Origin: Deltaproteobacteria bacterium | GTDB taxonomy: Bacteria; Desulfobacterota; Binatia; UBA1149; CAITLU01 | Reading direction: 5' to 3' | DNA: 42,644 nt | NCBI GenBank assembly: GCA_016218925.1 | Contig: JACRCR010000004.1 | Location: 1 to 42,644, forward strand | Part shown: piece by piece, positions 1-42,644 of the stretch | How the letters are laid out: every line of letters begins with the position of its first letter | Numbering within the stretch: position 1 is the stretch's first letter | Notes under the pieces: model-generated | The model's input: only the letters and a program-made list of their open reading frames with translations | Told to the model about the DNA's origin: nothing | The model's database searches: none | Made by a program: the position numbers and the translations under genes

Positions 1-4
1 CATC

Positions 5-415
5 TTGAAAAACCGGGAATTTCTCCTTCAGGTCGTCGCCACAGCAGTTTTCGGGCTGGCATTGCCGCTGACCGCCGCCCCGGCGCACGCGCAGGGGCCG
101 ACGCCCGAGCAGATGGCCCAGATCATGAAGATGCAGCAGTGTATGGCCGGCATGGATCCTGGGGTGATGGAGAAGCTCGAAGGGCGCGGCAAGAAGTTCG
201 AGGCCGAGGTGAAGGCGCTGTGCGCGGCCGGCAAACGCGACGAGGCGCAGAGCAAAGCGATTGCCTACGGTCGCGAAATGGCGGCCTCCGACGAGATGAA
301 GGCCATGAAGAAGTGCGGCGACATGGCCAGCCAGATGATGCCGCGGTCGGCCGCCAGAGCGACCGGCGACGGCGGATCGGGCGGCGCCGCCGGCAACATC
401 TGCGACGAGCAGTAG
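5..415 (+). CDS. Small secreted hypothetical protein
   Basis: The protein is 136 aa if the TTG at position 5 is the start; a start outside the window cannot be excluded. Residues 1-30 look like a Sec signal peptide, with a hydrophobic core and an A-H-A cleavage site before QGPTPEQ. The mature part is short, charged and rich in Met, Lys and Ala, with four cysteines. It is probably helical and periplasmic. I do not recognise a family. It converges on the helicase gene; the 74-bp gap has an inverted repeat (ACGCCCG near 421, CGGGCGT near 460) too loose to call a terminator. Confidence 0.6.
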   Translation: MKNREFLLQVVATAVFGLALPLTAAPAHAQGPTPEQMAQIMKMQQCMAGMDPGVMEKLEGRGKKFEAEVKALCAAGKRDEAQSKAIAYGREMAASDEMKAMKKCGDMASQMMPRSAARATGDGGSGGAAGNICDEQ

Positions 416-489
416 GCGCAACGCCCGCCGCCGGTGTCATCGACAGCGCCTCTACGTGAACGGGCGTCCGAGGCTGCGGGCGCCGGCGG

Positions 490-3400
490 CTACTCCAGCA
501 GCGCCATGATGTCTTCGCGCGTGACCGACGCGGCTGCCGCGGCGGTGCCCGACAGCGCGGCTTCGGCGATCTGCCGCTTGCGGCGCTGAAGATCGATCAC
601 CCTCTCCTCCACCGTATCCTTGGCGACCAGCCGATAGACGATCACCGGACGGTCCTGGCCGATACGGTGGGCACGGTCCGCGGCTTGATCCTCAACGGCC
701 GGATTCCACCACGGATCGAGCAGGAACACGTGGTCGGCGGCGGTCAGGTTGAGGCCGGTGCCGCCGGCCGTCAGCGAGATCAGCAGCACCGGCGGTCCTT
801 CGGTGCTTTGAAACGCATCGACGACGGCGCCGCGGTCGCGCGTGCTTCCGTCCAGGCGCGTGAAGCCGATGCCGCGCTCGGTGAGGTGCGGCTCGACACG
901 GTCGAGCAGGCCGGTCCACTGAGAGAACACCAGCGCCTTGTGGCTGTCGGCGACGACGTCGTCGAGCGCATCGCACAGCGCTTCGATCTTCGATGAGGTC
1001 GGCGCCTGACGGCCCGGCAGCAGGCCCGAGTGACACGCCGCCTGGCGCAGTCGCAGCAGCGCTTCCAAGGCGGCCAGCACGCTGGAGCCGTCGGCGAGCT
1101 GGCGAACGATATCGGCGCGCGAGGCCATCCGGATCGCGTTGTAGATGGCGCGTTCCTCGCCATCGAGTTCGCAGTAGAGCACGGCCTCGGTGCGCGGCGG
1201 CAGTTCGGTAGCGACCTCGCGTTTGAGACGCCGCAGCAGGAACGGACGAATGCGCCGGCGCAGCCGCTCGGTCACCGCGACGTCGCCCTCGATCATCGGT
1301 TTCTCGTAGCGTTCTCCGAAGTCGCGCCTGCCGCCGAGCAGACCGCGATTGGTGAAGTGCATCTGACTCCACAACTCGTCGGGACGGTTCTCGATCGGCG
1401 TGCCCGACAGCGACAGCCGGAAACCCGCGCGCAGCCGGTAGGCGGCACGCGCCACCTGGCTGTCGGGATTCTTGATGGCCTGGGCCTCGTCGAGCACGAT
1501 GATGTCCCAATCGGCCTCGGCCAGCGTGTCGATGTCGCTGCGCAGCGTGGCGTAGGTAGTCAGCGTGACGTCGGCGTCGCCCAGTGCGCGGCCGGGACCG
1601 TGATAGAGGCCAACGGAGAGGCCTGGTCGGAAGCGCTCGATCTCGCGGGTCCAGTTGTGGATCACGCTGAGCGGGCACACCACCAGCGTGTGTCCCCTGA
1701 GCACGCACAGGGCCTGGATGGTCTTTCCCAGCCCCATGTCGTCGGCGAGGATCGCGCCGAGTCCGGCGTCGCGCAGCCGCGCGAGCCACACGACGCCGGT
1801 GGCCTGATAGTGGCGCAGTTCGCCGTTCAGATCGGGACATATCTTGGCGACCGCCGCCGCGGTGGCAGCGTCGGTTGTTGCCGGCGCCGCCGGTCCAGCC
1901 GGCAATGTGGCCTCGCTCGGCGTCGCGACGCCGCCGCGCACAGGCTCCGCAGCCGTCACCGCTTCGAGCAACGGTCGCAGCCGCGCCAACTCGAAAGGCT
2001 CGGGCGAATCGAGCGCCTCGCACAGTTCACCGAGGATCGGCAGCGCCGCCTTCGGCACTTTTCCTTCGTTCTCGTCGCGCGCCGCGAGCAGGTCGGCGAC
2101 CAGGTGGCCGTAGAGATCCAGCCACCCTGCGGGAATGCGCGCGAAGCCGCCGTCACTGAGCGGCACCAGTCCGATACCGTCGTGCCACGCCGCGACCACT
2201 GCATCGGCCGACGCGGTCGCCCTCCCGGCCCGCCGCGACCTGTCCCTGCCACGTCTGGCGCGGCCGCCGGGAGCCTCGAAGATCAACGTGAATTCCTCAC
2301 CCCTGACGCTCAGGCGGGGCGCGAGTTCGACGTGTCGATTGGCGCCGCGTAAAGCCCGGCCGGGCGTACCCTCGGTGCGTGCGCGGCCCGAGTCGAACGC
2401 GTCGAGGTCGGAGAGGAAGCGCGCCGCGTCGACCGCGGGGAAGTGCACGCGCCGCCCCGGCGCAAGATTGAGTTCGTCGCGCAGGCGCAGCAGCAGCGCT
2501 CTCTCCTTCTTCTCGTCGCGGCGCGGAACGTCGCCCTTGAGGTGTTTGAGCCGCCCGTCATCGACGCGCGCCACCGGCGGATCTCCATAGACCAGCAGCG
2601 GCAGTACATCGATGCCGTGTTCGCCGCTGCGGCGATCGGGGAAGTCGATCTCGAACTTGATCCACGGCTCGAGCGTGAGCTGATGCTTGGGAAGGCGCTT
2701 GGTCTTGATCTCGACCGATATGTGGCGCTCGAGCTCGGGGATCACGGTGCCGACGAGGTCGGCCATCTGCCCGGAACCGAACACCTTGCGGAACGGCAGA
2801 CGCTCCCAGGTGTCGCCGAAGCGTGCGTGGGCGCCGAACGGATGCAGCGTGTCTCCGCTTCTCAGTACCCCGGGCGCGACGATCTCGGTGACCGCGGGGT
2901 CGGGTTCGACCACGACCTCGACCGCGCCGTCGGCAGCGTCGATCACACGCGCTCTGGGGAAGAGCGGTTCGCGCGAGGCTCGAACGCTCTTTCCGTCCAG
3001 CATGAGGTCGGTTACGCCGACCAGCGCGGGCAGCAGCGCGGTGGCCTTGTCGAAAGAGAGCGGCGCTTCGAGCAAGCGCCCGATCATGCGGTCCAGCGTC
3101 AGGTCGCCGTGGGTCGGCGCGAATGTCAGCTCGGGGTTGCCACGCGCGATCAGATCGACGATCGGCTGCTCCAGACGCCGCGGCGGCGCACCGGCGTCGA
3201 CCAGGAAACGCTCGAGGATCAGGCCGCGCGGTCCGTGACTGAGCTGGTAGCGGACGTGGCCGTTGCGCTCGTCGGTGTGGAACAACTTGTCGGAGGCGTC
3301 CTTCGAGCGTGTCAGCGCGATCAGGCAGGCGGCGACGTGTTCGCAGACCTCGAAACGCCCGCGACAGTCGCAGTCCCACTCTTCGTCGTCGGGATACAGC

Positions 3401-3591
3401 GTGGCGGTGGGCGCGATCAGGTTCCCGTGCGACGGCACGCGGAACGTCCACATGTCCGGTTCGCGCGTCTGCCCGGCTACCGCGCCGGCGCGAGCGAGTT
3501 CCACGCCCTTCGACCACAGCCCCACCGGACACGCGGCCTTGGCGGCGTCGAACAATCTCTTCCAGTTCACGTCACCGGTCATTTCAGGCAT
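490..3591 (-). CDS. SWIM zinc-finger SNF2-family helicase
   Basis: This is a 1033-aa SF2 ATPase of the SWI2/SNF2 group, expected to translocate on double-stranded DNA and remodel DNA-protein complexes. Near residues 70-85 a SWIM zinc finger is visible ([14 protein letters not shown]-x-C...C-x-H). The motor lies in the last 450 residues: Walker A DDMGLGKT (about 619), DEAQ box (about 699), LSGTPIENR, and a C-terminal lobe with [15 protein letters not shown] and [12 protein letters not shown]. Start ATG at 3591 overlaps the VWA gene stop by 8 bases (ATGCCTGA), so translation is probably coupled. It is the last gene of a four-gene operon. The family call is firm; the cellular role is unknown. 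Confidence 0.93.
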
Positions 3592-6500
3592 GGGTGATGC
3601 GACGATAGATGCGCACGAGTTCGCGGGGAAGCTCGGTGATGTCGTCTATGATCGCGTATCGCGAGGTCGGGCACATGTCGCCGAGGTAATCGTGGCCGGC
3701 CGGATCGACGGTGATGCAGAAAGTCTGCATGCCGCGCTTTTCCAGTTCTCGCAGTGCCTGCATGGTATCCCGGATCCCGTAAACGTTGGAACGGCGGTCA
3801 TCCCCGTAGTCGAAGTCCTGTGGAAAACCGTCGCTGAGCAGGATCAGGTGCCGGGCGCGTGCGGTGGTGCGCGCGAGTTTCTCGCCGGCGTGGCGCAGCG
3901 CCGCGCCCATGCGCGTCGAGCGCTTGGGGCGGATGCCGCCGAGGCGGCCTTTGACCTTGTCGCTGAGGCGTTCGGCGAACGACTTGACCTGGTAGACCTC
4001 GACGTTGTCGCGGCCATGGCCGGAAAAGCCGTAGATCGAGTAGGCGTCGCCCATCTCCTCGAGCACCTGAGCGAGCACCACCAGCGTGTCCTTGGTCAGG
4101 TCGATGACGCGGCGGGGGGCCGGGCCGGTGGCGGCGGCTTCGAGGGGCAGGGGCTCGTCCGTCGAAGCGCTCATGTCGATCAGGAATAGCGTGGCCACGT
4201 CGCGCTCTTCGGGCTTGCGCGCGACATAGAGGCGGTCGCTCGGGGTGCGGCGCGTGCGGCGATCGGCGTGGGCTTCCACGAGCGCGTTGAGGTCGAACTC
4301 TTCGCCGTGCTCCATGCGCGGAACCCGGCGAAGCTGCTGGGGCCTGAGCAACTGGAAGTCGCGCTTGATCTGCTGCACCAGTTCGTCGGAGCGATCCAGC
4401 GCCTGCGCAAAGTACTCGCCGGCGTCTTCTTCGCCGTCGAGTTCGTGCAGCCGGCACCAGCGCCTGCGGTAGTCGCCGATGCGGTGATCCCATTCGTCGT
4501 AGAAGAAGTCCCCGCCGGCGGCCTGGCGGGTCAGCCAGGCGCGTATCGCTGCGACGTCTCCGCTGGCGATCTTGTCGCGCAGCGCGCGCAACTGGTCGGC
4601 GGGTACCTTGCCGAGCAGGTCGGTGATGTACAGCCCGAGGCCTTCCTCGATGCTGCCCTGGGCTTCGGTGATCTTCAGATCGCCGCCGCGCTCGAGCATC
4701 GAGCGCAACTCTTCCAGGCTCAGCGGCCTCCCGGCGCCGGGCGGCATGCCGTCGTCGTCGCTGAGCTCGAGTTTGAGGCCGGTCTCGGCGGTCTGGTCGG
4801 CCAGCGCGCGGGTCGGATCGGGGCGCCAGGGGGCGGTGTTCTCGCCGCGCGCGCCGCCCTCGAGGTGCTCGAACGGATCGACGACGGTGGCGCCGCCCAT
4901 GTCGGTGAAATCGACCTCGTCGCCGTCGCCGCCGTCGCCGCCGCGTGCCTCGGCGAACGCGAGGCTTCCGTAGTACGCGATGGTCAGGCTCGCGCTGTCG
5001 TAGACGCTGGCCTCGGGTGCGCGCAGCAACTCGACGCTCGAAACCAGGAACTCGCCCTGCGCGCGAAGGCGCGGTTCGAGTTCGGTTACCTGCCGGCAGC
5101 CGACGCTGAGGTGAAACAGCGCGTCCAGCAGCCGTTCGTCGTAACGGTCCTGAGCGCCGGGAACGATGGTGGCGGCGTAGTCGCGGCCGAGCCGCGCCAA
5201 CTCGCCGCGCAGGCCCGGGAAGTCGCGCCCGAGCGCGGCGTCGATGCGCACGCCGTCGAGCATCACGAACAGCGCGCTGGCCAGCAGCGGATTGGGAAAC
5301 CGCGCCAGGAAGCCGGCGACGTCGCGCGCGCCCGGATCCTGGTCCGCGCTGCCGTCCTCGTCGCAGGGCGGCGTCCAGCCGCGCCGTTCCAGTTCGTCCA
5401 GATCGAACGCGTAGGTGCCGTATTCGTAGCGACCGGCGATGTGCGAGGCGATGATCTTGTAGAGCGCCTGGTTGTCTTCGAAGGTCGCGAACAGGTCGAT
5501 GCGCTCGGGAAGCCGCAAGGCCGGGTCGTCGGCCCCGGCCAGCGGCGGTCGCATCCACAGGCCGGGCGCTGCGCTGAGTTGGAAGGAACGGCGCGACATC
5601 ATCGTCAGATAGCGCCGCAGCATGCCTTCGACTTCTTCGAACGAGACCGCGGCGCTGCGTTCGACCAGCAGCTTGTGCGAGGTACGGCTTTCGAGGTGGA
5701 AGTGCGCGAGCGCGGCCTCGCGGTGGTTGCCGGCCAGTTCGAGGCCGCGCTCCACCCACAGCGCCACCCCGTCGCGGCCTCCCTGTTCGATCGCCCGGTC
5801 CATCGTGCGCAGATAGGCGCACAGCATCGCGGGCGCATGTTCTCCCACGCTGCGGGCGTGGCTCAGCAGGATAGGCAGTTCGATGGCGGGAACGCCGTGC
5901 AGGATGCCGGGCAGCAATGCGATCGCGTCGGGCAGGCCTTCGTCGCCCACCGCTGCCGCGGCCAGCGCGAGCAGCTCGACCGCGAGATCTTCGCCGACAC
6001 ACGCGGCCAGCGCCGGTACGACTTCGAGCATCCGCCTGGCATGCGCGGCGCTGGTGTACGCGGCGCCGGCACACAGCATCATCGCGCTCGATGCCGCGCG
6101 CGGCGACAGGCGGGTCAGCGCCGGCGGGACTTCGGGCGGCTTGGGGCTGCGTCCGGCGGTGCCGATGGTGGCTATGAGTTCGGCCCAGGCATCGACCGCG
6201 CCGGCGTCGAGCAGCGGCATGAGGCGCGAACTCGAAGCGAGCAATGCTTCGGCCAGGAACTCGCTGCGCCAGCCGCCGCGTGCGAGCAGATCGAAGGCGG
6301 CGTCTCTCCAGGCCTCGATCAACGGCGCCGCAGGGGCGGCATCGGGCGAAGACTTGGCGGCGGCTTCCAGGAAGGCGGTGGCGAGGCGACGCGAGCGCGC
6401 CGCCAACGCGCGCACGGTCTGCGACCACTCGCGGCGAACCTCGTCGCTCCACCCGGCTACGGCGCCGGGCTCCAGCTTCAGGAAGGCCAGTGTGATGTCG

Positions 6501-6763
6501 CGCGACGCCGCCGGATCCTGTGTGACGTCAGCGAGCAGTTCCTCCCAGACGCGGTAGACCTCGTCGCCGGTTTCGGCGGCGCCCGCGGCCTGCACCACGA
6601 AGGCATGTGCGAGACTCACCGATTGCGCCGCAGCGGCGTCGCCGCGCTCGAGTATGCTGCGGCGAAGGTCCTCGGGAAGGCGATCCAGTACGGCCAGGGC
6701 GCGAGCCCCGTCGACACTGTCGCGAAGATGACGGCTTTCAATCCAGGCGCGGGAACCGGCCAC
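3584..6763 (-). CDS. NorD/CbbO-type VWA domain protein
   Basis: The protein is 1059 aa with a C-terminal von Willebrand A domain like NorD and CbbO. These partner with MoxR-class AAA+ ATPases to remodel or activate client enzymes. The MIDAS metal site is visible: D-M-S-A-S at 863-867, the Thr of KRSTR near 950, and LLSDGFPQD near 977. The long N-terminal part is Ala- and Leu-rich and helical, consistent with HEAT/ARM-like repeats, followed by an acidic linker around residues 600-650. Start is GTG at 6763, 9 bases after the MoxR gene stop. No nitric oxide reductase or RuBisCO gene lies in the window, so the client is not the classical one here. Confidence 0.85.
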
Positions 6764-6772
6764 GGCCGCGTG

Positions 6773-7573
6773 CTACGCGAAGATCGCGCTGACCAGTTCG
6801 GCGATCGCCGACTGGGTCTGTCGATCGTCGCTCAGGGCCCGAACCACCGTGGCTTCGCAGGCCCGATGCGTCGACATGCCCTGGGCGATGAGCTGCCCCG
6901 CGTAGACCAGCAGGCGCGCCGATACGCCTTCTTCCAGGCCGCTCGACTTCAGTTCACGGACACGTTCGCCGAGGTGGGCCAGATCCATCGCGACGTCCAT
7001 CGCCACGCCGCTCTCGTGGGCGATGATCTGGGCTTCCTTGTCGCGCGGCGGGTAGTGGAATTCGAGGGTGACGAAGCGCTGCCGCGTCGAGGGCTTGAGG
7101 TCCTTGAGGACCGACTGATAACCGGGGTTGTAAGAGACCACCAGGATAAAATCGGGATGCGCGGTGACGATCTGCGCGAGCTTGTCGATCGGCAGGATGC
7201 GCCGGTGATCGGTCAGCGGATGGATCAGCACCATCGTGTCTTTGCGCGCCTCGACGATTTCGTCGAGGTAGGCCATGGCACCGACCCGTACGGCCTGGGT
7301 CAGAGGGCCGTCCATCCATATCGTCTCGTCGCCGCGTACCAGGTAGCGGCCGACCAGATCGCTGCCGGTGAGGTCTTCGTTGCAGGCCACGGTGATGAGC
7401 GAGTTGGGCCGCTCGGACGTTTCGGGCAGGAGCTTCCACGCCATGTACTCGACGAAGCGGGTCTTGCCGCAACCGGTGGGGCCCTTGAGCAGCACCGGCA
7501 GCTTGCGGAGGAACGCGGCCTCGAAGACCTCAACTTCGTCGCCGAGCGGAAGGTAGTAGGGAGCTTCGCTCAT
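6773..7573 (-). CDS. MoxR-family AAA+ ATPase (NorQ/CbbQ type)
   Basis: At 266 aa this is full length for the CbbQ/NorQ branch of MoxR AAA+ ATPases, cytoplasmic hexamers that work with a VWA partner as chaperones or enzyme activators. Walker A is GPTGCGKT at 31-38. Walker B is AYLDE with D104-E105. The conserved stretch [18 protein letters not shown] follows the CbbQ pattern. ATG start at 7573; 7 bases separate it from the upstream TPR gene and 9 bases from the downstream VWA gene. Adjacency to the NorD-type gene strongly supports a joint complex. The substrate cannot be read from the sequence. Confidence 0.9.
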
Positions 7574-7580
7574 CGTGTTG

Positions 7581-8867
7581 CTAGCGCTGCACGCCGAGGT
7601 AATCCATTACGCTGCCGTCGGCGGCATCGACGAGGTCGAGATGGATCCCTGCGGCGAGGCCCTTGTCGGCGGCCAGCTTGGCCAGTTTACCGTTCATGCC
7701 GGACTTGAATTTTTCCAGCGCGAACGGCGGCATCTGCGCCATCGGGAACCCGGCCAGCAGCACGCGGCAGTCGCCGTCACCGGTCCACTGGAACGACTGC
7801 ACGTGGGATCCGATGATCGCGTGCGAGCCGAGCATCGCGTCGGTTTCGCGCTGGAGATCGCTGGTGGCGTTGCTCGGTTTGGGCGTGGCATCGGCCGGCG
7901 CGCCCATGCCCATGCCCGGCATGCCCGGTGGTGCGCCGCCGGGCATCTGTCCGCCCGAGGCCGGAGCGCCATCTTCCGGCTGCCGAGGCGTGCCTTGCAG
8001 ATCGGCGATCGCGTTGTCGATGTGCTTCTGCTGCTCGGGGGAGTCGGCTAGCGCTCGCGCGCGCTGCAGCTCCGTCAGAGCCTCTGCGTCGTTGCCCGCC
8101 TTCTGCAGACCGATGGCCAGGTTGAAGTGGGCCTGGAGGAACTTCGGATCCTTCTCAATCGCGACGCGGTACTTGGCGATGGCGTCGTCGGTGCGATCCT
8201 GGAACAGCAACGCCGACCCCAGATCGGTGATTGCGCTGGGATCGTCGGGAGACTTGGTGAGGAACGCTTCGAAGCGCTTCTGCGCTTCCACGAAGTCGCC
8301 GGCATCGTATGCGATGTTGGCCGAGATCCTCAGGCCTTCGATGTTCGCGGGATCCAGCGCCAGCAACTTGTCGAGCGCCTGCTGGGCGGATTGAGAATAG
8401 CTGGGGTTGATCGCGCTGGCGCGATAGCGCGCCCTGGCCAGGCGCTGCCAGGCATCGACGCTCTGCGGACTCTTCTCGGCCTCGGCCGTGAGTTGCGCCA
8501 GGAAGTCGGTGACTTCCTGGGGAAGCTCGATGCTCGGATGTCCTTCGGGAAGGTCCTGGGGGGCGCCGCCGGCGTCCTGCTCGCCCCGCGGCATACCTGG
8601 ATTCCCCGACACCGCGCGCGAAGGCGCCTGGTTGCCTCCGGTGGCGAACAAGAACGCGCCGCCGCCGGCGGCGAGCAGCAGCAGGAACACCGCGACCGCG
8701 GGAATCGGAAACGCCGCTGTCTGCTGCACCGGCGCGGTCGCGGCCGGGCGCGGCGGGGCAGCCGCGCCGCTGGTTAGAGCCGCTCCGCAGGAAGTGCAGA
8801 ATTTCAGCTCTCCGCCGCGCGGCGCGCCGCACTGGGTACAAAAGTCGTTCAGCGCCTGGTTGGCCAT
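7581..8867 (-). CDS. Zinc-ribbon, membrane-anchored TPR protein
   Basis: The protein is 428 aa. A zinc ribbon at the extreme N-terminus has C10-x2-C13 and C24-x2-C27. A Pro/Ala linker leads to one membrane helix at about residues 55-75 ([19 protein letters not shown]). TPR-like helical repeats fill roughly residues 120-275, including a stretch of the form [21 protein letters not shown] low-complexity Gly/Met/Pro linker (about 305-330) precedes a compact 95-residue C-terminal domain I cannot name. It heads the operon with MoxR, VWA and helicase genes, so it may anchor that complex to the membrane (inference). No strong ribosome binding site precedes the ATG. Confidence 0.75.
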
Positions 8868-8999
8868 GGGTCTTGCTCAACTCGGTCGGTAACGCGGCCG
8901 ATCGCACGCTTGCTCAGCGTCGAATCCTTTCACATTCGCTGGCGAGACAGAAATCTTTGGCGTGATCGGGGGAGGGAGGCGCAGAGGGCGCGAGATGCG

Positions 9000-9048
9000 A
9001 AAATCGTGGTGCCGGGGCCGGCCTTCAATGGCGGCCGACCCCGGCACC
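9000..9048 (-). terminator. Strong intrinsic terminator after the CPFC DsbA-like gene
   Basis: On the minus strand a 16-bp stem (arms 9033-9048 and 9008-9023, one G-U pair) encloses a 9-base loop, and TTTT follows four bases later (9000-9003). It lies 13 bases past the stop codon of the DsbA-like gene at 9061. Confidence 0.75.
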
Positions 9049-9060
9049 GAGCAGCAAGGC

Positions 9061-9825
9061 TCAGGACTTCTTCTTGGCCTTGATCTCTTCGTCGATGATC
9101 GACTTGTAGAGTTCGAACGAACGGCCAGCCGGCTGCTTGCCGTTGATGTAGAAGGTCGGCGTGCCGCGCACTCCCACCGTTCCGGCCTGCTTCATTTCGT
9201 CGGTGACGGCGCTGGCGGTCTCGGGCGCCGCCAGGTCGGTCTTGAACTTCTCGAGGTCCAGACCGAGCTGCTTGGCGATTTCCTGGTACTTGTCGTCCGA
9301 CAGCGCGCGCTGGTTCTCGAAGAGCTTGTCGTGCATCTCCCAGAACTTGCCCTGCTTGCCCGCCGCCACCGCGGCTTTGGCCGCAGGCATCGCGTTGGGG
9401 TGGAAAGGCAGCGGGTAGTTCTTGAAGACGAATTGCACGTCGTTCGGATAGGCCTGGAGGATCTGGTGGACGAGGTCCTTGGCCTGGCTGCAGAACGGGC
9501 ACTGGAAGTCCGAGAACTCGACGATCGTCACTGCCGCGTCCTTGGGGCCGGTCGTGGCCGAGTTCCCGACAGTCACATCCCAGCGCTTGTTGGGATCCGG
9601 CGCGTCGGCCGCGGGTCGTGCCGCAGGAGCGGACGCGACCTTGGTCGCGAGTTCCTTCTGGGACTTGGCGAGGTCATCGAGCTTGGTGACCACGTCTTTT
9701 TGCTGGGCCTCCATCCGATCGACGGCTGCTTTGATGTCGCTGACTTGTTGCGGATCGGTACAGGCCGAGAGCGCCAGAGCGCTGAAGGCAGCCAGCGAGA
9801 GAACTGCACGGGTGGACTTGGTCAT
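9061..9825 (-). CDS. DsbA-like thioredoxin-fold lipoprotein with CPFC active site
   Basis: The protein is 254 aa. ATG at 9825 is chosen because GGAGG lies just upstream and a clean lipoprotein signal follows (LALSAC, lipid-bearing C22). An upstream in-frame extension to 9912 lacks these signs. Residues 27-62 form a heptad-like coiled coil (IKAAVDRMEAQQKDVVTKL). The DsbA/thioredoxin domain follows, with active site F-Q-C109-P-F-C112 and the cis-proline loop RGTPTFYING. It should make or rearrange disulfide bonds in the periplasm. Its closest relative in the window is the next gene, which is the same length and has TGA in place of the C109 codon. Confidence 0.9.
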   Translation of the reverse strand: MTKSTRAVLSLAAFSALALSACTDPQQVSDIKAAVDRMEAQQKDVVTKLDDLAKSQKELATKVASAPAARPAADAPDPNKRWDVTVGNSATTGPKDAAVTIVEFSDFQCPFCSQAKDLVHQILQAYPNDVQFVFKNYPLPFHPNAMPAAKAAVAAGKQGKFWEMHDKLFENQRALSDDKYQEIAKQLGLDLEKFKTDLAAPETASAVTDEMKQAGTVGVRGTPTFYINGKQPAGRSFELYKSIIDEEIKAKKKS

Positions 9826-9895
9826 TTCTTCCTCCGGTCGGTTGTTACCTGCTACGAACGGTTCTTCGAGCAGGACACTTCTATTGCAGAACGAC

Positions 9896-9927
9896 AAAAG
9901 GGGGACCGCCACGTTGGGCGGCCCCCC
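9896..9927 (-). terminator. Intrinsic terminator between the two DsbA-like genes
   Basis: Minus-strand arms GGGGGGCCGCC (9917-9927) and GGCGGTCCCCC (9900-9910) pair over 11 bp with one G-U. The loop is six bases and TTTT follows (9896-9899). It lies 43 bases beyond the stop of the TGA-containing gene, so the two paralogues are probably separate transcripts. Confidence 0.75.
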
Positions 9928-9970
9928 TCGCGAAAACGAGTCGCGGCACGCGAGCGCGCCGCGACTTCTC

Positions 9971-10732
9971 CTATGACTTCTTCTTGGCCTTGATCTCTTC
10001 CTCGATCATCGACTTGTACAGATCGAACGAGCGCCCGGTCGGGATCTTGCCGTTGATGTAGAAAGTTGGCGTGCCGCGCACGCTGGCCTTTGCGGCCTCC
10101 TTCATCTCGTCGGCGATGAACGCCGCCGTCTCGGGCGACTCCATGTCGGTTTTCAGCCGATCCACGTCGAGGCCGATTTCCTTGCCCCAGATCGCGTACT
10201 TGTCGGGACCCAGCTCTTTGGCGTTCTGGAAGATCTTGTCGTGCATCTCCCAGAACTTGCCCTGCTTTCCGGCAGCCACGGCGGCCTTGGCCGCAGGCAT
10301 CGCGTTGGGATGGAACGGCAGCGGGAAGTTCTTGAAAACGAATCTTACGTCGTTCGGGAAGGCTTTGAGAACCTGATCCACCAAACTGGTGGCTTGTGAG
10401 CAGAAGGGTCATTGGAAGTCCGACCACTCCACGAACGTGACGACAGCGTCGGCGGGGCCTTTCGTGAACGAATTGCCTACCGAGACGTCGTAGCGCTTGT
10501 TGGGGTCGGGGGCTTCGGCCGCGGGCTTGGCCCCGCCGGTACCGGCTTTCGCCAGGATTTCCTTCTGGCTCTTGGCGAGCTCATCGAGCTTGGTCAGGAC
10601 GTCTTTTTGTTGGGCCTGGATCTCGTCCACCTTGCTCTTCATCTGACTGACTTCCTGCGGGTCCACGCAGGCTGCCAGGTAGACGCTCAGCACGGCGGCG
10701 AAAGCCGTGGCCGCTTTAGCCGATCTGCGCAT
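9971..10732 (-). CDS. DsbA-like selenoprotein (UPFC active site), lipoprotein
   Basis: I read one 253-aa protein through an in-frame TGA at 10409-10411 (residue 108). Upstream codons give ...FVEWSDFQ, the TGA follows, then PFCSQATSLVDQVLKAFPND... in the same frame to TAG at 9971. The neighbouring paralogue has C-P-F-C at the identical place, so TGA replaces the catalytic first cysteine and the site becomes U-P-F-C. The rest is intact: lipobox cysteine C22, coiled coil 26-60, resolving C111, cis-Pro loop RGTPTFYING, and the same KAKKKS end. ATG at 10732 has GGAGG upstream. Other genes here end in TGA, so the code is not generally reassigned. A nonsense mutation is the main alternative. No sel genes lie in the window. 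Confidence 0.85.
10378..10411 (-). promoter_or_regulatory. SECIS-like hairpin directly after the in-frame TGA
   Basis: On the coding strand, 16 bases after the TGA, arms CCACC (10388-10392) and GGTGG (10378-10382) enclose the loop AGTTT (10383-10387). The loop begins 21 bases after the TGA and has G at its second position. As I recall the bacterial SECIS model, the apical loop lies about 16-37 bases from the UGA with a G among its first two bases. A lower stem (GACC at the TGA with GGTT near 10370) is possible but needs a large asymmetric internal loop. The Cys paralogue has only a weak 4-bp GGAC/GTCC pairing at this place. Confidence 0.55.
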
Positions 10733-10771
10733 TCGTACCTCCGGTTTGTGCACTGTTGGCGATGGGGAGGC

Positions 10772-10800
10772 ATTGTTTAGGCGCCTGGGCGGGGTGTCAA
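10772..10800 (-). promoter_or_regulatory. Sigma-70-type promoter for the selenoprotein gene
   Basis: The minus strand has a perfect -35 box TTGACA (10795-10800), a 17-base spacer, and AACAAT (10772-10777, four of six matches) as -10. The predicted transcript would start near 10765 and have a leader of about 32 bases before the GGAGG and ATG at 10732. Confidence 0.5.
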
Positions 10801-10899
10801 GGCGGATTTCCCCGAAGCGCGCGGCGCGACCCGGGCCTCGACCGGGCCGGCGTTGGCCCGGCGCGGCGCGTCCACCTTCGACCCCGAGGGCTCGCACCT

Positions 10900-11952
10900 A
10901 TGGTGGCGCTGGCGTTTCGCTGCTATGCACTGACCCTCGTGCCGTCCGCCCAGACCACTGAGCCGTCCATTTCCTCGGGTGCTTCCTCGGGTGCGCGCCG
11001 CGCCGCCAGCACGCTCGCCAAGGTGGGTGTGTCGGCGCTCGCGCTGGGGATCGTGTGGCGCGAGGTCGATTCGGCCGCGTTGGTGCGCGTCTTCGCGCAG
11101 ACCAACCCATGGACGGTGGGGCTGGTGCTGATCATCTATCTGGCCGGTCAGGTGCTGACGGCCTATCGCTGGAAGTTCATTTCGCAACGGCTCGGATTCG
11201 ACCGCTCGCTGCGCGAAATGACGCGGATCTATTTCATCGGGATGTTCTTCAACCTCTTCGGGCCATCCACCCTTGGCGGCGACGTGGTGCGGTCGCTCTA
11301 CCTCGGCGCTTCGGACGGACGCCGCGCGGTGGCTTTCAATACGGTGATCTTCGACCGCGTCTCCGGGCTGGCGATGCTGGTCCTGGTTGCGGTGGCAGCG
11401 ATCGCGCTGTTCGGGCGCTTTGGCTTGCCGTGGCCGGTGGTGGCGGTGGCGGTGGCGGCCGGCGTGGCGCTGACAGTGGGCTGGTGGGTGGTGCCGCCGC
11501 TGGCGCGCCGGGTCCTGGCCCGCGATAGCCGCTGGCTGCGCCTGATAGAGCAGGAACTCGGACCTTTCTGGGGCGACCGCCGTCTGATCCAGCGGGCGGC
11601 CTGGGTGTCGGTCGGCTTCCACGTGCTGCAGGTCCTGTCGCTGATCCTGCTCGGCAGTGCGATATCGATGCGCGTGGATTGGCGTTACTACTTCATCTTC
11701 CATCCGCTGGTGACGGTCCTCAGCGCGCTGCCTCTGACTCTGGCGGGGCTCGGCATTCGCGAAGGCGGCTATCTGTGGTTCCTGCACCGCCAAGGCGTCG
11801 ATGACGAGACGGCGGTAGCGTTCGGCCTGTTGTGGTTCGTGGTGCTGACGGTTTCGTCGCTCACCGGAGGTCTCGTGTATCTCGCCGGAGGCACCGCCGT
11901 TCCTGCTCTGCGTGGAACCAGGACCGACGTGGAGCGCGCGCTCCCGGAGTGA
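10900..11952 (+). CDS. Flippase-like integral membrane protein (LPG synthase TM / UPF0104 family)
   Basis: The protein is 350 aa from ATG at 10900, which has GAGGG about nine bases upstream; GTG at 10939 is an alternative. It is polytopic, about eight helices. It carries the family signature of the lysylphosphatidylglycerol synthase transmembrane region (AglD/UPF0104): a helix followed by AYRWKFISQRLGF, then FFNLFGPSTLGGDVVRSLYL, an amphipathic stretch, and LPLTLAGLGIREGGYLWFL. There is no soluble synthetase domain, so it is the membrane part only, thought to move or bind lipid-linked substrates. Its substrate is unknown. A second family member follows at 12127. Confidence 0.85.
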   Translation: MVALAFRCYALTLVPSAQTTEPSISSGASSGARRAASTLAKVGVSALALGIVWREVDSAALVRVFAQTNPWTVGLVLIIYLAGQVLTAYRWKFISQRLGFDRSLREMTRIYFIGMFFNLFGPSTLGGDVVRSLYLGASDGRRAVAFNTVIFDRVSGLAMLVLVAVAAIALFGRFGLPWPVVAVAVAAGVALTVGWWVVPPLARRVLARDSRWLRLIEQELGPFWGDRRLIQRAAWVSVGFHVLQVLSLILLGSAISMRVDWRYYFIFHPLVTVLSALPLTLAGLGIREGGYLWFLHRQGVDDETAVAFGLLWFVVLTVSSLTGGLVYLAGGTAVPALRGTRTDVERALPE

Positions 11953-11979
11953 GGCTGCTGCGTCGTCTCTCCACCGGCC

Positions 11980-12012
11980 GGGGCGAGTGCCCGGTGCCGC
12001 GGCGCTTGCCCC
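11980..12012 (+). other. 12-bp hairpin between the two flippase-like genes
   Basis: GGGGCGAGTGCC (11980-11991) pairs with GGCGCTTGCCCC (12001-12012) over 12 bp with two G-U pairs and a 9-base loop. No T-run follows on either strand. It could attenuate transcription or stabilise the upstream mRNA end; it is not a standard intrinsic terminator. Confidence 0.35.
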
Positions 12013-12126
12013 GCACGCCCTCCCCGCTCATATTGCGCGTTTCGCGCCCGCGGTAGGCGCTGCGTCCCCGGTACATCGCGGGCGTCGCCGCTTCGGCGCA
12101 TTCCACACTGCAGGGGTCCCGTAATC

Positions 12127-13497
12127 ATGAAGAAGGCGCTCATCACGGTCGTGAAGACCCTACTGACCATCGGCATCTTCGTGTCGCTCTTCGCCGAATT
12201 CGGCGGCGGCACGGTGGCGGTGTCACGCAGCGGATTCGCGGACGGGACCATCTTCTACAAGGCCAACCCCGCGATGCCAGGGCTGGTCGGCCGTATGAAG
12301 GCCCGGCTCAGCGGTTCGACGCTTCCCGACCCTCACGTTGCGCTGGCAGGGGACGACGTCTGCACTCTGGCGATCAAGGGCGAGACGGTCTTCGTTCGCA
12401 CCGAGGCCGGCGAGATCGTCAAGCTGCGTGCCACGCACAACTGCGTGGACGGCAAGCTCGCCCAGGTGCTGGCCGGCGCCGACGACGATCGCAAGGTGCC
12501 GCTTGCCGAGACCTCCGGTACCACCGTGTGGGTGGAGAAGCAGGGCGTTCAGCGCGTGCCGATGACGGCCGCAGATCTGTGGACCGAGGTGCGCGCACTG
12601 GACCTGGGCGTCTTCATTCCGTGGGTGGCGTTCGCCACCTTCATCAAGTTCCTGGGCATCCTTGCCAACATCCTTCGCTGGCAGGTCCTGCTCAAAGGCC
12701 AGCAACTCCACTTCACGTTCGGATGGCTGACCTCGAGTTATTTCGTCGGACGTTTCTTCGGGATCGTGATGCCGTCGACGCTCGGTCTGGACGGCTGGCG
12801 CCTCTACGACACGATCCGTGAGTCGCGCAAGCCCGTCGAATGCACGACCGTACTCGCCATCGAGCGTATCATCGGGCTGGTCGGCCTGCTGGCGACGATC
12901 CTGCTCTTCATGCCGTTTGCGGACCTGAAGGGGCGCGACCTCGCCGACATCGTCGAGGCGATGGCAGTGCCGCTCGGAGGCGGGCTGCTGTTCGGCATGT
13001 TGCTGCTGCTGCGACCGGAGTTGTTTGCGCCGCTGATCCGCCTGGTGCCGGTGGCCAAGATCCGCAAGTTCCTCGACAACACCATTCACAGCGCGACCGC
13101 CTACTCGAGCCAGCGCGGCGCGCTCGTGATCGCGCTGGCTTGCGCCGTGTTCGCGCAGATCACCACGATGGCCATGTATTTCGCCAACGCGATGGCCCTG
13201 CAGGTGGAGGGCGTCTCGGTGCTGCAGGTGTTCTACGCGGCGGCGGTGATGACGCTCGGCACCTTCATCACGCCCACCGCGGCCGGTGAAGGCGTGCGCG
13301 AGCTGGTCTTCGTCGAACTGCTCGGCGGCCACGTGCCTGCTGCCAAGGCCTTCCTGATCGGCCACGTCGGGTTCTGGATCGAGAAGCTTCTGCTGTCGTT
13401 CCAGGGCGGCATTTTCCTGATCTGGGCGCCCAAGTCCTACCAGCGCGTGACCCGGGAGGACTTAGAACGTCTCAAACTGGAGACCGCCCGCGGCTGA
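12127..13497 (+). CDS. Flippase-like membrane protein with extracytoplasmic insert
   Basis: The protein is 456 aa. After one N-terminal helix (ITVVKTLLTIGIFVSLFAEF) comes a soluble stretch of about 130 residues. A polytopic region of the same UPF0104/LPG-synthase-TM type follows (NILRWQVLLKGQQLHFTF, SSYFVGRFFGIVMPSTLGLDGWRLYD, and TPTAAGEGVRELVFVELLGG near the end). The insert sits between helix 1 and the helix starting at residue 160, so it probably faces the periplasm. Family call is good; substrate unknown. It lies 174 bp after a shorter homologue. ATG at 12127 has only a weak AGGGG element. Confidence 0.8.
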   Translation: MKKALITVVKTLLTIGIFVSLFAEFGGGTVAVSRSGFADGTIFYKANPAMPGLVGRMKARLSGSTLPDPHVALAGDDVCTLAIKGETVFVRTEAGEIVKLRATHNCVDGKLAQVLAGADDDRKVPLAETSGTTVWVEKQGVQRVPMTAADLWTEVRALDLGVFIPWVAFATFIKFLGILANILRWQVLLKGQQLHFTFGWLTSSYFVGRFFGIVMPSTLGLDGWRLYDTIRESRKPVECTTVLAIERIIGLVGLLATILLFMPFADLKGRDLADIVEAMAVPLGGGLLFGMLLLLRPELFAPLIRLVPVAKIRKFLDNTIHSATAYSSQRGALVIALACAVFAQITTMAMYFANAMALQVEGVSVLQVFYAAAVMTLGTFITPTAAGEGVRELVFVELLGGHVPAAKAFLIGHVGFWIEKLLLSFQGGIFLIWAPKSYQRVTREDLERLKLETARG

Positions 13498-13545
13498 CCT
13501 GACCTCGCGGCGCCCGGCGTCCTCGCCGCTTGGCCGCGCGAGCGC

Positions 13546-13574
13546 TTTCCTGACCGGCGGCGCCTTCCTATACT
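13546..13574 (+). promoter_or_regulatory. Possible promoter before the methyltransferase gene
   Basis: TATACT at 13569-13574 is a good -10 match. A 17-base spacer separates it from TTTCCT (13546-13551), a weak -35. It is placed 24 bases before the ATG at 13599. Confidence 0.3.
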
Positions 13575-13598
13575 CGCGACGTGTTGTAAGACCTGCCG

Positions 13599-14525
13599 AT
13601 GCCAGCGACTTCCATCGCCTCCTCGCTCGACCGCGAGGATGGTTCCAGCGCGCGCTCCGATGATGCGCGGTTTCACGCCGCGCAGGCGGTAAGGGCGTAC
13701 TATCGCCGCACCGCCTGGGACTTTCATCTGGTCTGGTCCCCATGCGATTTTCACTTCGGTCTCTATGAGGACGGCTGCGTCACGCACCGGGCGGCGTTGC
13801 GCAACACCAACCGCCTGCTCGCCGACTTGGCCGGCGTAGGCGCCGGCTCGCGCGTGCTCGATGCCGGTTGCGGGGTCGGCGGCACTACGTTGTGGCTGGC
13901 GCGCGAGCGCGGGGCCGAGGTCACCGGGGTCACGCTGGTGCCCGAGCAGGTGGAGATCGGACGCCGCCGCGCCGAGCGCGGGGGCCTGGCCCATCTGGCC
14001 GAATTCCGCGAAGCCGACTACACCGACACTGGACTCGAGCCGGCGTCGTTCGATGCGGTGGTGGCGGCCGAGAGTCTCTGCCACGCGCCCGACAAGGCGG
14101 CCTTCTATCGCGAAGCTGCGCGGCTGCTCAGGCCCGGCGGTCGTCTGGTGATGACCGAGTACATGCGGACCCCGGACATCACTGCTGCCGATGATGCGAG
14201 GTTGCTCGACGAGTGGCTGGCGGGCTGGGCGCTCGCGGGCATCGACACCGCCGACAGTCATCGCGGCTACGCGAAGGCGGCAGGCTTCGACGAGGTGCGC
14301 GTCGAGGATTGCAGCGAGCGCTTTCGCCGCTCGCTGCGCCGTCTCTACCTGGTTTCCGGCGCGGGCTATCCGCTGGCCTGGATCGCCTGGCGGCTGGGAA
14401 TCCGCGACGACGTCCAGCACGGCAACGTGGTCGGCAGCATTCGTTTCTACCAGGCGCTGCGGCGCCGCAGCTGGTCATACGGTTTGCTGACCGCCACCAA
14501 ACCGGCAACACCCGAGGCGCGCTGA
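13599..14525 (+). CDS. Class I SAM-dependent C/N-methyltransferase
   Basis: The protein is 308 aa with a Rossmann-fold methyltransferase core. Motif I is VLDAGCGVGGTTLWLA (about 86-101), with the acidic residue after strand 2 in AEVTGVTLVP. The post-motif FDAVVAAESLCHAPDKAAFYREAARLLRPGGRLVMTEY is typical of the tocopherol / geranyl diphosphate / sterol methyltransferase group. The N-terminal YYRRTAWDFHLVWSPCDFHFGLYEDG resembles substrate-binding segments in that group. The substrate cannot be fixed; a small lipid or isoprenoid is a reasonable guess. Its TGA overlaps the ATG of the cyclase gene (TGATG), suggesting co-translation. Confidence 0.8.
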   Translation: MPATSIASSLDREDGSSARSDDARFHAAQAVRAYYRRTAWDFHLVWSPCDFHFGLYEDGCVTHRAALRNTNRLLADLAGVGAGSRVLDAGCGVGGTTLWLARERGAEVTGVTLVPEQVEIGRRRAERGGLAHLAEFREADYTDTGLEPASFDAVVAAESLCHAPDKAAFYREAARLLRPGGRLVMTEYMRTPDITAADDARLLDEWLAGWALAGIDTADSHRGYAKAAGFDEVRVEDCSERFRRSLRRLYLVSGAGYPLAWIAWRLGIRDDVQHGNVVGSIRFYQALRRRSWSYGLLTATKPATPEAR

Positions 14526-17500
14526 TGCCTGCGTCCGGCGCGCTGCGTCCATACGTCTGCTCCGGCGTGCTGCGACGGCTGGGTGCGGATCCCGAGTCTG
14601 CCCTTTCCTGCGACGTCGAGGAGATCAGCGCCGCCGCGCTATTTGCCGACGTTGCCGACTCGACCCGTACTGTCGAGAGCCTTGCCGAGCGCGGGCGCGA
14701 GGGCGCCGAACGGTTCTCGGTTCTGCTGAGCGCGTACTTCACCAAGTTGATCGACACGATGGAGCAGTTCGGCGGCGAGGTGCTGAAGTTCGACGGCGAC
14801 GCGGTGCTCGCGATCTGGCGGGTGTCGGGCACTGGCGCGCTGGCCGACGCCGCACGCCGCGCCGGGGCCTGCGCCTTTGCGTTTCAGGACGCCGCACCGA
14901 TGCTCGCGTCCGGCAGCGAAGGCCGGCTGCAGCTGCGCGCTGGCGTCGGCGCCGGCCCCGCCTCGATCGTGCATGTGAGCGACGGCGTGCGCCGCAGCGA
15001 GATGTTCATGGTGGGCCCGGCGTGGGTCGAGACGCTGGAGGCCTCAAAAGCGGCTGAACGCGGTGGGGTCGTCCTCGGCGGACAGGCCACCCGTGTTCTC
15101 GGGCTGGATGACTGCGCGGGCGACCGGGCGGCGGTGAGGGCGGCGATGAGGGCCGGGCTATCCGAGACCGCGCTGCCGCCGCCGCCGCGCGATCCGCGCA
15201 GCGAGATCGATGCCTCGGTGGCGTCGGCGCTCTCGCACTACGTTCCGCGTGTGGTTCGGTCCCGCAGCCTCGAGCAGCAGAGCCAGTGGCTGGCGGAGCT
15301 GCGCACGCTCACGACGGTGTTCATCGGTCTGGGGCTGGACGGAATCGAAGTCGATTCGCGTCTGTTCGGCGCGGTGTCCGCGGTCTTGCAGAGCATCGCC
15401 CGCTTTGGCGGAGACGTCGCTCGCGTCGGCGCGCATGGCAACGGGGTCGCGGTGCTGACCGCTTTCGGATTGCCGCCTCACGGACACGAAGACGACGCCG
15501 ATCGTGCCTCCCGGGCCGCGATGGCAGTGCGCGACGAGCTCGCCGGCAGCGGGATCGAAGTGTCGATCGGAGTGACTACGGGCAGGGTCTTCTGCGGGCC
15601 CGTGGGCAGCAGCGTCCGTCGCGAGTACACGATGATCGGCGACGCGGTCAACGTCGCTGCGCGGCTGATGAACGCGGCCCGCGGAGAAGTGCTGTGTGAC
15701 GCCGAGACACGCCAGGCCTCGCGAGGACGCGTGCGCTTCGGACCTGTGCGGGTGCTCGAGCCGCGAGGCCACAAGGGGGCGGTGCAGGTCTTCGAGCCGA
15801 TCGGTTACGGACAGGTGAGGCGGCCTTCGGGCGTGGCGCTGGTCGGACGCGACAAAGAGTGCTCGCAACTCGTCGATGCACTACGCGATCTCGAGAGCGC
15901 CGGCCGGGGAGGCGTGGTCGCGATCGAAGGCGAGGCCGGCATTGGCAAGTCGCGCCTGGCGTTGTTCGCGGCCGATGCGGCGCGCGAGCGCGGCGTGGAC
16001 GTGGTGAGCGGCGGCAGCGATTCCACCGAGAGTCAGGTTCCGTTCCATGCGTGGCGCAGGGTCGTGGTCGCCGTTCTGGGTCTGTCGATGCCGGGCGACG
16101 GCGGTAGCGACACCGCCGACTCCGATCCTAGCGCTGCCGATGTCGAGATTGCGGCTCTCGAAGAACGGCTGGTGCGGCTCTCTGGAATGGAGGCGCAGCA
16201 GGTCCGCCGCATGGCTCCGTTGCTCGGTGTCGTGCTCGGGACCCAGTTCGACGACAACGGATGGACGGCCAGGCTGTCACCCAGAGCGAGGGTCGAGCAG
16301 ACCACGGCGCTGGTCCTGCGCATCCTGTTCGGACGCCGGCAGTCAGCACCGGCGCGCGACCAGTCGGCTCCAGCGGGCAGGGACGCGCGACTGGTGGTGG
16401 TTCTCGAGGACGCGCACTGGTTCGACGCACCATCGTGGTCGCTGCTGAGCACGGCCGTGCAGGCCTCGTCTTCGTTGCTGTTCGTGGTTACTTCGAGACC
16501 GAACCTCGGCGTCGAGTACCGGAGCCTGCTCTCGGGCCCGCAGGTTCGTCACGTTCTGGTGGAGGGCCTGGACAGCGACTCCATCTCGACGCTGGCCGCG
16601 CGCCGGCTGGAGGTCGATGCGGTGCCCGGTCCGCTCGTGCGATTTCTCTTCGAGCGCACACGCGGCCACCCGTTTTTTGCGGAGGAATTGCTCGAGGCGC
16701 TGCGCCGGGCCGGCGCGCTCGCACTGTATGGCGGCGAATGTCGCCTGGCGCTGTCGCTTCAGGATCTGGAGAGACTCGATATTCCGCGGACGGTCGAAGG
16801 CGTGGTCGGCAGTCGCATCGACGGCCTCGGCGAGGATACGAGTTCGGTTCTCAAGGTAGCCGGCATCCTCAGTGGCACCTTCGCGGCCGCCGACATCGCC
16901 GCGGTCGACCCGGATCGGCGCGACACTGGCGACATAAGGGATTCGCTCGACGGCCTCGTCCGTGACGGATTGCTGGTTCACGACACGGCCGGCGGTGACC
17001 GTTTCACGTTCCGCCACGCCATCACTCAGGCGGTGACCTATGAGATGGTGCCCCACGCGCTGCGGCGCAACCTGCACCGTGCTGCCGCAGAAGCTCTGGG
17101 CGCAAGTGAAGAGGCTGCCGCCGCGGTGCTCGCCTATCACTGGAGCCGAGCCGTCGACCCTGAGGCGCCGCAGGTCGACATAGTCGAGAAGGCGGTTGCG
17201 GCGACCGAAGCCGCCGGCGAGGAGGCGACCCAATCGTTCGCCAACGCCGCTGCCGTGGCGTTGTTCTCGGAAGCGCTGGCGCTTGCCGAGTTGCTGCCGG
17301 GTGTCGCCGATGCCGGGCGCAGGGCGCATTGGCACCGGCGCATCGGCGAAGCGGATTTTGCCGCGGGGTGGCCCGAGCCCGCCAAGCGCAGCCTGCTGGC
17401 CGCGCTCGATCTGCTCCAACGCCCGGTTCCCGCTTCGCCGGCCAAGCTGAGGCTTTCGCTGGCCGGTGCGATCGCGCGTCAGGTTGCTCATCGGGCGCTG

Positions 17501-18799
17501 CCCGCGGCGATCGTCGCACGTGCGAGCGGGGCGATCGTGCGCGACCCGGCGCGGACCGCGGCGCTGCGCGAAGAGGCGGCCACCAGTGGGATGCTCTCGT
17601 TCGTCTTGTTGCTGATGCGCGAAACGGAGGCGTCGGTCCTCGCCAACCTGCGTGCGCTCAACGCCGCGGATCGCGTCGGGACGAGCGTCGAACTGGCCAA
17701 CAACGCCGCGGCCTTCAGCCTGCTGGCCGGCACGATTCTCGGCGCGCGCGTCGAGGCGCACTATTTCGAGATCGCACTACGCGCCGCCGAGAGCTCCGGC
17801 GACGACAACACGCTCGGGCGCGTATTGTGGATGCGCGCCTTTTATCTGCTCAGCAGAGCGAGGTGGGATGACGCGTACAGGGTCTTGGAGAAGAGCTGCG
17901 CGATCTTCGAGGAAGTCGGCGACGGGCGCTGGTACGAAACCGTCGTGATGGCGATCGGCAACGTCTTCACCTTGAGCTATCGCTTCGACGCTGCTCTGGA
18001 AGCCTACGCGCGCGGGCATCGCGCCGCGCACGCGCGGGGAGACGTCCAGGGCGAGGCCTGGTCTCACGTCGGCATGTCGCAGGGTACATTGCTGCGCGGG
18101 TACCATCGGGAAGCGCTCGCGATACTCGCCAAGGTGGAAGCGTGGATGGGCGGCAACCTGGAGAACCTCGGTGACCACGCCTCCGAACTCGGAGTGCTCG
18201 GCATGCGTGCGGCCGCCCTGGTTCACGAGGGCGACGTCGTCGGTGCACGTCGCGTTCTGGAGCGGGCTCACGCCGTGCTTGGCCCGCCCAACTTCCTCTA
18301 CCACGCCGTTACCGGCTACACCTTCCTCGCCGAAGCGTCGATGCGACTGTGGGAACAGGCCCGCGAAGGTCCCCACGCCGGTGCTCCGCGACTTTTCGGT
18401 TCGGACGTCGAGGAACGGGCGTCCGCCGACGCCGACCTCCATCTACGCAGCATGGCCAGCGAGTTCGAGCGTATGCTGTGGACATTCGGACGCCGCATGC
18501 CGATCGGACGAGCGCAGGCGTTGGTATGGCGGGGCTTGCGCCTTTGGCTCAGCGGCAAGCGCGCGCGGGCGTTTCGTGCCTGGGAGCGCGGTGCCGGCGT
18601 CGCGGCCACCGCGGGCATGCCCTACGATCGTGCACTGGCACTGTACGAGTTCGGTCGCCATCTTTCGCCGGGCGATCCACGGCGCTCGCGCCGTCTCGAA
18701 GAAGCCCGCGCGCTGTTCGCCGAGATCGGCGCGAACTACTGGGTTGGCCTCGTGGAGACGGCAATGGCGCCAGCCGCCGCATCGCGACCGGACCGCTGA
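14525..18799 (+). CDS. Soluble-adenylyl-cyclase-like protein: two cyclase domains, NTPase, TPR
   Basis: The protein is 1424 aa from ATG at 14525. Cyclase domain C1 (about 36-200) has both metal-binding aspartates in FADVADS (D42) and KFDGDAVLAIW (D92). C2 (about 259-428) lacks them but has SIGVTTGRVFCGPVGSSVRREYT and GDAVNVAARLMNA, the Asn/Arg catalytic motif. An AAA/STAND-like NTPase follows, with Walker A GEAGIGKS near 469 and LVVVLEDAHWFD near 623. The C-terminal half is TPR-like helical. This order, and the linker LRTLTTVFIGL before C2, match animal soluble adenylyl cyclase (ADCY10), which makes cAMP and responds to bicarbonate and calcium. Cytoplasmic. cAMP production is inferred; a CRP-family gene lies 3.5 kb away. 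Confidence 0.88.
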   Translation: MPASGALRPYVCSGVLRRLGADPESALSCDVEEISAAALFADVADSTRTVESLAERGREGAERFSVLLSAYFTKLIDTMEQFGGEVLKFDGDAVLAIWRVSGTGALADAARRAGACAFAFQDAAPMLASGSEGRLQLRAGVGAGPASIVHVSDGVRRSEMFMVGPAWVETLEASKAAERGGVVLGGQATRVLGLDDCAGDRAAVRAAMRAGLSETALPPPPRDPRSEIDASVASALSHYVPRVVRSRSLEQQSQWLAELRTLTTVFIGLGLDGIEVDSRLFGAVSAVLQSIARFGGDVARVGAHGNGVAVLTAFGLPPHGHEDDADRASRAAMAVRDELAGSGIEVSIGVTTGRVFCGPVGSSVRREYTMIGDAVNVAARLMNAARGEVLCDAETRQASRGRVRFGPVRVLEPRGHKGAVQVFEPIGYGQVRRPSGVALVGRDKECSQLVDALRDLESAGRGGVVAIEGEAGIGKSRLALFAADAARERGVDVVSGGSDSTESQVPFHAWRRVVVAVLGLSMPGDGGSDTADSDPSAADVEIAALEERLVRLSGMEAQQVRRMAPLLGVVLGTQFDDNGWTARLSPRARVEQTTALVLRILFGRRQSAPARDQSAPAGRDARLVVVLEDAHWFDAPSWSLLSTAVQASSSLLFVVTSRPNLGVEYRSLLSGPQVRHVLVEGLDSDSISTLAARRLEVDAVPGPLVRFLFERTRGHPFFAEELLEALRRAGALALYGGECRLALSLQDLERLDIPRTVEGVVGSRIDGLGEDTSSVLKVAGILSGTFAAADIAAVDPDRRDTGDIRDSLDGLVRDGLLVHDTAGGDRFTFRHAITQAVTYEMVPHALRRNLHRAAAEALGASEEAAAAVLAYHWSRAVDPEAPQVDIVEKAVAATEAAGEEATQSFANAAAVALFSEALALAELLPGVADAGRRAHWHRRIGEADFAAGWPEPAKRSLLAALDLLQRPVPASPAKLRLSLAGAIARQVAHRALPAAIVARASGAIVRDPARTAALREEAATSGMLSFVLLLMRETEASVLANLRALNAADRVGTSVELANNAAAFSLLAGTILGARVEAHYFEIALRAAESSGDDNTLGRVLWMRAFYLLSRARWDDAYRVLEKSCAIFEEVGDGRWYETVVMAIGNVFTLSYRFDAALEAYARGHRAAHARGDVQGEAWSHVGMSQGTLLRGYHREALAILAKVEAWMGGNLENLGDHASELGVLGMRAAALVHEGDVVGARRVLERAHAVLGPPNFLYHAVTGYTFLAEASMRLWEQAREGPHAGAPRLFGSDVEERASADADLHLRSMASEFERMLWTFGRRMPIGRAQALVWRGLRLWLSGKRARAFRAWERGAGVAATAGMPYDRALALYEFGRHLSPGDPRRSRRLEEARALFAEIGANYWVGLVETAMAPAAASRPDR

Positions 18800-18800
18800 C

Positions 18801-21800
18801 TCATCGCTTCTTCGGTCTGAGGTCGTTCTCGGCTTCGATGACGCGTGGCCAGGTGGTTGCGGCTCGCGACGCCTGCATACCCGAAACGACCGCGGATTCG
18901 ACGAACCCGGCGTTGAGTCCGGTGCGCGTCCAGTCGCCGGCGAGGTAGAGGTTGTCGAAGCCGGAGGCGCCCCGCTCTTGGCCGGCCTCGGGGCGCAATC
19001 GATATTGCAGGCTGCCGGCCACCGACAATACGTAGCGGTCGTGGGGCTCCATGTTGGCGGTCCAGTACTGCTCTTTCAGCCGATCGTTGCCGCAGGCGTC
19101 GCGTCCGTCGGCGGTGACCAGCAGGTCGTAGCGAAAGCCGTTCTGATCGACGGCGCCTGGCCAGTAGTGACGGACTTCCTCGCCGACTACCCTCTCCATC
19201 GCCCGGTAGGTCTTGTCGCGCTGGGACTCCGGATAGTGCGGATCCGAGAAGTGCTGCGGCTCGACGGGATCGTCGGCCATGACGCCGCAGAAGTAGCCGA
19301 TCAGCGCGGGCTGTTTCTCGGGCGGCCAGTCCTCGGCTGCAGCGGTCTGGGTGAAGTCCGACCACGAGTCGATCGGCGATTGGTAGGCGGTCGCGATAGC
19401 GTTCTTCAGGCTGCCGTCCGTCTTCGAGGTGAGTTGATCGAGGTCGGTGCCCATCCAGAGCTGGAAGGCCTGGGTGCGCACGGTCTTCACGTTCTCGAAC
19501 ATGTCGCGCCATCGTTCGCTGCGCTGCGCGAGTTCGCCGCAGATCGACGGAAGTGCGCCGAGCGAGATGCCGAGCACTACGTCGTCGAAGTCGCGTCCGT
19601 GTTCGAGGACTACGGGCTTTTCCCGACTCTGGTCCCACGGGGACCAATACGATTCGAGAAGAGGCAGGTGTTCGAACTCGGGAAGTTCCTGAAGTTGGCG
19701 AAGCGCCGTGGCGTCCGGTTCGGCGATCTGATCGTAGAGCGGGCGATGCGGCCAGCACTGCCTCCCCTTGACGTCGATCAGCGGGTCGTAGTTGCCGCTG
19801 GCGAGTTCCACCTGACGGCCGATGCGGATTCTCGCAACGCGGGTTCCGTCTTCGCTCGGCTCGAGTGCGCGGACGCGGTGGAAGAATTCGAATTTGACGC
19901 CGCGTTCCGCGAGAACCTCGTAAAGAGGCGCGAAGATCACGTCGCCCATACCGGCGCGCATCTTCCACAGGAAGGCGTCGCGGTAACCGAACAGCATCCG
20001 CAGCGTGTTGCGCAGCACCATCCCTGCGGCGCTGTTCATCCTGGACGTGTCGCCGTCGGGAAAAGCGAAACCGGATCCGCAAAGCGATCTTACGAACGGC
20101 GAGTGGACCGTCGCGGGGGCGGCTCCGTGGTGCTCGAGCCAGGCGCCGAACGTCACGTGGTCGAGGGAATCGTAGCCTTTCACCAGCACGTCGTCTTCGA
20201 AGATGCCGCGCAGGGCCGCGAACGCCAGGTCGAGTCCGATCCACAGGATGCGCGTGTCGGGGTTGCGGTCCATCTGGGTCTGCAGGGCCGCCCACGTTCG
20301 TTTGCGCAGCCGCTCGATCATTGTACCGATCAGGCCCCGGCGTTCGCCGAAAACGAAATTGCCGCCGCGGCCGAGCAGTTCGAGTACCGCCGGCGAGTGC
20401 AGCAGGGAAGCCAGCCAGGCTTCCTCGGGTTCGCAGGTAGCTCTGGCGATGACGTCGAGGGGTTCGACCGCCGAGATGGCGGGGCTGATTCCGCTGCGGA
20501 CGGCGCCGAGAAGATCAGAGATGCCATCGCCGACGCCGGCGAGAAAATCGACCATGTGATCGGCGAGTCCGCCTTCGGGTCGCGCGGGGAGCAGGCTGCC
20601 CAGCAGCGGCGTAGCCTGGATGGCCTCGCCGATCCACTTGCAGAGCAGACGCACGTACTCGCCGGCATCGAGTTCCTTGCCCCCCTTGCGGCGCGGCGGA
20701 AATGTCATCTTGATCGCGCGCCAGTCGTCGCCGAAGCGGTCGCCCAGCACGACCTGATTCTGGGCCTCGAAGTTGCGATGGAACAGGTCGTGGCCGCCGC
20801 GTTCGGTCCTGGCAAGCTCGCTCATGCAGTCGCGCAGCATGCGCAGGGTGTTGTAGTAGTAGCCGAACAACGCGTGCATGCCGCGTTCTTCGATGCGTTG
20901 GTTGCGATCGGCGTTGCGGCCGCTCGCGCACTTGCCGCCCAGGCGCCAGCCGAGCTGGTAGAGGGTGACCTCGACGTCGTGCGCGTGCGGATTGCCCGGA
21001 TGGGTGAGCCAGAACGCCGCGCTGACGGCTCCGATCCCGCCGCCGAGAATCGCTATTTTACGCTTCTTTTTCTTCTCTCCCTCGGGCGCCGCCGGTGTGC
21101 AGCGCTGGTCGGACCATATCGTCTCACCGCGTTCGAATCGGAAATCCATGTCCGCCCACCACGAAAGCTCGGGCTTGAAGATGTCGGGCTGCTCCGGGTC
21201 CTCGGGCACCAGGCCGAGATCGCGCACGATCGGGTGAGTGTCCGAAGTCGCGATGCGAAGCCGGTAGTCTCCTTCGAGTTCTCCTCCTTGCTGGAACTCC
21301 TCGATCTCGACCGCAGCTTCGACGATGGCCTGGTAGTCGGCATTGGAGCTGCGCTTGGCACCATAGAGCTGCTTGAGGAACACGGCGTGCGCTTCGAACG
21401 GAAATACCTTGTTCACGTCGGCGAGGGCGGCGGCGGCCAGGTCGTCGAACTCCGTGCCGATCAGCGGCTTGCGCAGTTCGCGGGAGAGGTCGTCGTGCGA
21501 CTTCCAATCGCCGCGCTGCCGCAACTGGCCGGGAGCCGAAGGCGCCAGCAGCTCGATCAACGGGTAGGGCTGCCATTGCGCGTTGAACCCGAACTCCGGG
21601 ACTCCGAAGGCGTGCACGCGGATGCCGCCGGGCTCGAAATCGCTGCGGCGAAACGCGCTGATCAAACGCGCACGCCGGGTCGCGGAAAGCGATGTGAACG
21701 CGCCTGCATCGTCTTCGCCAGCGCCGCCTGCGAGGTCGTGCCCGGCGGCGTCGGGAACATCGGTGTCGGTGCTTTCGAATGACGCCATCTGTTTGGGGAA

Positions 21801-22199
21801 GCCGTACAGTTCGCGCCCTTGCAGCATCGCCATCGAGCGATCGACGAACAGGTGAGGAAGGAACATCGGAAAACGCTCGGGCAGTCGGGCGCCGGGCCTA
21901 CGGAATGACATGGGGACCCAGAACGCGACTTCCATCTCGTCCATCCAGCCGAGAGCGGCGTATTCATCCTCGGCCGGCTGAATTCGCGCGATGTGGGCGA
22001 AGGTGACGAAAATGTGTGGGGCCGCCCTGAGCGGCTCGTAGTCGAGCCTGCCGCCGCTGGGGTTTCGAAGATAGCGTCGCGCGAGATCGTCCAGTGCTTC
22101 GGCATCGGCGCGCAATACGAACCCGTAGAGCCGCGCTCCCGAGCAGCGTATCGGTTGCAGTGATCCCGAGCGTCTCCATGGATCGACGTATTCTGGCAT
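18801..22199 (-). CDS. Fusion: acetoacetate-decarboxylase-like domain plus FAD amine oxidase/desaturase-like domain
   Basis: The protein is 1132 aa. Residues about 20-330 resemble the acetoacetate decarboxylase fold (EVAFWVPMSFRRPG, FPMFLPHLFVDRSMAMLQGRELYGFPKQMASFE). After about residue 380 a dinucleotide-binding Rossmann motif appears (KIAILGGGIGAVSAAFWLT). The rest is typical of the phytoene desaturase / amine oxidase family and ends with the FAD signature NLYLAGDWTRTGLNAGFVESAVVSGMQA. A Glu-Arg pair (IEERGMHALFGYY) fits that family. Both halves look complete, so this is probably a two-domain enzyme. The substrate is unknown; a keto acid, lipid or isoprenoid is possible. It converges on the cyclase gene with one base between. 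Confidence 0.75.
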   Translation of the reverse strand: MPEYVDPWRRSGSLQPIRCSGARLYGFVLRADAEALDDLARRYLRNPSGGRLDYEPLRAAPHIFVTFAHIARIQPAEDEYAALGWMDEMEVAFWVPMSFRRPGARLPERFPMFLPHLFVDRSMAMLQGRELYGFPKQMASFESTDTDVPDAAGHDLAGGAGEDDAGAFTSLSATRRARLISAFRRSDFEPGGIRVHAFGVPEFGFNAQWQPYPLIELLAPSAPGQLRQRGDWKSHDDLSRELRKPLIGTEFDDLAAAALADVNKVFPFEAHAVFLKQLYGAKRSSNADYQAIVEAAVEIEEFQQGGELEGDYRLRIATSDTHPIVRDLGLVPEDPEQPDIFKPELSWWADMDFRFERGETIWSDQRCTPAAPEGEKKKKRKIAILGGGIGAVSAAFWLTHPGNPHAHDVEVTLYQLGWRLGGKCASGRNADRNQRIEERGMHALFGYYYNTLRMLRDCMSELARTERGGHDLFHRNFEAQNQVVLGDRFGDDWRAIKMTFPPRRKGGKELDAGEYVRLLCKWIGEAIQATPLLGSLLPARPEGGLADHMVDFLAGVGDGISDLLGAVRSGISPAISAVEPLDVIARATCEPEEAWLASLLHSPAVLELLGRGGNFVFGERRGLIGTMIERLRKRTWAALQTQMDRNPDTRILWIGLDLAFAALRGIFEDDVLVKGYDSLDHVTFGAWLEHHGAAPATVHSPFVRSLCGSGFAFPDGDTSRMNSAAGMVLRNTLRMLFGYRDAFLWKMRAGMGDVIFAPLYEVLAERGVKFEFFHRVRALEPSEDGTRVARIRIGRQVELASGNYDPLIDVKGRQCWPHRPLYDQIAEPDATALRQLQELPEFEHLPLLESYWSPWDQSREKPVVLEHGRDFDDVVLGISLGALPSICGELAQRSERWRDMFENVKTVRTQAFQLWMGTDLDQLTSKTDGSLKNAIATAYQSPIDSWSDFTQTAAAEDWPPEKQPALIGYFCGVMADDPVEPQHFSDPHYPESQRDKTYRAMERVVGEEVRHYWPGAVDQNGFRYDLLVTADGRDACGNDRLKEQYWTANMEPHDRYVLSVAGSLQYRLRPEAGQERGASGFDNLYLAGDWTRTGLNAGFVESAVVSGMQASRAATTWPRVIEAENDLRPKKR

Positions 22200-22274
22200 G
22201 GCCGGTTCTCCAGTGTTCGAGTTCGGACTCGGATGCGGGCGCGAGCTCCGCGGCCGTAGAGGGCGGGTGCCGCT

Positions 22275-22979
22275 CTAGCGCTCCGCGACCTCGCGCTCGA
22301 GCGCGTGTGGGTCCTTTATCAAGGCGTAGCCTGAGCCGGTCTCGATCAGGCCCATGCTGCACCAGGTCCTGAGCTGCTTGTTCACCGATTCGCGCGAAGC
22401 TCCGATGCTGCCGGCGAGATCTTTCTGCGGCATCTTGTGGGCGATCAGCAGTCCCTTGTCGGTCTGGCTGCCGTAGAGCTTGGCCAGCGCTACGAGCCTG
22501 CGGTAGAGCCGCGACGGCAGGTCCAGGAAAGCGGCGTCTTCGGCGAGTTCGGTGGTGTGGCGCAGTTTTTCGGAGAGCAGTTTGAGAAGTTGGATGCTTG
22601 CTCGCGGATGAGCCCTGAGGAAAGCCAGGAAGGCGGTGCGTGGGAGTTTGACGGCTTCGACGTTTTCGAGCGCGACGGCGTCGGCGGAGCGCTCGCCGCC
22701 ATCGAGCAATGCGAGTTCACCGAGGATGCCGCCCGGTTCGATGATGTTGATGAGTAGCTCAGCACCGCGGTCGGAAGTCGTGACAACTTTGACGTGACCG
22801 GTGACCACGACGATCATCGCTTCGCCGTGGTCTCCGCGCCGTACCAGGGTCTGGCCCGCCGGGAATTCCGCCGGCTGGGCTTTGGAGGCCAGCGCGTCCA
22901 ATTCATCGTCATCGAGTGTTCGAAAAAGGGCCGAGCAACGCAGCAGAGCCGTAACTTCGGCGCGCGTCAGATGGCGCAT
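22275..22979 (-). CDS. CRP/FNR-family regulator with cAMP-binding residues
   Basis: The protein is 234 aa from ATG at 22979 (GGAGG seven bases upstream; the ATG at 22982 is an alternative). The cyclic-nucleotide domain keeps the CRP phosphate-binding cassette GELALLDGGERSADAVA, with E88, R97 and S98 matching CRP E72, R82 and S83. The dimer helix has H-T-T at 141-143, matching V-T127-S128 of CRP, followed by AFLDL. The C-terminal winged helix holds QKDLAGSIGASRESVNKQL; R196-E197 match CRP R180-E181. No FNR-type cysteine cluster is seen. This suggests a true cAMP receptor. A perfect CRP-type palindrome lies about 200 bp upstream. Confidence 0.88.
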   Translation of the reverse strand: MRHLTRAEVTALLRCSALFRTLDDDELDALASKAQPAEFPAGQTLVRRGDHGEAMIVVVTGHVKVVTTSDRGAELLINIIEPGGILGELALLDGGERSADAVALENVEAVKLPRTAFLAFLRAHPRASIQLLKLLSEKLRHTTELAEDAAFLDLPSRLYRRLVALAKLYGSQTDKGLLIAHKMPQKDLAGSIGASRESVNKQLRTWCSMGLIETGSGYALIKDPHALEREVAER

Positions 22980-22982
22980 CAT

Positions 22983-23287
22983 CCCTCCTCCCGCCCCCAA
23001 AGGCCGTGGGGCGTACCCACGCCGGACGCTGAATCCCCATCCGCGCCCGAGCCGGCACGGTACAGAAAAGATCAGAGAGAGTGAAGAGTTTCACGGCCGC
23101 CTCCCCGCACATTCCCTAGATAGTTCGCTGTCGATAGCCAAACTTTACGAGACGGTCGACTGCGGAGGCGCCGCACGTGTGACCTGCGTCACACGTGCGG
23201 GCTGGTTTGACTGGAGGCCGGAACGTAGAAAGCCACGCGAGCGCGCCAGCGCCGAACCGGTGGCCGTTTGTAAGTGAGGAAGCACCG
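22983..23287. other. Divergent intergenic region of about 305 bp
   Basis: This stretch separates the CRP-family gene (minus) from the L,D-transpeptidase-like gene (plus). It holds the regulator's GGAGG at its left edge, the CRP-type palindrome at 23171-23200, and GAGGAA just before ATG 23288. I see no convincing -35/-10 pair; TTGACT at 23207-23212 has no -10 at a suitable distance. Confidence 0.6.
23171..23200. promoter_or_regulatory. CRP-type operator palindrome
   Basis: Perfect 12-base arms, CCGCACGTGTGA and TCACACGTGCGG, flank the 6-base spacer CCTGCG. The core TGTGA-N6-TCACA (23178-23193) equals the E. coli CRP consensus. It is centred about 102 bases before ATG 23288 and about 206 bases from the CRP-family start, so it could control either gene or both. 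Confidence 0.75.
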
Positions 23288-23902
23288 ATGCTGAGACCGT
23301 CGATCGAAGCGATGGTGGAGACCATGGAGGCCAAGGGCTATCGCGTCTACGACACGCCGCAGGTCGACTGGAATCTGAACATCGTGGGAATCCGTTCGGC
23401 AGCCACCACCGCGGGCGCCTTCGACGACACGCTGGCGGTGTTTCAGCGATTCGGCGGGAGCTGGGAGATCTCCTACTACGACGTGACCACCGACCCGGGG
23501 CGTTTCTATCTCGAGCAGCCGGTCAACGCGCTGGGCGCGGCGATCCTCAAAGAAGGGCAGTACCGCGGCGCCTACGAACTCGGTCTCCACGCGCGCGGTC
23601 GGCGGTCGGCGCACCTGGCGCTGTGCCAGCGACTGGCGCCGGTAACGGTGTACCGCGACGCCGATCGTGACCATCGTCTCGATCTGGACCGTCTACAGAC
23701 AGAGACAGGGATGTTCGGGATCAACATCCATCGCGGCAACGGCAGCTATGCCGATCCGCAGAACGTCGCGTACTCGGCGGGTTGTCAGGTGTTCGCGGAT
23801 CCGAGGAAGTTCGCCGAATTTGTGGCCAAGTGCCGCGAGGGCGCCAGGGTCTTCGGCAACAAGTTCACCTACACGCTCCTTCACGAGCGCGACTTCGGTT
23901 AG
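23288..23902 (+). CDS. L,D-transpeptidase-like hypothetical protein
   Basis: The protein is 204 aa from ATG at 23288, preceded by GAGGAA seven bases upstream. It has no signal peptide or membrane helix. The segment GMFGINIHRG...YSAGCQVF places H148, S163, G165 and C166 in the H...S-x-G-C pattern of YkuD-type L,D-transpeptidases, whose cysteine attacks peptidoglycan cross-links. The rest does not look like a standard YkuD domain, and similar H/SAGC proteins occur in phages, so the role is tentative. It follows the CRP-type site. Its stop overlaps the stop of the convergent PEPCK-like gene by four bases. Confidence 0.55.
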   Translation: MLRPSIEAMVETMEAKGYRVYDTPQVDWNLNIVGIRSAATTAGAFDDTLAVFQRFGGSWEISYYDVTTDPGRFYLEQPVNALGAAILKEGQYRGAYELGLHARGRRSAHLALCQRLAPVTVYRDADRDHRLDLDRLQTETGMFGINIHRGNGSYADPQNVAYSAGCQVFADPRKFAEFVAKCREGARVFGNKFTYTLLHERDFG

Positions 23903-25938
23903 ACCGCTTCCTTCCTCGGCATCCAGGCTCCGGCCTCGTCGTACTCCACGTGGTAGGTGGTGTGCATCAGATGGCGGAACTCCGCTACCGACTTCTCCTT
24001 GCCGGGCTTCAGGAAGCCCGGGTGTTCGGAGGCGTACCACAGAACGTCCTGGGTGAGGTCGCGCCCATGCACGCCGTTGACGACGAACACCGGCACGTCG
24101 GCGAGGAAGAACTTCCAGATGTCGATCTGCGCTTCGAGGCGGTCGAGCACGATGCGGCCGAGGGCTTCGTCGCCGTTCATCAGCGCGGCGACGTCGCCGG
24201 CCTTGGCGGCATCGTAGGCGGCCAGCAGACGATCGCCGACCACGCCCTGGCTGATCAGCAGGCTCGAGAGGTCGGTATAGTCGTTGTAGAAAGGCTGGAA
24301 CGAACCGTCCGGCGCTCCGCCCTTGAGCAGGAACTCCAGGGCCTGGCTCTGGCTCAGGCGGCGGATGACGAAGTCGTACTCCGCGTCGCGCTCGAGCAGC
24401 ACCACGGTGGAGATCTGGTGCACGTCGCGGTCGCAGTAGTAGGTATCCGAGTCGGGGTCGTAGAGCAGCCGCTCGTCGGGATACTCGTGGGTGACGCGGC
24501 CGAGTCCGCTGCGATCACCGGCGGCGCCGTAGTCGGCAGTGGCGTTTTCGATGATCGGCTCGGTTTCGGCCAGGATCAGGTCGCGACCGAGCAGTCCGCG
24601 CGAGCGCATGTAGAAGAAGCGCTCGGACGGCCACGCATCCCACTGCGACTTGCCCGAGGGCACGATGTGAACCCAGTCGTCCTGGCAGATGTAGCCGACG
24701 ACGGCGAGGATCTCTTTGGCCTTCTTGCGGTCGTTCTTGTGCTCGATGGCGTAGCGGCGCTCGAGTTCGAGGCGTCGCTCGTGGCTGTTGCGCTCGGCCC
24801 AGAACGTGGCTCCGTCGGTCTTGCCGGCGCCACTGGCGCCGAGCATGACCGTGGCGCCGCCGGTGCTGCTCAGGATCGCGCACGAAGCGTGGGCCGACAG
24901 CACTTCGGCGCGGGCCATCACCGTGGAGACGCCGGCGTGGATGCCGCGGCTCTTGATCTCGCCGTGGTAGTCGGTGTTGATCGTGATCACGTAGATCGCG
25001 TCACCGATCTCCTCGAGCGGGCAGGCATACAGGAAGCACGAGGGCGGCAGCGACTTCGAAGCGCCGTCGAAGAACTGCGAGTCTCGCAGCCGGCTCGGCA
25101 GCCCCAGCGTCATCGGATTCTGCTTGCGGGCCTTGAGCTGGGCGACGAATTCCTTGTAGGCGCGCTCGTTCGGAGGGATGCCGACCACCGAGATGACCCT
25201 CACCATCGGGACCGGCTTTTCGAGCAGGCGGAAGCGTTCCTCGAGCGCGGTCTGGAGCTCGAGGGCCACGGGGTCGTTGAGCTGGAAGAAGTTTGCCTGA
25301 GTGGTGCGATAGAGCTGGGCGACGTTGCCGCGATGCTCGCACTGCACGCCGGCCGAGAGGAAGCGGGCGCGCAGCGTCTTGTCCTCGGACAGCACGTTCA
25401 TGGCTTCGAGCCAGGCGCGGGCTTCCTTGACGTCACGGTCGTGGGTCTTCTTGTCGATGCGCGCCACCAGACGCTCGGTGAGCGTGGACTGGGTGGTGTT
25501 GTGCGAGTTCAGTACCGGACCGACCGTGGGATCCTCGGCGGTCTCGGCGTCCTGGCGCAGCATGATGTCGCCGCGGTCGCTGACGCCGATCTCGCGCAGG
25601 CCCGGGTTGTGGCGGATGTACAGACCTCCGAGCGCGATCAGCCGGCCGATCTGAACCTTGGCGCCATCGGATGGCTTGGCAGCCTCGGAGCTCAGTTGCG
25701 AGACTTCGGCCGGAATGATGTACGAGGCCAGTTGCTTGGTCATGTCCGAGGTGTAGACGCGCACTCGCTGGCCGAGGTCAGTGACGGTGATGCCAGCGTC
25801 GCGAATGCGATCGACGTCGAGCGCACTCTCTTCGGCCATCAGCAGGCGCCCCTGGGTGTCGCGCGCCAGTTTGCGCGACGAGACCGCCTTGGGCTTGAGA
25901 AAGCGTTCCATGCGTGTCGACGATACGGTCTCTTCCAT
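23899..25938 (-). CDS. PEP-carboxykinase-like P-loop protein
   Basis: The protein is 679 aa from ATG at 25938; a TTG at 25956 would add six residues. The middle part follows the ATP-type PEP carboxykinase pattern: TDYHGEIKSRGI, AHASCAILSS, then the P-loop GASGAGKTD (GLSGTGKTT in PEPCK) and an Asp pair in ICQDDWVHI in place of the kinase-2 IGDDEH. The about 300 N-terminal residues and the C-terminus are unfamiliar to me. It may be a PEPCK-fold kinase rather than a metabolic carboxykinase, as with HPr kinase, which shares this fold. No carbon-metabolism partner is adjacent. Cytoplasmic. Confidence 0.6.
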   Translation of the reverse strand: MEETVSSTRMERFLKPKAVSSRKLARDTQGRLLMAEESALDVDRIRDAGITVTDLGQRVRVYTSDMTKQLASYIIPAEVSQLSSEAAKPSDGAKVQIGRLIALGGLYIRHNPGLREIGVSDRGDIMLRQDAETAEDPTVGPVLNSHNTTQSTLTERLVARIDKKTHDRDVKEARAWLEAMNVLSEDKTLRARFLSAGVQCEHRGNVAQLYRTTQANFFQLNDPVALELQTALEERFRLLEKPVPMVRVISVVGIPPNERAYKEFVAQLKARKQNPMTLGLPSRLRDSQFFDGASKSLPPSCFLYACPLEEIGDAIYVITINTDYHGEIKSRGIHAGVSTVMARAEVLSAHASCAILSSTGGATVMLGASGAGKTDGATFWAERNSHERRLELERRYAIEHKNDRKKAKEILAVVGYICQDDWVHIVPSGKSQWDAWPSERFFYMRSRGLLGRDLILAETEPIIENATADYGAAGDRSGLGRVTHEYPDERLLYDPDSDTYYCDRDVHQISTVVLLERDAEYDFVIRRLSQSQALEFLLKGGAPDGSFQPFYNDYTDLSSLLISQGVVGDRLLAAYDAAKAGDVAALMNGDEALGRIVLDRLEAQIDIWKFFLADVPVFVVNGVHGRDLTQDVLWYASEHPGFLKPGKEKSVAEFRHLMHTTYHVEYDEAGAWMPRKEAV

Positions 25939-26126
25939 GCTCGATACCCTGCTCAAAAACGTCTGAGAAACCCGCGCTCCTACAGTATTCGTCGCAGTGC
26001 GTCAAACGCCGGTATTTATGGATGGTCCCACGCCGAATCACCGAGCTTGCCCCGGCAGGGTGGGACGAGCGACGCCGGCGAGAGAGGCCGCGCCGCGGGG
26101 GCGCACCATGACCGAGGTACTCGAGC

Positions 26127-27077
26127 GTGACTGAGAGGGTCCTGGTGGCCGGCTGCGGAGCGGTCGGCTCGGTGGTGGCTTGCCTGCTCGGCGAAGCCGG
26201 TCTGGAGGTCGACGTGCTGGGCCGCGGCGAGCACCTGGGCGCGATCGGCCGCCGGGTGGGCGGCGGGATCGAAGTCGAAGGGATCTGGGGCCGGCACCAC
26301 TCGGTGCCGAACAGGTGCTTCGACGATCCCGCCCAGGCCGGTCTCGGGTACGACTGCGTGCTGGTCGCCTGTAAGTCCTTTCAGACCGAGGCTTTGGTCT
26401 TGGCGATCGGCGCCGAGCGCCTGGCCGCCACGGGCCGGGCCATCTCGCTGCAGAACGGGCTGGGCAACTTCGAACGCCTGGCGGCGGTGTTCGGCGACGA
26501 ACGCTCGCTGGCCGCGCGGGTGATATTCGGCGGCGAGGTAACGCGACCGGGCCGGGTGCGCGTCACGGTCGAGGCCGAGGCGCTGCTGATCGGCCATCCA
26601 AGCGGCCGGCGCGATGCGGGTGCCGACCACTGGGCCGCGGTGCTAGACGCGGCCGGGGTTCGCTGCCGGACCACCGACAACGTCATCGGTGCGCTGTGGG
26701 GCAAGGTCTTCTACAACGCGGCGCTCAACCCGCTCGGCGCGCTGCTCGGCCTGCGCTACGGTCGCCTGGCCGAGGACGACCAGCGACGGCGCGTGATGGA
26801 CCGCGTGATCGACGAGGCCTACGCCGTGGCAAGCGCCGAAGGGGTCTCGCTGCCGTGGCGCAGCGCCGCCGAGTACCGCGCCCACTTCTACGGCAACCTG
26901 TTGCCGCCCACGGTCGAGCACCGCTCCTCGATGCTGCAAGACCTCGAGCGTGGCCGCCCCACCGAGATCGACGCGATCTGCGGTGAGGTGGTGCGGCGCG
27001 GGGACGCACACGGCATCGACGTTTCCGCCAACCGCGTGCTTCTGGCACTCGTCAGTGCTCGCTCAGGCCCGGCCTGA
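26127..27077 (+). CDS. panE: 2-dehydropantoate 2-reductase family protein (ApbA/PanE)
   Basis: The protein is 316 aa starting with GTG at 26127. The N-terminal Rossmann motif VLVAGCGAVGSVVACLLGEAG binds NADP. ACKSFQT, SLQNGLGNFERL and the catalytic-lysine segment ALWGKVFYNAALNPLGALLG fit ketopantoate reductase, which reduces 2-dehydropantoate to pantoate for coenzyme A. TEIDAICGEVVRRGDAHGIDVSANRVLLALV near the end is also typical. The family contains paralogues with other ketoacid substrates, so pantothenate synthesis is likely but not certain. It is first in a tight plus-strand operon; 10 bases separate it from the JAMM gene. Confidence 0.85.
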   Translation: MTERVLVAGCGAVGSVVACLLGEAGLEVDVLGRGEHLGAIGRRVGGGIEVEGIWGRHHSVPNRCFDDPAQAGLGYDCVLVACKSFQTEALVLAIGAERLAATGRAISLQNGLGNFERLAAVFGDERSLAARVIFGGEVTRPGRVRVTVEAEALLIGHPSGRRDAGADHWAAVLDAAGVRCRTTDNVIGALWGKVFYNAALNPLGALLGLRYGRLAEDDQRRRVMDRVIDEAYAVASAEGVSLPWRSAAEYRAHFYGNLLPPTVEHRSSMLQDLERGRPTEIDAICGEVVRRGDAHGIDVSANRVLLALVSARSGPA

Positions 27078-27087
27078 AGCCCGATCG

Positions 27088-27555
27088 ATGAAGATGGCGA
27101 CACTGAGCCGCGCGGCGATGGACGAGATCAGGCGCCACAGCGCCGAGGAATTTCCCGACGAGTGCTGCGGAGTGGTGGTCGCCGACGCGGCGGGGCGCCA
27201 ACGGGTGATGCGGGTGCGCAACATCCAGAACGAGATGCACGCCAAGGATCCGGAGCGTTATCTGCGCAGCGCGAGAATCGCCTACGCTGGCCACCCCGGC
27301 GACCTGCGCGTCGCGCTCGAGGTTGCCGACGCTGCGGGATCATCGCTGGTCGCCTTCTACCACTCGCACCCCGACCACGACGCGTACTTCTCGGACGAGG
27401 ATACCGCCCAGGCCACGCCGCTGGGCGAGCCGTCCTATCCGGACGCGCTGCAGATCGTGGTCTCGGTCTACGACCGCGAGGTCAGGACCATCAAAGTCTT
27501 CGCGTGGTCGGAGCGGGCTGGTGCCTACGTCGAGGCGGCATTCGAGGAGAAGTGA
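27088..27555 (+). CDS. JAB/MPN (JAMM) metallopeptidase, M67 family
   Basis: The protein is 155 aa from ATG at 27088. The JAMM zinc motif is complete: Glu in EFPDECCGVVV, then HSHPDHDAYFSDED (H-x-H-P...S-x-x-D). Bacterial members such as Mec and QbsD trim or release ubiquitin-like sulfur carriers of the ThiS/MoaD type. Here a MoaD with residues beyond its Gly-Gly lies 3.7 kb downstream on the same strand, a plausible substrate (inference). It lies 10 bases after panE and 3 bases before the hydrolase gene, so the three are probably one transcript. Confidence 0.85.
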   Translation: MKMATLSRAAMDEIRRHSAEEFPDECCGVVVADAAGRQRVMRVRNIQNEMHAKDPERYLRSARIAYAGHPGDLRVALEVADAAGSSLVAFYHSHPDHDAYFSDEDTAQATPLGEPSYPDALQIVVSVYDREVRTIKVFAWSERAGAYVEAAFEEK

Positions 27556-27558
27556 CCG

Positions 27559-28332
27559 GTGAACGATTCAAAGTCGGACAAACACGCCAGGGTCGGCAAG
27601 CTCGACGTCCACTACGAGTTGGCCGGTCCGGCCGGCGCACCGGTGGTGACCTTCGTGCACGGGCTGGTGGCGTCGCTCGAGCACTGGGCACCAGCAGCCG
27701 AGGCGCTCGTGGCCGAGGGGTTTCGCGTGCTGCGCTACGACCTGCGCGCCCACGGTTCCACGACGGCGCTTCGAGAACCTTGCTCGCGTCACGATCTTGC
27801 CGCCGATCTGGTCGGCTTGATGGAAGTGCTCGGTATCGCTCGTTCGGCGGTGGTGGGGCATTCCGCAGGCGGAGTCATCGCGCAGCAGACCGCTCTGGAT
27901 TTCCCCGGTCGCGTTTCGGCTCTGGCGCTGGTCGGTACCTCCAGCGCGTGTAACGACAAGGCTGCCGCCTGGTACTCGCAGTGCATCGAGGTCGCACGCG
28001 ACCGAGGCGGCGGCGCGCTGATGCAGTTGATGGGCAGCAATCCCGAGAGGGCGGCGGTGCCAGACGGTGCGGGCATCGTGCCGGTGATCGAAGCGATGCG
28101 CAGTCTCAACACCGACCCTCTGACCGAGCGGCTGCGCGAGCTTCACGTTCCGACGCTGATCATCGTCGGTGACGAGGACTTTCTGGGTGTCGGCGGCTCG
28201 GTGATCCTCAGCCGCGCCATCGCCGGCAGCGAGCTCGAGATCGTCCCCGAGCGCGGTCACGGTATCTACTACGAAGCCCCGGACTGGTTCGCACGGAGGC
28301 TCGGCGTCTTTCTCGCCAAGCACCTGCTCTGA
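27559..28332 (+). CDS. Alpha/beta-hydrolase fold esterase or lactonase
   Basis: The protein is 257 aa with GTG start at 27559. It shows the oxyanion region FVHGLVASLEHW, the nucleophile elbow GHSAGG, an acid in IIVGDEDFLG, and the catalytic His in ERGHGIYYEAPDWF. The layout is like 3-oxoadipate enol-lactonase (PcaD) and related soluble esterases, without lid insertions. No aromatic-degradation genes are near, so no substrate is proposed. It is the third gene of the panE-JAMM operon. Confidence 0.85.
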   Translation: MNDSKSDKHARVGKLDVHYELAGPAGAPVVTFVHGLVASLEHWAPAAEALVAEGFRVLRYDLRAHGSTTALREPCSRHDLAADLVGLMEVLGIARSAVVGHSAGGVIAQQTALDFPGRVSALALVGTSSACNDKAAAWYSQCIEVARDRGGGALMQLMGSNPERAAVPDGAGIVPVIEAMRSLNTDPLTERLRELHVPTLIIVGDEDFLGVGGSVILSRAIAGSELEIVPERGHGIYYEAPDWFARRLGVFLAKHLL

Positions 28333-28439
28333 AGAGCGGGCGGACCGGCATTTCCTGGCGGTGTTTCCGAAGGGCCCACGTCGGGTTCCGCGATCGCCTC
28401 GCCGTTGACAGAAAAACAGGAAGACGGCAGACGGGGTTT

Positions 28440-28658
28440 GTGGGAACACGTCTTTCGACCGACCTTGCGGATCCGCGTCTCGTGAAGCTTCTGAAGCTCG
28501 AAGCCCACGAGTCCGACACCACCATCAAGGAGATCCTGACCCGCGCACTGGAAGCCTGGTTCGCCGACAGACTCGAGAACAAGGCGCTGGCCAAGCTCGC
28601 CGAATCGTCGTTCAGCGAATGGGACGACCCGCGCGACGCGGACTACGACCGACTGTGA
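28440..28658 (+). CDS. Antitoxin of a PemK/MazF-type pair
   Basis: The protein is 72 aa with GTG start at 28440. The N-terminal half resembles a short ribbon-helix-helix DNA-binding antitoxin, and the acidic end SEWDDPRDADYDRL is typical of antitoxins that wrap the toxin. Its TGA overlaps the toxin GTG (GTGA at 28655-28658), the usual arrangement for co-translated pairs. It probably neutralises the toxin and represses the operon. TTGACA at 28405 lacks a matching -10 element. Confidence 0.7.
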   Translation: MGTRLSTDLADPRLVKLLKLEAHESDTTIKEILTRALEAWFADRLENKALAKLAESSFSEWDDPRDADYDRL

Positions 28659-28999
28659 CCCCCGGTAACGTCGTTCTCGTCCGATTCCCGTTTGCCGATC
28701 CGGACACCACCAAGAAGCGACCGGCTCTGGTCCTTGCGCGTACAGCCCGTTCGCCCCGCAATCGCCTCGTAACGCTGGCCATGCTCACCAGCCAGATCGA
28801 GGCGCTTCGAATCGATGGCGATGTCGAGCTCGCGAATTGGCAAGAGGCCGGCCTCCTGCATCCGAGCCTGTTGCGCATGGCGAAGATCGCGACTGTGGAC
28901 GAAGATCTGGTGGAGAAATCGATCGGCGATCTCTCCAAGGCCGACCGGAAAGCCGCGCGAGCAGCCTTTCAGCTATTGTTTGCGGCCTGGCTCCGCTGA
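28655..28999 (+). CDS. PemK/MazF-family endoribonuclease toxin
   Basis: The protein is 114 aa from GTG at 28655. The N-terminus PGNVVLVRFPFADPDTTKKRPALVLA is the PemK/MazF SH3-like barrel signature, including the Arg-Pro before the ALVL strand. RLVTLAMLTSQIEALRIDGDVEL and LLHPSLLRMAKIATVDEDLV also fit. MazF toxins cleave mRNA at short sequences. It follows its antitoxin with a 4-base overlap. The call is firm; the cleavage site is unknown. Confidence 0.85.
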   Translation: MTPGNVVLVRFPFADPDTTKKRPALVLARTARSPRNRLVTLAMLTSQIEALRIDGDVELANWQEAGLLHPSLLRMAKIATVDEDLVEKSIGDLSKADRKAARAAFQLLFAAWLR

Positions 29000-29056
29000 C
29001 GTTCGAAGCGCGAGGGGTGCGGCGGATTGCAGAGGTGGTCCGTGTTCCGGCCGCGC

Positions 29057-30397
29057 TCAGACGCCGGCGATCTGGCGGCCGCTGAGGGTGTGCGACGTGA
29101 CGGCTTCGATGAGCACTCTTGCGAGGTCGCCAGGCTCGGCGCCGGCCGGTTCGAAGCAGACCGTTCGGTACTGAGGGTCCTTGCCGGCCAGCCAGTGCTC
29201 CTGGCGCCTGGCCGCGCCTTCGACCAGCACTTCGACGACACTTCCGATCAGGCTTTGGTGGATGCGCAGGGTGCGCGCCTGCTGCTCAGCGATCAGACGT
29301 TCCAGACGGCGGACCTTGTCCGGCTCCGACAGCGTCTCTGGCGTCTTGAACGAACGGGTTCCCTCACGCGCCGAGTACTTGAACATGAAGGCGTGGTCGA
29401 AGCCGATCTCCTCCATCAGACTCGAGGTCGCTTCGAAGTCTTCTTCGGTTTCCCCCGGGTAGCCGACGATGATGTCGGTGGAGAGTGCCAGTCCGGGGAT
29501 GGCGCTCCGAAGGCGCTCGACCAGCGCGCGGAAGTCGGCGACGGTGTGACCGCGCAGCATCGCTTCCAGGATAGGGTCGGAACCGCTTTGCAGCGGCAGA
29601 TGAATGTACGGCGCGAGCTTGGCGCACTCGGCCATCGCACTGATGGTCGAGTCGGTGAAATCGGCCGGGTGCGGCGAGGTGTAACGGATGCGCTCGATTC
29701 CGTCCACCTGACAGGCCATGCGCAGCAGTTCGCCGAAGTCGACGCCGTCGTGGCGGTAGGCATTGACGGTCTGGCCGAGCAGAATCACTTCCTTGTAACC
29801 CTGCGCGGCGATGTCGCGAAGTTCTTCGATCAGCACCCCGGCCGGCAGACTGCGTTCGCGGCCGCGCACGAACGGCACCACGCAGAAGGTACAGAAGCGA
29901 TCGCAGCCGCGCATGATGGTGAGCCACGCGCGCAGCCCCTCGCCGCGCACCGGCGACAAGCCCTGGTAGGTCTCGCCGCGATCGAGCTGCACCGCGGCAG
30001 CCGGTTGGTCGGCTTCGAGCAGATCGGGAAGCCGCCGGTAGCCGTCGGGACCCACTATGAAGTCGAGCCCCGGAATCGTGTCGAGCAGGTGGTCGCGGTG
30101 GTGCTGGGCCATGCAGCCGGCCAGCCCGATGCGCACCGGCTTGTCGCTGCGCCGGATCGAGATGAGTTGCCGCACCCGATTGGCGACTTTGTCTTCGGCG
30201 TGTTCACGGATCGCGCAGGTGTTGAGCAGAATGACGTCGGCCTGCTGCGGATCGCCGGTGCTGCGGTAACCGCGCCCGCGCAGCACGCCGGCGATCAGTT
30301 CGCTGTCGGCGACGTTCATCTGGCACCCATAGGTTTCCAGATAGAGGCTGGGTGCGGCCGACACCGCCCCGGGCGTAGTAACTGACAGCGAAGCCAC
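29057..30397 (-). CDS. miaB: tRNA-2-methylthio-N6-dimethylallyladenosine synthase MiaB
   Basis: The protein is 446 aa starting with GTG at 30397. The UPF0004 domain has three conserved cysteines, C25 (YGCQMN), C61 (LLNTCAIREHAEDK) and C95 (GLAGCMAQ). The radical SAM cluster is C165-x3-C169-x2-C172 (RGCDRFCTFC). The C-terminus is a TRAM domain (GSVVEVLVEGAARR... TVCFEP). It adds the methylthio group to A37 of tRNAs that read UNN codons, using two 4Fe-4S clusters and SAM. It is monocistronic as far as the window shows. A repeat cluster lies just upstream. Confidence 0.93.
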   Translation of the reverse strand: MASLSVTTPGAVSAAPSLYLETYGCQMNVADSELIAGVLRGRGYRSTGDPQQADVILLNTCAIREHAEDKVANRVRQLISIRRSDKPVRIGLAGCMAQHHRDHLLDTIPGLDFIVGPDGYRRLPDLLEADQPAAAVQLDRGETYQGLSPVRGEGLRAWLTIMRGCDRFCTFCVVPFVRGRERSLPAGVLIEELRDIAAQGYKEVILLGQTVNAYRHDGVDFGELLRMACQVDGIERIRYTSPHPADFTDSTISAMAECAKLAPYIHLPLQSGSDPILEAMLRGHTVADFRALVERLRSAIPGLALSTDIIVGYPGETEEDFEATSSLMEEIGFDHAFMFKYSAREGTRSFKTPETLSEPDKVRRLERLIAEQQARTLRIHQSLIGSVVEVLVEGAARRQEHWLAGKDPQYRTVCFEPAGAEPGDLARVLIEAVTSHTLSGRQIAGV

Positions 30398-30423
30398 GCG
30401 CCTGCGTACCGCCCGGATGAAAG

Positions 30424-30555
30424 GGGGTCAAGTCGCGGCTTGCGACTTGCCGCGTTGGCAGGGGGTCTGGCAGGGGGTCAAGTCGCGGCTTGCGACTTGC
30501 CGCGCGCTCGGCGCGCCAAAGCAGGGGTCGAGTCGCGCCTTTCGATTTGCCGCGG
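30424..30555. repeat. Three-copy palindromic repeat with 50-bp period
   Basis: Two identical 32-bp copies (30424-30455, 30474-30505) and a third with about six changes (30524-30555) are spaced exactly 50 bp apart. Each perfect copy begins GGGGGTCAAGTCGC and contains an 8-bp stem, CAAGTCGC with GCGACTTG, around the loop GGCTT. The 18-bp gaps differ. It lies between the divergent miaB and moaB genes. It resembles REP-type intergenic repeats. Confidence 0.75.
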
Positions 30556-30616
30556 CCTCAGCGCGCGTACCAGTGATCAGGTTGGACAGGCCTCGCGCCT
30601 GTGGAATGACAGGGCC

Positions 30617-31225
30617 GTGAGTCAGACGCCGACCAACCGAAGTTCGCGAGAGTCTTCGTCCCACCACGGGAGCGCCGGCGCTGCGCCGCACGCCGCGCCG
30701 GCGCACTCTTCTCACCACCGCGACGACCGCGCCGGGGTGCGCTGCGCGATCGTGACCGTGAGCGACACGCGCACCCCTGACACCGATGGATCGGGCACCG
30801 AGATACAGCGGCTGCTGCAGAACGCGGGCCACGAGGTCGTTGATCGGCGGATCGTGCGCGACGACCCGGCGCTGGTGCGCGAGACCGTCGTCTCGCTGGT
30901 CGCCCGCGGCGATGTCGAGGCGGTGATCACCAACGGCGGTACCGGCATCGCCGCGCGCGACAATACCTACGAGGCGGTCGCGCAGCTGCTCGACAAGCGC
31001 ATCGACGGTTTCGGCGAACTCTTCCGCATGCTCAGCTTCGGCGAAATCGGCGCGGCCGCGATGCTGTCGCGCGCGGTGGCGGGTGTGGTCGGTTCGACCG
31101 CGCTGCTGTGCGTGCCGGGCTCGACCGCCGCGTGCCGGCTGGCGATGGAGCAACTGATCCTGCCGCAACTCGGGCACATGGTCGCGCTGGCGCGGCCGCC
31201 GCTGAGGGAGGGCACTTCGCGGTGA
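30617..31225 (+). CDS. moaB: Molybdenum cofactor biosynthesis protein MoaB/Mog-type
   Basis: The protein is 202 aa if GTG at 30617 is the start; the first 40 residues are a poorly conserved His/Ser/Ala-rich leader. The MoaB fold begins at VRCAIVTVSDTRTPDTDGSG. The ligand loop AVITNGGTGIAARDNTYEAV, FGELFRMLSFGEIGAAAMLSRA and LLCVPGSTAACRLAMEQLILPQLGHM are all characteristic. MoaB/Mog adenylate molybdopterin before molybdate insertion. It is first in moaB-moaD-moaE, with GTGA overlap to moaD. A longer start upstream would run through the repeat array and is unlikely. Confidence 0.88.
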   Translation: MSQTPTNRSSRESSSHHGSAGAAPHAAPAHSSHHRDDRAGVRCAIVTVSDTRTPDTDGSGTEIQRLLQNAGHEVVDRRIVRDDPALVRETVVSLVARGDVEAVITNGGTGIAARDNTYEAVAQLLDKRIDGFGELFRMLSFGEIGAAAMLSRAVAGVVGSTALLCVPGSTAACRLAMEQLILPQLGHMVALARPPLREGTSR

Positions 31226-31494
31226 CTCTGAAGGTCCTGTACTTCGGCATCGTGCGCGAGCGGCTCGCGCGCAAGCAAGAGGACGTCGAGTGCGACGACG
31301 GCGCCACGGTCGGTGATCTGATCGCGCTGCTCGCCGAGCGTCACAGCCTGCTGGCGCTCGGCGCCGGCTCGCTGCGGGTAGCGGTCAATCGAGAGTACGT
31401 CGGCAACGAGCACCGCCTGCAGGCGCGCGACGAAGTTGCCATCATCCCGCCGGTAGCGGGCGGAACGGGAGAGAGCCGTGTTTCGTATCGTTGA
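31222..31494 (+). CDS. moaD: Molybdopterin synthase sulfur carrier MoaD with C-terminal extension
   Basis: The protein is 90 aa from GTG at 31222, overlapping moaB by four bases. The beta-grasp features VLYFGIVRERL, GATVGDLIALLAERH, AVNREYV and DEVAIIPPVAGG match MoaD. In the family the last two residues are Gly-Gly, which are adenylated by MoeB and turned into a thiocarboxylate. Here nine more residues (TGESRVSYR) follow before the stop, which lies 17 bases inside moaE. Either the tail is removed, for instance by a JAMM peptidase such as that at 27088, or this copy does not act as a normal sulfur carrier. No nearby stop in another frame would restore a GG end. Confidence 0.82.
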   Translation: MTLKVLYFGIVRERLARKQEDVECDDGATVGDLIALLAERHSLLALGAGSLRVAVNREYVGNEHRLQARDEVAIIPPVAGGTGESRVSYR

Positions 31495-31972
31495 AGAACC
31501 GATCTCGATCGAGAGTCTGGCGAGTACCGTCGGCGATCCCGACGCGGGCGCGATCGTCACGTTCGTCGGCACTACGCGTGCCACCAACCGCGGCCGCCGA
31601 GTCCTGAAGCTCGAATACGAGGCCTACGCCGAGATGGCGGTGTCGGAGTTCGAAACGATCGGTACACAGGCTTGCGCGCGCTGGGCGCTGACGCGGGTAG
31701 CGATCGTACACCGCGTCGGAGTGGTGCCGCTCGGTGAGGCCAGCGTGGTCATCGCAGTGTCGGCGCCGCATCGCCGCGAGGCCATCGAGGCTTGCCACTT
31801 CTGCATCGACCGCCTCAAGCTGGTCGCGCCGATCTGGAAGAAGGAGTACTTCGAAGGCGGCGAAGTCTGGATCGGATCGCTGGCCGATTGCGATCACGGC
31901 GACGAAGATCATGACGAAGACGACCATGACCACGGCGACGGTCACAGCCACGGCGACGGCCACGGTCACTGA
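31478..31972 (+). CDS. moaE: Molybdopterin synthase catalytic subunit MoaE with His/Asp-rich tail
   Basis: The protein is 164 aa from GTG at 31478. It converts precursor Z (cPMP) to molybdopterin with MoaD. GAIVTFVGTTRATNRGRRVLKLEYEAY, HRVGVVPLGEASV and CIDRLKLVAPIWKKEYFEGGEVWIG are diagnostic, the last holding the catalytic lysine pair. Unusually, the final 28 residues are almost only His, Asp, Glu and Gly (for example DHDHGDGHSHGDGHGH), like metal-storage tails of nickel chaperones. The gene starts 17 bases inside moaD and converges on a membrane protein gene 18 bases later. Confidence 0.92.
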   Translation: MFRIVEEPISIESLASTVGDPDAGAIVTFVGTTRATNRGRRVLKLEYEAYAEMAVSEFETIGTQACARWALTRVAIVHRVGVVPLGEASVVIAVSAPHRREAIEACHFCIDRLKLVAPIWKKEYFEGGEVWIGSLADCDHGDEDHDEDDHDHGDGHSHGDGHGH

Positions 31973-31990
31973 CCGCGTGTAGGATCGCTG

Positions 31991-32788
31991 TCAGGCCTCG
32001 CGTTCGATCAACGCCGGGGCCGGAAGGCCGCGCGCCTCGACCTGGGCGCGGAAATAGCAGTACAGAACCGCCTGAACCGTCAGGGCCAGCACCTGACACA
32101 CCACTTCGGCGGGCAACAACACCGCGGGTCCGGCCATCCGCGGCAGGTTCGGGACGACTCCGACCAGCAGGACGTAAGGCGTCAGCCGCCAGCGCACGGT
32201 CTGCGTGAGTCTCGTGCTCGCGAGCAGCGGCCACGCCAGGCTCCCGAGCCATGGCGCCTGCGGGACACTCCACAGAGCCTCGGCGATCTGTCCGCGTTCG
32301 TAGAGGATGGCCAGGAACGGAAGGAAGCTGAAGCGCACCGCGAAAACCAGGAAGATCAGGATCGCACCCAGCGCGCTCAACGGAATCTCCGCTACGGTGC
32401 CGCCAAGCGCCAAGCTCACGGCTTTACCCACGGCTACGGCGGGGAGCAGCGCAACGAGCAGTGCCAGGATCCAGTAGGCGAGCAGGACCGGCGCTTTGAG
32501 CAGCAGGTAGCGCCACACTCGTCCCCAGGTCACTTCGCGGGCGGTCGCGGCTGCGGTGAACAACACCGGAGGCAGGGTTGCAGTCAGCAGTGCGGTGGTG
32601 AGGCCGACGAGGGCAGGCAGCACCGGGGCCGGGTCCTCGGTGCCCGGCGGAACGGCGAGCGTTGCGACCGCCAGCAGGGCCGAGAGCGCGACCCACAGCA
32701 CCAGATCGGGTCTGACCAGACGCCAGCCCTGCATCATCTCCGCCGGAAAGGTCGACGTGAGCCAGCGCAGAATCATCTGCAGGAACAT
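31991..32788 (-). CDS. Polytopic membrane protein of unknown function
   Basis: The protein is 265 aa from ATG at 32788; a further upstream start would add sequence lying in the intergenic repeat. About six hydrophobic segments are visible, such as DLVLWVALSALLAVATLAV, PALVGLTTALLTATLPPVLFTAAA, YLLLKAPVLLAYWILALLVA and GAILIFLVFAVRFSFLPFLAI, with a final segment near VVCQVLALTVQAVLYCYF. The overall look is of an inner-membrane YIP1- or DUF975-like protein, but I see no diagnostic motif. It is divergent from the TPR lipoprotein gene and stands alone. Confidence 0.6.
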   Translation of the reverse strand: MFLQMILRWLTSTFPAEMMQGWRLVRPDLVLWVALSALLAVATLAVPPGTEDPAPVLPALVGLTTALLTATLPPVLFTAAATAREVTWGRVWRYLLLKAPVLLAYWILALLVALLPAVAVGKAVSLALGGTVAEIPLSALGAILIFLVFAVRFSFLPFLAILYERGQIAEALWSVPQAPWLGSLAWPLLASTRLTQTVRWRLTPYVLLVGVVPNLPRMAGPAVLLPAEVVCQVLALTVQAVLYCYFRAQVEARGLPAPALIEREA

Positions 32789-32810
32789 TGCGTGAGGCCT
32801 TAACCGGCGT

Positions 32811-32894
32811 GGCTCCCGCGCGCAAGCTTGTCGCCCCCATCGCAGCGTCCAACTCCCCTTGCATTTCGACGGCTCCCGCGCGCAAGCGTGTCGC
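32811..32894. repeat. 60-bp-spaced direct repeat
   Basis: GGCTCCCGCGCGCAAGC followed by (T/G)TGTCGC occurs at 32811-32834 and again at 32871-32894, differing by one base. CAACTCCCC also recurs once after each. It lies in the 172-bp gap between divergent genes and may be an intergenic repeat or part of a regulatory region. Confidence 0.5.
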
Positions 32895-32960
32895 TGCCCC
32901 GGCGTCGCTGCGTCGAATTGTTCCTGCAACTCCCCGCATGGTAGGGTCGGCCTCTTCCTC

Positions 32961-34787
32961 ATGCACGAATTCCTGCCGAAGGCGCCGCGTCCCCTGCGCT
33001 GTCCCGTAGTCTGGCTTGGCATCGCGGCGGTGATCCTGGTCTCGGGTTGCAGCGCCACCGGACGTCGTGTCTCGGTGATGCACGGGCCCGGGCGCCGGGC
33101 TACCGCGTCTTGGGAACTCGGCCAGCAGTTCGCCAAGGCTCCCGGTCTCGACGACAACGACCGTGCGGCGGGCCATTTCCTTGCGGCTCTGGTCGCGCGC
33201 TTCGACGGGGATTACGACACTGCCACGCGCGAGACGATGCGCGCCGTCAGTCTCGATCCGCGCCAGCCCAAGCTGCGCGAGGATCTGGCCACGCTTTATA
33301 TCCGCAGCGGTAGTCTGCGCCGGGCGCTCGAGCACGCGGCCGCGCTGACCACGCTCGAGCCCACCAGCGTCGAATCGCGTTTGCTGGTCGCCAAGCTGCG
33401 GCTCGCTCTGCAGCAGTACGAAGAGGCGGCCACCGAATACCAGAGAGCCCTCGAGTTCGACCGCGAGAACGAGGAAGCGCTGGTGCTGCTCGGAGCCGTC
33501 TACAGCCGTCTTGCGCGTCACGGCGAAGCGGTAGACGTGCTCCAACGTGCCACCGCGCTCAACCCGGACTCGTTCATGGCGAACTTCGGTCTGGGCAAGG
33601 CGTTGGCGGCCTCGGCGAAGTACGACGAGGCACTGAGGGCCTTCCGTCACGCGGCGCGACTCAACCCGTCGATCGCCGAACTCCACCTGCAGATGGGCTT
33701 CGTCTACGAGCGGCTGGGTCTGCGCAAGAAGGCCGTGGAAGCGTTCAACAAGGCCGTCGATTTCAACCCCGGCCTGGAAGCCGCGCGCTCGCAGATAGGT
33801 CCTCTGACCGAAGGCGATCCGCAGATCGAAGCCAAGCTCAGACGCTACGAGAGCCTGGTCGATTTCGACGAGGATCCGCTGGCGACCTGCGCGAAGATCG
33901 GTCTGGTCCACTTCCAGCGCGGCGACTATCTGCGGACCATCCTGGATCTCAACGTGGTGCTGGCGGCGAGGCCCGGCGACGATGAGATCCGCTACTGGCT
34001 CGCACTCGCCTACGACAAGGTGGGCGATCTGGACGGAGCCGCGACCGAACTCGCCGCGATCTCCCCGCGCGCGCCGCGATACGTCGACGCCCGCCTGTTC
34101 CTGAGCAGCGTGCTGGAGGAGCAGGGGCATCCGAACGCGGCCGTCGACGCAGTCCGGCAGATGCTGGAGAATGCGCCCGGCAACGCCGACGGGATGCGCA
34201 GGCTGATCGGGCTCTACCGCGACGGCAAGCACTATGACAAAGCGATCGCGATGGCTCGCACGCTGTCCGACAGCGAACCGAACAACGACGGCTACCTGTA
34301 TGCGCTGGCGTGGCTCTACGACGAGGCCGGAGACAAGCGGAAGGCGATCGATCTGCTGCGGCGCGTGATCGCACTCAACCCCCAGAACGGCGACGCGCTC
34401 AACCACCTCGGGTTCACTTACGCCGAGCGCGGCGAGAATCTGGACGAGGCCGAGAGCCTGATCCGCCGCGCGCTGGCGCTGCATCCCAACAACGGCGCCG
34501 TGATCGACAGCCTCGGCTGGGTCTACTACCAGCGCGGCGACTACAAGAGCGCGGTGCGAGAGCTCGAACGTGCGGCGGAACTGGGCGGCCACGAGCCGGT
34601 CATCGTCGAGCATCTTGCCGACGCCCACCTTCGCATGGGCCGTGACATAGATGCGTTGCGCTCCTACCGCGACGCCGAGGCGCGCACCGAAGACGAAGAG
34701 CAACGCCGCCGGTTGCAAGAAAAGATCGACGGCATCCGCCGCAAGTGGGCCGCGACGCCCGACGAGACCGCCGGTGGGTCTCTCTAG
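32961..34787 (+). CDS. TPR-repeat lipoprotein
   Basis: The protein is 608 aa from ATG at 32961. The signal peptide ends in a lipobox (VSGC, lipid cysteine C30). About 12 or more tetratricopeptide repeats fill the rest, for example EALVLLGAVYSRLARHGEAV, ALNPDSFMANFGLGKALAAS and GDALNHLGFTYAERGENLDE. Such proteins act as periplasmic scaffolds at the outer or inner membrane. It is first in a plus-strand operon and its end overlaps the LolB-like gene by 14 bases. The pairing with a LolB-like lipoprotein suggests envelope assembly (inference). Confidence 0.85.
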   Translation: MHEFLPKAPRPLRCPVVWLGIAAVILVSGCSATGRRVSVMHGPGRRATASWELGQQFAKAPGLDDNDRAAGHFLAALVARFDGDYDTATRETMRAVSLDPRQPKLREDLATLYIRSGSLRRALEHAAALTTLEPTSVESRLLVAKLRLALQQYEEAATEYQRALEFDRENEEALVLLGAVYSRLARHGEAVDVLQRATALNPDSFMANFGLGKALAASAKYDEALRAFRHAARLNPSIAELHLQMGFVYERLGLRKKAVEAFNKAVDFNPGLEAARSQIGPLTEGDPQIEAKLRRYESLVDFDEDPLATCAKIGLVHFQRGDYLRTILDLNVVLAARPGDDEIRYWLALAYDKVGDLDGAATELAAISPRAPRYVDARLFLSSVLEEQGHPNAAVDAVRQMLENAPGNADGMRRLIGLYRDGKHYDKAIAMARTLSDSEPNNDGYLYALAWLYDEAGDKRKAIDLLRRVIALNPQNGDALNHLGFTYAERGENLDEAESLIRRALALHPNNGAVIDSLGWVYYQRGDYKSAVRELERAAELGGHEPVIVEHLADAHLRMGRDIDALRSYRDAEARTEDEEQRRRLQEKIDGIRRKWAATPDETAGGSL

Positions 34788-35613
34788 CAGACCGCGTCCG
34801 GGTTGCGTTGCCGTCGCGTTGTTGGCTTGGCCGCTGGCCTGCTCGGGCCTGACCGCGTGTACGCCGATGGCCTCGGCGCCGGCGCGGCCCTCGCTCGGGG
34901 CTCGGGCGGTTCCGACCTCGGCCCAGATCGTCGAAATGCTTGCGCGGCGCGACCGCAGACTCGCTTCCTTCCGCGCCGAGGCCAAGCTCGACTACAGCAG
35001 TCCCACCCAGCATTTCCGTTCCTCACAGGTGATCGCGGTGCGTGCGCCCGACAGCATTCGCATCGACGTCATGAATCCGTTCGGCGTCAGCTACACGGTG
35101 GCCACCGATGGCCAGCGACTCGCCGCCTTCGATCGCCGCAAGAAGGTCTACTACGAAGGCACGGCCACCCCGGAGAACGTTCGCCACTACACCGGCGTGC
35201 CGCTGTCGCCCACCGAGTTGGCGGGCCTCGTTCGCGGACTTCCGCCGCTACTCGGCACCGACAGGGCCGGCACAGTCGAGCGGGTCGAGGGCGCATGGCT
35301 GTGGCGCCGCAGCCTTCCGCGCGGCGGCAGCGTCGAACTGTGGCTCGACTTCGAGAACTGGGAGCCGCTGCGGATGCGTGTGGTCGACGCCGGCAGCGGC
35401 CACGACGTCGAAGCGACTTTCGACGACTACCGGGATCTCGACGGAGTAAGGGTCGCACACGGCATGGCGGTATCGTTCGGTGACGGAGGCAAGCTCGAGT
35501 TGTCGTACAAGAACGTGTCGCGCAAGGCGGACCTCGCGCCGGATGCGTTTCGCATCCAGCGGCCCGAGCAGGCCACGGTCGTCGACATGGACAAGGAAGG
35601 CGCCGGTGGCTGA
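34774..35613 (+). CDS. LolB-like / DUF4292 outer-membrane lipoprotein
   Basis: The protein is 279 aa from GTG at 34774, chosen because it gives a signal peptide with lipobox LTAC (C29). The mature part has the beta-rich pattern of LolB/LolA-fold proteins: ASFRAEAKLDYSSPTQHFRSSQVIAVRAPDSIRIDVMNPFGVSYTVATDGQRLAAFDRRKKVYYEG, then VELWLDFENWEPLRMRVVD and LELSYKNVSRKADLAPDAF. This resembles DUF4292 proteins thought to carry lipoproteins to the outer membrane. It overlaps the TPR gene by 14 bases and the peptide-binding gene by 8. Confidence 0.72.
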   Translation: MGLSSRPRPGCVAVALLAWPLACSGLTACTPMASAPARPSLGARAVPTSAQIVEMLARRDRRLASFRAEAKLDYSSPTQHFRSSQVIAVRAPDSIRIDVMNPFGVSYTVATDGQRLAAFDRRKKVYYEGTATPENVRHYTGVPLSPTELAGLVRGLPPLLGTDRAGTVERVEGAWLWRRSLPRGGSVELWLDFENWEPLRMRVVDAGSGHDVEATFDDYRDLDGVRVAHGMAVSFGDGGKLELSYKNVSRKADLAPDAFRIQRPEQATVVDMDKEGAGG

Positions 35614-37315
35614 GCGCGCGACGGCGGTGTCGAGGCTCGCGGCGATCACACCGGCGCTCGCCGCTCTGGTCGCGGCAGCGTCGCTGCTGCTGCACGGCTG
35701 CGGCGACGGATCCGACGGCGACAATGCGCAGCGCGACGATCCACAGTCGCCGGCTGCCAGCGCTGCCGGCGCGGACCCGGCACCGGCCTACGGCGACGCG
35801 ATCGTCTTCGGCACCATCGGTGACGGCTCCACGCTGATCCCGATGCTGGCCTCCGACAGTTCCTCGCACGAATACGCGAGCCACCTGTTCGACGGCCTGC
35901 TCGAGTACGACAAGACCCTCAGCCACCTCGAGCCGCGGCTGGCCCGGAGCTGGGAGGTCTCGCCCGACGGCCTCCAGATCACCTTCCATCTGCGTCGCGA
36001 CGTCCACTGGACCGACGGCGTGGCGTTCACCGCGCGCGACGTCCAGTTCGCGTTCGACACGATTCGCGACCCGAAAACGATGACCGCCTACGCCGAGGAC
36101 TACAAGCAGGTGCAGCGCTTCGAGCTGCTCGGCGACTACGACTTCCGCGTCACCTACGAGAAACCGTTCGCGCCGGCGCTGGCCTCGTGGAACTCGATGA
36201 TGGTGCTGCCGCGCCATCTGCTCGAGGGCAAGGACATCAACGAGACCGATTTCTCGCAGCACCCGGTCGGTCTGGGCTCCCACGTCTTCGAGTCCTGGGA
36301 GCGCAACACCCGCTTCACGCTGCGGGCCAACCCCGAGTACTATCGTGGCCGGCCTCACATCGAGCAGGTCGTCTATCGAGTGATCCCGGACGAATCGACC
36401 CAGTTTCTCGAACTGAAGTCCGGCGGCCTCGACATGATGGGGCTCACCCCGCTGCAGTTCCGCCGCCAGACCTCTTCGCAGACTTTCGACCGCGGTTTTC
36501 GCAAGTACCGCTACGTTTCCAACAGCTACACGTACATGGGCTACAACCTGGACAACCCGTTGTTCCAGGACGTGCGCGTGAGGCGGGCCTTCACCCACGC
36601 GATCAACAAGCAGGAGATCGTCGACGTGGTGCTGTTCGGGCTCGGCCGGGCCGCCGAAGGACCCTATCGACCGGGAACCACGTGGCTCAACAAGAACCTC
36701 AGGCCCTACGGATTCGATCCCGCCAAGGCCAAGGCCCTGCTGGCCGAGGCCGGCTGGCGCGACAGCGACGGCGACGGAATCCTCGACAAGGACGGCCAGC
36801 CTTTCTCGTTCAAGATCCTGACCAACCAGGGCAACGACCAGCGCCTGAAGACCGCCACCGTGATCCAGAAGCGGCTGCGCGACATCGGGGTCGACGTCGC
36901 GGTGCGTGTGGTCGAGTGGTCCGCCTTCATCAACGACTTCATCGACAAGCGCCGCTTCGACGTCATCGTGCTGGGCTGGAGCCTGTCGCTGGACCCCGAT
37001 CAGTACGACATCTGGCACTCGTCCAAGACCGGCTACAAACAGTTCAACTTCGTCGGGTTCAAGAACGCCGAAGTCGACGAACTGCTGGAGAAGGGCCGCC
37101 GCACCTTCGACGAGGACGAGCGCCGCCGCATCTACGACCGCGTGCAGGAGATCCTGGTCGAGCAGCAGCCCTACACCTTCCTGTACGTGCCCGACTCGCT
37201 GCCGATCGTGGCTTCGCGCTTCCACGGGATCGAAGAGGCCCCGGCGGGTATTTCGTGGAACTTCCCGCAGTGGTACGTGCCGACCGCGTTGCAGAAGTAT
37301 ACGATCGCGCCCTGA
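35606..37315 (+). CDS. dppA: Peptide ABC transporter substrate-binding lipoprotein
   Basis: The protein is 569 aa from GTG at 35606, with AAGGAAGG upstream and an 8-base overlap with the previous gene. The lipobox LHGC gives lipid C32, so the protein is membrane-anchored. The mature domain is SBP_bac_5: [69 protein letters not shown] and [27 protein letters not shown]. It captures oligopeptides or similar ligands for the permeases that follow. Ligand specificity is not readable. Confidence 0.9.
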
Positions 37316-37328
37316 GCAAGCGCCGACG

Positions 37329-38303
37329 ATGCTGTCCTACCTCGCCAAACGCCTGGCCGGTTTCGTGCCGCTGCTGCTCGGGATCAGCTTCGTGTCGTTC
37401 CTGGTGATGGCGATGGCACCGGGAACGCCGGTCGATCTGATGACCGACCTCAACCCGAAGGCGAGCCCGGAAGCCAGGGAGAGACTCGAAAAGTTCTACG
37501 GTCTGGATCAGCCGCTCTACGTGCAGTACGGGTTGTGGCTGGGACGCATCGTGCAGGGCGATCTCGGCACCTCGTTCTCGCGAGATCGCCGTCCGGTGCT
37601 CGACAAGATCGCCGAAGCGCTGCCGATCACGCTGTTCCTGAACGTACTCGACCTTGCGCTGATCCTCGGCCTGGCCATCCCGATCGGCATCTATTCGGCG
37701 GCGCGCCAGTACTCGCTGGTGGATCGTGCCACGACGGTCTTCGTCTTCATCGGGTTTGCGATGCCGAGCTTCTGGGTGGCGCTGCTGGCGATGATGCTGT
37801 TCGGCGAGCAGCTCGGGTGGCTGCCGATCTCGGGGCTTCGCTCTCTCGACTACGATTCGATGAGCGCGCTCGGCCAGATCGGCGACCGCGTTCGCCACCT
37901 GATCCTGCCGGTGGGGATAGCAGCACTGACCGGGCTGGCCGGCCTGTCGCGCTATATGCGCTCGAGCATGCTCGAAGTGCTGCGCCAGGATTATATCCAG
38001 ACGGCGCGGGCCAAGGGCCTGTCCGAAACCGTGGTGGTGTACCGTCACGCGCTACGCAACGCGCTGCTTCCGGTGGTCACGATCCTGGGACTGTCGATCC
38101 CGGGTCTGATCGGCGGATCGGTGATCGCCGAGACCATCTTCGCGATCCCCGGCATGGGCCGCCTGTTCTACACCAGCGTGTTGATGCGCGACTATCCGGT
38201 GGTGATGGGCATTACGCTGATCGGCGCGGTGCTGACGCTGCTGGGCAACCTGCTGGCCGATCTGATGTACGTGGCGGTCGACCCGCGCCTGAGGAAACGC
38301 TGA
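37329..38303 (+). CDS. dppB: Peptide ABC transporter permease, DppB/OppB type
   Basis: The protein is 324 aa from ATG at 37329, 13 bases after the binding protein. It has a single N-terminal helix ([22 protein letters not shown]), the [25 protein letters not shown] loop and [14 protein letters not shown], all typical of OppB/DppB. The EAA coupling loop is [34 protein letters not shown]. Its TGA overlaps the ATG of the next permease by one base. Confidence 0.92.
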
Positions 38304-39127
38304 TGCTGCGGCGTCTGCTGCGCAATCCGCTCGCGGCGGCCGGAGGCCTGATCGTGCTGGCGCTGTTCGCGGCGGCCGCGGGGGCGCCGTGGCTGGCACC
38401 GTACGATCCGAGCGATTTCGATGCGGCCTACGTGCTCGACGGCCCTAGCGTCCGGCACCTGCTGGGGACCGACGGTCTGGGCCGCGACGTGCTGAGCCGC
38501 ATGCTGTTCGGCGCGCGGGTCTCGCTGATGGTCGGTTTCGTCTCGGTCGGAATCGCCAGCCTGGTGGGAGTGACGCTCGGCGCCGTGGCCGGCTACTTCC
38601 GCGGCGTGGTCGACACCGTGCTGATGCGCTTCGTCGACGTGATGCTGACCTTCCCGACCTTCTTCCTGATCCTGGCGGTGATCGCCTACCTGGACGCCAG
38701 CATCTGGAACATCATGCTGGTGATCGGTCTGACCTCGTGGATGGGCGTGTGCCGGCTGGTGCGCGCCGAAGTGCTGAGCCTTCGCGAGCGCGACTTCCTG
38801 GTCGCGGCGGAGGCACTGGGCATGAAGCCGTCGCGGGTGATCCTGCGCCACGCGCTGCCCAACGCGATGGCGCCGGTGTTCGTCGCCGGCATCCTCGGCG
38901 TGGCCGGCGCGATCCTGGTCGAAAGTGCGCTGTCGTTCCTCGGCATCGGCGTGCAGCCGCCGCAGCCGAGCTGGGGCAACATCCTGACCGAGGGCAAGAG
39001 CACGCTCGGCGTGGCCTGGTGGCTGTCGGTGTGTCCTGGCCTGGCGATATTGATCACCGTGCTCGGCTACAATCTGCTCGGCGAGGGCCTGCGCGACGTG
39101 CTCGACCCGCGACTGAGGGCAAGGTGA
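38303..39127 (+). CDS. dppC: Peptide ABC transporter permease, DppC/OppC type
   Basis: The protein is 274 aa from ATG at 38303. [27 protein letters not shown] is the DppC signature. The EAA loop is [41 protein letters not shown], followed by [10 protein letters not shown] and [25 protein letters not shown]. It forms the heterodimeric channel with DppB. Its TGA overlaps the first ATPase gene start by four bases. Confidence 0.93.
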
Positions 39128-39162
39128 GCAAGGTGAGCACGGTGAGCGATGTGAGCGATGTG
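39124..39162 (+). repeat. 9-bp GTGAGC tandem ladder at the dppD start
   Basis: GTG codons stand at 39124, 39133, 39142, 39151 and 39160, mostly in the unit GTGAGC(A/G)A(G/T) or a close variant. The predicted N-terminus is [13 protein letters not shown]. The array overlaps the dppC stop and is in frame for dppD. Confidence 0.7.
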
Positions 39163-40161
39163 CGCGGCACCAACGGCAAGCGCCTGCTCGACGTTCGCGG
39201 ACTCGCGACCGCGTTCGACACCAGCGAGGGCATCGTGCGCGCCGTGGATGGCGTCGACTTCCATGTCGGCGAAGGCGAGACGGTGGCGCTGGTCGGCGAG
39301 TCCGGCTGCGGCAAGAGCGTCACGGCACTGTCTATCCTGCGGCTGGTGCAGGCGCCCGCCGGTCGCATCGTCGCCGGTCGCATCGAATTGGCCGGCGTCA
39401 ACCTGCTGGAGCTTCCCGAGGCCGAGATGCGCAAGGTGCGCGGCGCGAAGATCGCTATGATCTTCCAGGAGCCGATGACCTCGCTCAATCCGGTGCTGAC
39501 GGTGGGCTACCAGATTGCCGAAGCGGTGCGGTTGCACCGAGGCCTTTCCAAGCGCGAAGCGTGGAAGGAGGCAGTGCGGGTGCTCGACCTGGTCGAGATC
39601 CCCGACGCGGCCGAGCGCGCGGCCGGCTATCCGCACCAACTGAGCGGCGGCATGCGCCAGCGCGTGATGATCGCGATGGCGCTCTCATGCGATCCGCGCC
39701 TGCTGATCGCCGACGAGCCGACCACGGCGCTTGACGTAACCATCCAGGCGCAGATCCTGGAGCTGCTCGATTCGCTGCGCGCCAGACTCGGCATGGCGCT
39801 GTTGCTGATCACCCACGACCTCGGCGTGGTGGCCGAGCGCGCCGAGCGCGTGCTGGTGATGTACGCGGGGCGCGTGATCGAAGAGGGACCGGTGGATCGG
39901 GTGTTCGCCGAGCCCCACCATCCATATACACGGGGGCTGCTGCGTTCGGTGCCGCGCCTGGGTCGTGAGCGCGCGCCGCTGGCAACCATCCCTGGCGTGG
40001 TTCCAAAACTCAACGCATTGCCGGCCGGCTGCCGCTTCCGCGACCGCTGCGACGCGGCGGTCGCCGAGTGCGCCAGTGTGGACCCGGCGCTGGAGCCGCT
40101 CGGCGAGGGGCGCCGCGTGGCCTGCATCGTGGCCACGCGACGCGGAGGACTGGAATCGTGA
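39124..40161 (+). CDS. dppD: Peptide ABC transporter ATPase, DppD/OppD type
   Basis: The protein is 345 aa from GTG at 39124, supported by GAGGGCAAG upstream and the GTGA overlap with dppC. Four more in-frame GTG codons follow at nine-base steps, so the start may vary. Walker A is GESGCGKS, Q-loop [12 protein letters not shown], signature LSGGMRQRV, Walker [13 protein letters not shown] and H-loop LLITHDLG. The C-terminus has the cysteine cluster [15 protein letters not shown]...C seen in oligopeptide importer ATPases that may bind an Fe-S cluster. Confidence 0.92.
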
Positions 40162-41282
40162 GTGCTGGAAGCACGAACGCTCCGATGGCAAGTGCTGGAA
40201 GCACGAACGCTCCGATGGCGAGCGCGGGAGGCACGAACGCGCCGATGGCGAGTGCTGCCGCCAGCCCGCTGCTGCGCGCCGTTGGCCTCACCAAGACGTT
40301 TCGCGTCGCAGGCCGCCTGTTCGGCGGCGATCGCAGCGTTCACGCGGTTACCGACGTCAATCTGGAATTCGGCGCCGGCCGCACCATCGGCATCGTCGGC
40401 GAGTCGGGCTGCGGCAAGTCCACCCTCGGCCGCCTGCTGCTGCGTCTTCTCCTGCCGACCGCGGGACGCGTCGAGTTCGACGGCACCGACCTGGCCACGC
40501 TCTCCCCGCGCGACCTGCGCGCCGCACGCCGTCACATGCAGATCGTCTTCCAGGATCCCTATGCTTCGCTGAATCCGCGGATGAAGATCGGCCGCATCGT
40601 CGGCGAGGGACTCGAAGTGCACGGCGTGGCCAGCGGCAAGGCGGCCCGCGAACAGGTGCTCGAGCTGATGGCGCGCGTCGGTCTGACCGCCGACGCCTAC
40701 GACCGCTATCCGCACGAGTTCAGCGGCGGCCAGCGCCAGCGCGTTGGCATCGCCCGGGCCCTGGCGCTCTCCCCGCGCTTCATCGTGGCCGACGAGCCGG
40801 TATCGGCGCTGGACGTTTCGATCGGAGCCCAGATCCTCAACCTGCTGCTGGAGCTGCAAGACGAGCGCGGCCTGGCCTATGCGTTCATCTCGCACGACCT
40901 GCGCGTGGTCGAGCACGTCAGCCACCAAGTCGCCGTGATGTACCTCGGTCGCATCGTCGAACTCGCACCCGCCCGCGAGATCTACACCGGTGCGCGTCAT
41001 CCCTATACGCAGGCCCTGCTGTCGGCGGTGCCCACGGTAGACGGCAAGGATCGCAGGCAGCGTGTCGTACTGGGCGGCGACGTGCCGAGTCCGCTCGACC
41101 CGCCCAGTGGCTGCGCGTTCCATCCGCGCTGCCCGATCGCGGTCGCGCGTTGCCGCGTCGAAGCACCGCAACTCGTCAGCGACGGTGGGCATCGCACGGC
41201 CTGTCACCTGGTCGGCGACGGCAACCCATCGGCTGGGGGCGACGTGCCGCCACCGGTGCGGCACGATCCTGCGCCAGCGTGA
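40158..41282 (+). CDS. dppF: Peptide ABC transporter ATPase, DppF/OppF type
   Basis: The protein is 374 aa from GTG at 40158, overlapping dppD by four bases (GTGA). The first 35 residues are a three-copy repeat of [10 protein letters not shown] type and are not part of the ATPase fold, which begins at [13 protein letters not shown]. Walker A is GESGCGKS, signature [15 protein letters not shown], Walker [14 protein letters not shown]-loop [13 protein letters not shown]. The C-terminus has the cysteine cluster [16 protein letters not shown] later ATG inside the repeat could also start the protein. It is the second nucleotide-binding subunit with DppD. Confidence 0.9.
40161..40250 (+). repeat. 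30-bp tandem repeat, three copies, at the dppF start
   Basis: Units at 40161-40190 and 40191-40220 differ by one base; the third (40221-40250) has a few more changes. The unit begins AGTGCTGGAAGCACGAAC and encodes [10 protein letters not shown]. Being 30 bp, gain or loss of a unit would keep the reading frame. Confidence 0.85.
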
Positions 41283-41322
41283 ACCGCGCGCGCCGCAAGT
41301 CCGGGCGAGGGACCGCGACGCC

Positions 41323-42644
41323 GTGAGCCAGCCGAGCCGCGAGCTGCGCTTGCTGCCCCGGGTGCTGCTGCTGATCGGTCTTGGTGCGTACTCGCTCTGC
41401 TTCGGCTGGCTGCTTCACCTTCGTCACACGCGCTTCTGCACCACCGACTTCGATCTCGGGATCTTCGACCAGAACCTCTGGCTGCTTGCACACGGCCGCA
41501 GCTTCCTGACCACGCGCGGCCTGGAGGTCTTCGGCCATCACGCCAGCTTTGGGCACTTGCTGCTGGTTCCGTTCTATTGGATGGGCGCGGGTCCGGAGTT
41601 TCTCGACAACGCGATGGTGGCCGCGGTCGCCGCCGCGGCGGTGGTCGTGTTCCGGATCGCGGCGCGTCTTTCGGGCAGTGAGTGGATCGCGCTGGTGCTC
41701 GCGATGGCGTTCGCGTGGCAGCCCACGACAACCTGGCTGCTGCAGGAGAGCTACCATCCCGAGGTGATGGCGATTCCCGCACTGTTTGCCGCGTTCGATG
41801 CTGGTCAGCAGCGCCGCTGGCGCGCCTACGGTCTGTGGCTGGTGCTGGCCGTTTCCTTCAAGGAGGACGTCGCGCTCGCGGCGGCGATGCTCGGCGCCGT
41901 CGCAGCGGTGCGCGGGCACCGGAGAGCTGGGCTCGCCACCGCCGCGGCGTCACTGGTCTATTTCGTTCTCGTCGTCGAGGTGCTGATCCCGCACTACGCT
42001 CCCGAAGGCGCGTTCTTCCAGCAATTCTACAGCCACCTCGGCAGCACTCCCGGTGCGGTAGTGGAGACCGCTCTGACCGCGCCGCAACGAATCCTGTACC
42101 AATTGGGAAAGTCAGGCGCTTGGGCTTACGCGCGCGACATGACGGTCGGGTACGGATTTTCACCGCTGCTTTCGCCGGTGCCGCTGCTGGTCGGGCTTCC
42201 GCAGTTCGCGGCGAACCTGCTCTCGCAGCACTCGTTCACCTGGAACACCCACCTTCACTACGCGGCGCTGGTGCTGGCGGCGGCGACCCTGGCGATGGTC
42301 GAGGGGGTTTGCCGCCGGCGTCGCGCTCGCAACCGTTGGCTGCTGGCGATGCTCGTCGCGGCGTGCGCCGCGACTACGACTCTGACCCGCGGGATCGGCC
42401 CAGGCAGCGCCGAGTTCCGCAGCGGTTACTGGCCGCTGGTCGACAATCTTCGCTACGCTACGTTGGCCCGGGCCGTGGCGTTGCCCGGGCCTGACGATGC
42501 AGTCGCGGCCACCTACAATCTGGTGCCCCACCTGACGCACCGGCAGCGCATCTACAGGTTTCCGAATCCGTGGTGGATCTCCGACTGGGGCGTGCGCGGC
42601 GAGAACACCCACGATCCCGAGCGCGTCGACTGGCTGGTGCTCGA
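41323..42644 (+). CDS. DUF2079 integral membrane protein (3' end outside the window)
   Basis: The frame from GTG at 41323 stays open to the window end, 440 codons, so the gene is truncated on the right. The N-terminus ([51 protein letters not shown]), the segment [21 protein letters not shown] and [10 protein letters not shown] are typical of DUF2079, a polytopic family distantly related to GT-C glycosyltransferases. The Asp in the first loop (T-D-F-D) is where GT-C enzymes have an acidic residue. The end [15 protein letters not shown] also fits the family. It lies 40 bases after dppF and may belong to the operon. Confidence 0.82.

Follow-up and report, generated by a model that had tools for sequence, protein, structure and literature searches.

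The window analysed here, that is, the whole stretch of 42,644 nucleotides, is contig C239 of a draft genome (4.66 Mb in 245 contigs, 94% complete, 1% contaminated). On its minus strand, at 9971..10732, it carries a gene for a putative selenocysteine (Sec)-containing, DsbA-like lipoprotein of 253 amino acids with the motif U108-P-F-C111. The reading frame extends from an ATG at 10732, preceded by a GGAGG ribosome site, to a TAG at 9973-9971, and its sole interruption is a TGA (10409..10411, minus strand) at residue 108, in the minus-strand run GAC TTC CAA TGA CCC TTC TGC that reads D F Q U P F C. On the same strand, at 9061..9825 (ATG at 9825, stop at 9063-9061), lies an intact, Cys-containing tandem twin of 254 amino acids, with CPFC and the lipobox LSAC, which has TGC at the column of the TGA and is 66% identical to the Sec protein over the full length. 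The first-pass annotation had placed UPFC at 10400-10411, with the TGA exactly where the tandem paralogue has the first cysteine of C-P-F-C, the frame open on both sides and the remainder of the protein conserved; all of this is reproduced, to the base (UPFC at 10411-10400, TGA at 10411-10409).

The twins are separated by a terminator-like hairpin of 13 pairs (9898..9929, minus strand) and so need not share one transcript, and a long GC-rich hairpin just 3' of the Cys twin (9008..9048, minus strand) is a probable terminator. Upstream of the Sec gene, a promoter-like site, TTGACA-17-AACAAT (10772..10800, minus strand), is recognisable by its match to the consensus only. The genes next to the Sec gene encode a TPR/zinc-ribbon protein and LPG-synthase-like proteins, none of which points to a substrate; two consecutive LPG-synthase-TM-like membrane proteins are encoded divergently from the Sec gene, at 10756-13497 of the plus strand. 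Elsewhere in the window (490-7573, minus strand), consecutive genes encode a SNF2-type helicase, a large protein that weakly matches VWA and a CbbQ/NorQ-type AAA ATPase, a set of MoxR/VWA-like genes adjoining a helicase.

Conservation of the in-frame TGA

The order to which the window is assigned was found to include UBP10_UBA1149, which has been placed in the Binatota order UBA1149 (Murphy et al., 2021; PMC8262859), so that the window itself would belong there; relatives of the protein are present in all 13 genomes of our order-level set. Exactly one TGA, always in the residue-108 column, and no other stop is found in ten copies that come from nine of these genomes; G003, G004, G007 and G009 have Cys copies only. 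Beyond the order, there are 13 more Sec copies that share one type of SECIS-like hairpin, under record labels that read Nannocystaceae, Myxococcales, Deltaproteobacteria, uncultured proteobacterium or simply bacterium, one of them (L057) from the strain Paraliomyxa miuraensis SMH-27-4, as well as L055 and two divergent copies from the same phylum as the window, L139 and L142, that have the TGA at the residue-108 column too. Many other homologues have Cys at this column, so that the alignment proposed as a check in the first-pass annotation, with either Cys or TGA to be expected, returns both. In the plasmid collection, only distant relatives, with less than 60% identity, were detected.

That independently assembled genomes of related species share this TGA column shows that neither chance nor sequencing error explains it. 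Furthermore, for the nearest pair, which consists of the window and its congener, the codons ahead of the TGA give a dN/dS of 0.113 and those after it 0.119, and a value of about 0.12 on the far side, as on the near side, indicates that the part 3' of the TGA is translated and constrained. In a single genome, and in a draft with this many contigs, a tandem duplicate with a stop in its frame would have the classic look of a pseudogene, but the view that the TGA is a true stop, in a decaying copy of the Cys twin or through an assembly or sequencing error, is ruled out for practical purposes by the single TGA conserved in the order's ten copies and, beyond it, in distant bacteria and by purifying selection that is equally strong on both sides of it, and is further contradicted by the complete Sec machinery of the genome.

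The selenocysteine machinery

Each of selA, selB, selD and tRNA-Sec (selC), for which the first-pass annotation proposed a search, is present in the genome. The tRNA-Sec on contig C104 scores 69.5 bits against an Rfam cut-off of 47 and ARAGORN identifies it as tRNA-SeC(tca). Two TIGR00474-matching pieces of selA (L009 and L010) lie at the ends of contigs C149 and C131, and the overlap of these ends comprises 141 identical bases, from which it follows that selA is one gene split by a contig break and that the two contigs adjoin. On C149, selB adjoins selA, and beside selB there is one of two selD genes that score above the cut-off, without an in-frame stop. The other selD, on C54 (L018, G000:C54:82337-83263), contains its own in-frame TGA, in SHGGGUGCKIG, and would be the second selenoprotein of the genome; as read from the sequence, this TGA is an independent sign of the putative decoding of UGA as Sec in this cell.

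Across the order, tRNA-Sec is above the cut-off in 11 of the 13 genomes and selB is present in 12. The genome without selB, G007, also has no tRNA-Sec and encodes a Cys copy only; in G009 (87% complete), which has a Cys copy, selB is present and tRNA-Sec was not found. Outside the order, selB was detected in 12 of the 13 genomes with Sec copies that were checked, the exception being the draft that contains L062.

A SECIS-like hairpin downstream of the TGA

According to PMC1088965, the bacterial SECIS is a hairpin directly 3' of the UGA with a G in a small apical loop. The candidate in the window is the apical hairpin CCACCA-GUU-UGGUGG (10378..10392, minus strand), with the loop from 22 nt after the UGA, which was recognised by comparison across copies: a hairpin with a GU(U/C) loop is located at exactly 22 nt past the UGA in all ten Sec copies of the order (consensus CC(A/G)CCA-GU(U/C)-UGGUGG) and in L055, and was not seen at the corresponding place in the eight Cys copies of the order. 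The 13 Sec copies outside the order have a different hairpin, GAGGGUCG-GUC-CGACCCUC, with the loop 19 nt after the UGA. In this Myxococcota-type helix, five sequences have G-C in place of A-U at one position, both partners of the pair having changed; in the helix of the order, covariation is weak and the changes are mostly one-sided. A loose rule (stem of at least 6, loop of 3-4 with G as one of its first two bases, located 16-25 nt 3' of the codon) is passed by 22 of the 26 Sec copies compared with 17 of the 230 Cys copies, counts that are uncorrected for relatedness. Under this rule, the Sec copy of L038 has only 4 apical pairs, with an interrupted helix beyond, and neither the 22-nt nor the 19-nt hairpin was found after the TGA of L139 and L142, in which any SECIS would have to take a different form.

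Taken by itself, the hairpin in the window is not unusually stable (z of +0.6 to +0.8), 5.8% of synonymous recodings give a stem as long, and a scan of the region against Rfam for a known element yielded chance-level matches only. The fold of the single sequence being insignificant, the case for a SECIS rests on comparison, from which a hairpin directly after the UGA with a G in a small apical loop emerges, though only weakly so from the one sequence. The occurrence of two hairpin types at different distances from the codon suggests separate recruitment in two lineages.

Thus, given the shared TGA column, the Sec machinery, the SECIS-like hairpin and the equal dN/dS on both sides of the codon, we have to regard it as near certain (with a probability of about 0.95) that this gene encodes a genuine selenoprotein in which UGA108 is read through as Sec, with putative incorporation of selenium. 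The claim of the first-pass annotation that Sec occupies the catalytic position thereby stands, with the machinery present, Cys or TGA at this column in the homologues and the hairpin kept in the Sec copies.

Evolution of the Sec and Cys forms

The gene order of the window, with the Sec gene, a GC-rich hairpin that is usually followed by a T-rich run, and the Cys twin on one strand, recurs in three relatives (L051, L023 and L038). The identical order is found in four Myxococcota-type loci, L057, L060, L061 and L084, for which the stretch examined begins within the 3' end of the Sec gene. This recurrent arrangement brings to mind redundant isozymes switched by the supply of selenium, such that the Sec form is made when selenium is available and, when it is not, translation ends at the UGA and the Cys form, transcribed separately, takes its place. 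Such a switch, which would add to the reading of the gene as a selenoprotein instead of competing with it, can be put forward only tentatively: several genomes (G005 and G010-G012) keep the Sec copy alone, without a Cys twin, and a regulatory element was not found.

The Sec label has to change 14 times on a rapidly built tree of 90 proteins, and at least 10 of these changes are forced by well-supported branches. The Cys copies L032, L033 and L038 nest inside the Sec clade of the order, hinting at changes from Sec to Cys or at gene conversion. In G008 (L038), the Sec and Cys twins are mutually closest on the tree, unlike those in the genus of the window, a pattern suggestive of gene conversion or a recent Sec/Cys exchange. 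A more elaborate cluster, in Baikal-deep-G131 (Myxococcales; L114:3681-6170), consists of four consecutive DsbA-like copies in the order Sec-Cys-Cys-Sec, the hairpins that follow the two TGAs being identical.

Fold and possible function

The protein matches the Pfam families Thioredoxin_4 (PF13462; 86.7 bits against a gathering score of 23.2) and DSBA (PF01323; 71.5 against 25.6). Its lipoprotein signal peptide (10667..10732, minus strand) was identified from the sequence and by a lipobox scan, with the lipobox LAAC ending at the acceptor Cys22; similar lipoboxes were detected by the scan in the relatives from the order, and acylation is predicted. The structure model (mean pLDDT 83.5) consists of a signal helix, a helix of 38 residues and a confident DsbA domain. 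The 38-residue helix (residues 25-62; 10547..10660, minus strand) is predicted with moderate confidence, at a pLDDT of about 60-71, and has a heptad-like hydrophobic periodicity of 3.5 residues, as might be expected of an oligomerisation stalk. The description of the protein as lipid-anchored and coiled-coil, already given in the first-pass annotation, is supported by the lipobox and by this helix, respectively. The best structural matches of the model are BdbD (Z 23.8), 3gyk, and the ScsC proteins of Caulobacter and Proteus.

The ScsC-like anatomy points to an oligomeric disulfide isomerase or reductase. Under the scenario that we favour, SelB and Sec-tRNA would decode UGA108 with the aid of the hairpin just downstream, and the product would be exported and, judging from its anatomy, lipid-anchored at Cys22, so as to display a DsbA-type thioredoxin domain, with the active site Sec108-Pro-Phe-Cys111, on a helical stalk. 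The selenolate of Sec108 would then attack disulfides in substrates, and the resulting mixed selenosulfide would be resolved by Cys111. Re-reduction of the Sec protein, which, by the same anatomical analogy, may be an oligomer, would fall to a membrane protein of the DsbD/ScsB type whose gene lies elsewhere in the genome. The downstream Cys twin, with its own terminator, would be a separately controlled version, plausibly for times of selenium scarcity or for a more oxidising role, if the anatomy is a guide to such a division of labour.

Partners for either direction of the chemistry exist, given that the genome encodes both a protein with DsbD_N, DsbD_TM and Thioredoxin_7 domains, on contig C200, and a VKOR fused to a DsbA-like Thioredoxin_4 domain (L155:1408-2691), on the same contig as selB, selD and most of selA. 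The latter location and the closeness of the single-chain fold to BdbD are compatible with Sec being read in what is mainly a DsbA-like oxidase that is re-oxidised by the VKOR-type protein. However, this protein has a DsbA-like domain of its own, the stalked anatomy fits the trimeric isomerases, and selenols generally favour reducing or isomerising chemistry. On balance, we consider the oxidase unlikely and lean, by a modest measure, toward an isomerase or reductase.

A broader scenario joins these threads: a pair of stalked, lipid-anchored disulfide isomerases, encoded in the order Sec gene, terminator, Cys twin, would have arisen at least twice, in Binatota and in Myxococcota, with hairpins that differ and lie at 22 and 19 nt, respectively, and would respond to selenium as a redox pair, Sec and Cys having been interchanged repeatedly both within the twins and between them. 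In its entirety, this scenario is speculative and rather improbable.

Several implications follow from the selenoprotein itself. A well-supported subfamily of selenoproteins is added in poorly studied phyla, and standard gene callers would truncate its Sec members, in this case at residue 107. The adjacent Sec and Cys copies in several lineages, together with the many changes on the tree, are a natural test of the benefit of selenium in extracytoplasmic disulfide chemistry, and the same pairs could test whether Sec-to-Cys reversion is as rare as has been stated (PMC13188914).

Relationship to known systems

A literature search, with incomplete coverage, returned nothing that describes this subfamily, the tandem arrangement or selenoproteins in Binatota, no work that joins selenocysteine with Nannocystis, no relevant one that joins it with Myxococcota, and none that uses the term 'selenolipoprotein'. 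Selenocysteine and Binatota do come together in a study of methane cycling in sponges in which selenocysteine is mentioned once.

The closest named family is NF041057, the Rcas_1661 family thioredoxin-like (seleno)lipoprotein, which in a 2026 review corresponds to a DsbG-like UxxC selenoprotein (PMC13188914). The protein from the window aligns with it over nearly the full length, including the signal region (E 2.4e-24); UxxC in a lipid-anchored thioredoxin fold is common to both, and the family name allows for Sec and Cys forms. The scores of the Sec form (86.2 bits) and of the Cys twin (110.7) are far below the cut-off of 190 bits, and no member above this cut-off was detected among 297 genomes of the phylum, which indicates a separate, related subfamily. 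Many NF041057-like proteins with a single in-frame TGA are scattered across the phylum (G037:C137, G247:C59, G267:C9, G296:C1, G070:C39 and others); the column of the TGA aside, these probably make up an under-annotated set of selenoproteins.

UxxC selenoproteins of the DsbA-like (COG2761/PF01323) and DsbG-like (COG1651) types are known from the Sargasso Sea and GOS surveys of 2005-2008 (PMC1088965, PMC1794560, PMC2398784). Compared by description, in the accessible portions of these papers, they share with the present protein a DSBA-family domain, Sec as the first residue of the CxxC motif, a large number of Cys homologues and a downstream SECIS, and the descriptions in those portions include no lipid anchor, stalk or Sec/Cys tandem.

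The catalytic domain of the window protein is structurally closest to BdbD and to the thioredoxin-like oxidoreductase 3gyk, which differ in having a Cys active site and align over a range, 74-250, that excludes the stalk. The likeness to the trimeric ScsC proteins of Caulobacter (7rgv) and Proteus (4xvw/5id4/5idr) (PMC8900818, PMC5524982) extends further, to an N-terminal helix before a domain of the same catalytic fold (Z of about 20-21) and to a DsbD/ScsB-like protein in the genome. In ScsC proteins with a long N-terminal region, that helix joins the subunits of a trimeric isomerase, which ScsB maintains in the reduced state (PMC8900818). By contrast, the window protein has Sec instead of Cys, a lipid anchor, only 18-24% identity to ScsC and a trimer that is hypothetical, and its gene is outside any scs cluster and not beside scsB, the DsbD-type gene being on C200. 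The suggestion of the first-pass annotation that a lipid-anchored, coiled-coil DsbA-like version beside its Cys twin is unusual has to be narrowed, given that UxxC proteins of the DsbA/DsbG-like kind are known and NF041057 was already named; the apparent novelty lies in the Binatota and Myxococcota subfamily, with its recurring order of Sec gene, terminator and Cys twin.
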